Origin: Lunularia cruciata
Taxonomy: Eukaryota; Streptophyta; Marchantiopsida; Lunulariales; Lunulariaceae
Direction of reading: 5' to 3'
Length of the DNA: 64,000 nucleotides
Assembly: GCA_948567375.1 (NCBI GenBank)
Contig: OX419756.1
Location: forward strand, 57,364,333 to 57,428,332
Part shown: in pieces, positions 1 to 64,000 of the stretch
Position numbering within the stretch: position 1 is the first letter of the stretch
How the letters are laid out: each line of letters begins with the position of its first letter
The notes under the pieces: model-generated
What the model was told of the DNA's origin: nothing
The model's input: the letters and a program-made list of their open reading frames with translations, nothing else
The model's database searches: none
Made by a program: the position numbers and the translations under genes

Positions 1-569
1 CTATACATATGATTTAAAGGTGAGAATTGGTTTGGTAACATCTAGAAGGATATTACGCATGATGGACTAAACAGATCAGAAAGAGGTATCACCAAAAGGG
101 GACTTCTACTAATAGAGTAGGAACCAAAATATGCTTGAAATCCTTGAAGGCAATTTAGGAGGCCTAAACGGATGAATTAGGCCTTGAAAATATGCAGATT
201 CCACCCCTCCCCCCCAACAAAGGAAAGGTTGGCCTTCCCTCCCCCGTGGTTTGTCTCGTCAAGAGCTTTCCAAGAGTACCTTATGTGATTCTTAGACTCC
301 TACAAGAAGATTCACTAAAAGATTCCCTCTAGTCAAAGCTTGTTTGACCAACCAGATAGGACCTAGACCAACATGTCACCCATCCAAGTAAGTAATCCAA
401 GGGTGGAGCTTGCTGACATGTCACCTATCTATGTGTCTAATCCTATGGTGGAGCTTCTTGAGGAGATCCTCTTTGTTTATATAATAAAGAGAAGGTGCTC
501 CTATGGGGCACCAAATGTTGAGTGGGTAATTTGTGTTTCTCTCTCTTCTCTTGTCCTCGGAGTATTACA
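1..569 (+). repeat. 5' LTR of family A element (partial)
   Basis: Matches 5857-6419 almost end to end and finishes in ATTACA just before the primer site. Comparison with the complete 3' LTR shows that about 169 bases of its left end lie outside the window. A TATA-like run (TATATAATAAAG) sits near 478, some 90 bases before the LTR end, as expected for the element's own promoter. Confidence 0.92.
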
Positions 570-570
570 A

Positions 571-588
571 TGGTATCATAGCGAGTGT
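571..588 (+). other. Primer binding site, tRNA-Met type (degenerate)
   Basis: TGGTATCATAGCGAG follows the LTR end after one base. It resembles the plant initiator-tRNA-Met primer site TGGTATCAGAGC used by many LTR elements to start minus-strand synthesis. Confidence 0.75.
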
Positions 589-649
589 CTTAGTCCAAGA
601 GAGTGGATCACTCCTCTTAGAAGAGCACGAACTCCTGAAATTGAGTAAT

Positions 650-2290
650 TTGAGATGGAGAACATAGAGTAGTTGCTAGACTTAGAAAGGACTTTAGAGA
701 GCGGACGAGATGGATGCACCGAGAGGACAATTTCCTGCACCTAGCTTTCCATTCCCAAATCCATTCCACATCAAGGTTATGTACATCCATCGTGAGCAAA
801 TGAGGGTATTGCTAGTTTATCACTTTGGCACAGAATTCATGGACAGGGTGATGAACTCACCAAACTAGGTGATTCTACCTGTGGTGATATATAACAAAGA
901 GTGGGATTTGACAATCTACATTCTACTATGATGATATGGATGTGAATGTCACAAATCCTCTCCCTTTCAACACTCAAGTAGAAATCCGTTATGTAGTGAG
1001 ATAGAAAGGGATGTTTAGAGATTTTGTGGTTAGAAATTTTGGCGAGGAGTATTATCAACAAGTGATAGCTTCTGAGGTCCCAATGGTAGTTCCGATAGTT
1101 CATGCGCTTTCCAGAGTGAGCATATTGACTATGTATTGAAGTAGACATTAGCAATTGAGTGTTGCAAGAACCATGGATCCGCAATTGCAAGAGCTCGAGC
1201 AAGGAATGCAAGGGATGTTGAATGAATTTTGAGAGATTAAGAGACCATGGAGACATTACAAAGTCAAGTGCAGATCCTCAGGAACGATCAAGCCATGCAA
1301 GAAGAAAAGCCGTCTCAAAACCCAGTTCCTACGACTAAAGTACTTGGAGAGGCACTTGTGCTTGTGAACCCTATCAACAATGAAGTCACATTGCTACTCC
1401 GGATGAAGAAGACCTACAACATTGAGCCTTACAAGGGTAGCATATGATAGGTGTAGTGGAAAATTGGATCTTGAGAATGAATCAATATTTCCGATTGTTC
1501 TAAATAGAGATCACAAAGCATGTTGTAGGCGTGTTTGCATGTGGATACTTGACCGATAAAGCCCTCACATGGTATGATGCTTGGGAATGATCCATGTTGG
1601 CAGAGAGAAGAGAGGTCACGTGGACATCAATGCAAGAAGGATTGTTGAAGAATTTCCAATCAGTGAATTCTGTGCAAATAGCTCGAACTCAACTATGGGG
1701 ATTGAGATAGAATAACAACGTACATGAGTATGTGGAGGCATTTCTAGATCTCCAAGTTGCAATAACCGACATGAGTCCAGCAAAGGCTCTCGACAATTTC
1801 AAACGAGGGTTAAAGGAGCGGATTTGCCAAGAAGTCATGGTGCAAAATCCTCGCATAGTATTTGAAGCCATTGCTTGGGCATAGAGAATAGCAGGAGCAT
1901 TGGGTGGAGGTGAAGGAGTAGTTCCACCTCAACATTATCGGGTAGAAATGCCACACATGGGTGGACCCATACCGATGGAATTGGGCAACCTTTGATTTCA
2001 AGATCGAGGAGCATGACCACTTCAAGGGGAGCGTGGACGGGTAGAAGAACAAAGAGATGGAGTCTCACAAGGAGAAGGAACTCAAAGAGAACAACACCGT
2101 TGTTACAATTGTGGCCGTATTGGGCATATCTACCAATTGTCACACTCGTTTCCCTAATGCCCTTGGCCTTCATACAAGCGATCTTTGAACAACATAGAGA
2201 GGCGCATTCAAGAGGAGGAGGTGGAAAACACTTTGGAAAACAAAGATCACCAGTAAATGTACCTCGTGGCCTTACTGGCTGAATAAGGAA
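650..2290 (+). pseudogene. gag region of family A
   Basis: This stretch sits between primer site and protease, where the structural polyprotein of a Ty3/gypsy element is expected. A short helical-looking segment begins at 1247. A CCHC zinc-knuckle-like motif lies near 2100-2145 (Cys-Tyr-Asn-Cys-Gly, Gly-His, then Ser-His). The knuckle binds the packaged RNA in this family. Further capsid domain boundaries cannot be drawn by eye. The region is a fossil with several interruptions. Confidence 0.7.
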
Positions 2291-2319
2291 GAAGAGAAGT
2301 GAGGGAAGGAAGAAGACTA

Positions 2320-4300
2320 ATGTGCAAAGATCCCGAAAGGCAACCTCACAATTGATTGTTGTAAATGGAGTCCTAGAAGGCAATCAAGTGAGAGTATTAA
2401 TTGATCCGGGAGCAACAAAGAATTTCTTATCTTGCTCTATTGCAATAAGATTGGGAATGGATCTAGAGAGAGATGGGAGTGAAGAAGTAGAGTTACCTAA
2501 CGGGCAAACAAAGAGGATTGAATCATTACCTAAACGGGTCACATCTCTATAGGAGAATACCAGGAAGCAATTGAGTGGTGAGTGATACAATTAGCTCGTT
2601 ATGATGCAATCTTAAGCATGCCATGGATGGAGCATTACAACCCTATGGTAGATTGGAGGAAGAAAGTAGTGAGAACCGACCAATGATCAATCATTGGGGT
2701 TAAAGAAAAATCACCCAAGCATGATCTGCCTCTATATGTCATAGGGACGACAACTGTCTATAAGACCAATAGATGTTTCATGGGTCTAATAAGAGAAGTC
2801 CACAGTGCACAACTCGATGGAAAATTTCCTGAGAAATTGAAGGCTGTGGTGGATGAATTTCAAGATGTCTTTCCCAATGATCTACCCTCAAGATTACCAC
2901 CAAAAAGGAGAGTAGATCATAAAATTGAGACACTCCCAAGGAAGACACCTCCTTGTAAGGCCTCATATCGTCTATCATCTCATGAGTTGGAGGAGTAAGA
3001 CTCAAATTGAGGAGATGTTGCAAAAGGGGTTCATCCAACCTAGCATATCACCACATGGGGCTCTTATCTTGTTTGTGAAGAAGAAGGATGGTACAATGCG
3101 CATGTGCATTGACTATCAAGGTCTCAATCAGCAAACAGTGAAGAAAAAATACCCCTTACCTTGCATGGATGACCTGTTTGATCAACTCCATGGAGCGAGA
3201 TACTTCACCAAATTGGACTTGTGGAGTGGTTACAATCAAATCCAAATTGTAGAGGAGGATGTGTACAAAATTGCCTTTCAAACCAAGTATGGCTACTTCG
3301 AGTATCTTGTGATGCCTTTTGGCCTCACCAATGCACTTGTCACTTTCATGAGTCTAATGAATGACATATTTTCTCCATACTTAGATAAGTCTGTTATCGT
3401 CTTCTTAGATGATATCTTAGTGTACAGTAGCACAATGACAGAACACAAACAACATCTACGAGAGGTCTTCCAGATTCTAAGACAGAATCACTTGTATGCC
3501 AAAATCTCAAAGTGCAAGTTTGGCAAGTCTGAAGTAGACTATTTGGGGCATAGAGTAAGTGCAGATGGCATTCAAGTATTGACGGATAAAATAGAGGTCA
3601 TTCAAAAATGGAGTTCCCTAGAAGATAAGACTCAACTCAAGAGATTCTTGGGGTTGACGGGATGCTATCGTAGATTTGTCAAGGAATTCTCCAAGGTTGC
3701 ACAGCCATTAACAACACTACTTGGCAAGGGAAAGAAGTGGACATAGGGAACCGCACAAGAGTTGGCCTTTCAAGAATTGAAAGTTGCCTTGCTACATGCA
3801 CCAATCTTGAAGTGGTATGACCCAAAACGTCCAATCAAGTTGGCTATAGATGCATCAGGCATAGCAATGGGAGCAGTCCTACAACAAGAGTGGCATGACA
3901 AATGGCATTTAATTACATACTTCTCTTGAAAGTTGTTATCGGCAGAGTGCAACTACCACACCACAGAACAAGAAGAGTTGGCCATTGTTATGGCAACCAA
4001 GCATTGAAAGCACTATCTGGGCAAGAAGGCATTAGTAGAGACAGACCACAAACCTCTAGTCTACCTTGAGACGCAAAAGGATCTATCTCGTTGCCAGATT
4101 TGGTGGGCAGAGTGGCAACAATGCTTCAACAAGACAATCACCTACATGGAAGGGAGGAAGCAACTTGCAGATGCATTCACCTACATGCAAATGGAAAACA
4201 ACTTGGTGGTAGGGGTTAAGATTATCCCTAAATTCTGGCCAGAGATTCTGGTTGCTACAAAAAATGATCCACAGATTGTAGAAGCACAATCATCCAAAGG
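2320..4300 (+). pseudogene. pol of family A: protease, reverse transcriptase, RNase H
   Basis: The aspartic protease is marked by the D-x-G-A active-site region at 2403 in the context VLIDPGATKNF. Reverse transcriptase follows from about 2830 to 3750, with [26 protein letters not shown] and the catalytic FLDDILVYS box at 3402. RNase H lies at about 3750-4150, ending near the tether region before the integrase. Order and motifs are those of Ty3/gypsy. This is a broken fossil and codes for no full-length product here. Confidence 0.93.
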
Positions 4301-4389
4301 CGTCACTAGTACCAAGGACTCACCTTTTGTGATGGCAGATTATGGATCCCAAATGTCCCAGAATTATGCACCATCATTCTAGCGGAATG

Positions 4390-5675
4390 TCATGATTTGG
4401 CCATTGCAGTTCATGTCGAAGTGGACAAGATCTTGGATGTAATCCAATGCCATTACTATTGGCCTAAGATGAGCAACGACGTGATGGACTACGTGCGCAA
4501 CTGCCTACTTTGTCAACAAAACAAAGCTTCTAATCAAGCTCTTGTAGGGTTCCTTCAACCTCTCTTCACGCCTACCCAACGTTGGGAACAAGTGAGTATG
4601 GATCTCGTCTGTGAATTATCCAAGATCACCTCATGGTTTGACTCCATTGTGGTCTTTGTGGACCGGCTTAGCAAAATGATTCATGTACACCCTACCACCA
4701 AGGATGTGACTACTCCACAACTAGCTCAATTATACTTAGATGCAGTCTTCTCTCACCATGGCTTGTCTAGAGTACTTATCACTGATAGAGGTACTCAATT
4801 CACCAGTTTGTTTTGGCAAACACTCTTTGGTTTCTTCAAAACCAAGTTGGCCATGTCCATAGCGTACCACCCAAAAACAAATGGCCATACAGAGCGGGCT
4901 AATTGCACGATTGAAGACATGTTACGCGGCTTCACCTTAGAAGAGCAAGAGAGGTGGGACACCCTACTCCCGTTGGTAGAATTTGCTTACAACAATTCAA
5001 TGAATGCATCCACCCAAGTCACTCCGTTCTTCCTCATGTATGGTGAGCATCCGTTCACACCTTCTAGCTTGATGAAGATCCGTCCAATGGCTTCCAAGGT
5101 TGATGCAGCCAACATGTTTGTTTCTAGAATCCAACAAGGTGTGGAGAGCGCCAAGCACAAATTACAGATTGCACAAAATTGATAGAAGCAGTATGTTGAC
5201 GCATACCGTAGGCACATGGAGTTCAATGTTGGGAATCAAGTGTGGCCATCAACAACCAACCTTACATTAGTTGGATCTCGTAAGCTCATACCTCATTTTA
5301 TTGGGCCTTTCTTGATTCTTTGTTGCGTTGGCATTGTGGCCTATCACCTTGAGCTACCACCACACATGAAGATCCATCTTGTGTTCCATGTTTCCTTACT
5401 ACGTTGATATGCTCCCTGCTTGGGCCAGGGTCATTCCACCCAAGATATTTGACCTTGTCCGACACTCATTGATGGCACCAAGGAATATGAAGTGGAGCGT
5501 ATTCTCCAAAAATGCATGCGTGGTACTTGCCATCCACGGGTGGACTATCTAGTTCAATGGAAAGGTCACTCCCTCTATGAAGCAACCTGGGAGCCCGCTA
5601 CCAATTTGACACATGCACCGGTGTTGGTGCAAGCATTTGAGCAACAGTTGCACAACGAGGACATTGCGTCTTAAA
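4390..5675 (+). pseudogene. Integrase and chromodomain of family A
   Basis: The integrase starts with the end of a zinc-binding HHCC domain (VRNCLLCQQNKA, about 4485). The catalytic core has its first acid in SMDLVCEL, its second in ITDRGTQFTS near 4780, and its glutamate in GHTERANCTIEDM near 4885. A GPF-type C-terminal module lies near 5300. A chromodomain (VDYLVQWKGHSLYEATWEPA, about 5537-5596) closes the region. Chromodomains bind modified histone tails, and in chromoviruses they are thought to guide insertion into heterochromatin. The stretch is partly open but broken. Confidence 0.92.
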
Positions 5676-5687
5676 AGGAGGGAGGTC
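5673..5687 (+). other. Polypurine tract of family A
   Basis: A purine-rich run (AAAAGGAGGGAGG) lies directly before the 3' LTR, the usual plus-strand primer position. Confidence 0.8.
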
Positions 5688-6419
5688 TATAATACCAAGA
5701 GCTAGCCATATGATCTAGATGTGAAATTCAGTTTGATAACATCTAGAATGATGTTATACATGATGGTCAAATAGATCAGATAGATGTATCACCAAAAGAG
5801 TACTTCTACTAATAGAGCAGAAACCAAAATAGACTTGAGAACCTTAGAACCAATAGCTATACATATGATTTAAAGGTGAGAATTGGTTTGGTAACATTTG
5901 GAAGGATATTACGCATGATGGACTAAATAGATCAGAAAGAGGTATCACCACAAGGAGACTTCTACTAATAGAGTAGGAACCAAAATATGTCTGAAATCTT
6001 GGAAGGCAATTTTGGAGGCCTAAGCGGATGAATTAGGCCTTGAAAATGTGCAGATTCCCCCCCAACAAAGGGAAAGTTTGCCTTCCCTCCCCCGTGGTTT
6101 ATCTTGTTGAGAGCTTTTTAATAGTACCTTACGTGATTCTCAGAATCCTACATGAAGATTCACTAAAAGATTCCCTCTAGTCAAAGCTTGTTTGACCAAC
6201 TAGATAGGACCTAGACGGACATGTCACCCATCCAAGTAAGTAATCCAAGGGTGGAGCTTGCTGACATGTAACCTATTTGTGTGCCTAATCCTATGGTGGA
6301 GCTTCCTTGGAGGAGATCCTCTTTGTTTATATAATAAAGAGAAGGTGCTCCTTTGGGACACCGAATGTTGAGTGGGTAATTTGTGTTTCTCTCTCTTCTC
6401 TTGTCCTCGGAGTATTACA
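5688..6419 (+). repeat. 3' LTR of family A, complete, 732 bp
   Basis: Starts TATAATACC (TGTAATACC in other copies) and ends ATTACA. The boundaries agree with two solo LTRs of the same family in this window, which are framed by target duplications. A TATA-like box lies at 6328. It contains an internal tandem duplication near its left end. Confidence 0.93.
5700..6010 (+). repeat. 155-bp tandem duplication inside the family A LTR
   Basis: Two units, 5700-5854 and 5855-6010, align along their whole length. Both run from AGCTA...CATATGAT through a shared ACTTCTACTAATAGAG block to a CAAT end. They differ at perhaps a fifth to a quarter of sites, so the duplication is older than this copy. The 5' LTR starts inside the second unit at the window edge. 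Confidence 0.88.
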
Positions 6420-6769
6420 CTAATTCATCCGTTTAGGCCTCCGAAATTGCCTTCAAAGATTTCAAGCATATTTTGGTTCCTACTCTATTAGTAGAAGTCC
6501 TCTTTTAGTGATACCTCTTTCTGATCTGTTTAGTCCATCATGTGTAACATCCTTCCAGATGTTACCAAACCAATCCTCACCTTTAAATCATATGTTTAGC
6601 TATTGGTTCTAAGGTTCTCAAGTCTATTTTGGTTTTTGCTCTATTAATAGAAATACTCTTTTGGTGAGACTTCTATCTGATCTATTTTGACCATCATGTA
6701 TAACATCATTCTAGATGTTACCAAACCAAATTTCACGTCTAGATCATATGGCTAGCTCGTGGTATTACA
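6420..6769 (-). repeat. Inverted partial family A LTR
   Basis: The reverse complement of this stretch matches the first half of the family A LTR, including both duplicated units, and ends at 6769 with the LTR terminus (GGTATTACA). It begins abruptly in mid-LTR exactly where the 3' LTR of the full element stops. This is what an insertion of that element into an older, opposite LTR of its own family would leave. Confidence 0.9.
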
Positions 6770-7690
6770 TTCACTAGTAAACTATGCATAATGGTAAACG
6801 TTAGTGTTGTGCCGCATTGCTTTTCTGAAGTATGTATGCTTGTACACTTAGGCATTATTTCTATTTCTTGAACCAAACTGATTGCAAAAATGGACCGTAC
6901 AAATGAATACACAAGGTGTTTAAATTTGGAGTTAAAAGTGTGAATATATAAAAGCGTAATGTCTAAATATTATTAAATGTTTGCTTCTTTTTTATCTTTG
7001 AAGATACGACAGGGTGCCAAGAGCATAGGACTTGAGGATGACAAAATTGTTCCTAGTAAATTGAAGTATAATTAACTTAAAGAACATTTAATTTGGAAAA
7101 CTTCATGAGAGAGTAACATAGGGTAGGGGGAGAGATAAGAGAAAATAGAGTTTAGAATTTTTAAGGCTCACCCACATATATCACATGAATCACATGAGTA
7201 AATAGTTGATTCTATTTATTTTTCAATTTTGGTTCTGTCCATACCTAGATTGAAAGCTATGCAGAATTGCATGGAAAGTTATGAATATGTTTAGATTTTT
7301 TAGTATTTAGAGTGATTATTTCACATTGAGAGTGTAGGTCTAGAATTTTAAATTCTAATCTCTTTGTATTCATGATCTAGTTCCATGGGAACTTAGTTTT
7401 AAATTTTTTAATGAGAATTGAAAGTTAAAAGAGTTTGTAATTTTTACTCTTTGGAGAGATAGCATTTACTCATGTGACTTTGGATTAGATGGATTGTGAT
7501 TTTGTAAGTATGGGAGATATGAAGAGGAATATCATGTGTTACTATCATTATTTTTGTGCTAGCCATGGCTACAGTTGCCCATGTGAGGCCGCCTAGAGTA
7601 GCTCAAGATACACCATGCCTAGTTTATCACCGACTCTTTACCTCCTAAGAGATAAAGACCCATATAGGAAGTATACACAAGGACTATGAT
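6770..7690. other. Gene-free AT-rich stretch
   Basis: No open frame, motif or clear repeat seen. The last 130 bases may already belong to the LINE-like element that follows. Confidence 0.6.
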
Positions 7691-8429
7691 TGAACCACTT
7701 GGGATGCTTGAGTAAGTCAAGCAACCACATTGATATCATTGACATTCAAGATTACACATGCTTCCTATATGCCTTTGTTGATCATTTTGAGGATATCAAT
7801 CAAGTCTTGGAAGTGGTTAGCATCTCAAGTGTGTTGTATTTTGGGGTTATTTGAGACTATTTTCCATATCCATGTCTATTGCATAGGCTACTCCGTACAC
7901 TCCATGATAAAGCTACATAGGATTTTCACTTACCACTTGATCATTTGGCATCTGATCCCTTGGATGAGTTAGCATGGTTTTCTTATGCCTCTTACCCCCT
8001 CGATGGTGTCTTCGTTACGCTAGAGGAGGATATGCGAGGCATAGAGAGGTTGTTGCTAGATTTTGTTGATTTTGAGTGGGAGATTGGGCTACTCTAAATG
8101 AGGAATCTATTATGGCTACATGTTTTAGGAGACAAGTATTGCCACATGATACCATAGAGTCCACTCAATTACAACTATGTAAGACACTAAGTTAGGTGGG
8201 AGAGTTTAGTAGAGCAGCATGAGCACTACAGCCTTTGTCTATTGCTAATCTCATTGATGAAACTATCTCTTCTCTATGCTCACTACATCCTTTGGAAGGA
8301 GAAGGAGTACCATTAGAGGTCTTAGATTATTGTCCTAAGTAGCTTTATATCTTGATAAGTCACTTTTTGCACAAGCGTTGTGCATTGCTCTTGCCTCTCC
8401 TCACGAGGCTTGTTAGGGATGGTATATAA

Positions 8430-9480
8430 GCATCTTAGAGATTGCTTTCAAGCAAATGATCTATTGAGTGGATTTCCTAAGTTGTTTCAAGTGGCTATAG
8501 CAATAGAAAGGGGAGATATCCCTATGTTAGTTAGTTGGGTCTTGTGATGGAGAAGGACACATGGAGCATAGACCACTTGCTACTAGAGAGATCCTTTTGC
8601 GCTTGGTTAGCCTCACAATTGTCTTTCAATATCATTCCACTTTTGATAACACCTCAATCCACATCATTATGGAGTAGCTACACCTATTGGTTGTGAGACT
8701 ATATCTTTAGGCATCATGGCACTCCTAGATATCCATCTAGAGTAGGTCATCCTATGTGTAGATGTTTAGAATGCTTTTAATAGCATCTCTTGAGCATCCA
8801 TCTTTAGAGAGCTCCGGGAGGTTGGTGGATCCTTTGCAAGTCTTATTCCTTTTGTACGGTCATTTTATGGCTCTCTTGCTTCCCTTTACTATCCGTATGG
8901 TTGGTCACAAGAGGGAGTCACCATCTTGGAATCAATGTTGATACACAATAGGGAAATCCTTTAGGGAGATCTTTATTTGCCATGGCTCACTTTAGAGCTC
9001 TCTTATCTACTACCTTGGCCATGCTAGGTTGTGTATTTTGTTCCTTGGAAAATGATACATACATCATGGGCCCCGTAGATCAGATTAGACAAGCCTTTGA
9101 TCACTTGACTACTAAGCTACATCTTGTAGGCTTGAGAGTCAAGGTGTCAAAGTGCAAAAGATAGTCCCCTTCAAGTATCCTTCCTCACCTTGAGCTTCCA
9201 AAGGGGTGTATCACATCTACAAATGGATTATGTACTTGGAGTGCCAATAGGATCCAAAGGTTTTGTCACATGCTTCTTAGATGTTGCCCTTGTAGAAGAT
9301 ATTCTCCATATGGATGACCTTCCTCTATTAGGAGATCAGTTGGTAGCACTTTTTATACTCTCCTTGAGCATTACCATTGACAAACTTACCTCCTAAAATT
9401 CCCCTTTCCTTGATCTTCCTAACATGTTTGAGAGCTTTTGGTAGGAGGATTATTGGAGTCTTTGGTGATATCATCAAATC
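8430..9480 (+). pseudogene. Reverse transcriptase of LINE-like element, copy 1
   Basis: Recognisable pieces in order: LLSGFPKLFQVAIAIERGDIP near 8460; a motif A-like LCVDV.NAFNSIS near 8755; a region before motif B with IFRELREVGGSFASLIPF near 8810; AHFRALLSTTLAM at 8985; and a motif C region where the usual Ala-Asp-Asp-Thr is now LENDTYIMGP near 9045. A thumb-like stretch follows with DHLTTKLHLVGLRVKVSKC and LGVPIGSKGF (about 9235). The D-D pair of motif C has lost its first acid (N-D). Frames change several times, for example between 9164 and 9190. In life this enzyme would copy element RNA at a nicked target. Confidence 0.72.
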
Positions 9481-9989
9481 ATAAAAATTTGAGTGTATGA
9501 TAGGAGACTTGTCACATAGAAAGACATCTTTACCAGTCTCATGTGGAGGGGTAGGCTATGGAGAAGGTGCCATCTATGGAGAAGATGGCACCTATAGCAT
9601 TTTTGGTAGTTAGGCTCTCTTGGCACCCTTACTTTCCTTCTATTTTTTAGTTGTTGATATGCCAATTTTGGAGACATATGTGTATGATATGAAAGAAATA
9701 TTCTTTCTCTCTAGATCTTACTGTGGCAAAAAAAGAGATGGTCTATCCTCTTGGGCATGGGAGGGCCTTCCATCCTTTGCTTCACTGCCATCAAATAGGA
9801 CCAAACATTTGTAGTCCTCCTTGATAGAGTAACATTGTTACCATACACTACATTCTCTCTTAGTTGACCCATCCATTCCTTGGGCCACTAGAGCACAGCT
9901 TTGCTCTTGCTCTAGCAAGGATTCAGACTCTTGGATCCTAGCTTGACCATGCATCAGGGCATTCCAACTTGCACCAACTAATTTCTCTA

Positions 9990-10240
9990 CAATGATGAGG
10001 TTCCACCTAGGTTTGGTCCACCCATTTGCATCTTCGTTACTCACTTGTGAGTGTGGTTCTACACTAGATGATGCAATAGTCAATATGACACAATGTTCTT
10101 TTGGAGGACAAAGGATATCTTCCCATGATGTCATTAGGGATATGGTGTTTGTTATGGCACAAGAGATTGGATACCTTGCTTGGAGGAAGTGCTTGTATGC
10201 TTTGCAAACGACATGTGTTAGAGCAAACTTATAATGATCC
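9990..10240 (+). pseudogene. C-terminal Cys/His-rich tail of LINE-like element, copy 1
   Basis: An open stretch of about 80 codons holds Cys-Glu-Cys, an Asp-rich turn, NMTQCSFGGQRISSHDVIRD and a helical end. The C-x-C...C...H spacing suggests a zinc-binding tail as in many LINE ORF2 proteins, but I do not recognise the exact fold. The same stretch occurs in inverted form at about 49.7-49.9 kb. Confidence 0.55.
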
Positions 10241-10870
10241 AAGATGATCAAGTGAGAGTGGAAAATGTTATGGTTATAGACCCTATGCATGATGTAATTC
10301 TGGAAGGAGTGATTTCTCATTACCCTAAATGGGTGGCAAGCAGAATAATAGCATGCAAGGTCTCCAAGTATAGGTGTATGTAGCAAGGTCACCTCTTTGT
10401 TCCTCTATCCTTAGAGTTGTATGGAGCAATGAACACAATGTGCAACACATTTTTCAAGGAGTGTATGAGAGCCTATCATATTAGACAACATGGAGTACTA
10501 CTCTCACTCTCATACTTTGTAGCATAATTTAGACAATGTGTCTCCATCACTCTTTAGAGCATTGACCGGTGCAATTTGTAAGAGAGCAATCACACTAGGT
10601 GATACTTCTTCAAATGCTCTAGTATTAGATCTCTAGTATCTAGTATATGCTCTAGTTTATAGACCTTAAGACTTGCATAGCTTGGATATTTTAGGTGTAG
10701 TAGGGAAAAAATTTCATATCAATACTGTTGGGACCTATCCTCATTTTACCTCTTTTGTCTCACCCTCTTATAGTTGATAAGGTTCCCCATCATCTATACA
10801 AGAGAGAGACAACTATACCCATCCTTTGTGTTTGCTATGTGGTGGCCTTTTCACTCTTTATATACTCTCA

Positions 10871-13800
10871 TGTAATCTCTTTCCCAATCAACAAAGATCA
10901 AGTTTGATCAGCCCAATTCAAAAGGAATGCAAGAGAAATTTGAATCTCTATGCTTGCAAAAATGGACCAACATTAGATAATACATAAATATTATTACATT
11001 CACATGTGTGATAGATAAGGAGCATATTTTGGATATCTTTAAAGGTCTAATTATAAATAAATAAAAATTTATGATAGTATGAATGAACCACTTGTTTACT
11101 TGGCAAATTCTCAAGCTCAAAAATCACTTGGTGCAAAATAATATCACAAATCTAACAAGTTTATATAACCATGAAAAATCAACCTATAATGATTCATCTC
11201 ACTTTATATAAAACTTTATCAAAAAAATTCATTCAATTTTTTATTCATTAAAGCATGAGAATTGATTCAATGCACTATTTCTTGACAATACAATTGATTC
11301 TTAATATACATTTAACTATATCCAATATCATTCTTCAAGGAATTTTATTAATAAAATGATATAAGATTGATTAAAATGCATGATTTGATTTTTTAAATTT
11401 AAATTAATTGATGCCTACTAAAATTATCAAAATTGCCTAACATTTTTGCATGCTTAAAATTATAGCTCTGACTTATTACATTTCAAAATATTATCATCTC
11501 TTCTACTCTAATATTTGATAAGTGTGGAGTCTAATTATTACTATAATGCTCTACATGATAATTGTCACAAGAGTGTTAAAGAGTCAATACAAGACAGATC
11601 TTCTATGAGAGTGTAGAATTGTAACTATGGGACAAATCTTCACATTACGGGATTCTATCATGGGAGTGAATAGAAAGATAGTTCACATTGGGATCCATAT
11701 CTCTATGAATACACATGTAAATGAAGCATGCCTTATTTCATTGGAAGCATCCTCTCAATGGCTTTCCATAGACACCAAGATCATGGAAAATGTAGGTCTA
11801 GAAAAAAAAAATTACAATCACATGAAGCTCAAGACAAATCTATCCTATATGAGCCATGGGATTCCAATGTGGGAGCTACGTGCAAGCTACAAGAGCAACG
11901 GGGAGTGGGACTACAAACATGATTGTAGGACCTATGTGCATGGGACCTACAAGCATGGCTACGGGAGTGGCCCCTATGGGCATGGCTCTACGACCTATGA
12001 GAAGGCTACGGGCATGACCCCCACTTGTGAAACTAAGTGAGTTGACGTGTATCAATTGGTACCATACAATCTAGGGTTTAGATACGCAATTAATTTTCAC
12101 CACATGTTCTTGAACTAGTTATGCAAATGCAAGTGTATGTATAGAGAAAGTCTTGGTAGTCAATGTGACTTTGAAAATTCTTGTTTTGATAGTTCTTGAT
12201 CAATAGTTCAAGAATGAATAAAGATCCCATGCATTTGTGGACACATGCATATGTTTGCTCGACCACTTGAAATTTGGCATAATTTCTTTGTATCATTTTC
12301 TTGACTCGATTGATGAAACCTTATCAAAAGCTATGGGAAGTAGCTAAATTCTGTGTGATATGCATTTGGACATTTTTGCTCCATCACATAGCCAGATTTG
12401 GATTCATGCTGCTCTCAAATTCTTAGTTGCATATTTTTCTCTCAACAAGATTCCCATGGATCTCACTTCTTGATGTGCATATATTGTACTATTTGTTACA
12501 TTAAATACTCATTCATCATAAAATATCAATTTTTGTTTAAAATTTCCACTCCTTCAATCTCTTCAAATGTTTCAAATAGAATATGATAGATATTGTGTCC
12601 TCAAACTCAATAATATCTAGATCTTTTTCCCTTAAATTTTAAAATTATAGTAACCTTAAAATCATAATATCAACATCTTTCTAGATGTTTATAAAATCTC
12701 AATATCATAATACAATTGTAGAGAAAATTTTAATGATTTTTTTTGAAAACACACAATAGTTTAAGCAAAGAAGACTTCATGAATTTTAATCTTCTTCTCT
12801 CAAATCATATATAAGAGCTTAAGCTTAAGCTTTAATAATAGTTCTTATAATCTTTTGAACTTGATTGCACTCAAAAAGTGATTGAAGAACATATATCTTG
12901 TTTTATAGATTAATTGTAATTTCAAGCATTTTCAATTCACAAAATTTATCATGAGATCTCCAAATTTAAAATTTCAAAAAAATATTATTTTATTTATTTT
13001 TATATAATAAACCTAATTTCTAGTGTTATTCATCCTTAACAATGTTATCCATCCTCAGCATCATATGAAATCTATCTAGAGCATGCGGCAAGGCATACAA
13101 AATCCAATCTAGAGCCACAGATTTATTGTCATGAGTTTTGATTGATGAATATTTTGGATCTTGGATGAGTGTCATCTTTTACAATTTATTGATTTCCACA
13201 AGAAAAAACCAGAAATTTGTTGCATTTTCCAACAAAGTTCTTGCAAACTTGTAAGCCAAATAAAACCCAACTCTTGGGGTTGGAGCTCAAAGCTTTTTTT
13301 TTCCTTTTAGTATATCCAGAGGAAAAATATTAAAACTAGTAATATATGATATTGTTGTCACCAAAATGTGCTCATTGTAACGACTTAATATATCACTTGT
13401 AATAAGGTAGAATTTTATTCAGCTTAGATCACAAATCATAAGTATTAATGGAGTTGAAGGGGACTTCAAATATCTTATTTATCCGTATGCTTTTTTTCTT
13501 CTTATGAAAATTTGTAACATTCAAAATTTTCTATTATCTAAAATTAATTTTATTACACAAGGATAAGTTTAATTTTGAGAACCAACTACATGATGGTTCA
13601 AATGTTTTTATTTTGGTATAGAAAGATTCAATTCATAAACATCCCTAAAGCTTGTAGGGAGCTATAAAAGAGCTAAAGCATCCACCAACCTAGGCAACAT
13701 GTGTTAAATCAAGGTAGAATTTCATTCTAATTCAAAAACTAGCAAATTTTTCTTTATTAGAAGCTAATATAATGATTTTAATTTAGCTTAAAATATAGAA

Positions 13801-14587
13801 TATAATATAAATATAGAATATAATATAATTATTTACTTGACTATGAAGTAAAAGGAATCATAGAGAAGTGGAAGGTTTAAGAAATGAATTGCTATAAGTG
13901 GTGCACACATTTTTACAAAATTTGTTTTTTTTTAATTTCATTATTTTTTGTAAAGATTTAGTAAAATATTTTACTTTTTAGGAAGAAAAATTTTTTTTAG
14001 TTGAGTTTCTCTCCGAGTTGTGTTTGTACATGTCTCAGTATGAAGGGAACAAGTTCAAAGCCTAAGGCGCTTAGAAGGAAGAATGTCAAATTAGACAAGA
14101 CCAAAGGGTGGTTAAGGAAGAACACACCTTTAAAAGATCTTTGAATCCAAAGACCTTCAGCTCAAAGATGTTTGCCTCCATCGACCTTTGACCTGGACAT
14201 CATTGCACCCAAAGAAGCACAAAAATTTAAATGTGTTACAACTTGGTCAAAGAATTGCCACCAAAGACCATTTGCATTCAAGGAAGAGTTTTTCATGTGT
14301 GAAGGAGGACTACTGCTAAAGGTTTTTTTTGCATGTGTGAGGAAGGACGGTTCACCAACTAATCATTCACTAAAGAATGATGACTGAAGAATCTTGTAAA
14401 ATCAAGTGCGCATTGATCAATTTTACTTTTCATAGTGCAATTTTATTCTCAAATTTTAGTGAGCTTAAAATTTCCAAGTATAGAAAGCATTTAAAGTTTA
14501 TCCTAGCCTTTGTAGTTCTTACCAACTTTGTAGCTGGGGATCCAAGAAAAATTTGATAAGAAATATGGTGTTTGTCCCAAAATCCAT
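10871..14587. other. AT-rich stretch without recognisable genes
   Basis: No supportable gene. An open frame at 11627-12040 is driven by short imperfect repeats around 11880-12010 (units like CTACGGGCATGG and GGGACCTACAAGCATGG, coding Gly/Tyr/His-rich text) and has no known domain. A TATAGAATATAATATA-type short repeat lies near 13795-13830. The rest is poly-A/T-rich. Confidence 0.6.
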
Positions 14588-14589
14588 TA

Positions 14590-14614
14590 CAAAGTTCTAC
14601 TTCCCAATAGTGAC
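14590..14614 (+). repeat. Left terminal inverted repeat of pogo-type element
   Basis: Matches the right end in reverse complement at all but about three positions. A further AATAGTGACATATGTCAC palindrome and a CAGTAGTGACATG copy follow at 14690-14730, likely sub-terminal transposase sites. Confidence 0.88.
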
Positions 14615-14884
14615 ACCTCTTATGAGTAACATCCTCTCAACAGCAACAAAAAGTTGCAAAACCATTGTTTTACAACCATGAATTTTATTCAATAGTGACA
14701 TATGTCACTAATTCTCAGTAGTGACATGGTCTTGAATAAAAATTCTGAACTTGGAAAAAGCCTCTAATGTTCTAGTCTTTCCACAAAGGAGCAAAAACTT
14801 CTTTAATTGTCAATTGCCTCATACACTCGATTCGATTAGTTTTTTGTTTCATGAGCAATGGGAGCCGGATACAATTAAGGATAG

Positions 14885-16364
14885 TTATGCCTGATCCCAA
14901 AGCTCATCCAACACTGTTGAATCACATGGGAGAGAATCCAATAAAGCTATAATTGTTGAATTTGCATGAAAAATATGAACCACCGAACGGACATCGTCAT
15001 TGTCCACCTCGTCGTCTTGAGGAACCTGTATTGTATTGTTGCTGATGAGAATGTTGAGAAAAATATCATCATTGTCCATGATATCATCACTAGTAGGATC
15101 ATTTTCATCTAGTTTCAAGAGCTTGTTAGCAATTTGATTGAGGTAGTTGCAATCAACTCCCAATGACACAAATAAACTATCGTCCATTTGCAAGTCAGCA
15201 AGAATTGACATCAACTGGTTCACAACATCATCTGGTTTGCAAGATGTTGTAGTCCTTTGGTCAATATCTTGGTTGAGGATCACATTGGACATGGTTAGAA
15301 GACAGTTGGCTTTGACAAAGCAGCGACGCATAAGGTTAATGTTGATTGACTCATAAGCATTTTTCACCCAAAAAAGCACATTTTGCATGTGAGTATGATT
15401 GCTAATTAGAAACTTGGCACCAAGTAATGGACCACTACAGTGCCAACTCTTGTATTCAGCAAGTAGATAACTGAGTTGATAATGATGAAAGGTGGTTTTA
15501 AACAAATGGATTATGCCTTGGTTGAGTGGTTGACAAACGCTTGTTGTGTTGGACAAAAAGAAAATGAGAATGATTATTGAATTTGAAATTGGAATCAGCT
15601 AAGCCATGAGGATCAAGAATCTTTGCTACTACAATATGCAACAAATAGTTGTCCCGTAAAATGTAAAGTGTGCATGACCAAATTTTTGCAATGCAGTTGA
15701 TTTTGTGCAAAAGGCGCATATAGGAAGATGTATCTTGCAATGCCTTGGACTAAAAATCATATTGAACACCATATATCTGATTGATGTCCGCCACATTCTT
15801 TAGGGCTTGAGGTCAAGCCCTTTTACCAATGATTTGAACTGTAAACTTTTCCTTTGTTACGCTCACAATTGGAGTCACCGTTATGCATTCCTTTGAGCGT
15901 TTGCCACCTTGGCCATCACTATTTGCAATGCAATATGACCGCAATGATGTTGTGCGATGCTGAAGAGCAGATTCATCCACAATCAAGATGCTCTTGAGTA
16001 TGACATCTTTTAAGATTTCCCGTATCTCTTGCAACCACCATTTGATCTTTGTTTGACATACAGAACTATGTTTGCCACACCTTCTTCTACTTGATCTGTC
16101 AACTTGCTTCAAATATTTCTTGAGCCACCCATTTGAAGCAACAAATGCCTTTAACGCAATGATGTCAGTAGATGTAAGAACTTCAATGTAGACATCTAGA
16201 ATCTTGTCACAAAAAAACAATGCTTTGGTCTTCAAAACTTCATCGGTAACATTGAGGTCTAGAGCATTTGTGACAACCCAGCAAATATCACTTTTGCAGT
16301 AATTGGGTAAGTAAAGTTTGTTCTTGCAGAGATACGAGTCAAAATTGGTCGAATACAAAGTCAA
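14885..16364 (-). pseudogene. pogo-like transposase, CENP-B/Tc5 and DDE catalytic part
   Basis: Reading leftward, a CENP-B/Tc5-type DNA-binding segment shows FVASNGWLKKYLKQVDR (about 16095-16145). The catalytic core starts with ILIVDESALQHR near 15970, which holds the first catalytic Asp, and then VQIIGKRA. The second acid is probably in ILDPHGLADSNF near 15610. The pogo hallmark NTTSVCQPLNQGIIH at about 15510-15554 follows, where the third acid (QPLDQG in the family) reads Asn. An acidic tail (DENDPTSDDIMDNDD) closes the protein. Two main frames, 15813-16364 and 14885-15556, are separated by a frame change, so the gene is dead. The enzyme would cut and paste the element at TA sites. Confidence 0.82.
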
Positions 16365-17065
16365 ATAGTAACAATGTAGTTCTTCTTGGTTGCATCTTTA
16401 ATCTCTCAGGTAGAAACCACACCCAGAAGAGAGTAACAAGCACTGATTTTCAATCTTGTCATGAATTCACACTCCTTAATCACAACTGCATCAATTCTTT
16501 CCAAATAATCTTGATTGTGATGATTGAAGCTCTCCCAAAAATGGCACTTCACTGCAAAACAACTTTGCCTCAAAATTGTGTTCCACCCCTCCACTGAAGG
16601 CACAACTTCCTTCATCTAAATTGCTTCACATCAACTTTGCACTGCACTCACAAATGCAGAATACTACCAACACTACAATTCCTCTCAGATCTGTCAAGGC
16701 ATTGCTCCAATTGCACTTCACTCAGTATCAAACACACAGAATGAAGATCAAGGCTGTGGAATCCAACATCCAACAAGCACATTGACTTGCACTTCAAATT
16801 TCTCCATACACTCACAAACACAAACACAAAGTTGATACTCGGAATCAAGCTTAAGCGACGAGCACTACTTCACATCACTTTGCTTTATCTATTCTCAAAA
16901 ATAATGAGCACTGAATAACATTATACTGCGAATGCCACTCTTAAATAGTGAAGCAATCAACATTTATCTTCCTAATGTACCTCTTCCTTATGACTCAACA
17001 AACCTACAGATCCAAAATGACAATGCACCTCTTCATATTTGCCTATTCAAATCTCAAATTGGTTA
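16365..17065. other. Junction and spacer inside the pogo-type element
   Basis: A 69-codon open frame at 16406-16615 (- strand) has no recognised domain. The rest has short repeats of CACTTCA and CAAACACA type. The left border of the cargo segment should lie here, but I found no inverted repeat or target duplication that marks it. Confidence 0.5.
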
Positions 17066-19975
17066 CTAATCCAATCCGATGTCTTCTTCTTCTTCGGCTT
17101 TCAAACCCAAACCCAAAGTAACTTTACTTCCTACTACTCTATCCTCGGGTTTCACAACTCCTACATCTTTTACCAGATCTAACAATTCTCTTTCTTGATC
17201 TGACATTTCACTAGTGGATAATCTATCTAACTCCTTATATGTTGACCCACTCTTCTCTATTGTCTCCAATGGTAACTCTGAAGACCTCTGCACTCCTACT
17301 TCATCTACTTCGGGTTTTGCTCTAACATCTTTCCGAAGTTTATCTATCTCTATCTTCACTAGATCCAATCTAATCGTGATATTGTCTTCGACTTCCAATA
17401 TCTTCATATCTACCCAAGTTCTAAGACTAATTAATAGAGCATTCAAGTCTATATCCTTTTCATGTCTCCTCCTTGTCTCCTGCACTAACAACTTCAACTC
17501 GTGTAGCCTCGTCTCTTCAATATGAACATTGGCCTTTGTACTTAGCATCTCATTCATCCTGATTACGATCTCCTTTAATGGCTTCAATCTCATCTTCCTT
17601 TCACGCTCCTGATCTACAAGCCAATCTTCTTAGTACATTGCCAATTCCGCCTTGAACTCAGCTTTCATAGTTTCCTTCTCCTTCTCCTTCTACACAATCT
17701 TCTCTTCCTGATTACAAAGTAACTCTTGTAATTGCTCTTCCTCCCTATATCTCATTGTCAATTCCCGTTGCCACAGTTGCGTCTTCTCTTCTACACTCTC
17801 TATCACCCTATCAAGCTCTTGTTCCTTCTTTGCTATTCTTGCCATAGCATGGATAATTTCTAGTCTTGAATCAGCAAACTGTTGCTTCAAGATTTTGTAC
17901 TCTACTACTTGTCTCTCCCTTGCTATGTCATTCTTCTTCACAAGTTTCTCTTGATACCTTGCTTCTCTCTTCAAGTTCTCAATAACTTGACACTGTCCTA
18001 CTGCATCCACTCGCAATACTTTCCTTTCCTCCTTGCCTTGGATTATACTCTTCTTCAACTCCGAGTTCTCTTCTTCCAATCTCGCCAAAACCTACAACAC
18101 AATCTTCACCTCCGGACATGTCGACTGCATCTCCTTCTTCTTGTGCTCTAACTTCACTAACAAGGGGCACACAATTTCTCACAAGTACTCCACCCCATCA
18201 CTTGCACCTACTTCCACCTGCGGAGTGATCTCCTTCTTTACCTCTTCTTCACTTGATACTCACCTTCTTCTCTGCAATCGTCGTATCGGAATAGATGCTT
18301 CACTTCCCAAGCTAGCATTCTCCTCTTCCCTTGCCTTGCTTGGACCCACTTCACACTTCGCCTTGCATCTCGACCAAAATCCCCTCTGGATTGTAATCTT
18401 CTCCTCCTCTGGCTCGGGTACCTCGTCTTCCAACTTCACGTTATTTTCTTCCTTGAGCCCCACCCAAACTTCTTCTTCTTTGGTAGTAGGTACCTATGTC
18501 ATCTCCCCATCTTCATCACTATCGCTACTCGTATCTCCACTTTGTAGCGTGAGCTCCGGTTCCTCCTCATGTTCCGAGTCTTTGGACTTGCACTTGGCTT
18601 CACCTTCTGAGTCTTCCTCTGATGACATGATCACCACTATGCCTTTCCTCGGGTTTCCTCTCCTAGTCTTCCGAGGTCTTGTCTTCTCTACGTCTTTGCC
18701 TTCTCCTTGTCAACTCCTCTTCTTTGAGTTTGGAGTACTTACTTCTACCTCCGCGCTCTTGCCCATCTGTGCATAGTACTCATTAGTGCTTTGGATTTGA
18801 AGAATGTATTTTTGCTACTCCGGGTTGACTTCTCTTCTCAAGTCGGGATGAAAGTGAGACACCATTCTGTTGCACTCCGCCGCATTGAGCAAATTCAACC
18901 CAAGGTAGAAATGTGCTGCAAACGGCACGATGTAGTATAGAGGTGACTTATCCCGCAAATTCCACACCATTTGTCTTGTCCTCCCATGGAAGCACCTCAC
19001 GTAGTTGATAGGTTCTCCTGCAAACATCTTAAGGAAGAACACCGCTTGGTGTTTCATCACATAAGTCATCCTCTCCGGCTTCATTATTGCCATGAGAGCA
19101 CTCATGATCCCTCTCTTCACCGGATCTTTGTAACTTTTGACCTTATACCCATTCTTTTTTCTCTTTGAAGAGAAGGCATCCCTCACTTCTTGGGTTTCTT
19201 CGGCTACCTCTCCCTTCCCCAAGAACGTGGCACCCTGCTCCACGCTTGCCTCTCTTCCAAGCACCAATCTCCAATCCAACTCTGTCCAGCGAGCCAGATT
19301 TCCTCTCTTCCCCTCTTCCTTGGGACCATCAAGACACTTACTCTCGATTATCTTGGTCATGAAACCTGGAAAACTTACATTCCAGTTCCATGCCAAGAAA
19401 GTGATCAGAAGTCGGCTCAAGACTTTGATTCTCGTGATCACATCTAACCTCTAAATTGCATGATTTCTCACTACAAATTTGGAGTTCTTCTTTCCTCCTC
19501 CCATCTTTCCTACTTCCTCACTTTCTCTTGGGTTAACTCTCTTGAATTCTCCTCTACAAAATAGCGTATCTTCAACTCTACTTCCCTTCCCACGATCTCT
19601 TGCAGGACGACTCCTCAACGGTAAAGGAAATTTGCTCGACATTGCTTTGTTGTTAGCCCAATTTTTATAGAGTTGCGCCTTCTTCATCTCTCTTCAATTC
19701 GAGTTTCTACCAAGAAATCACACCTCTTGCATACGCTTGTCACTATCAATTCTACTTCATGCATATGACCGCCGGTTTTGAACGGTCCCTTCTTGAATTT
19801 CTTGCCCCAAAGAAAGGTTGTTACACTATCTTTGCCTTGGGTTGAGCTCCCCCTGATACGAAGACTCCTTCCTTTGGTTTGTATGTTGACATGGCAAGTC
19901 CAAGTACTTTGCCTTATGACCCAAAGCCACGTTACCTTGGGCTTCATCCTGAAGACGCTCTTCTTTGCCTTCTTT
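17066..19975 (-). pseudogene. Unknown acidic coiled-coil protein carried inside the pogo-type element
   Basis: Four consecutive - strand frames (about 19975-19451, 19441-18815, a Glu/Ser-rich linker at 18780-18180, then 18088-17690 and 17593-17066) look like one old gene of roughly 950 codons with several stops. The first third has basic and globular-looking text with a conserved-looking block near 18870-19130 (VMKHQAVFFLKMFAGEP, VPFAAHFYLGLNLL). The middle is an acidic linker (EPEEEKITIQ). The last third is heptad-rich coiled coil (MARLEEENSELKKSI, EYKILKQQFADSRLEI). I recognise no family. It could be a captured host gene, the structural ORF of a second mobile element inserted here, or cargo that moves with the transposon. 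Base composition is richer in G+C than the flanks. Confidence 0.55.
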
Positions 19976-20034
19976 GGCCATACAGGCGCAATTTGACTTC
20001 TCTATACACTTCTTCTTCTCTATTTTGAAAAAAA

Positions 20035-20337
20035 ATAAAATGTGGGTACGACAGCATCAATTTCAACTTGCACGTGCCATTGATGCACCATTTTAGTCAA
20101 CATAGACACTCTAGGAGTTAGTGCTAATTTTTTCTTGGCTAGGTTAGTATTTGGCAAGGATGATGCATCTAAGATTATCTGATTTTGCTTTGCAATCTTA
20201 GTTATTGTTGGGTAAGCAACACCAAACTTCTCAGCGGCTTTCTCCTATGTAATGCCTGCTTGTTCCAAAAATTGCAAAATAACAATCTTTGTTTATAGAT
20301 CCAATTGTGTACGCTTCTTCAGATTAGACGAGTTCAT
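20035..20337 (-). pseudogene. N-terminal helix-turn-helix of the pogo-like transposase
   Basis: Reading leftward from an ATG at 20337: MNSSNLKKRTQLDL, one stop, TKIVILQFLEQAGIT, one stop, EKAAEKFGVAYPTITKIAK. This is the Pipsqueak-type helix-turn-helix (basic start, helix, Ala-Ala-x-x-Phe-Gly-Val, Thr-Ile-x-x-Ile) that opens pogo transposases and binds the inverted repeats. It is separated from the rest of the transposase by the cargo segment. It lies about 165 bases inside the right inverted repeat, as expected for the start of the gene. Confidence 0.78.
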
Positions 20338-20502
20338 TGGAAATACAAAGAATACAAAATTATAAGGATCTATTATTACCCAAGGTAGAGAAGAGAGGAG
20401 GTACAACCTCAACTTGTGCACACAGTCACAGGAGTTGCACACAATTCTCTCTAATATTGATCTCCTCGCAATAGTGACATTAAGACTAGGTACTAATGTA
20501 TG

Positions 20503-20526
20503 TCACTATTGGGAGGTAGAACTCTA
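20503..20526 (-). repeat. Right terminal inverted repeat of pogo-type element
   Basis: Partner of the left repeat. An internal AATAGTGACATTAAG copy at about 20470 repeats the AATAGTGACA core, as at the left end. Confidence 0.88.
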
Positions 20527-20528
20527 TA

Positions 20529-20849
20529 GAAAGATCACCAAAGCTATCCTTTGTAGTTTAGTTGTAACTAAGTAGGCAAGCCATTGTAGAAATAAGGTGA
20601 TCCAAAGCAAGGATTTTGGGTTCTTGCTCTAGAATTATGAGTTGAGTGACTTTGGAATGATCCATAAGATGAGTGGGAGGAAGGAGAGATCAATTTGGGA
20701 ATTGAGAGGAAATCCATACAATTTGAGTGAAGAGAATGGAGAAATGTAGGACCAATGGGAGCAATGATGCTTGATACAAATTTCAGTAATAAAGCATTGA
20801 CATTAAACATCAAGGCAACCTTTGCAAATAAGCGGTCAAAGAACAATGC
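20529..20849. other. Spacer without recognisable gene
   Basis: A - strand open frame at 20568-20846 appears to be a shadow of purine-rich + strand text; nothing recognisable. Confidence 0.5.
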
Positions 20850-22980
20850 ATGGAGGGTGGGGAGTTAGAAGGACCTAACCCAAAGTGCAAAAGTGGAAGA
20901 GGTTATGAAGTTGTTCAAAGCCAAAGAGAATAAACTACCTTACCAATAGTCAAGCCATCTTTCTTGGGCACACGTACCAAGGAGAAATTATCAACTAGAA
21001 AACATGTTTTGCCTTCGATTAAGGAGTCCCCACAATAAATTTGAGGAAGATGGTGGGGCAAATTACTTGGCTCTTTTGTGATATATTTCTATATGTGGTT
21101 AAAAATTTAACAAGGGAAGAGCACAAGAAGTTCCCAAGTCATTTCAATCAAGAAGGGTATTTGTCATGCAACTTAAAGGCAAATTGTTGATCAAGAAGTG
21201 TAGAGAAGTGGATGAAAAGTATGGAACAATAGGAGAATTTTTGTAGTGGAGGAAGAAGTGGCCACCACAAAGGTAAAGAAGAAGAGTAAACATCTAGCTT
21301 AGTCTCCTAGCCAATAAAGAGACCAAGAAGAAATCCTCAGATTATAGATAATAATTAGAGGCAAAAGAAGAAAAAAATCTTGGAAGAAAAAGAAGACTCC
21401 AAAGACAAGTACAAAGAAGAGGAAGAAGGATCTTTTACTCTATAGGGGTTTGTAGCATGATGAGAAGGATGGGAGTTGTATGAAGATGCATAATCAACTT
21501 TAAACACGTAGTAGAGCAAGAAACTTGAGAACCAAGCCAAGGACCAAGGTGAAACATCACATTAATTCAAAGTTCCTCCAGGCCCCAACCAAGAAGATAG
21601 TTTCTCCAAAGAAGAAAAACAAAGGACAATGAGAAGTTAAAGAACACAATCAAGAAGAAAATTTCAAAGTAGAGAAGGAGGGAGAAGCCAAAGACTTGCA
21701 AATGTAGCACAAGCTAAAGTAGGAGAAGAAGCAACCCAAGAACTTTGAGTGCCTATCAAGGAAGGAGTGAATTTTTAATCCACTTGGTAGGATCAATGCT
21801 ACAAATGATGTAGCTTCTTTTACCATAGTACTAAGTGTTCTACTTGATATGGTGGATTCCATTACATTGATCCGAATATTCCACAAGATTATCTACACTA
21901 GGAATGAAAACAAAGAGCAATCAAAGGAGGAGATAGAAAAGGCCTAAAACCTATACAAAAAAGAGGCAAAGAAGGTAAATGCACTTGTGCATGAGAATTT
22001 TGAAGTTCAAAGGTAGAATGCCTCTCTTGTAGCAAATTGTAGCCAAGGAGAAGAAGAAATCAATAAGCTACAAGGGAAGTTAAGGTCACTTTGACTCAAA
22101 TAGAGGCAAAAGCAACTTGTGTACAAAGAGCAATTGAAGGTTAGAGACAAAGAGGTGGTGTTTATTCATGGTAAATTAGAGACTTCTAAGATTTTAGTAG
22201 TAAACTTGTAGTTTTAAATGTTTGAATATCACAAGGAAGTAGCCACTCATTTGGACCACTTGGCCAAAGAACTAAAGAAAGAGAAAGAAGAGAAGGAATC
22301 AGATAGATCTCAAATGTTGAAGGAAATGATGGAAGAAGCAAGACTATGACCCACTTAGAGGAGGCAGAGAAGCAAAAGATGATCCAACAAATAAGAGAAG
22401 CTAGACACCACTTTGTGTGTATGTTGGAAGAAGTAAGAAAAGTGAGGGTAACATAGGTGAAACTCCATGAACTTAAGTTGTGAGTCCAAAAGTTAGAAAA
22501 GAAGTTCTAAAAAGAGGAGAAGATGGACCAATTAGTTGTTTGGCTTCAAGAGCATTTGTATATGAATTTTACCAAAATTGTTATACGTATCTATTAGAGA
22601 TAGCCCATAACAAGGAGCAAATTGAGCACCTATGTGGGAACTTTTGAGGTTAACATAGTTTTTTTGCAATAGAAACTTAGGCTAAAGACACTTTGTTGAA
22701 AGATCTTTGTAGTTATAGGATCTTGGAGTAAGAAGTAATCCAAAGTCCTTTCTAGTTGTAGCTACTCATAGTTTTTGACACTTTATAGTAACAAGTCCAA
22801 ATGACATAATTTTTGAAGTTGTCTTTGGAGAAGAACTTATACTTTCCTTGACATGTGTAAAGAGCCTAATTAACTTACAAGCAAGTAGATAAGATAAGAC
22901 AAAGAGAGGATTCTCAATGTACAATGAGGATGAAGCCAAGAAGATTTTTGGCTTTCATCAACTGCTAGATGCATTTGACT
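20850..22980 (+). pseudogene. Decayed Lys/Glu-rich coiled-coil coding stretch
   Basis: The + strand is strongly purine-rich and reads, between many stops, as charged helical text, for example KKSWKKKKTPKTS near 21375, VSPKKKNKGQ near 21600, NKEQSKEEIEKA near 21915 and HLAKELKKEKEEKESDRS near 22260. No domain is recognised. Similar architecture recurs at 25.2-27.6 kb and 34.5-36.1 kb and in the pogo cargo. These may be decayed members of one coiled-coil protein class carried by repeats. Low-complexity bias alone could also give this look. Confidence 0.35.
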
Positions 22981-23532
22981 TATAATAAGAAGAGTATAAA
23001 AAGCAATTTTTTTAGTGTAAATATTCATTCATTCCTTTAATTGTAATTCATCAAAAGAGGCAAGAGCTCTTTGTCCTTACTGCCTTAATTTTTTAGTACT
23101 GATGGTTGTTTTGTCAGAGTAGGATGACAAACTTTGGAGTAGGACCACCACATGTGCTAGAGTGGAAGGAAACATTCATACCTGATTGAGATGTGTGATC
23201 CTTGAGGTTTTGAAGGAGCAAAGCAATCTATTGAAGTGTCATAGAAGAGCCATAGCATTGAAAGTACCACAAGATACCAAAAGCAAAGACTAACTACTAA
23301 TGCAAAGAAGCCTTTTAAGTTGTGCCTTCTTGGAAGTATAGTACTCAACCTTTGGAGATGATGTCTTTGTAGTAAAGTGGCCTATTCAGGTTGAATGAAT
23401 CATCATCTTCATGATTAATTTGGAAAGAACTTGTAGTGAAAGTAATTAGGTTAATTTTCAATTTGCCATAGTGCACTACAAGGGATGATATACACTCTTG
23501 TAGGAGTGGTTCATGCTCAAGAGGTAAAACAA
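22981..23532. other. No recognisable gene
   Basis: Two - strand open frames in and next to this stretch (23157-23348, 23345-23584) have no domain features. Nothing else seen. Confidence 0.5.
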
Positions 23533-23998
23533 GTAACAATAAAAAAAACACAAGATTGTGACACTTCTCTTCAATTCTGGTCATTTCTTACCCATATTCC
23601 CAAGAGAAGGACCTATTATTTTCCATTATATCACTTTTGGTTGATATTAGGTTAAAATACTATGCAAGAAAGTATTAAGGAAGAAGAAAAATTCCATGCC
23701 AACTTAAGTCCATAAAGGATTGAAACTCCAAGTCAAGAACTACAATGTACTCATATGTAGAACATGTAACAATAAACAAATCACAAGATTGTCATACTTC
23801 TCTTCAATTTTGGTCACTTCTTACTTGTATCCTTGAGAGAAAGACATATTAATTACCATTATATCACTTTTTGATCAATATTGTGTTATCACACTATGAA
23901 GACAGGTATTAAGGAAGAGGAAGAATACCTTCGTAACTTACAAGCCCATTAAGAATTGGATCTCCAATTCAAGCATTGCAAAGTGCATGAGTACATAA
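23533..23998 (+). repeat. Tandem duplication, two units of about 233 bp
   Basis: Units start at 23533 and 23766 (GTAACAAT...). Shared blocks include CACAAGATTGT, ACTTCTCTTCAATT.TGGTCA, CATTATATCACTTTT and GTATTAAGGAAGA, at about 80 percent identity by eye. A third, partial copy lies at 28585-28705. Confidence 0.85.
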
Positions 23999-23999
23999 G

Positions 24000-25199
24000 A
24001 AGCAATGAAAGCAAAGTTGTGAACTATGTGTTATCTATACTAGTATAAATTGATATTTTTATTTGGTAGATCTTATCTTTATAATTGTTTATTCTTGAGT
24101 AAACAAAAATTAGATTGATTATACTCACTCTATCTTTGTTATTGGTACCCATAACGGAGTAGAATTTACACAAAAATAAATATAGATTTAGTAGAAATAG
24201 ATGTCATATAAAAAATATTTTATGAATTTTGGATGACGATTTAAAAGGTATATTAGAGTAGAGAAAGCATATAGTTGGAGAGACATGTTTGATAGTCAAA
24301 ATTATAGACTAAACAACTCAATCTTAAGTCAACGGTTATTATAAAATCACTAATTTATAAAGCATCTCTAAACAACAACAAGGTAAAAATTAACTAATCA
24401 CAACTTAAATGAAAAGATGTTCAAATAGAAGGAACAAAGAAGAAAATATATACCACTATATTACTTATTTGACCAATAAGAAACAAAAGTAACAAATAAA
24501 ACCCAAACTATCTAAAGAGATTAGGGCAATGCTAATTAATGCATTTATTTGTGGGGTTCAAAAGCAATAAGAAAAGAAATATACATCATAAAACTTGCAC
24601 TAATTTTCTTAAAGAGTGGAAGAAGAACTTGAAGAACAGAATGCCACATATCTACTAACATCAAATCCATTAAAAGTGTAACTGGCAGGGCTATAAGAGA
24701 TATAATGGTCAAACATTGGTATAGATATTTAGATATTGAATATATTATATAATTTTATTTAGTCTAATTTATTAGTATTCCTACTCAGTCCTAATATTTA
24801 GCAATCTTTGATCATACTTACTGTTTAGTTTTTTTTTACTAATTTCTAGGCATCTTCTACAACTATGGACTTTTTGTCTTAACTTTTTTTCTTTGTTTCT
24901 TATTTTGGTATGTGTATTAAACAGTTTGATTAAGTCTAAATTTTTTTGTAGTTCTTACTCAATGTTAATATTATGGATTAAACTTGGAATTGACCAAAGT
25001 TAATTTCTAGATCACAAAGGACTAATTCTTAATATTTTAATTTATTCTGAGTATTTAAAATTTATATTATTAAATAAATTATAACGTTAATCTTGTAGTC
25101 TTCTAGTCAAATGTGTAACATCTAAGACACATTAATTTTATTCTTTTAATAAGATATATTGTATTTTTATCATTTTGAAGTAAATAGAGATAGTAAAGA
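24000..25199. other. AT-rich stretch, nothing recognisable
   Basis: High A+T with long T and A runs. No gene, inverted repeat pair or mobile-element motif seen. Confidence 0.6.
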
Positions 25200-27600
25200 A
25201 ACCTTTTGAGATTTTGGAAGGGAGATTGTATTGCAGGTTGGATTACCTCAAGGGCCGGAAGTTGGAGTTCTTGCTATGGGTTTAAAGTCTTGTGGATGTC
25301 TCAGTGCTAGAAGAAATTTGTGCTAATATATATATGAGTGGCAAAAGGCTAAGGGCATGTCCAACCATGTGGATAGAAGATCACTGGCAATAGGTATTGG
25401 GGAGAGACTGCTCACCGTTTGGATAGATTCATATGGGAATGCCATACGGTCATCCAAGCAAGGAATTGAAGGATAGGATTGATGGCTTGTTTGTAGGGGA
25501 AAATTTGACAAATGAAGATTAGATAGAGGATCTCAAGGACCCAATTTGATGAGTCATCACCAAGACTATCACAAAGTCTTTTAGGTTGAAAAGGACACCC
25601 TATGTAAACCTCAACTAGGCCACCTTCTTTCAAATTTTACACAAACAATGATCAATGAGTTGGGCAAGGATGTTTTGAGAGCATGTGAACAAGCTATTGG
25701 ATTATATAACTAAAGGTGCCCCACAATTGCTGCTCCATTGGTGTTACATTTCTACATAGGGATGGGTCTCGAGGAGGAGAAGGAGAAATACCTTGGTCAC
25801 TTCTACCACCATAAGTATTTCAACAGACATCAAGACATGCCCAAGGAAATAATAAAGTCCACAATGCAAACAAGAGTTTGCTTGTACTACAAAATTTGTG
25901 TTGGTTATATAGACCGATGATATGATCCTCATACAAAAGGAGGAGACTATAGCTAGGTCAAAGGTTCAAGCTTCAAAAAATGCAAACAAGTAATGCAAAA
26001 AATAGAAGTATTATTTAGCCTTAGTGGAAGCCAAAATGGCCCTAAAAATGATGGAGAAATGGAAGAACAAGAAGCACTCAAGCAAGCTTCCCCACCAAAA
26101 AGTAGAATGGAGAGAGACAACAAGGAGGTGGGAAGTGACAAATCCTTCACTTGGATCTCATCGCCATATAGTGAAGAAGTATAGATAGTGGCCAGCAATG
26201 ACAAGGCCCAATCATTGCTGTCTATAATGGATGAGACCACAAAGTCCTTCTTGTTAAAGGGAAAGAACCAAAGGAAGAAGATGAAGGTTCTCCTATTTCT
26301 AATATGAGACCATTGCAGACCTTAGCCTTCATTGACCTCGTTTTAGGGATGTGGAAAAAGGAGATGGATTACTTGTGAAGGAAAACAACACAAGACAAGA
26401 CAAACCTAAAGCCACAAGCTTTGAGTGTAGTCTAAGCTTTGAATTATCCCTAAGGGATAAATCAGTCTCCACACCAATGGAAGAGCCACCAAACAAACAA
26501 GTGCTAGTTGAAACAAGGGTGGAAGAGCTAGGAAATATACGGCCCCCCCTCCCTCCCTCCAAAGCCAATATCACCAACAAACCAACCTGAATAGCATTGG
26601 CTTGGGCTAACAGCCTAGAACAACCAACAAAAATCACCATGACCAAATCCTTCTCCAATCGAGTATGATACAAAGGGAAATCCATTGTATGCTTAACTAC
26701 AATATAGGTGGTGAATGTGGTCACATCTACAATGAAAGCCTTGAAGGAGCTCCTACCTTTCTACAAATAACTCAATGCAATGGTTGAAAAACCTGTGGCA
26801 TTGGTCCATTACTTCCATCAAATGGTGCAATCAATGGCTCAAGAGAAAGTCCTCATCCAAAACAAGTTAAACAACACAACAACCCAAAATGTAAGAAAGG
26901 ACAAGGAATTGGAGAGGGTTTAGATGGACAAATAGCAACAACACAAGCAATACAAATGCTGTTCACTTGGCTAAAAGATGAAGTTGACAAACTCAGTCTT
27001 GATGTCTTCCACCAATGCAAAAAGTACAAGGATGAGCTACAAGTACAAAATGAAAAACTCCAAAGCCTATGAACCAAACTCAATAAAGCCTTTACTTACA
27101 CAAAAATAGCAGAAATAAGGTATGACAACATCAAGAAAATAACCAACCCATGTATCTTGGACCGGACTACAAGTTTGTAGTGGCATCAAGAAAAAAATGT
27201 AGAGCAACAAAAAAAGCTCCTTAATGAAAAATGAGCCTATAGAACAAATGAACTAGGTTGCTCACAATGATTGAGCATACAACAATCCAACTTTGGATGA
27301 ATTGATGAAAATGGAAAACAAGAACCCCCAACATGCAAAGATGAAGGATCTTTGGACCCAAATCAACATGCTAGAACAAAAGGTGTACATAAATAACCAA
27401 CTAGAACAATGGAAATCAAAGGACATACAACTACCAAGTTTGTAGAAACTAAATCCCACTTCAAACAACTCATTAAAAGATAATAGAAGGAGCTCATGGA
27501 GCTAATCCACATGTGTAACAAAACAAGCAATTTGTAACCAATAGAAGCTATTTGTACCAATGATATATGAAAGGCCTAAGGAAAAAGGACTAAGTATCAT
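25200..27600 (+). pseudogene. Second decayed charged, coiled-coil-like coding stretch
   Basis: Fragments of Lys/Gln/Asn-rich text on the + strand: a piece at 25993-26184 (GPKNDGEMEEQEALKQASPP), a piece at 26351-26590 with acidic and Pro-rich text, and helical heptad-like text through 27000-27500. A Pro-rich patch comes from a CCCCCCCTCCCTCCCTCC run near 26543. No domain known. Stops are frequent. The general order (globular start, charged linker, coiled coil) resembles the stretch at 20.85-22.98 kb. Confidence 0.3.
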
Positions 27601-28035
27601 CTCATAAAGACGATAGTTTAGGCCTCATAGTTGTAGATCTACTACATACTTTGTACTTAATAGTAGATATGATGCAAAAGCATTGTGTTACTTAGCCTAG
27701 GTAGACAACCACTTATCAAGGTGGCAATAGCTATGGCCCACCAATGCTTAAGGATTAGGTTTACGGTTAGTGGATAGGATATGATTAACACTAAGTGCCT
27801 TAGATGTAATTAGGAGATTGAAGCTCCTTGTAATCATTGGATTTCTCTACAAATAATTAGTAAAATGTATCAGGGGCTTAAGCCTAATGGCCACCATTTC
27901 TATTTGGTGCATCCTTCTTTTGGAGTAAATGAAGTTTATACCATCAAGACTCTCAAGTCTGTGTGTTAGGTTGCACTTTGTAATAGTGATTGCATGCTTA
28001 TTGGGAAGGGAGTGAAGAATCTTGACACATCAGTA

Positions 28036-28117
28036 GAAACATTTATGAGAGATATTTTATTCATGTGGAACCAGAGGAAACATTTATGAGAGAGATTTTA
28101 TTCATGTGGAACTAGAG
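28036..28117 (+). repeat. 41-bp tandem duplication
   Basis: Units 28036-28076 and 28077-28117 both read GAAACATTTATGAGAGA.ATT and continue to TTCATGTGGAAC.AGAG, with about two differences. This is a recent slippage-type duplication. Confidence 0.93.
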
Positions 28118-28584
28118 GGTGCAACTTTATGTACTCTATGGATGTTACAAACAATACATAACTAGGTGGTTGCATGCTAAGTGTATATCAAGTTATGTTG
28201 CCAAGAATGATTGGGCATCATTATCACTTCACCTCTTGTGATGTGGTACCTTCTTGGAATGGTGAAATGCTGCATTATGGTTGTAGGTGTCAAGGTGATC
28301 TGATCTGCACAAGATTTGTTTTTCACACATTCCCAAATACTACTCATAAAGCCTCAATCTTGTATAACTAAAACATGAAATGACTATAGATCATAAGTCT
28401 TAGGGACTATCACAACAATAGTTGAAAAAAATTTGGCCAAGCAAAAGGGGAAGGTATAGGAACTTTGTGGCAAAGTGATATTATTTCCAAATGCACCATT
28501 ACCTCTTGGAGTCTTTTAGACCCGATCTATTGTGAGATTCATATTTAGTTCATCACATTTGCATAATGTACCAAGGTTGGTGAC

Positions 28585-28705
28585 ATTACACTCTTTTGGG
28601 AAGCAACTTTGCACAAGAGGTTAAACAAAAAATAATCAATATTCATTACAATGACAATTTTCATCTCAATTTTAGTCATTTTTTACCCATATCCTTGAGG
28701 GAAGG
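28585..28705 (+). repeat. Partial dispersed copy of the 233-bp unit
   Basis: Shares CACAAGAGGTTAAAC, TCTCAATTTTAGTCATTTTT and ACCCATATCCTTGAGGGAAG with the first unit at 23.53 kb and with the bases just before it. The repeat therefore belongs to a dispersed family larger than the tandem pair. Confidence 0.65.
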
Positions 28706-28926
28706 TCTTAGTATTACTATTTATACTATTAATATATCAAAATTGGGCCGTCACAATTATAATGTAGAAATATCTAATATATGATTCATTCCATGTTCCA
28801 TTAATTTTTTATTATGCACTAGCTATTTAAAATATGGTATAAGTACCATATTTAAATGTCAATTACTTTATATTATATAGAAATATGTTACTTATCTATA
28901 TCCAAACATATATAAGAATATTATAC

Positions 28927-28932
<6 letters not shown>

Positions 28933-28975
<43 letters not shown>
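28933..28975. repeat. (AT)n microsatellite
   Basis: About 21 perfect AT units in a row. Confidence 0.97.
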
Positions 28976-28978
<3 letters not shown>

Positions 28979-28979
28979 T

Positions 28980-31660
28980 TAGAACTCATATATCAAAGAA
29001 TGAAAGTTATATGTTAATAATAAAGGTCACATGTCTAATACTATAACTTAAAAACCTAAATTCTGGGACCTAAAATGTCTGAATAAAAAACATAAAATGT
29101 AAAAAAAAACAACTCAAACCTCCAATATAATGAAGTAGATTTCTCATATTTGAAATAAAATTTGTTAATTTTTGTGATCCTAAATATCAAAAATTAACAA
29201 ACAAAATGAATAATTCAAGGGGAAATCTGATTTTGCTGAATAATTAGACCTCGGATTGTCTACTTTAGAAGCATGGATTCCAACATTGATTTCATTTTGA
29301 AGTTGGACTATTATGTTTATGGAGGTTAATAAAAAAAATATTAACAATGGAAGTATATGATGTTCTTTTGGGGAGTGCATTAAAATCCATGATGTTATTA
29401 AAAGTACAATATTACAATCTATTTTCTCAACTTTAGCTTAAATGTTGGTTTAACTTGTTAGATCTCACTCTAGAAAGATTAGAATTCATATTAATATTAT
29501 CATCATTGATGGATGTGACCTATATTTTATGTGATGATTGCTAATTTCTGATCAGTAGAGTACTTGACATAAGTACTTGACCTAAGCAAAGGTAAAAATA
29601 AAAGTAGAAGGCAAACAAGAGTTGTGACTTGAATAAGGATTACCAATATATACTTTAAGATGTTATAAGATAGAATAATTTCAATTAAAGTTACTTTTCA
29701 TATATTTTTTTATTTTGTAATTTATCATGTATTCTACCTCTAGAAGAGACAAAGTGAATGAATTATAAGCTGTACTTGATGAATTTTAAGGCACAAAGGT
29801 CTTGTTCATTAAGACACATCTTCTTTTTGCACTTTTTAGTACCTTTTGTTTTATTCTTTTTCTTACTGGTTGGTGCCTTGTATTCCCTTTTATTTTCCTA
29901 GGGTTATACTACTTGGCTTTGTTGCCCTTTAAATTAATATCTTTGGAAGAAATCAAAGCTACTGATTAGGGAGGTTAAATAAGCGAGCTAAATATAATAG
30001 ATATAAGCATAGTTATAATTTACTAAAACTAATCAAACTAAGGATGAGGAAAAAAATTAGCCTACTTATTTTCATACATACTTCTATTAGTCATACCTAA
30101 TATTAATAAAACACAAATATCCACGTGTGGATTATATTTAATTCAGATTGATTGTGATTTGCAAGCTAAAAAGAGGTTATGTGAGTTTATCATAAAACTC
30201 GGGTGAGGTTATTGGGGCTCCTTTAGCATTATCATGGATAACACTATTCTTAGAGCAGAATAATAGCACGCTTATACTCTTCTTAGGCTTATCGGAGAGT
30301 GAGAGTGAGGTTTACGTGTTAGATTCGGAAAAGTTAATTAGTGTTATGTATGTTATAGGCAAGAAAGTAAAAATAAGTGCTGCTTGTCACAAAAACTGAT
30401 AGAATAAAAAAAATATTCTATGCTGTTGGCATTTCAATAATAACTATTGCACCACCTATAAAAACCCCATAGTAAATTTTGTATTGTATGAAATTTTTAT
30501 GTGTAGCATATGGGGGGTATTTGGAGTTTTTATAGGTCCTTGCACATAGACATAAAATATTTGAGGGTACTAGAAATTGTAATCCATCACATTTTACAAC
30601 AAATGGGTGCTTCATAAATTTTTATTGCAGTACGGATGTATTAATCAAGCACCTCAATCAATCTGTCAAATTTTTTAATGCAAAATTCTTGCATGCGGGG
30701 AGCATGCAAGTTGATGATGAGGAGAAGAAGACTCTTTGGTGAGTGAAATTTGAATGGATTAGAGAAACTCTCAAGGAATGATGTTGAAGAATTGATAGAT
30801 AATTTGAGTAAGTGATTGCATAGATTGCAAAGTTCCTACTGAGATTATAAAGAAAGTCAGGATGCTTGTATAAGGGATTGAGTATGGCATCTGATCTATG
30901 AGGGGATTAAGAAAGGGATAGTGCTTGAACATTAGGGGTTTTTGAAATGGATAGTGCTTGACAAGGAGTGTCTATTTGAAAGTGATCATGCCTCTTGTAT
31001 ATTTGTGAGATGCTTTTTGAAAATGATGTGTGCTTTTGTAAGAGTATATTTCAAAGCTTTTTGAAAAATCTGAGAAGGTAGGAGTATTTGTGAGAGGTTT
31101 TTTGGAACGGATTTTGTTCTTTTGGATGTGAGAGTATTTTTGAGAAGCTTTTTGAAAAAGATTGTGTGAAGAAAATTGAGCAATTTAGCTTTGAGGAGAG
31201 TGAAGTCAAGTGAAGTGGGATAGAATTGAGCACGCCATAGAGGTTGGGTGAGACAAAGATATTGATATCACAAGAGATTGGGGACACAGCAAAACAAAGA
31301 TGAGATAGAGAAGTCTATATCTCAACAAATCCCGAGAGATTGCAAACACACTAGAGATATAGACTTTGATATCTGGAAGATTGTGGATGCAAGAGAGACT
31401 TGAGACTATCAAGGTGCTTTCAGAAGAAATGGTTCATCACCATGCACCTCAGTAGTTTGCGCACTGAGTTGACAAATGAGATAAAGAAGTGTATGTAGGA
31501 GCAATTGGCACTTTGGCAAGGTTAGTTTGATAATCAGTAGCTTGAGTCTGATAAAAATAGCACGAATGAGTTTTGGAATGTAGATGAGTTGATGGATGAG
31601 ATTGAATGGGAAGATGATGCACATCAAGGAAGGAAATTACTCTTAAAGTGCTAGGATTTT
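28980..31660. other. AT-rich stretch, no recognised gene
   Basis: No domain found. Imperfect tandem repeats of about 55 bases lie at 31000-31175, with the recurring core GAAGCTTTTTGAAAA.GAT. They code fortuitously for short - strand frames. Confidence 0.5.
31000..31175 (+). repeat. Imperfect tandem repeat, about 55-bp period
   Basis: Three to four units share GTGAGA.GCTTTTTGAAAA followed by a GTGTG or TTTTG-rich spacer, separated by AGAGTATTT. Confidence 0.6.
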
Positions 31661-31669
31661 GCACATTCT

Positions 31670-32220
31670 ATGCATTACTTGGAGGATAAAATTTATCTAG
31701 GTTGGCAATGTGAATTTATTTTTGTGTTGTTCAAAAATCTAGACCCATGTCCATTTAAAAAATTGATAAGAATGGATGTGAAGTACTTCTATACTTTATT
31801 GGAACTCATTAGAGATCATGTTTTTTTCAAGAGTAGATGGGGGAGGAACCAAGCTCCATTGTGGATCCAACTTGCAATTGCATCAGACAGATTTGAGCAC
31901 AATGGGAATGGCATTTTTTTTGGCAAGAGTAACTTATATGTGGGGTTCTAGATATTAATTATAGATCCACTACATGATTTATAGATAGAGTTATCATTGC
32001 TATTCTAGAAAATCTTGCAAAGGAGGTGGTTTGGCAGAATGATGAGGAGAGAGAGAGAGGATTTCAAAGGTTTTCTTGGGTGCATGGGATTGGTGATCAA
32101 GACTCTTCTCTTGTTGGTCCAATGACCCAAAATTGATGGTGAAATGTACTATAGCAAGAAAGGCTCTTATTCTCTCAATGGATAAATTATTTGTGATGAT
32201 AAGAGAAGAATAACTCATTT
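31670..32220 (+). pseudogene. PIF/Harbinger-like transposase remnant
   Basis: An open frame at 31670-31951 reads like the N-terminal half of plant Harbinger (DDE_Tnp_4) transposases: MDVKYFYTLLELIRDHVFF, WIQLAIASDRFEHNGNGIFFGKS, then VGF where the family has FG.S.GTV. Farther on, EERERGFQRFSWVHGIGDQD (about 32040-32105) parallels the family's EER..I..RF....GFPGC.G..DGT, where the first catalytic Asp would lie. Frame changes and stops separate the pieces. Later catalytic motifs cannot be found. No inverted repeats with a TTA-type target duplication were located, so element ends are unknown. The enzyme family moves DNA by cut and paste. Confidence 0.62.
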
Positions 32221-34440
32221 ATCCTCAAGTTAGAGATTTCTCTTTGTTCCTTGAGGTTTTGGTTTTATTTATAATTTCTGAGTGAGGGCAGATCCAAGTT
32301 GCAATGTGTTATGAATGTGAGTTGTTGTTTTCTCAATGTGATTATTAAAAATGTTGTGAGAGCTTATCAAAGTCATTGTGAGGATGTGGTTGTACTCATC
32401 AAAGTTTGAGTTTTAAAATGCCTTGTGGGAGATATTATGAGGTATTGTTCAAAGTGAGTAGCTTGTGAGGATTCTTTTCATGTTGAGCGTTAAACAATGA
32501 GATGTTCACTAGCATTATTTTCAAGGGAATTATAAGGCCTGAATTGGAAAGTGCTTATTAGAGTTTTGTGATGTGTGCAAATTTAGGTTGATTTCTCACC
32601 CTTTAAAGATTGGTTTATCACACTTATATACTCTATTGTTATTATGCAAGGATGTCTTGATCTTGCCATGACATGAATTTTATAAAGAAGTCTCCATAAT
32701 CAAGGATTTTGAATCAATAAGGAGATGATAATTCTTTCAAACATCACCAATATCTACTCAAAGATCTGGGTTATGTTCATATGAGCTCTAACACCCATTT
32801 GTGCATGTATGTGCTATTGTGATATTTAATTTGGTATTATAATTACTTGAGAGATATTATTTATATAGAGATAAAGGATGGTTCTACATTGGTCATCATT
32901 AGCTAAATTTAGTCATAGCTAAAAAAGAGAGAACCTTACTTTAGAAGAAGTAGAAAAGATGAGCACAACTATTTTGGATTCTAGTGTGTGAGATATATTA
33001 TAGGAATTCATTAGGATAGAGAAGTTTCAAACCCAAGAAGCAAAGAGTTGATACCACAAAGGATTGATAAGGAGAGTTAGGAGAGTTAGGAGAGTGTCAT
33101 ATGAGTTCACTTTCAAAGATCAGGTTTGAAGGAAGACCAGTTTCAAAGGACGTATGTCATAGAAGTTTTGAAGTTTCACAAGAACTCAATAATCAATAGG
33201 AAGAGAACTTGATAATTAGGAGGGAAAGAGTTTTGGGAGACAACTATGAGATAGCTTGGTAATTTGGAGTGTGTTTAGGAGAGAATTGGGAGGGAGTTTA
33301 GGAGGAAAACTATGGGAAGCCCAAAAACTGAACAAGCAGAAGACAAAGAGCGATACAAAGATAAGAGAACTTGAGAAATTCAAGGTAGTTTGTTCAAGAA
33401 GAGAAGGTGAAATAGAGAATTGATAGGGAGTTTAGGACTTAATTTTTTAAAGGAGATTTAGTGGAAAGGAAAAAGTTAAGACTAGATAATAGATATCCTT
33501 GATTATGAAAAGGTTTGGGATATGCCTAACATGGAAGATTTCCATGAGTGAAAATGGTTGATTGGCCATCACTTGATAGCAGATAGCATGACATTCATCT
33601 GATGGGCTTGGATGATTAAGGAGCAAATTTGACATGTGGTGAAATTTGGGAGTACAATTTAGCTAAATTAAGATTGAAGGTGATGATTGGTCTTCATTAC
33701 CCATGTCCTCACATGAGTTTTTTTGTCTAATTCAATGTCTATTTGATTATATAATGCATGTACACTATCATTTCAAAATTGTCAAGACTAACAAAACTCT
33801 AGCAAAACAAGCATGAGAAGGTGAGACACTAGTATCAATGAATCAAAACCCTAAACCTTGTGTCAAAACCTAGCAAACCCCACTAGGTAGCAAAAACATA
33901 GCATCTATACTACAAAACCCGACTGGAAATATGAGTTGTAAAAAAATCTTGACAAAATTGTTGTGAAACTTGGATAAGTAGCAAAAGCCGTATGAAAATC
34001 CACCACTAGTAGTAGTAGTAGCAGAAAACTGTAATTAAACCCAAGTAGACTGGTGATACCCTAGCTATACTAGTCCCAACAAAAAAACTCAAGTTAAATC
34101 TGAGCCAGTGCAATAAAATTCTAGTGAAACCTTAGCAATACCAACACATTTGCAGTGATGCTTTGGGAAAATTGGCAAAACCCAACCTTCTTCTACTTCA
34201 ATTTTTTGCCTTCAGTTTTATCTTGGACCCAGATTCTTTTGTGCATGTTTTTATATGATGAATTTTGCTGAGAATTTCATGGATTGCAAATTTTTTGGTG
34301 CACAAAGTTTGCCTGCTCACTGGTGGGAGATACACACATAGGTGTGATCAATGAGTGACCTTTCACCTGAATTTGGAGGTGATTTGACAAGGATTTGCTG
34401 TATCACAGGGTAGGAGGAGCAAGAAGTTGGTACCTTACGA
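32221..34440. other. No recognisable gene
   Basis: Purine-rich decayed sequence with a short GAGAGTTAG triplication near 33078. From 33790 to 34160 it becomes A/C-rich with many CAAAACCC-type words and a short (TAG)n run near 34007. No domain seen. Confidence 0.5.
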
Positions 34441-34499
34441 TTGAGTGCAAGATTGGTTTCTTGTTAGAGATCACACGACACATATGTATCTAGAAAAGT

Positions 34500-36100
34500 G
34501 TGTGTACAAAGCATGGCACCCTTTTTTATAGATGATGGGAGCTTTTCTTGTCCCAAGTAGGAAGCCTAAGATGGTTCATGGATACATTGCCTTGAATGTA
34601 AAGTCTAAGGTAGAGAGGTTGAGAGTGGAGTTGCAACAAGCACAAGATGATTGTGATTAGGCTGAGCTCATGTTACAAGTAATTAGTGCAAAGTTGGCCT
34701 TTGTGCATAAATAGATTCATCACCTAGATGGCCATTGGTTCAACGTGACCTTTGTGGGTTGGTTTCTCACCCATGTATTCATGGAGGAGGATGATGTGTT
34801 CTATGAGTCTACCACCAAGGTGGTTCATCAAGAGATCCATGAATCCGACAAGGATCAAGATAAGGAGGGAGGGTGAGTGAGTAAGGAGTTAAAGTATTAC
34901 TTTGAAAACCATATGTTTTCTCACTTGTACTTTCCTCCTCTTTAATAATTGGCATCACTACTCTTGTGACTCTTGTGTTGGCATTAGACATTATATGCTT
35001 GTATATGTTTTTTTTCCAAAATTGATGAGGTATTTGTATATCTTGTATTTTGTATATGGTTTTCCTTGAAATCTTGAGTTTGTTAATGGTTTTCATATAG
35101 TTTGATATGAGTTTGCACTCAATTTATGCACAAGTAACCATGTCTAGGTGGATCCTCTAGAGGACTTCATAGTAGATGCCATGGTGATAAGTAGAATTGA
35201 TGCCTTAGCTGATATTTTAAGAGGAGGTGTTGACACAATAAGGGATGTTGCTTTCTCATCACATGGACTCACTTATGACTTGTATACCACAAAGAGAGAC
35301 CATGTAGTGAGTGAGAAGGCAAGAGAGTAGTCAAGCAGCTAGCTAGGGAGGAAAACACCGGCATGGAGGCCTAATAGATGGGACTTTAATGGAGGACTAC
35401 AAGTGGACCGGACGCTAGGACTTTGAAAGATATAGATAACATTAACATAGACCTAAAATAGAAAATTGTGAGGAGAGGAAGCACTTAGTGCTAGAGAGAG
35501 AGAGAATTTAGTGGGGGACTTAGAGGCTAGAGAGCAAGGTCTTCTGGAGAAGGAGTGCCTGGTTGGCAACTTGGAAGAGAGGGAGAGAGTTTTTTGTAAG
35601 AGGGAGCATGGTATAGGAGATTAGGTGGTGAGGAAGTGCTCTTTGGTTGAGAGGGAGGGTTTTATTAGTGCTCTAGCAATTGGAGAGAGTGCTAGAATTG
35701 CTAGATGAGCTAACTTAAATATGCTTCTAGCTTGGAGGGAGTTGATGGCCGATGGTTATGAGAGGCATGAGGACCGTTACAAGCATAAGTTTATGCTTAC
35801 TATACAGAGAGTGGAGAGAGCCCAAGTTGAGTTATGTAGGATGAAAGTGTAGTTAGATGAGATTACCATTGCATTGGAGAGAGCATATGAGGAGGTGAGG
35901 ACTAGGAGATCCCTAATAGATATAGCGTTGTATATGAGGACTCAAATAGACATTAGAGAGATGATCACTAGATATAGGTGTAATGGGATAGAAGTATGGT
36001 CTCAAGATAAACAAATAGAGTCTCATATGTATAGTGGGCCTATGGGAGAGCCTAGCATGATGACTAGTGACATAGACATTGTAGCATGGAGACCCTAATT
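34500..36100 (+). pseudogene. Decayed coiled-coil-like coding stretch upstream of phosphatase-like remnant
   Basis: Fragments on the + strand: VKSKVERLRVELQQAQDDCD near 34600; a 60-codon piece at 35148-35330 (DPLEDFIVDAMVISRIDALA); heptad-like text at 35750-35870; and a 74-codon open piece at 35874-36098 (ERAYEEVRTRRSLIDIALYM). No known domain. It ends about 240 bases before the phosphatase-like remnant on the same strand and could be the front of the same ancient gene or repeat. Confidence 0.35.
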
Positions 36101-36329
36101 GTTGAATGATCTTGCATATCCACCCAATTTAAGCCATAACCCAAAGAGATTGAGTGGCTAGAGAAGAGGACAACTTTTCACATATGAACTATCTAGAATT
36201 TCTATGATGAGGCAAAGGTTGAGCTTTACTTGATAGTTTATTCCTTGCTTCATTTGCTCTCATGAAAGATGGAGGAAGATTTTGGTACTAGATATTGGTT
36301 GTTTGGTAGATATCATCTAAGATAGTAGT

Positions 36330-36990
36330 TGTTTTGCATGTATGTGTTCTTCCATGACGGCTCATCATGGATGGAACCTTTATAGACCATAGAGTTCTTT
36401 TCATATACCCTCATCCTAGAGTTAGGGATTTCATGGAGTTTTGCCTTCAGGAGTTTGATGTTATCATTTGGACTAATAGCATGTGATATGTAGTGGAGCA
36501 TATTTTGAGGGACATGAAAGCCAAGGGTTTTTACTATAGGATATAAAATGTTATACATCTCATGGGCTTTCTTGATGACATGGACATGTATAAAGACCAC
36601 TTTAGAGAGAACATACACCAACCTTATAGTACATTTATGCCATTGGGTCTAAGCTTACAAGATATAATAATTGATTTAGCATTCCTACCTTATTGAAGGA
36701 ACCATCCCCATGGCACTAAATATCCTTGTCTATTTACTCCCTTTTATTTTAGGGCATCAAGTTGAGTCTCATCATCATGTCATCACTTGATAGCTCTTAT
36801 ACATAGATATAAAATAGATTTGAGGTCAACTATTGACTTTCTCACTCAAGAATGGACTTTAGGTCATCTTGTAGATTATAATGTTGACCCTTACTAGGGT
36901 TTAGCATCTACATTTCATGACTTCCCATGCACAATGGGGAGTGGGATCTCCTTTGGAGGTATAGTACCATGTTGATTAGAAGACCTATCA
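36330..36990 (+). pseudogene. FCP1/NIF-like HAD phosphatase remnant, copy 1
   Basis: In one frame from 36361 the text LIMDGTFIDHRVLFIYPHPR is followed by VRDFMEFCLQEFDVIIWTNS. This fits the NIF/FCP1 fold: the degenerate D-x-D-G-T catalytic box (here M-D-G-T, first Asp lost), a Pro-Arg turn, F-L/M-E-F, and V-x-x-W-T-S/N-S. Further on, LQDIIIDLAFLPY sits where the family has the I-I-I-D-D-S-P motif. EWTLGHLVDYNVDPY near 36850 is shared with the copy at 46.1 kb. Members dephosphorylate serine in RNA polymerase II tails or related proteins. This copy has stops, so it is a pseudogene. Confidence 0.55.
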
Positions 36991-37728
36991 TTAGGCACAT
37001 GGATGCAATATTAGAGTGCCTTAGACTAGATTGTTTTTCTAGTTGAGTCTCCTTCTTGAGAGGGTGCCATGGACATAGATATTGGAGTACCCTTTGACTC
37101 CTCTCCTCTAAGGTCATGAGGAGTTAGAGATTTGAGGAGGCAGATACTTGTGTACATTTAAATCTATATTTGTTAACTTTTTTGTCTTATATAATTGTTT
37201 ACCTCTTACCTTATCCTTATTTTACCTTTATTATATGTGGTGGAGTTTTAAAAATGACATTGGAGTACACTTTTACCCTCCTCCAATATCATGAGTAGTT
37301 TGAGATTTGAGGAGTAAGATTCATGTGTATGTATACCTCTAAACTTGTTGTTGTTCTTTTTGTTTTGTGTTGAACTTTTGGGGAGTAAGATTTATGTGTA
37401 TGCATATCTCTAAATTTTCTATTGTAATTTTGTTTTGTGTTAAAATTTTGTATCATACAAAAAATTTATAGTTCTTCTAATTTGGATCATTTTCAAAGAC
37501 AATGAACAAACCCACAGCAAAACCGACAAGACCCAAACAATACTCTAACAAACCTATAGTAAAACCCCATTAAACATGGAGAAAGTGTGAAAAAACCCCA
37601 ACCAAATCCATAACTCCAACAAACATGTAGTGAAACTCTCAAAACCATAACAAAACTCCACAAACCCAAAATGAAACCATCTTGACCAAGATGAATCTCT
37701 AACAAACCCGCAACAAAATCCAAAAAAT
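36991..37728. other. No recognisable gene; A/C-rich end
   Basis: Contains two near-repeats around 37270-37430 (GAGTAAGATTTATGTGTATG). From 37490 it turns A/C-rich with CAACAAACCC- and AAAACCCCA-type words up to the family B element. Confidence 0.5.
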
Positions 37729-38082
37729 TGTAAAAGACCAAGACTGAGGAGAAAAATAGGAGAATGGAAGATCATTTTGGGACACTCGAATGAGGGAAAA
37801 CTCTAAATGCCTAGCATGAGCCTCAACTTTGGTATTTATAGGGAGCATACAAAGCTCTTGAGAAGCATCTCAAGAAGCTTCCTTCTAGAAGCCGCCTACT
37901 TGGCATGCAAGCTAAGCTAGTTGGAAGCTTCTAGAAGCTACTTACTTGGGGTGCAAGCTAAACTAGTCAAGAAGATTCCCAAGAAGCTTCCTAGATACTT
38001 CCAAAATATTCTAGGCTAATTTGGCTTATTCGCTACTTTGTTGGCTCTAACTAACTTCATTGCTAAATTCCATATTGTTACA
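37729..38082 (-). repeat. 3' LTR of family B copy 1
   Basis: In element orientation it begins TGTAACAATATGGAATTTAG (38082 leftward) and ends near 37729. It matches 40267-40679 and 51660-52095 and contains several GAAGCTTC words. Confidence 0.88.
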
Positions 38083-38640
38083 TATTCCCCCACCGCTAGT
38101 AGGTGGCGTCCTTGTTGCCATTGAAGCTTCAAACTCTTGGATGGCCATTTGTGCATTCTAGAGATAAGAAAGAGGTTCCCATGTGGCATCATGAAGGAGA
38201 TATTTTTCCAAAGGACCTTGTGTTCCATATGTTGTTGGAGGCCATGTTGAATGTGGCGATGCACAAGGATACAATCAACTTCGTACTCATCATGATCGTT
38301 GATAGGGACGGGAAGAGGAGGAGGAGGTTGGACACAAGAGGAAAAAGAAGATGGGTTAGAAACAAAGGTTTCAACTTGGAAATGTGGAACACAAAGTGGA
38401 TGTGCATGTAATAAGGCAAAGCAAGTCAATAAGCAATAGGAGAGATGATTTGGGTGACATCAAAGGGTCCTATCCAATTAGGGGTGAGTTTACAAACTTG
38501 AGTATCAAGTGGGAGGGGTAGGTTACTAGAGGAGATCATGACCTTATCACCAACTTAAAAGGTAAGATCATGACAATGGTGGTCCGTATATTGTTTTTGC
38601 CAATTTTGAGCAACAAGGAGATGAGATTTGGCTTTTGGAA
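38083..38640 (-). pseudogene. Integrase C-terminal module and chromodomain of family B
   Basis: Reading leftward from about 38640 there is a GPF-type integrase tail (PNWIGPFDVTQIISP near 38470), then chromodomain-like text at 38200-38320 (HDEYEVDCILVHRH, EHKVLWKN, MMPHG). Together they mark the 3' end of a chromovirus polyprotein. They lie directly upstream of the polypurine tract (about 38083-38096, - strand). This is a fossil fragment. Confidence 0.7.
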
Positions 38641-38819
38641 TATTGTGAAACATTATTGAAACATGTCATTCATGATGCACTATCATGACAACTTGATTTG
38701 AAGTCTCTTCTTCTCATCACCAATGGCAATTATGACAATATCAATTGACTCAAAAGTCTAACTTAAGTTTAAGAATCCTTTACCTCAAAATCTTTTCTTT
38801 TAGATGATACAAGGCCATC

Positions 38820-39480
38820 TTGCAGCACCCAAGAAGGAGTAAAACAACCTCTCCTTCAAGGAAAGCCTTCTATTTTGTGGGAATCTGATTTATGTTCCAA
38901 CCAAGGGTGATCTTTGACTTGTGCACCTCCAAGAAGCCCATGACTTGCCAATTGCTGGTCACATGGGTGTGGACACGACCTTGGGCAATCTCTAACACCA
39001 ATGGTGGTGACCCAACATGACACAAGATGTTTGAGAATTTTTCCAATGCTGTAAGAGTTGCCAATGCAATAAGGCCAACAACATGAAACCAAGTGGACTC
39101 CTTCAACCACTCTCCATTCCATCTGCTCAATGGGAACAAGTGAGCTTAGATTTTATCACATCCTTGCCCAAGACAAAGCAAGGTCATATAGCAATCATGG
39201 TGTTTGTGGAAAAGCTTAGTAAGAAAATCCATTTGGCACCAACCTTTGATACCATGGATGCTCCAACATTGGCATAAATCTACTTCAACACTACCTTCAA
39301 GCATCACGGGATGCCTTTTGTACTCATCTCTAATTGTGATCCTCAATTCACTGGGAAATTTTGGCAAGCACTCTTGCATATACTTGGCACCATGTTTGGT
39401 TTGTCCATGACCTATCATCCTCAAATTGATGGACAAATGAAAGTGCAAATTGCACCTTAGAGGACATGCTTTGTGCCTTT
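38820..39480 (+). pseudogene. Integrase core fragment, opposite strand to its element
   Basis: The + strand reads as zinc-binding and catalytic integrase text: AHDLPIAGHMGVDTTL near 38935, a Cys pair near 39050, then the open frame from 39083 with QWEQVSLDFITSLPKTKQGH (first acid) and VFVEKLSKKIHLAP. A second-acid region follows near 39330. The surrounding LTRs and chromodomain text are on the - strand, so this piece is flipped relative to them or comes from another element. It is a fossil fragment. Confidence 0.8.
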
Positions 39481-39489
39481 GTCAATATT

Positions 39490-40266
39490 TACCATACCAA
39501 TATTTACCATATCCATTATATTTGCAATTTGCATAATTGTGTTATGGAATTATGTGATTCAATCTCTTTCAACTTTACTAACTTATCTTGTGCAGCTTGT
39601 GTGGCATCTATCACTTGGAATTGAAAAATTATTGCACCCTTGAATTGTTAGGATTTGTGCAATAGATTGCCTTTGGCTTGCTCCACTTGGAGTTGCCACC
39701 ATAGCTTTGCTGCTCCGTCCAATTGGCTTGAAGTTAAGAGGATTTCTTTTTGTTCATCTTGAAGATTTATAGCCTTGAATTAACATTCATAGTCATATAC
39801 AAAATTCTCCATTGCACCCAAGAGAATCTTGCCATCAAATACCTTGGGTTTTGGAAATTGGATTCTGTCTTCTCCTTCTCTAAATGGTGCTCTCTCTACT
39901 TGCTCTTGTCATTGTTGGTCTTGTTCATCCAATAATTGAGTAAGGTGCTCAATTTGTTGTTGTATGGCAATGATAACCTCAAGCATTGCCGCCATAGCTA
40001 CTACTCTATCACACTACTCCCAGTTTATCTAATTTATTAACATATAAATGCAACACGTCTACCATCCTTCATAAGTAACAATTGGAAGTACCAAGAGTTC
40101 CTTGAACAAGGTGATTGTATTTAGAAAATTCTGCCCAAAATGTGAGGTGATGAATTGTGTGAAATAATGCTTGGGTAGTATCCAAACACAAAAATCCCAA
40201 TGGTTTGGCAGAAATAGATTTGGTGGTCCATAAATTACATCCAACCCATTCATGTTCTAATACTTA
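39490..40266 (-). pseudogene. gag leader region of family B copy 1, with primer site
   Basis: The reverse complement matches 52097-52520 of the other family B copy, from the degenerate primer site beside the right LTR through the start of gag. No intact frame. Confidence 0.72.
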
Positions 40267-40679
40267 TGTAAAAGACAGAGATTGAGGAGAGAAATAGGAG
40301 AACAGAAAATCACATTGAGACAATTGAATGAGAGAAAAGTCCAAATGCCTAGTATGAGCTTTAGTATTTATAGGGAGCATACAAGACTCTCGAGAAGCTT
40401 CTCAAGAAGCTTCCTTGAGCCACTTTCTTAGAGTGCAAGCCAAGTTAATCCAAAAGCTTCTCAAGAACCTCTTTCTAAAAGGTGTCTACTTGGCATGCAA
40501 GCTAAGCTAGTTGGAAGCTTCTAGAAGTTACCTACTTGGGATGCAAGCTAAGCTAGACGTGAAGCTTCCCAAGAAGCTTCTTAGATACTTCCAAAATATT
40601 CTAGGTTAATTTGGCCTATTTGCTATTTGCTACTTTGTTAGCACTAACTAACTTCATTGCTAAATTCCATATTGTTACA
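40267..40679 (-). repeat. 5' LTR of family B copy 1
   Basis: Starts (leftward) at 40679 with TGTAACAATATGGAATTTAG. It carries paired GAAGCTTC words at 40395-40402 and 40407-40414 and others near 40450, 40515 and 40565, upstream of a GTATTTATAG (reverse TATA) near 40364. Confidence 0.9.
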
Positions 40680-41580
40680 CAAACTCCTACAAAAACCAAA
40701 CATAAATTGAAACTTGAGAGTGGCAAATGGTTCTAGGTGAAATGGTAGCGGGTGGCTTCTTGTTGACAAGAGCTCTTCTAAAAAATATAGGGACAAGGTT
40801 GAATATTAGGCATTAGATCATTGCACTATTTTATACTCATTCAAGGAAGCATATATTGGAAGCCATTACATGTGAAAAATGAATAGATGGAAGAATTGCA
40901 TTATACTTGTGTATGGAAGATACAAGCAAATTGCAAGGAGTATATAAAAGCAGGTTTACCTCTCTTGTATAAAAACATACAAGGTACATGTTTATCCATG
41001 GAAAACTACAAACCAACTATAGAGCACTCCAAAATGGAGCAAAGGTGAAGCATAAACATACTCCACTCCAATGTCATTTGAAGTACTCTACACTTGGCAC
41101 TACTTGCTTGCTATTCCACTATCACTATGTCACTTTCTCTACTCCAATCTGTTATGGAACTAAGTGACTAATGAGTAAAACTCACTTGCACTTCTCCTTT
41201 TCACTTCAAATTTTCTCACTAACCGCTTTCACTTGAACTGTAGGGATAGATTTGGGCATTGGGAACTTGGATTGCTTTTATAACTTTCAATAGGTACGCT
41301 ATCTACTATAGAGAATATACTCATAATACTCTTTATCTCCTTGAATGTTTTTCTTATTTTGTCTAATTTTGAAATCATGGAATGCACCTATTTAGATTTA
41401 GCATTCCCCTCTTTGATTATTTACTTCTATAACATAATACATTCTTCTCTATTTTCTTTTCATTAAAAAAATTTCCACCTTTGTGATCTTTTATGCTTTA
41501 ATCTCAGTCAACCTACATTTCTCCATTGCTTTGACCAATTTGCTCCTCAATTTTGAAATGTTAGAAAGATCTTGGGTTAA
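40680..41580. other. No recognisable gene
   Basis: Decayed sequence with many CACTTG and ACTCCA words; nothing supportable. Confidence 0.5.
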
Positions 41581-41585
41581 AGCTG

Positions 41586-42112
41586 CTATAATAGCAGAAG
41601 ATTGTACCTTGCCACAAGAAAAATTTCTTCTTTTCCTTGATTCACTCTCTCTTTTTCCATCCTTGTCACCTTTATTCTCTCGTCCTTACTCTCAGTTTCC
41701 TTCTCATGCTCAAGGTTCATCTTTGCCTTCTTTGCCATGTGCAATTGGTTGAGGTGAAATATCCTCATGTGGTGATCTAGACTCAGGGTGAAATGATGCA
41801 ATTTGACTCTCCTCATATGTGAGCATAGTGTTCTTAGGGGTCCTACCAAAAATGGGATGTAAGGAAATGACTCTTGGGTGCTAAGGGCACTAAACCCTAA
41901 AGAATACAATTGTGGGTTTTGGGTTCCTAACCTAGAAAATCTTCATCAAGTAATAACTCACATGGTTGCTCAATTAAAACTTGAGAACAAAATTCTTCAT
42001 CTATGACTATCTCAAAAAATTCATTTTCATTTTCATTTCCTAAACTCACCCAGATGGGGAGGAATATAGCATGTGTGCCAAATAGAAGATCCATTCTCAA
42101 TAATGGTGACAT
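41586..42112 (-). pseudogene. Unrecognised charged protein fragments
   Basis: Two - strand open pieces: 41586-41909, Lys/Glu-rich at its C-terminal half (AKKAKMNLEHEKETESKDER), and 41927-42112, acidic (NENEFFEIVIDEEFC). No domain recognised. The charged helical character resembles the other decayed coiled-coil stretches of the window. Confidence 0.25.
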
Positions 42113-42507
42113 AAATGATTCAACTTATCCTTGATAGTCCTCCATCCTCATTTGAACTCCTTCTCAACGAGTCCTTCCTCAATGCTCTCATCTTTCCATG
42201 TTTAAGCTTATCAATAAGAGGTTATGTAACTTAATGCAGTACTCTTTTGAATGTGCTTCTTGTAGCTACACTATGTATTTGCTTGAAAGGTTTAGGGTCC
42301 TCAAGATAGTCCAACAACTAAAAATAATGGTGAGAGACCATTTTAAACCTTTCTTCATCCCCTACTTTTGGTCTACACCCTATAGATGAAAGCCTCACTA
42401 ACTACTCCGGTCTCACAGACACTATGTTTAACAAATCTTGGAACTTTTGAGGCAAAAGAGTTAGAATAGACTTGCTAGATTTTGAACCCAAATGTTGTGA
42501 GAGAGGT

Positions 42508-43251
42508 TGTAATATTCCAAGGATAGCAAAGAAACACATAAGAGAAAACACAAGTTTCACACTCAAACTCCCGGTGTCCCAAGGGAGCATCTTCTCTTTC
42601 TTATATAGCCAAAGAGGATCTCCTCCAAGGATGCTCCACCATAGGATTAAGTACATGGATAGGTGACCTGTCAAAGAGCTCCACCCTTAGATTACTTGCT
42701 TGGATGGGTGACATGTCGATCTTGGTCCCATCTGGTCGGTCAAACAAGCTTTGACTAGAGGGAATCTTTTAGGGAATCTTATTGTAGGAATCTTAGAATC
42801 ACATGGGTGAGGTACTATTGGAAAGCTCTCAATGAGAAAAATCAGGGAGGAGGGAAAGTCTATCCTTTACTTCATTGCAAGGAATTCTGCATAGTTTTGA
42901 GGCCTAATTCATCCGTTTAGGCCTCCAAAATTGCCTTTGAAGTTTTTAGGCATATTTTGGTTTTTGCTCTATTAGTAGAAGTGCTCTTTTGGTGATACCT
43001 CTACCTGATCTACTTCATCCATTATATGTATCATCCTTCCAGATGTCACTAACCCAAATTCTACCTTTAGATCATATGTCTAGCTATTGATTCTGAAGTC
43101 TTCAAACATGTTTCATTTTTTGTCTATTTGTAGAAGTACTCTTTTGGTGACATCTCTATCTGATCTACTTAGTCCCTCATGTATAACATCTCCCAAATGT
43201 TACAAAATCAAATTTCATCTCTAGATCATGTATCTAGCTATTGGTATTATA
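42508..43251 (-). repeat. Solo LTR of family A, 744 bp, with target duplication
   Basis: The reverse complement aligns with the whole family A LTR including the 155-bp internal duplication. Perfect 5-bp direct repeats GAGGT flank it (42503-42507 and 43252-43256), and no internal element sequence is attached. Solo LTRs arise by recombination between the two LTRs of one insertion. Confidence 0.95.
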
Positions 43252-43256
43252 GAGGT

Positions 43257-46125
43257 GTGATGGCTTCTACACAATTTGAACCAAATTGATAAGGAATGTT
43301 ACTTTTTTCTTTGCAATAATGAATTTATGAGGTGCCCTTCATATTTGCACCCAACCAACACCCAACTAACTCTATGTCTTTCACTTTGATTGCAAAGTTG
43401 GCACAATTACATCCTCTCTCCAATATGCTTGCCCCACTTCCCAAATTGCACATTGTTCTAAAATAGAATCTAATAAAGGATAAATTAATAGAAAATTCAA
43501 AAACTACAAGCTATACAAAACCTAATCCTTCAATTAAAAACTGCTCAATTCAAATTGTGATGATGGTGGTGGTGCATATTTCAAATTGTGTTGGTAGAAT
43601 GTGGGCTTAAAAGGATGATTCAAATTGATTGGTGCACCCAAGAGGTATTCAAATTTTGAGTGTTGTGGTTTTCTCTTACCACTTAGCCCTTACTTTGATT
43701 AGCATTAGATGTATTCATTATTATTAGCAAGAGCCTTGTATGTGATTTTGCTCCATAATTTTGGACTTCCATTATTTGGCTAAGATAGTGGAAATGTGCA
43801 TGTAAGGTTAGTAGGTCACCATACAAACATTTGCAAGAGTTTCCTTTTCTCTACACATTTATTTATATGCAATGTGTAGTCTTTTTACTACTATCCTTCC
43901 CATGCTCATAAATTTCCCATCAAAGATATTATTGATGTTATGCTATGTTATTTCATTTACCATGCTAGATTTACAAGAGAGTGAGGTTTACAAGTTAAAT
44001 AAATGAGTTTACGAGTTAGATTAAGTGTTTCACTTTTGAGATTTATTGGAGATGCACTCATCTTGTAAGCCTCCCATAAAATTTTTGAGGGAGTCCCATA
44101 AACCAAATCAAGGACCAACACAAATATGTCCAAAAAATTAGGGTTTAGTTTAATTTCTAGTCTGGTGTTAATTTTAGTCCAAGGTTTTGGGCCTTATGAT
44201 CTATGAGACATCCCATATACCATAAAAATTTATGGGTCACAAAATTAGACCTATTAACCTTATAAGGGTGTGAGAGTTCCTCCCTCTCACACCCCATAAT
44301 AATCTATGGGATATCCAATATATGTTTTGTAATTTTTATTCATGGATGCAAAAATGGACAAAGTGAATCCCCCTATCAAGTGTAAATTGTACTTGATATT
44401 AACTAGGATGGTACATATCAAAGGCCTGTCACAATAAGTGACATAATAAAAAAAATGCCACATGTTATAATAAGAGTTACCTTGTGAGGTTGAATTCCTC
44501 CCACTAATGCACAAGTGTGAGCTTGTGCACATTTCAAAATCAACCTCCCAAAGTTATGACAAATTCCATGGATCTACTATTTAGGTGTGTATTGTTGAAT
44601 TCTCTAGTTTCCTCATTGAACACAAATAAATTTGGGAGATGTTTGTTTTGTGCATAAAGATGGAAGGTATGTAAATGTTGTGGGGTGCTGCCTTTGAGAG
44701 GAATTTTGACTTCAAATTCTTAGAATGCAAACCTTTGGGAGATTTGGAAATTTAGAATTTGAGTAAGTATGGAGGAGATACACTCTCCATTTGAGCTCAA
44801 AGTTGTTTATTGTATACCTTGTCATGTTTCTCCTTAGTCCAAATCAAGTTCCACTTTTTTTGGTAGTGGTTAATCAAAGAGCCTTAGATTCTAAGACCTT
44901 TTGAAGATGATGTCCTTAGGATCTTTGATGGGAACTAAAGGAAAAGGAGAGCAAGTAAGGTTTAGAATGATCCCTTCTCATTTATCTCAAATCTTGGATT
45001 ATTTGGACAAACCAAATCATTTCAAACAAACTCATGGGAGCAATAGTAAGAAACTTGTTTAGACAAGCATTATGTTCAATTACATGGCCACTTATCTCAT
45101 GAAATTTGGGAGGGGGTTTCATTTGTCTATGAATGGAGAATTTTTTTACAAGAAATAGACTATGTATATAAAATCCTATAAGAACTTTGGTCTTGCACCA
45201 CATTGAATGATTTGATTTGGTCAAGGAGTTTGCTTGAATGCAAAGGGATTTGCTCAAGGAGTTGCTTGGATATAAAAGAGTTTGGCTTGGTATTTGCTTG
45301 GGCTCAGAAGGAGTTCAACCAAGGATGTACTTGGGCTTGAGTACATACAAGTTGAACATACAAATATTTGAGGCCACATTGCAAAGACAACTAAAATAAA
45401 TTTTTATTACATGGTACTATTCTTGATTTAGTAGCATCCAAGGATTAAGCACTCTAGCTAAAGATGCAAGTAATTATAAATGAGCAAATGAAGAGCAGCA
45501 ATGTAACCAATTAAGACAACCAGCTTTTAGTAATGATGGATGTACATTCAAGCCATAAATATTTTACACTCTTAGCAACAAACCTTATAAAAGCAATATA
45601 GCTAGCAAGAGAAGGTAGCAATTATTGGGAGTAGTAGTGTTTGGTAGTAAATAGAGACTTATATAAAAAACCAAATCTTTTGACTAGCTTTTTTAGGATG
45701 TTCAATGGGCTTGCTCTTGCTCTTTCTTTTGGTCATATCTATAAGACACAAGCTTCACTATTATATAAACGTTCAATGCTCAAATGAACAACTTAAAATA
45801 TCTTCTCATGACACATGTGCTCTCATGTACAAGTAAATATATCTCTTTGTGACAATTCAAAAGATCCCCTCATGACATAGTAATAGAATTAATGATTATA
45901 TATCTCCTTATGATAGAATAGTAGAATGGATGATTACCTCTCAATAAGCAAGAAGGCCAAGTCAATGTATATAAATGTACAAGAATGCTAAGATGTATAC
46001 ATAATTACAAAAAGTACATTGAAATATACAAAAGTGAATAACTCCTCATGACATAGGAGTAAGAAGACTTGTATCCTCTAACATGAGATCCTCTAAATTG
46101 GTACCTAGTGGAAGGAGCTTTACTT
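43257..46125. other. Long stretch without recognisable gene
   Basis: Moderately AT-rich, no domain or mobile-element motif. Short imperfect repeats built on TTTGCTTG lie at 45225-45330. Confidence 0.55.
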
Positions 46126-46129
46126 TAAT

Positions 46130-46800
46130 CTACTCTGATATTGCATCTAAACATATAATAAGGTCTATATCTCCGCATGAGTTCCCACTCTCTATCATAC
46201 GCAATGGGTCTTGAAAGGCCACATCTAAACCATCATAGGGATCCACACTATAATCCCTAAGATGATCCAAAGTCCATTCTTCAATGAGTAACTCAATGTT
46301 GGAGACAAATTTGTCTCTCCTAGATCTATCTAAGGGAGCTATCAAGAGGTTGCATAATGAGGAGTGTGAATATTCTCCTCTTGTCAAAAAAGGAGTAAAT
46401 GCTAAAGGATAGATAGTATCATGAGATAGTTCCTATAATATGGAAAACATGCATTGTCAACTACCAATATATCTGAAAGTCATATGCCTAAATCTATAAA
46501 TGCACGGTACAGTCTATGTGTGAAACCTCTCCAATGGTCCTTTTACACATCCTCTCCATCAAGGAAGACCATGAGATGCACCCTGGTGTGTCCTCTCCTA
46601 GATAGGAAACCCTCATCCTACATGGACTGGAAGAGATACTCTATTTGTGTCCTTGTACTACCAATCCAAATGATAACATCTAAGTGCATCACACAATAAT
46701 ATATCAAGAATTGGACAGTTTGAGTATAAACTATAAAACTCAATTACAATAACTATAGGATTAAGAACACATGTCATCAAAAGATACACAACACATTCCT
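46130..46800 (-). pseudogene. FCP1/NIF-like HAD phosphatase remnant, copy 2
   Basis: Reading leftward, HLDVIIWIGSTRTQIEYL near 46690 parallels FDVIIWTNS of the copy at 36.3 kb. IEEWTLDHLRDYSVDPYDG in the open frame 46130-46387 parallels EWTLGHLVDYNVDPY. Between them, ILVVDNACFPYYRNY (about 46470) sits where the family's I-x-V-D-D-x-P box is expected. The catalytic D-x-D-G-T box is not recognisable in this copy. No coiled-coil stretch precedes it, unlike copy 1. It has several stops. The match between the two copies is clearer than the family assignment. Confidence 0.5.
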
Positions 46801-46959
46801 AAAGATATATGGTAGGAAAATAGAGCTTTGTGGGCTTAATGACTCATCATATCATAATAAAAATAATTATTGGTAAATTCCTTTTAATCAAGAGGTTATA
46901 AGAGTAATTGACAAGTGATACTTCTTGAGAATAAGTAATGTCATTTCTAAAAACGTAGG

Positions 46960-47964
46960 TACTAGATGAATTTTGTCTCTACAAGATAAAACGGCACTCT
47001 TATTCTTGTATCAAGATTCAATCATTTTTTGCATGTACCAAATTATTAGGTTATGTTTATTTGTTAGTAGTATGTGCTTCAGTTTTTCTCTGTATAATCA
47101 GATTACATAATATAGCAAATCTTTGAAACAAACTAATACTATTTTACGTTTCATTTTAATTTAATTTACTTTCAATCTTTTGTAATTTATTTATCTCCTT
47201 GCAATATTCCATAGCAAACTCTTGCTCATTCCACAAGACAAAAAAATAAATCTCAAATTTTCCCACACAATTCTCTTATTTCAGACATGTATTTTAATGT
47301 AAATGAATTTATTAAATTGACCGATAAGAGATTAAGACATAAATTCAAAATACAGTTAATCATATTACAAGAAAACATATCATACAATATTTTTTAGAAG
47401 CAAAATGAGATGTGATATACTATTTTAATATGATAATTTTTTATCTTCATTTTAAAATATGATGTAATATAACACAACATTCATATCAAAGTACAAGATT
47501 AATAATTCAAAACTTATATCTAATAAATAATTTTCTTATATTAATCTCATATAGAGTGATAAAATTACATGATTTTAAGCATATTATAGTAATTAAAAAA
47601 ATAATAATGATCAAAACCACATTGTAAATTGAAAAGTGAAAATGTTATTCTAGTAGTAACTCTTCAATAATACTCTACAAAATTATTACACATAAGGTAT
47701 ATTTGTTGTGGAAAAGAAACAGATAAAAAAATAGATTTTGTATTAATTTTGAAATTATATCTATCTATCTATTATATTTTATTCCTTTATTTTATTATAT
47801 AAAATTACATATAAATGGAGAACATAGAAAGTATTGTCTTGGAGATTGGAACTTATTATATATATTAAAGTGTTCGTGTTTGGTGTGTCTAAAGTTTTGG
47901 GATTCACAATCTAAATTTTTACTAGTATATACATAATAATATTACTATAAGATGAAAATATTCT
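46960..47964. other. Very AT-rich stretch, nothing recognisable
   Basis: Long A/T runs, no gene or repeat structure seen up to the solo LTR. Confidence 0.6.
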
Positions 47965-47969
47965 CTATT

Positions 47970-48483
47970 TGTAATACCAATAGCTAGACATATTATTTAG
48001 AAGTGGAAATTAACTCGGTAACATTTAGAAGGATGTGATATATGATGGACTAAGTAGAACACATAGAGATGTCACCAAACAAATACTTCCACTAATAGAG
48101 CAAGAGTGAAAAAACCCTAAAAACTTCAGAGCCAATTTTAGAGACCTAAATGGATGAATATAAACAAGATTTTTCCAATGTTACCTCATCCATGCAATTT
48201 TGAGCTCATACAAGAAGATTCTCTAAAGATTCTCTTCCAGTCAAACTTGTTTGACTAACCATATAGGACATGGACCAACCTGTCACCCATCCATACAACT
48301 AATCTACAATTAGAGCTTGCTGTCATGTCACCAATCCATATATCTGATCCAAGGGCAAAGCTTCCTTTGAGTGTATCATATTTGCTATATAATTAAGACA
48401 AAAGGATCCTTTGGACCTATCTAGTGTTGAAACTTTATTATTTTCCCTCTTGTGTGTCTCTTGGGACTCCTTAGCATATTACA
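47970..48483 (+). repeat. Solo LTR of family A, 514 bp form without the internal duplication
   Basis: Begins TGTAATACCAATAGCTAGAC and ends CATATTACA. Perfect 5-bp direct repeats CTATT flank it (47965-47969 and 48484-48488). It aligns with the other family A LTRs but has the 155-bp unit only once, and it is more diverged. A TATA-like CTATATAATTAAG lies near 48394. Confidence 0.95.
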
Positions 48484-48488
48484 CTATT

Positions 48489-49085
48489 TCCTCTTAACTT
48501 GCTTGTTTTATAATATTATAAAATGTTTTCTCATAATATTTATTATTTTATGTTTTATTATAATAGTTTATAACATTTAAACTTCCAAAATTATGGATAT
48601 GAACTTTTTATATCTATTTTTATACCTTCAAGTAAAAATAATAGATTGATCTCCAAATCTTTTGATGTGTTTTTTTTTATTTTCTATAAACAGCCAATAG
48701 AGAGCATCATATTTGATAACTTTTTATTTTAAAGCAATAAGTCTCATAGCTCTTGGGTCACATAATAAATATTTATATAGTTTTTTTGGTTATTTATTTC
48801 TGTGATAAAGAGGTAAGACTAATAAAAGTAAAATTTGCATACTTCCAATTTCATTTATTCATGGATTTACATATAGTTGTTATGATTGATTATCTTTTGC
48901 AATGTTAAAGTAATAACATAGAAGAATTTTTGTAGACTTGGGGTTTAGATGTTTTTTATTGAAAACTCCAAAATAAAATTGCGAATTTTTTTAGGTGTTT
49001 TCTCACTTCAATTTTTAGATACCAAAAAAACCAAAAACCAAAAAATAAATGAAAAAATAAGTTTTTTTATTTAAGTGCAAACACA
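48489..49085. other. AT-rich spacer
   Basis: No gene. A poly-A-rich patch with CCAAAAA words lies at 49021-49050. Confidence 0.6.
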
Positions 49086-49089
49086 AACA

Positions 49090-51659
49090 CGTAGCAAATA
49101 TGAAGGATGAGAAGACCTCATCAAGCCATACGAGAGAGAGACAAAAGAGGTAAAATAGGGCTAGGCAACAATAATATTGATATGAGAAATATGCCTTACT
49201 ACACCTAAGATATCAGAGCTATGCAAGTAGTAAAGTCTACAAATTATTAGAGCATTCCAAGAAGCATCATCTAGTATGATTGTTGTCTTATGGATTGCAC
49301 TAGCTAATGCTCTTTGTAGAGCAATGGACACACACAATCTAAGTATGCTACAAAGTATGAGAGTGAGAGTGGTACCCCTTGACATCTAATGTGATAATCT
49401 CTTGCTCACTCCCTAACAAATGTGTCGAGAACCGTGTCCATTGCTCCATATAACTCCAAGGCTAGAAGAACAAAGAGGTGACCCCATTGCATACCCATAT
49501 ACTTGGAGACCTTGCTTGCTATTGCTCTACTTGCTGCCTATCCAAGAAAATGAGTTATCATTACCTCCAAAACTACATCACATGTAGGATTAGTAACCAC
49601 AACATTTTACATTGTTACTTGATCCTTTTAGACCAAGTATAAGTTTACTCTAACATGTGTTGTTAGTAAAGCATACGACCGCTCCATCCAAGCAAGGTAT
49701 CCATTCTCTTGTGCCATAGCAAACACTATATCCTTGATGGCATCATGGGTAGCTATATTCTATTCTCTAAAAGGACACCATATCATATGGTCCATTGTTG
49801 CATCTAGTGTAGAACCACACTCACAAGTGAGTAATGAAGATGCATACAAGTGGACCAAATCTAGGCAAAATCTCATCATTGTAGAAAAAGTAGCCAATGC
49901 AAGTCAGAATGGCCTAATGCATGTTGAGTTAGGATCCAAGAGCTTGCATCCTTGCAAGAGCAAGAGAAAACATGCACTCTAGTGACATGAGGAATGAACC
50001 GATCAACTAAGAGAGAATGTAGCATATGCTAATATTGTTGCTTCATCAAGGAAGACTACAAACCTCCGGTCCAATTTGATGGTAGTGAAGCAAAGGATAG
50101 AAGGTCCTCCCGTGCTCATGGGGATAGACTCTCTTTTATATGTCATAATAATATTGGGAGAGAAAAGGATCCCTCCTCCATCTTGGTCACATATGTTTCC
50201 AAAATTAGCCTATCAGCAACCCCAAGATAGAAGGAAAGCAGGGGTGTCAAGAGAGCTCAACTACCCAAAAACACTATAGGTTCCATTTCCTCCATAGATA
50301 ATAGGCCTACCCCTCCACACAAGATAGATAGAGATGTTTTTCTACATGGCAAGGCCCCTATCACATACTCAAATGTCCATAGTCCAATGGTATCACCAAA
50401 GAGTCCCATAATCCTCCTATCAAAAGCTCTCAAGCTTGATAGGAAGGTCAAGGGAGGAGGAACTATACAAAGAAGGTAAATTGGTTAACTGGCAATACTA
50501 GAGGAAAGTATACTAAATACCACCTGCAAATCTCCTAGTAGAGGAAGGTCATCCACATGGAGAATATCCTCTACAAGGGCAACTTCTAAGAGGTGTGTGT
50601 CAAAATCCTTGGATCCTACTTGCACTCCAAGAATATGTAGTCCATATGTGTATATGATACACCCTTTTGGAAGCTCAAGGGGGAGAGAGATACCTAAAGT
50701 GGACCATGCTCTGCACTTCGACACCTTGACTCTCAAACCTAAAAGGTGTAGCTCAGTAGTCAAGTGATCAAAGGATTGCCTAATCCAATCTACAAGGCAC
50801 TCAATATGCATATGTTGAGTGAAATATACAACTTGGCATGGCCAAAGTAGTAGATAAGAGAGCTCTAAAGTGAACATGGAAAAAGGTCTTCCTAAAAGAT
50901 CTCCTTATTGTGAACCAACAATTGACTCCAAGATGATGACTCCTTCCTATGACCAGCCATGGTGGTAGTAAAGGGAAGCAAGAGAACCAGAAAATGACCG
51001 CATAAAATGAATAAGACATGTTAAGGATCCACCAACCTCCCTAAGCTCTCCAAAGATGGATGCACAAGAGATGTTATTAAAAGCATTCTCAACATCCACT
51101 TGTAGCATAACCCACTCCGGATGGATATCTAAGAGTGCCTTGATGCTCAGAGATATATCCTCACAACCTCTAGGTGTAGTTACTCTAAATTGATGTGGAC
51201 TGAGGTGTTATCAAAAGTGAGAATGATGTTGAAGGAAAATGGTACAACTAACCAAGCACAAAAATATCTCTCTAATAGCAATCGGTCTAATGCTCCTTGT
51301 ATTCTTCTCCATTGTGAGAAGTAGACTAGCACCTAACACCTAACTAATTGACATATGAATATCTTCCCTTGCTACTATTGTAGTCACTGGAAACAACTTT
51401 GTAAATCCACTAGAAGATCATCTACCTAAAAGCCGTCTTTAAAATGCTCATATACTATCCATGAGAAGCCTTTTGAGGATAGGCAAGGGGTAGTGCAAAA
51501 TGCTTGTGCAAGAAGTGACCTATCAAGATACAAAAGCTACTTAGGCTAATAATCTAAGACCTCTAATGATACTCTTTCTCCTACCATATGATGTAGTAAG
51601 CATAGACAAGAGATAGTCTCATCATTGGGACTCATCATAGACAAAGAGTGTAGTGCTTG
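49090..51659 (-). mobile_element. LINE-like element, copy 2, 5' part cut off by family B
   Basis: The reverse complement matches the element at 7.7-10.87 kb through its 3' region, cysteine-rich tail and reverse transcriptase. The match stops at 51659, exactly where a family B LTR begins. Hence family B inserted into, or broke, this copy. It is heavily decayed, with no intact frame. Confidence 0.75.
50485..51019 (-). pseudogene. Reverse transcriptase of LINE-like element, copy 2
   Basis: Open pieces on the - strand hold HVHFRALLSTTLAMPSC near 50870 and then DHLTTELHLLGLRVKVSKCR, LGVQVGSKDF and LVEDILHVDDLPLLGDLQV, each the counterpart of copy 1. The motif C acids are lost here: the expected ADDT is replaced by unrelated text. 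A motif A region (CVDV.NAFN type) can be traced near 51090. It is a pseudogene with several frame changes. Confidence 0.72.
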
Positions 51660-52095
51660 TGTAACAATATGGAGTTTAGTAATGAAGTTAGTTAGGGCTA
51701 AAAAAGTAGTGAATAGGCCAAATTAGACTAGAATATTCTAGAAGTATCTAGAAAGCTTCTTGGGAAGCTTCCTGGCTAGCTTAGCTTACACCCCAAGTAA
51801 GTAGTTTCTAGAAGCTTCCAACTAGCTTCCAACTAGAAACTTCTAGAAGCTTCCAACTAGCTTAGCTTGCAAGCCAAGTAGGCGGCCTCTAGAAGGAAAC
51901 TTCTTGGTTAACTTGGCTTGCACTCCAAGAAAGTGGCTCAAGGAAGCTTCTTGAGAAGTTTCTCAAGAGCCTTGTATGATCCTTATAAATACTAGAACCA
52001 AAGCTCATGCAAGGAATTTGGAGTTTACCCACATTCAAGTATCTTTATGTGGTCTTCCATTCTCTTATTTCTCTCCTCGGTCTTGGTATTTTACA
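51660..52095 (+). repeat. 5' LTR of family B copy 2
   Basis: Begins TGTAACAATATGGAGTTTAG and ends TATTTTACA directly before the primer site. TATAAAT lies at 51984-51990. Upstream of it are many GAAnnTTC words, including the three-part GAATATTCTAGAA at 51731-51743. Confidence 0.93.
51725..51965 (+). promoter_or_regulatory. Cluster of heat-shock-element-like motifs in the family B LTR
   Basis: Heat-shock factors bind alternating nGAAn/nTTCn blocks. At 51731-51743 three blocks stand in perfect phase (GAA, TTC, GAA at 5-base spacing). GAAGCTTC words recur through about 51965, just upstream of the TATA box. The motif match is seen; activity is inferred. Confidence 0.5.
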
Positions 52096-52096
52096 T

Positions 52097-52115
52097 TGGT
52101 ATCAGAGTAGGAATA
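52097..52115 (+). other. Primer binding site, tRNA-Met type
   Basis: TGGTATCAGAG matches the start of the plant initiator tRNA-Met primer site exactly. Confidence 0.9.
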
Positions 52116-53260
52116 AGATGGATGGAATTTATGGAGCACCAGATCCATTTCCACCAAACCATTGGGGATTTTGTGTCCAAGTACTACCCAAGCATTGTTT
52201 CACATAATTCATCACCTCAGGCTTTGGGTAGGATTTTATACATGCAATCACCTTGTTTGAGGAACCTTTGATACTTCCAATTGTAACTTATGGAGAACAA
52301 TGGATGTGCTACATCTATGTGTTAATAAATTAGATAAATTGGGAGTGGTGAGATAAAGTAGTAGCCAGGCAACAATACCCAACATTATCATTGCTATCGA
52401 GTAACAAATCACGCACCTTACTTGATTGTTGGATGAACAAGAACATCAATGATAAGAACATGTAGAGAGAGCACTAATTCAAGATGGAGAAGATCAAATC
52501 TAATTTCCAAAACCCAAGGTGTTTGAAGGCAAGAATCTCCCAAGCACAATGGGGAGTTTTGTGTTTGATTACAAATGTTACTTTGAAGCTACCAATCTTC
52601 AAGGTTAATAGAAATAGATTCTCTTGGCTTCTAGTCAATTGGATGGTGTGGCAAAACTTTGGTGCCAATTCCGAGTGGAGCAAGCTGAACAAAAAATTGT
52701 TACACCAATCTTGACGTGAATAGAATTCAAGAATGCAATACTTGGTTGATTTCAAGCTATAAATGCCACATGAGCTGTAGGAGATAAGTTGGCAGAGTTG
52801 AAGCAGATTGGCTCTATAAGGAGCTATATCACATAATTCCAAAACATCATCATGCAAATTCTAGATATAAAAGAAGGTGAAGTTTTGGATTGATTTGTGA
52901 GGGGCTTAAAGTCACAAACCAAATTGGAAGTGACCATACGGGAGCCACAAAATGTGGAAGAAGCCATGTAGGTGGTTGAGTGCTTTGATTTCTTGGTTAC
53001 AACAACTTGGTCTTGACCTTGACTTACTAGAACCTACCAATACACTACACACAAGTGGAGGAAGTAGTACCAATGGAGATTGATGCTATCTAGTGGAGAC
53101 CACGTGGTATAGCGGATAGAGAAAGATTGCAACAAAATGATGATTGTTTTTATTATCACCAAGTTGGATATTATATTTCTGAAACTCCACTTAAGAATAG
53201 GTGACCTCAACAAATTGCCCAGATGCAATCTGTGGAGCACATTGATCAAGGAAACAACAA
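52116..53260 (+). pseudogene. gag region of family B copy 2
   Basis: Sequence between primer site and protease. It matches the leader of copy 1 over its first 400 bases. A degenerate zinc knuckle lies near 53149-53195 (Cys-Phe-Tyr-Tyr-His-Gln-Val-Gly in place of C-x-x-C...G-H). This is a broken fossil. Confidence 0.65.
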
Positions 53261-53339
53261 ATCCTAGTAGGAGATTTTGAGTCATCTATTGGGAACTTGA
53301 TTAGTTCCAATGGGATTGAATGCTAGACCTATGCAAATT

Positions 53340-54955
53340 TGCTTCACTTGCAAAGTATGATATTTTATTGTAGTTGTAGGATTTTGGTCAATTCTGGAAG
53401 TTCAAAGAATTGCATGTCTATCCAATTAGCAAAGAAATTGAGTATTCCTATCAAGTCAATAATTGGAAGTAGATTGATGATGATGGATGGTAGAAAAGGT
53501 TCTACATTTTGTACCTTGTATCTTGTTACCTTCAAGATTGGGAAGGAATATTTGGAATGTATGAGGTTTATAATGGCACATCTACACTACGATGTCATTC
53601 TAGTACTACATTGGCTTGAACATCATAAGGTCTAATTTGATTGGACACGGCAACAAATTCAAGTACAACACCAAGGTAGAAATTTCTGATTAGGTTGTCT
53701 GGCACCTTTGAGTAAGACACCTTTGAGTAAGACACTCCTAAGATGTGAAGTTTATAAAGGAAGCAACCATAGAGCAAGCTTTGAAGGAAGAGAAGTCCCA
53801 AGATGGGAAGTTTGTAAGGAAAGTGGCCATTGTGCAAGCTTTGAAGGAAGTGAAGTCCCAAGGTGAGAAGTTTGTCAATGAAGCAGCTATAAAGCAAACT
53901 TTGGAAGAAGATAAGTCTGTTTTTGCGGTGTGGATCAAGTTGATTGCTCAAGGAGAATATGAGGAGAGTGAGGAGCCTCATTGAGCAAAGGTTGATCAAA
54001 TATTTTCCGGATGTGTTTGCAAATGATCTACCAAAGAGATTACCCTTTGATTCTGGTATGCCCTTCAAGATTGAGTTATTACCAAGGAGTACTCTAGTGA
54101 GTACTCCAATGAGTAGACCAATCTATCAGCTCTCACCAAAGCAATTGGAGGAGTTGAAAACAACACTCACGGAGTTCTTGGAGAAGATTTCATATGACAT
54201 AGTACATCTCCTTGGGGAGCACTAATAATATTCATTCCAAAGAAGGATGGAGGACTTCATTTTTGTATTGATTATCGTGAACTCAATAAAAAAATAGTGA
54301 AGAATGCATACCCCTTGCCTCAAATTGATGACTTGCTTGATCAATTGAGTGAAGCACAATACTTCTCCAAGTTGGATCTTTGCAACGGCTACTGGTAAAT
54401 CCTTATCGATAGGAAGGATGTGCAAAAGACTGCCTTTCACACAAGGTATGGACATTTTGAGTGGAGAGTTTTGCCTTTTGGGCTCACTAATGCTCCAACA
54501 ATCTTCATGGATCAGATGCATTGGGTGTTGGATGGACTATTGGTTTGATATGTGGTGGTGTTCTTGGATGATATCTTAATCTACAATAAGAGAAAGGTAG
54601 AACATGTGAATCATGTGAGAGAAGTCTTAAGACTACTACAACAATGGAAGTTGTATTGCAAGAAGTCTAAGTGTGCCTTTTTGCAAAAGGAAGTTACCTT
54701 CTTGGGTCACAAGATCTTATCGGAGGGGGTCAAGATGGAAAAGGAGAAAATCAAGGCCATCATTAATGGCCTTCTCCAAAGGATGCTATTGATGTATGAG
54801 CATTTAATGGATTGGCTAGCTTTTATCAATGGTTCATCCACTACTATGCTCATGTGGTCGCACTATTGCCAATCTCTTGGGGAAGAACTTGAGCTTTCAA
54901 TGGACCAACAATGTCATGCCATTTGTAGTGTTGCATCTAGATTGCTCGGACACTA
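53340..54955 (+). pseudogene. Protease and reverse transcriptase of family B copy 2
   Basis: The protease is recognised by ILVNSGSSKNCMS (D-S-G-A/S type, near 53390) and the flap-like HYDVILVLHWLEHH near 53600. Reverse transcriptase runs from about 54000 with [33 protein letters not shown] and the catalytic VVFLDDILIYN at 54561. It fades into RNase H text near 54900. The order is Ty3/gypsy. The element is a fossil. Confidence 0.88.
53749..53928 (+). repeat. Three 60-bp tandem repeats between protease and reverse transcriptase
   Basis: Units code for a 20-residue helical motif of the type KF(I/V)xxxAxIxQALKExKSQ. Nucleotide identity is high between units (AAGCTTTGAAGGAAG, AAGTCCCAAG, GGGAAGTTTGT blocks). 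A 17-bp duplication (ACCTTTGAGTAAGACAC) lies just before, at about 53704-53737. Confidence 0.85.
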
Positions 54956-56470
54956 GAGTTCTAGTGACAGTAGTTAGAGTTATTTCAGCAATATCTCAGA
55001 GACTACTTTTCGATGGTCAGATTTTGTGTTTAGGGTACTGACTTCACGGTGGGGCCCCCCATCACTTTGCACCGTCGAGTGTGCCGTCAATAGGACCGTT
55101 AGGGTTTCAGAGCTAGCTCGAGTCCAGAGGGTATAGTTTCAAAGTGAGCTCCAGAGAGCTCACTTCTCTGATGTTGAGCCTTTGAGTTCTTGGCTATGGT
55201 GGATAGAGGCGATGAGCGTCACTTGGATTCTCTATGCTTGAGTGGGTGTGGTTTGACTGTAATTAGTGCCCACTTGTTGGCAGTTTATAGAGTGATAGAT
55301 CAAGTACTGATCTGAGTTGAGTTGAGTTGAGAGTGGTAAGCAATCTGATTACATCAGAGAAGTGAAGTCAAGGGGAAATTGGGTGCAGGAACTTTGAGTG
55401 TTGGTGGTATTTCCAAGCTCGGTGGATCGTTGGTAGTTCGATTCAAGTTCAGTATTCCCCTAGTGTGCAGAAGCTCATTTGGTTGATGCAGATTTGGCAA
55501 TAAGGCAGATGGTGTGTGAAAATGTTGGCCAAATTTTGATCAAAGAAGGAGCAAATTTTGAGCAGTGATTGTGATTTTGAGCTCAAGAGGTGAAGGCAAG
55601 ACCAATTTGCTACGAGTTGGGCTCAGAAAGTCAAATTGAAGGTGGAGTTGGGAAGCTATTCTCATGAATTTGTGATTTGGAAAAACCCGTGTTGTCAATT
55701 TGGCTCGAGTGGAAAGTTAGCGGGGGATTTGGCAAACAACCAACTTTAGGGTTTACATCAGATTTTACGTCAGATTTTGGTTGGAATTTACGTTAGATTT
55801 TGGCCAGATTTGGAGGACTTTCGCTAGTTTGGAGGACTTTCACAAGTTTGGAGAAGTTTTGCCAGATTTTACATCAGATTTTGGTTGGAACTTATGTCAA
55901 ATTTTGGTTGGAATTTACGTTAGATTTTGGCCAGATTTGGAGGAGTTTTGCTATTTGGCCAGATTTCACCAAATTTTACGTCAGATTTTGGTTGGAACTT
56001 ATGTCAGATTTTGGCCAGATTTGGAGGATTTTCATTGTTTGGCCAGATTTGGAGGCAAGTTTGGAGAAGTTTTGCAAATTATGGAGGAGGTTTGAAGTGG
56101 CAAGAAGAAATGCCTAATTTGGGCGTTTCAAGGCTTCGAGGCATAGGGCTGTGGGCTATGAGAGTCTACAAAGGCCTAGAAGGGCCAACAAGCCAACTTG
56201 ATGGCATGAGGCTAGCTAGTTTAGAGTAGATCTTGGTCATTGGTTGGCAAACTTTGCCTTTCCTGCTAGATTGTGCGCAATAGGGTTTGACCCTAGATCT
56301 CTTGTTCCCAGATTGGTGCCCTAGCCAACTAGTCCACCCTCACTTGTTATCCTAGTGACTGTGCCACTATTATCTATACACATGTAGCTTTGGCTAGGAG
56401 AGGCAGTTTGATCTCATTCTTGGTGATCTTGGTAGCTTAGGACTTAAATTCAAACTTCTCTTATGTCAAA
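54950..56470 (+). repeat. Probable 5' LTR and leader of family C
   Basis: Non-coding, more G+C-rich than the flanks, starting where family B text stops. A candidate primer site (TGGTGACAGAGTTAG) lies at about 56477 and would put the LTR end just before it. Without a second LTR the boundaries are guesses. Confidence 0.4.
55745..56095 (+). repeat. Imperfect minisatellite in the family C leader
   Basis: Words of the type CAGATTTTGGTTGGAATTTACGT, TTTTGGCCAGATTTGGAGGA and AGTTTGGAGAAGTTTTGC recur five or more times in varying order. They give repetitive open frames (WPDLE-, FWLEF-type text) that are not real genes. Confidence 0.85.
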
Positions 56471-56803
56471 TGCCAAATGGTGACAGAGTTAGTCCAGTGT
56501 TGTGTTATGAGATGGAAGGTTTTTATTTAGATTTCTTTTGATTGGACCCCCTCCATTCTTTGCTTCCTTTTTGTGCACCATGTTTGTGTGAGGTGCCTTG
56601 ACTTTTGAGCGTTGGTGCTCTGGTGTGCTCTTGGTGGTGAGGCTGGAGTGATGACCAGTCAGACTACCTTTGTTTCTCTTAGGTGAGGTAGGAAGTGATG
56701 ACATGCAGACCGTGAGAGTGCATGTTATGATGGCAAGTTACAAGTTGCCATTTCCCTTAGTGTAGTTATCTCGGTTAGAGTTACATTAGTGGGTGGTGCT
56801 TAG

Positions 56804-58260
56804 TTGGTATTGGCACTTGGTGGTGTTGGCACTTGGTGGGGTTCTTGTGGTTGTGACTTGCGGTTGCAGTTGGTGGTTCTAGTTTGCTGTTGCGGTTACT
56901 TTATCACGACGGAGTTCTTTGGGGATTCCAAAGGAGATAGCTTTGTAGTACATAGTGGGTTTACTTGGAGTGGTGCTCGGTATCAGCTTGTATCTCAAGT
57001 CCTAGTGAGGGAGGAGATTGACTTTGAGTTGGAGTTTGACATAGGAGCTGATTCAGTTGAGAGTGCACTTGGTGTGTCTGCACCGTTGTTGTGGGACATG
57101 GATGAGATTTATGGGGCCTCCAAAGGCCCTAGGCGTTATTCTAGTACAGTGGGTACCATTGAGTTGGATGACTTCATCTAGGAGTTTGATAGTTGGTGTG
57201 ATCTACAGTAGATGCGGAACCCGACTTTGTTCACACCCTTCATGGCATGGAAGAGGTTGTTTCAGCACTTGGAGGGTCCGCCGATGGATGACTACCATGA
57301 GTTCAGGAGAGCTCATTTGGAGGAGATTGAGTTATGGAGACAATATTAGTCTCCACATTATATCTCCATCACTTCAGGCTTGGTGGCCAAGAGTAGATTG
57401 GCTGTACCTACGAGTTCTAGCTTGAGTAGTGTGGGTGGAGCTAGTGGAGGTGCACTAGCTGGAGATAGTGCTACTACGAGTGGAGGTACCATTGCAGGAG
57501 GTGATGTGGTATCGGGGTTTAACCCCATGGTGGAGTTCTTCCTATGTTTGAGGTAGAACTACCAAGGAGTGCGGACTGACAAGCTGAGGAGCTTGCAGGA
57601 GTTCCAGCGGAAGGCTGGAGAGAGCCTATGCAAGGCCTACACTTGCATGAGGCGGCTGATCAGTTTCACTCAGGGAGTTATTGAGGCCCAGACAATCCAG
57701 TTTTGGTATGGAATACTGGATAGGGAGTTGTGACGTAGAGTTTGTGATGCTACGTTGTTACAAGCTACTTTGCATACTTTGGCAGTGGTCTTTGGTTTGG
57801 CTGAGCGTATTGAGCTCAACATGGTGGAAGAGAGAGTGGTGACATCTGGATTTGGTAGGGATACCTCATCCATGGCTGTGACTTCTTCTAGAATGCAATA
57901 GAGTGCATCACGCCCAATTGGTTTTTGAGGACAGGGTGGATAGCCCAGATCCTATGGAGCGAGTGGGGGGCCTAGTAGAGTTAGACCCTTACCCTCATTT
58001 TTGGGTCAGCAATAGCCAGTGAGTGGTGGTGTTGCTTGTGGGACTTGTGGTGGACCTCACCATCGAAGAGAGTGTACTTAGGGCAATGGACCTAATACCT
58101 TGGGTGCATCACTGCTAGCACAGAGGCAGTGTGAGCATTGCTACAGATTTGGTCACACTAGTGAAAGGTGTTTTGACCTACACCCGGAGTTACGGAGTGG
58201 TAGAGCTGCTATGGCTGGTAGTAGAGGAGCTCCAGTTCATGGAGGATGAGGTGGTGGTAG
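56804..58260 (+). pseudogene. gag region of family C
   Basis: Capsid-like text runs from about 57090 (WKRLFQHLEGPP near 57250) to 57860, with a helical segment SLQEFQRKAGESLCKAYTCM near 57590 typical of Ty3/gypsy capsids. A zinc knuckle follows at about 58132-58175: CEHCYRFGHTSERC, an exact C-x2-C-x4-H-x4-C. Gly/Arg-rich text comes after it. This is a fossil. Confidence 0.75.
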
Positions 58261-59035
58261 AGGATCTACACCTAGTAGGGGTGCAGTACCTGCCCTTACT
58301 TCTGATACAGCTATGGCTACTCGGATTGAGCAGTTGGAGCAAAGATTGGCTAGTATAGCTATTGCTCAGAGGAGATCAAATTCGAGTGCTAAGGCTTCCA
58401 CTTCATATGCTGGTGATAGAGATGCTTTGGACTTCATGTGCGGAGCAGCACAGGTGGATGCATTTGCAACAATGACTTGGAGTGCAGTACGTGCTCCACA
58501 GCCTAGAGGAGCATCAGTGGAGTTGGACCCATACAGAGGAGAGGTTGGGAGATAGGTCAGACTTCCCCAATCTTTCATGCTATTTGAGGCATTACAAACA
58601 ACATACATGGTTCCTAGACGTCCTAGTGTAGGTGTGGTAGGTGGTGATGGAGTTGATGGACTACCTGCTACTCAGCCACCTGTTACTACACAGACTAAGT
58701 CTAGCATGATGTTGGGGGAGGCTCAACTGATTATGCGGCGTCCTTTGTTTTTGGCCAGTGATATGTTTACATTGGGAGTTGACCCAGCTCTAGTGTTCCA
58801 ATTGGCTGCCACGCTGTGTGAGAGTAGGGATGGTGCAATTCCTACTACTAAGGCAGAGGTAGTTGATAGTGGAGCTAACTTGGTTGAGGACCATGAGATC
58901 CGTTCAGCAACCAATGGTTTATGGCAGGCAGTAGCGGCTAGATTTGAGGAGTTGCCAGCTAGACTGGAGGAGTTGCCAGCTAGACCGGCCTTTGAGAGAG
59001 CCCGGTTTACACTTGGTGTTGTCCTATTGGATTAG
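58261..59035 (+). pseudogene. Linker region of family C between zinc knuckle and protease
   Basis: Two open pieces (58313-58555 and 58577-59035). The first opens with a short coiled coil (RIEQLEQRLASIAIAQRR). The second has low-complexity text and a direct repeat EELPAR/LEELPARP near 58955-58990. No known domain. It belongs to the polyprotein by position. Confidence 0.55.
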
Positions 59036-59053
59036 TAGAGGGGGATTTTCTGT

Positions 59054-59780
59054 TTGGTGGGACCTTCAGGGAAGGTATATACATCACAAAGAGTCTTGTT
59101 AGACTCTGGTGCACAACCCCTTATGTTGGGGAAGGCTATAGTTGTCAGTCTAGAGCTATGGAAGACCGATGTGGAGAGGTGTCCATTTCAGATCCAAAAA
59201 TCTCTAGGTGGTGGTTCAACACAGTACATCACACGTGGAGAGCTTGTTGTCCAAGTTCAGCCTGGTCATCTGATTGATAGCTCGGTGGTGAGAGCTCAAG
59301 CTATTGCGACGATAACTGAGTCATATGATGTGCTAGTTGGGAAAGCAGTGTTATACCCCATGGGTTTCAGCATTGACTATTGGAAGGAGACAACCTCTTA
59401 TAGACCTGATTGGCAGTCTGGTGAGGGACAGGTATGTCACCTACCAGTACGCTTCAGTAGTGGCAATCTTGGCTCATTACAGTCCGGGACCATGGCAACA
59501 TCAGTTTTAGCTTTCAATGGTATTGTTACTTGGCTTGGTGACTTGTTGGAAGGGAATGCCCATGCAAAGGATACTCTAGTACTAGAGGAGATCACTCGGC
59601 TTTGGAGTACAAGTGGGATTGTTCCATCCACCTTGGATGTTCCATTGTGGAGTTCAGAGGAGGCAGTGCAACAACATGCAGATCAGTGGTGCAGCAGGCT
59701 TGGAGTGGAGCCTTTGTACCATCAGGAGATGAGTGTGAGGATGAGCCTCCAGATGCAATTGCTTTGACACCTTTGGATAC
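59054..59780 (+). pseudogene. Aspartic protease of family C
   Basis: RVLLDSGAQPLMLGKA carries the D-S-G-A active site at 59102. Protease-like strands follow through about 59370 (RGELVVQVQPG, TESYDVLVGKAVLYPMG). The open frame continues to 59767 with text of unknown role that leads into the methyltransferase domain. Retroviral-type proteases cut the element polyprotein. Confidence 0.85.
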
Positions 59781-59789
59781 CACACTCAT

Positions 59790-60780
59790 TGCTTGGCAAT
59801 ATCCAGTAGAGGAGATATGCCTATTGGAGTTGTTTGGTGGGATCAACACCGAACTAGCTGCGGTGTTACAAGCGGGTATACGAGTACAGAGGTACTTGTA
59901 TGTAGAGAGAGATGAGACTGCTAGACAAGTCTCTCTACATCATGTGGCACACTTGGCCTATTGGTATCCGGAGTTATTACCAATGTTAGCAATCAAAGGT
60001 TACCAGAAGGCCCTACCAGGTGACATTTCCTTATTGGGGGCGCATGACCTAGAGAGACATGGGCCTATGATGATTCACTTGGTGATTTTTGGATGGCCAT
60101 GTCAAGGACATACACGTGATGGTAGAGGATTGGGTCTTCAAGATCCTCGGTCTGGTGTGTTTTGGGAGATGTTATGGATATTACAACATCTCAAGGTTCA
60201 TCAGTCCATTTCTCCAGCTTACCTTTTGGAGAACATTCCTTTGATGGGTGATTCTCGCACCAGAGTGGTGGCAAGTATACATTAGGTCCATTCTTGGATG
60301 GGACCTCTGTATTGTTAGATGCAGCTAGAGTGGGATCACGGGCTCATTGTCTTCGTCTTTGGTGGACAAACCTCTTACCCAGAGAGGTTCTACAGCGCGC
60401 TTATGATGGGATTCAACGACTTGACCACATCCTTGTTGATGATATCTTAGATGTTGGGTGTCAGTCTCAGACAATGGTAGTGGCTGATAGGTCACCTATG
60501 GCAGTGATGAACCTAGTTGGACAGCCTAGAGCTGCATTTCCCACACTCATGAGTTTCCCAAGCTCTCATGCTTTTTGAGAAGGAGGACCTGGACTTGTTT
60601 GGGACTCATAGTTACAACAGTTGGTGGAGCCCAATGCTGATAAGAGAGAGCGGGCGATGGGTTTTCATACCGGTATTACCGCTGTTCCTACAGTGTTAGA
60701 GGCATCTAGGCGTCAGGTGTTAGGTCAGGCTATGGACCTAAACTGTTTGACCTGGATTGTGAGCCTTAGCTTGGCAGAGC
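59790..60780 (+). pseudogene. C5-cytosine DNA methyltransferase domain inside family C
   Basis: Motifs appear in family order. Motif I, LLELFGGINTELAAVLQAG at 59815 (F-G-G at 59833, the AdoMet loop). Motif II, YLYVERDETA near 59896. Motif IV, FGWPCQGHTRDGRGLG, with the catalytic Cys at 60100 inside Pro-Cys-Gln, then DPRSGVFWEMLWIL. Motif VI, YLLENIP, with Glu at 60229. Motif VIII-like, GSRAHCLRLWW at 60333. Motif IX-like, KRERAMGFHTG near 60642. Motif X-like, GQAMDLNCLTWIV near 60730. Such enzymes put a methyl group on C5 of cytosine. The order with Cys in IV and Glu in VI excludes N6-adenine enzymes of the DIRS type. The domain lies between protease and reverse transcriptase of one polyprotein, all on one strand, which argues against chance insertion. 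It is part of a broken fossil element. Confidence 0.88.
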
Positions 60781-61210
60781 AGCATAGGATGCACTTGATA
60801 GGCATCACCACTCGGACACTTGTGAGCCCTATGCCTATCAAGACAATTCAAGCACATGTTGGGAGCAATGGACCAAGTGGACATGGTATTCTTGAGACAC
60901 ATCCAGTAGCTACTAGGGAGAGTGGTCTACTTGGAGTCCATCCAGGTGAGCATGGGCTACTTGGATTACACCCTTGGTCCCCATGAGATGCAACTAGAGG
61001 ACGTGTGGAGCTTGCAGCCAAAGTGGAGGGAGTTTTCCACACAGAGGTTGGGACCTCTAGTGGTCAAGAGCATGACACTATTGCTCCCAAGAGCTCAATG
61101 TAGCAGCCAGTCAGTACGTCTTCCACTCCTACTATAGTTACAGAGGATACTTGGGAGCCAAATCTTGGACCCAAGCTTACTGGAGAGGAAAGACGGAGGG
61201 TTTGGAGGTT
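60781..61210 (+). pseudogene. Linker of family C between methyltransferase and reverse transcriptase
   Basis: Open text with no domain. A Gly/His/Pro-rich patch (LLGVHPGEHGLLGLHP, near 60925-60975) is a small internal repeat. Confidence 0.5.
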
Positions 61211-61211
61211 C

Positions 61212-62210
61212 TTGAGGAGTCACACGAGTTGTTTTGCCTTCAATATGAAGGATTTGGGTGCTCTAAAGGGACTTGGTATACAGATTGAGCTGACTAGCAA
61301 CACACCGGTTTTACGACATCCTTATCGATATAGTGATATGGAGAGGATATTGATTCAGAGCCGGAGTAGTGACCTTTTTGAGGCTGGTTTGGTGGAGATT
61401 TCACATGGAGAGTATGCATCAGCGAGAATGATGCCAGCCAAGAAGGATATGCATGGCAACTATACAAATAGGCGGATGTGTGGAGATTACCATCCTATCA
61501 ACCGACAGATTAGGGCTGATCGGTATGCCATGCCTACACCAGAGGAGATTTTTGATGCGATTGGGCATGCAAAGGAGTACTTTGGATTCTTGAGCAGGAT
61601 ATCATCAATTGCCGATCAAGGAGGAGGATAAGTCCAAGACAACATTTTGGGATATTGATCCTCACGGCAAGGATGTGTTATATCAGTAAAGGTTCTTACC
61701 ATTTGGGTTAAAGAATGCTACTGCTGAGTTCTAGAGGATCATGGATAGGATCCTAGTTGGATTGGATTTTGCTTGGTGCTATATTGATGACATTTTGGTT
61801 TATAGCACTACTGTGGAGGAGCATGAGAGACAATTGTTGGAGGTGTTTGAGAGGTTGAGATCTCATGGAGTCAAATTACATCTTGGGAAGTGTAGGTTCT
61901 TCCACAAGCAGGTTGAGTATTTGGGTCACACTATCTCTCCCGGAGGACTTGGTGTTCAACAGACCAAGGTGGAGGCTATTGCACGTATTCCTTGGCCTAT
62001 GGATGTGAGCAAAGTGCGAGTATTCCTTGGGTTGGCAAACTTCTATCGCCCTTATGTTAGAGGATTTAGTGCCATTGCCAAGGCCTTGACGAAGCTGACC
62101 AAGCTTACACAGGAGTGGTATTGGGGAGATGAGCAAGAGAGAGCTTTTGTAGAGCTCAAGGAGAGATTGACATCTGCTCCTATTTTGAGGAGACCAATCA
62201 GGGGATGACC
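61212..62210 (+). pseudogene. Reverse transcriptase of family C
   Basis: RT text starts with PVLRHPYRYSDMER and AGLVEISHGEYASARMMPAK, then RRMCGDYHPINRQIRADRYA (fingers), the catalytic YIDDILVYS box at 61780, and a palm/thumb region with KCRFFHKQVEYLGHTISPGG near 61895 and VRVFLGLANFYRPYVRGFS near 62015. These are textbook Ty3/gypsy RT motifs. It is a broken fossil; the last 155 codons are open. Confidence 0.93.
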
Positions 62211-62620
62211 ATTTCAGGTTCATACTGATTGGAGTATGTTGGGGCTTGGAGCGGTGCTCACCCAGTAAGAACTCCTTCTCCTCATCATAGCATAGGCCAC
62301 CCATAGGCAACTAGCCTATGCTAGTTGCTCCAACAATTCAGCGGAGGCAAAGTATAGTTCATATGAGGGAAAGTGCTTGGCAGCAGTTTAGGCAGTAGCA
62401 CATTTTCGATGTTACCTATTTGGTAACCCCTTCACTCTCATCACTGATCATCAGCCATTGAAGTGGTTGATGGAGTCCAACAAGCTTTTAGGGAAGCTTG
62501 CACGATGGGCTCTGATTTTATAGGAGTATGATTTCACGGTTGTTCACAGACCTGGAGTGGTGAACCGTGATGCAGATGGGTTTAGTAGAAACCCATGTCC
62601 CAGCCAGTAGGATCAGACCG
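62211..62620 (+). pseudogene. RNase H of family C
   Basis: FQVHTDWSMLGLGAVLTQ (first acid near 62225), YSSYEGKCLA-type text near 62350, ITDHQPLKWLM near 62440, and the final VHRPGVVNRDADGFSR box near 62545. Order and motifs fit Ty3/gypsy RNase H. Confidence 0.88.
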
Positions 62621-62649
62621 GAGGACGTTGGCATGGTGAGACAGATGAA

Positions 62650-63520
62650 AAGATGGTGCCAGGTTGGCATGCATCGGCCTTTCTGTGTATATTTGCAGAG
62701 GCTTTGGTGGTATCTCTCTTAGTGCATACAAGAGGAGTTATTGAGGTCACAGATCCAAAGAGTGAAGATATTGGTACAATTCAGCAAGACATTCATGATG
62801 ATGCCTTAGTGATGGACTATCTTTGCACTGGTGTTGTGGGTGGCACATTTGGGGCCAAGGAGAGAGACCGTGTTCTTCAGCGAGCTAGACGGTTCAGATT
62901 GGATGGTAGACACCTTTTGCATGTATGAGAGGATGGTAGAGTGCGAGTAGTACCACTTCCATCTTAGAGACCACAATTGGTCCGTCATGCTCATGAGGAG
63001 CTAGGACATTTTGGAGTAAAGCATATGTATAGCTTACTCTAGAGTCATTATTGGTGGCGCGGTACGCAGATTGAGGTACAGCAGTTTGTTGCCAGATGTG
63101 TGGTTTGTGACCAAGTTAGAGCATCATTCAATGCTCCTACGCCACAGTTACACCCATTACCTATCATGGGATTGGGTTACAGTTGGAGTTTGGACTTCAC
63201 CGGACCTTTACCGCTGACTGTGAGACATCAACGGTATGTGTTGGTGATGGTGGAGCACTTCTCCAAGTGGATTGAGTTGGTGGCACTTCCTGACAAGTCT
63301 AGTGAAGGGACAACTTACTTGTTCCTGGATCGAGTTCTTAGTCATTTTGGGGCACCAGCTGAGGTTTTGACTGATCAAGGTACAAAGTTCTTGGAAGAGT
63401 TTCAGGTCTTGTGTGACAAGGCTTTGATTGATCATCGTACTACATCCTGAGATCACCCTAAGGCAGATGGCTTAGCAGAGAGAGTGGTTCAGACGGTGTC
63501 AGGGAATTTGTTTGGCCTCA
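62650..63520 (+). pseudogene. Integrase of family C, 3' part missing
   Basis: A zinc-binding domain with H-A-H-E-E-L-G-H near 62985 and CVVCDQ near 63100. The catalytic core has SLDFTGPLPL (first acid near 63195), VLTDQGTKFLEEF (second, near 63370) and KADGLAERVVQTV (glutamate, near 63476). The text stops near 63520. Whether this family had a chromodomain cannot be told. Confidence 0.9.
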
Positions 63521-64000
63521 AGAGTGCTCCAGGCACCTGGCTGCTTGTGCTTAGTTTGTCCTCGGCTTCCCCAGAACTGGCTAGCTCACGCGGTTTTAGC
63601 TATGGTTTTGGGCCCTGACGGTTCCTAGGAGAGGCAAGAATTTTATTTTTACAAACAACAACTAGTATTCTATTTAGCTCAACCAGGCCAGTCCACTGAG
63701 TCAAACCTTTCATATAGACGGACTAAGAGCTCCTAAAATGGAGCTTCCACGATGCTAGTCACAGGCCAAACACACCATCATCTCAACTCTACTAGACCTG
63801 CAAAATTTTCTTTCCTGTCCAACCTTCTCTCTCTTGTAAGATCATTCATTCTCTTGCAAAGAAACCTATTTTTTGCCCTGCACTCTCAAGGCCTTGTTTT
63901 CTTGCAAAAATTTTCTCTCCTCTACCCTGCACTCCTTCAAGGCATACTCCCTGCCATTTGTTCATCTGGCCACTGTCATGCTCAATAGCACTTTCAAAAG
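63521..64000. other. Unrecognised sequence after family C
   Basis: Composition and text change abruptly. It is pyrimidine-rich from 63770 on (CTTTCCTGTCCAACCTTCTC). An open frame at 63752-63988 has no recognised domain. It may be part of another repeat that interrupts family C. Confidence 0.4.

Follow-up and report, generated by a model that had tools for sequence, protein, structure and literature searches.

The stretch of DNA analysed here, called hereafter the window (64,000 nucleotides), raises the question of whether a DNA cytosine methyltransferase can be an integral part of a Ty3/gypsy retrotransposon, and what such an enzyme would do there. The sequence-only reading had proposed a C5-methyltransferase built into an element of this kind, between protease and reverse transcriptase (RT) and without ends of its own, and both points were borne out. 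The domain, of Dnmt3-like layout, lies at 59806..60791 on the forward strand, between an aspartic protease active-site motif (LLDSGAQP, 59096..59119, forward strand, recognised as a motif only) and the YIDD motif of the RT (61780), all three on the same strand. It recurs in many copies, and was found at the equivalent position in the 22 other copies read (in one of them, L024, the domain itself is interrupted by an insert). We regard the structure of the element, and the presence of a C5-methyltransferase domain in it, as close to certain.

The window copy starts with a terminal repeat, called A (A1 for this 5' one; 54912..55351, forward strand, 440 bp by blastn), which is 89% identical to A of copy L013. 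Directly 3' of A1, an imperfect stretch, CATCAGAG... (55352..55365, forward strand), is tentatively assigned as a primer-binding site; it bears partial likeness to the initiator-Met primer type, which a control gypsy family of the same genome shows in full. The first open reading frame (ORF1) survives as a remnant at 56804..61091 (forward strand; Gag, protease and methyltransferase), which matches residues 1-1425 of ORF1 of copy L009 with 84-89% identity by tblastn. Within it, motif reading places the Gag zinc knuckles at 58037..58171 (forward strand), one near-canonical and one canonical CX2CX4HX4C (58130-58171). Between the two reading frames, an in-frame UAG followed by CAGCCA (61101..61109, forward strand) has the form CARYYA of a type I readthrough signal. 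The ORF2 remnant (61104..63498, forward strand) holds RT, RNase H and integrase, with the H2C2 and rve domains in frame at 63043-63450, and lacks its PHD end. The element breaks off at 63499, which corresponds to about position 8449 of L013; the copy is truncated on its 3' side at 63498, and the 3' repeats are absent from the window. The methyltransferase is also broken, by a frameshift near 60.3 kb and two stops, at 60576 and 60609. The window copy is best read as a dead, truncated member of an autonomous Ty3/gypsy family that was active recently and reached a high copy number.

The element leader, between A1 and ORF1, contains imperfect tandem repeats (TTTTGGTTGGAA..., 55743-56060). Other Ty3/gypsy relics are present in the window at 2997-5173, 38957-39433 and 54261-54868, the last directly upstream of A1, and share 27-36% identity with ORF2 of the methyltransferase family. 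A search of the window with Rfam at gathering thresholds gave no match.

Inspection of the methyltransferase motifs, numbered by reading against DNMT3A, placed their starts in the window copy at 59821 (I), 59899 (II), 60091 (IV), 60223 (VI), 60336 (VIII), 60639 (IX) and 60720 (X). The order I-IV-VI-VIII-IX-X is unrearranged, and PC and ENV are present, as in the Dnmt3 layout; phage enzymes have the same order. Motif IV (GWPCQG, 60091..60108, forward strand) contains the catalytic Cys and motif VI (LLENIP, 60223..60240, forward strand) the Glu-Asn pair, and these residues, with P96-C97-Q98 and E140-N141-V142 as a whole, are invariant in 12/12 open copies. In motif VIII, four of these 12 copies each have one R-to-C change in the arginine pair, and motif X is degenerate (GQAMDLN versus GRSWSVP of DNMT3A). 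Against the Pfam profile PF00145, the check that the sequence-only reading had suggested, the window piece fell just below the cut-off of 22 (21.2 bits, E 2.3e-4), whereas the three open ORF1 frames scanned were all above it (L009 30.5, L014 31.8 and L011 31.2 bits). Among solved structures, the open-copy domain matched DNMT3A (4.5e-10), DNMT3B (7e-7), HaeIII (5e-4) and DRM-type chains (0.012), and the joined string of the window copy likewise had DNMT3A and DNMT3B on top (1e-5).

The domain is not restricted to this locus. With the methyltransferase piece of the window as a query against the surrounding genome (565.8 Mb), the best 150 of 9987 first-look candidates were scored; all 150 were full-length, with 89-93% identity apart from the window itself (100%), and in the copies read the domain stood next to protease and RT. 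A genome search with PF00145, in which the best 123 of 2161 first-look candidates were scored, left 117 places after six rows corresponding to host genes were dropped. Twenty places were common to these 117 and the 150 of the first search, which gave a Chapman estimate of about 847 copies, a rough figure and probably a low one, both lists favouring well-kept copies. The family thus probably numbers hundreds of copies. Besides the window, 22 copies were read as sequence. Twenty regions of 10 kb were taken, of which 18 (L009-L026) were the element and two (L027 and L028) host genes. Most of the 18 were chosen for long frames, so that the proportion with an open methyltransferase (12/18) is not that of a random sample. 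Frames of 1428-1432 aa were present at six of the 150 scored places.

Open copies gave the full coding organisation. ORF1 is 1428 aa long in L009 and L010 and comprises zinc knuckles, the protease motif and, at residues 999-1325, the methyltransferase. ORF2 (1037 aa in L013) comprises RT, RNase H, integrase and a PHD finger. Pfam matches for the L013 ORF2 were RVT_1 (3.3e-31), RT_RNaseH (4.1e-35), H2C2 (2.6e-18) and rve (1.2e-12), and this order of RT, RNase H and integrase, with rve and H2C2, is that of Ty3/gypsy elements. Gag and protease were read from motifs, as Pfam gave no match for either in the window or in the open copies. The PHD finger (L013:8999-9178, E 2.2e-10) forms the C-terminal end of ORF2, the place taken by a chromodomain in chromoviruses, and its nearest solved relatives are those of CHD4, KMT2D, KMT2C, PHF12 and KDM5B. 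When it was searched for in the genome, the best 150 of 8356 first-look candidates were scored, and all 150 were at 99-100%.

In 23/23 copies, the in-frame ORF1 and ORF2 are separated by a UAG, and the hexamer that follows is CAGCCA, CAGCTA or CAGTCA, always CARYYA. In PMC5382211, UAG-CARYYA is given as the type I readthrough signal found in tobamoviruses, among others, and a leaky stop between Gag and Pol is described as rare, in a Copia element (PMC3441728). Given the position of the UAG, the methyltransferase would be made together with Gag, and RT and integrase by readthrough. The RNA 3' of the UAG was inspected for a fold that might stimulate readthrough, and nothing unusual was found (z 0.65).

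The repeats of the element proved to be of an unusual kind. Ordinary LTRs, assumed at the outset from the 449-bp repeat, were rejected: the 3' A copies continue into a constant sequence, B. Thirteen of the 18 copies show the order A (449 bp)-coding-B (106 bp)-A-B, although for some of them the 10-kb region ends within the outer A or B. Of the other five, L015 agrees as far as its sequence extends, L009 is incomplete at the 5' end and has its second A cut off, and L016, L020 and L024 have rearranged repeats. Among these, L016 stops at B1, in a way that recombination between B1 and B2 would produce, A is inverted in L020, and L024 has a pair of near-identical direct repeats of 693 bp together with the insert within its methyltransferase. 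L017 is inserted in the 3' part of another family member.

The element ends are TGTC...GACA, of the TG...CA type, and in all six copies that have both flanks, target duplications of 4 bp lie outside the first A and the last B. Such integrase-type ends with a short target duplication are proper to Ty3/gypsy elements. Two terminal LTRs of like composition, also expected of them, are not present: the left end is A, the right end A-B, and there is an extra internal B. The order A-coding-B-A-B is instead that of the split repeats of DIRS elements. DIRS elements have a tyrosine recombinase, and have neither a DDE integrase nor a target duplication. In this respect the element departs from them, as both rve and duplications are present.

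The sequences at the repeat borders point to an order of replication. A polypurine run, AGGGGGGCGA, stands directly before the first B, and the primer-site-like stretch directly after the first A; from these positions, ordinary reverse transcription would give B-A-coding-B-A. Of the 15 B-GC-A joints seen, 11 form the palindrome GACAGCTGTC and three a one-base variant of it, while that of L012 is further changed. We infer that the integrated form is the B-A-coding-B-A product shifted circularly, as would result from the opening of a circle at GACAGCTGTC. Divergence between A1 and A2 inside copies was on average 1.63% (10 copies; L012, L021 and L025 left out), lower than the 2.3-2.5% between A repeats of different copies, so that the A repeats of a copy seem to be renewed together. 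In L012, the two A repeats are only 89.4% identical to each other, yet its A1 and the A of L013 agree at 98.6%, a pattern suggestive of a mosaic or a gene conversion.

A methyltransferase-free chromovirus of the same genome served as a control family. It has ordinary LTRs in 3/3 loci of 10 kb (L045-L047; about 743 bp in L045), which indicates that neither the assembly nor the method generates A/B repeats as a rule, and its Met primer site is canonical. Pfam detected a chromodomain in two loci (1.2e-15 and 2.1e-16) and, in the same two loci at E 0.01, no methyltransferase. Both families are thus Ty3/gypsy elements with a chromatin-reading domain after the integrase; the chromovirus differs by its ordinary LTRs, its Met primer site, its chromodomain and the lack of a methyltransferase match. 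It is very abundant (best 150 scored of 47941 first-look candidates), so that the enzyme is not needed for multiplying in this genome. The chromovirus LTR (L045, L046 and L047) holds a tandem duplication of about 139 bp.

Variants among 18 copies were inspected for constraint on the methyltransferase. Amino-acid-changing versus silent changes were 69/32 among singletons and 5/12 among variants common to at least four copies (P 0.005). A similar shift was found for the pooled protease, RT, RNase H and integrase (166/83 versus 6/15 at at least four copies, P 0.0008). At the threshold of four, no such shift was seen for Gag (P 0.21) or for the interval between Gag and protease (P 0.58). With sharing thresholds of 3, 4 and 5, the methyltransferase test gave P values of 0.04, 0.005 and 0.01 for the 18 copies, and of 0.10, 0.04 and 0.09 for 23 copies, the older ones being added. 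These comparisons of copies provide moderate evidence that the methyltransferase has been constrained in the transposing lineage.

The window copy has changed from C to T, relative to L013, at 114/494 CG, 171/889 CHG and 111/2845 CHH sites, compared with 81/4074 for transitions in the opposite direction, where L013 has A or T and the window copy G or C. Such decay is what prolonged CG and CHG methylation leaves behind, and is to be expected where a plant element has been silenced. If the lineage methylated its own CGs, their loss would be expected. The CpG observed/expected ratio was 0.44-0.47 in 12 of the 13 copies measured and 0.40 in L025, versus 0.47-0.56 in seven control-family loci and 0.61-0.82 in five host methyltransferase loci. 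The CHG ratio was 1.09-1.19 in 12 copies and 1.03 in L025, versus 0.66-0.74 in the control loci L038-L044; this difference is not proof of self-methylation, because codon content differs between the families. The control ranges leave out L037, the window's own relic (CpG 0.38, CHG 0.49), and L045-L047, taken as 10 kb with flanks (CpG 0.38-0.54, CHG 0.57-0.67). The CpG and CHG ratios give no convincing case for a strong signature of self-methylation; the CpG gap to the control family is too small to decide.

Where the enzyme came from was approached by one blastp of the L009 domain against a single small set of proteins. Phage C5-methyltransferases scored 83 (Epa40), 81 (CRP-603), 75 (Vibrio 1.148.O) and 64 bits (121Q), and eukaryotic enzymes 58 (human DNMT3A), 55 (mouse DNMT3C), 48 and 37 (host DRM) and 44 bits (host DNMT3). 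The comparison favours the phages, as three of the four were chosen as top matches of the same domain (561 phage records at E 0.1); phage 121Q was chosen with the host DNMT3 as query. The enzymes of Pseudomonas phage Epa40 and Roseobacter phage CRP-603 are the best match among those compared, at about 30% identity, and differ in standing outside retroelements. The tree that the sequence-only reading had proposed was built with 13 rows, without MET1, CMT, DNMT2 or algal ones, and did not place the element firmly, on its very long branch (2.54) with a fork support of 75/86. Descent from the host DNMT3 is unsupported, since that enzyme scores below the four selected phage enzymes and the tree placement is not firm; 'Dnmt3-like' is a description of layout. 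By these scores, the methyltransferase is perhaps of prokaryotic or viral source. Pattern searches of viral and prokaryote contig collections confirmed no relatives.

The host had been thought to look like a seed plant, which was not upheld: the set of auxin response factors (ARFs), a B3 match and the DNMT3-type genes fit a complex thalloid liverwort, a relative of Marchantia. Three ARF places (five exon matches) were found, and Marchantia has three ARFs. The B3 domain of a host ARF agrees almost letter for letter, apart from exon joins, with PDB 6sdg, which we take to be Marchantia polymorpha ARF2 (230 bits, versus 174 for ARF1 and 158 for ARF5). The host methyltransferase loci, labelled from motifs (L001 was also compared with PDB), are of DNMT3 type without rearrangement (two), of DRM type, in which motifs VI-X precede I-IV (two), CMT-like (one) and MET1-like (one). 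Of the 566 Mb of the assembly, about 558 lie in eight large contigs. For Lunularia cruciata, a genome of about 580 Mb in which Ty3/Gypsy elements multiplied in bursts is reported (PMC9985172), and the dioicous liverworts studied so far are described as typically having microchromosome-like sex chromosomes (PMC13182070). Lunularia is a likely host.

The precedents that had been named, in dinoflagellates and charophytes, proved right (PMC5890265). As described there, KnitGypsy-Dnmt3 of Klebsormidium nitens, the single Ty3/gypsy precedent, has gypsy domains, a non-rearranged intronless Dnmt3 and, per the legend of Fig. 4c, DIRS-like repeats; the present element, compared by description, shares with it the Ty3/gypsy domains, the unrearranged methyltransferase in the polyprotein and the DIRS-like repeat order. 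The two differ in several respects. In KnitGypsy-Dnmt3 the methyltransferase is described in the Pol ORF, whereas in the liverwort element it is in ORF1 with Gag and protease, a UAG preceding the RT. The liverwort element has a PHD finger after the integrase, of which the accessible text of the published description makes no mention for KnitGypsy-Dnmt3. The host is a land plant here and a charophyte alga there, and copy number is high in the liverwort element, while K. nitens is reported to have fewer copies than Symbiodinium (PMC5890265).

The dinoflagellate elements are more distant in organisation. SymbioDIRS-Dnmt3 is a retroelement that, by its description, combines a Dnmt3 domain with A-coding-B-A-B repeats, but it belongs to another retroelement class, with a tyrosine recombinase in place of a DDE integrase. 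SymbioLINE-Dnmt, also a retroelement with a C5-methyltransferase upstream of the RT, is described as a LINE without terminal repeats and with an orphan methyltransferase type. A 2025 survey, with reference to the 2018 paper, mentions retrotransposons with DNMT3 in streptophytes and dinoflagellates and names LTR Copia and DIRS (PMC12344493). By described domains and repeats, the liverwort element would be of the KnitGypsy-Dnmt3 kind, a likeness which does not imply kinship. Searches of the open-access literature gave no land-plant report of a methyltransferase-bearing retrotransposon. As far as these searches go, it is the first land-plant case; the widening of the range that had been predicted thus holds as to a new host group, bryophytes rather than seed plants.

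How might such an element use its enzyme? Most ribosomes would stop at the UAG, so that the methyltransferase would be produced as abundantly as Gag and enter the particle with it, RT and integrase being the minority readthrough product. The enzyme would then methylate the CGs of the element's own cDNA before integration, and inserts would arrive pre-marked; the mark might keep the cDNA from being taken for foreign DNA, or might dampen the new copy once it is inserted. A circular intermediate, implied by the repeat order, would be opened at the palindromic B/A joint GACAGCTGTC, and the PHD finger would direct integration to chromatin, the role ascribed to chromodomains in chromoviruses. For the combined statement of a recently active, methyltransferase-bearing Ty3/gypsy family with this mechanism of cDNA self-methylation, we put the probability at about 0.57. 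That methylation of its own cDNA is the enzyme's main role is a tentative view, to which we give somewhat less than even odds. Doubtful, in our estimate, is the full chain of a working de novo methyltransferase, perhaps of prokaryotic or viral descent, made at Gag dosage via the leaky UAG, marking the cDNA of an element whose circle is opened by a DDE integrase and whose target is chosen by the PHD finger.

Other functions have to be weighed against this. The domain may have been kept as a part of the particle that binds protein or nucleic acid, in packaging or as a chaperone, and methylates nothing. The degenerate motif X would fit, as would a CpG depletion hardly above that of the control family and the absence of methylation by KnitGypsy-Dnmt3 in a yeast assay, which its authors call inconclusive; in the same study, SymbioDIRS DNMT3s methylated CG de novo in yeast (PMC5890265). 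The invariance of Pro-Cys-Gln and Glu-Asn-Val in 12/12 open copies, and the motif VIII arginines, kept save for the single R-to-C change in each of four, make such a binding role unlikely. Modification of the element's RNA instead of its DNA has been proposed for SymbioLINE by de Mendoza et al. (PMC5890265), and translation with Gag would put the enzyme near the genomic RNA. It is nevertheless very improbable here, since in the solved-structure set the domain matches DNMT3A with 42 bits and the RNA-modifying DNMT2 with only 16.5.

The enzyme may also act on the host, by methylation in trans or by competition with host enzymes, and so disturb silencing. Hosts use this enzyme class to silence such elements, and the copy number would permit a dosage effect; however, the window copy has decayed strongly at CG and CHG, a sign of ordinary plant-type silencing applied to the family, and we give this reading a low probability. 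Self-restraint, in which pre-methylated inserts are silenced at once, damage to the host is limited and the element is thereby favoured, was touched on by de Mendoza et al., who name slowed retrotransposition benefiting the host as possible (PMC5890265). It is equally hard to credit for a family with hundreds of copies, several of them young by the divergence of their A repeats (mean 1.63%, 10 copies). Finally, the chance landing of a host methyltransferase gene or retrocopy in one retroelement is refuted by the same position in 22 other copies and by at least 150 scored places; moreover, other enzymes in the comparison match the domain better than the host DNMT3 does, and we give this explanation practically no weight.

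Under the self-methylation reading in its full form, the life cycle of a Ty3/gypsy element would join DIRS-like circular DNA with integration of the retroviral type. The A/B repeats, arranged as in the algal element, suggest either an old streptophyte lineage of methyltransferase-bearing gypsy elements or a link between circular intermediates and DNA methylation that arose repeatedly. Methylase-encoding transposons have been stated to be absent from land plants (PMC6338049), and if the host is a liverwort, the family contradicts this statement. Being young, abundant and carried by a relative of Marchantia, a laboratory model, it would make the question of a transposon-borne silencing enzyme testable in a land plant.
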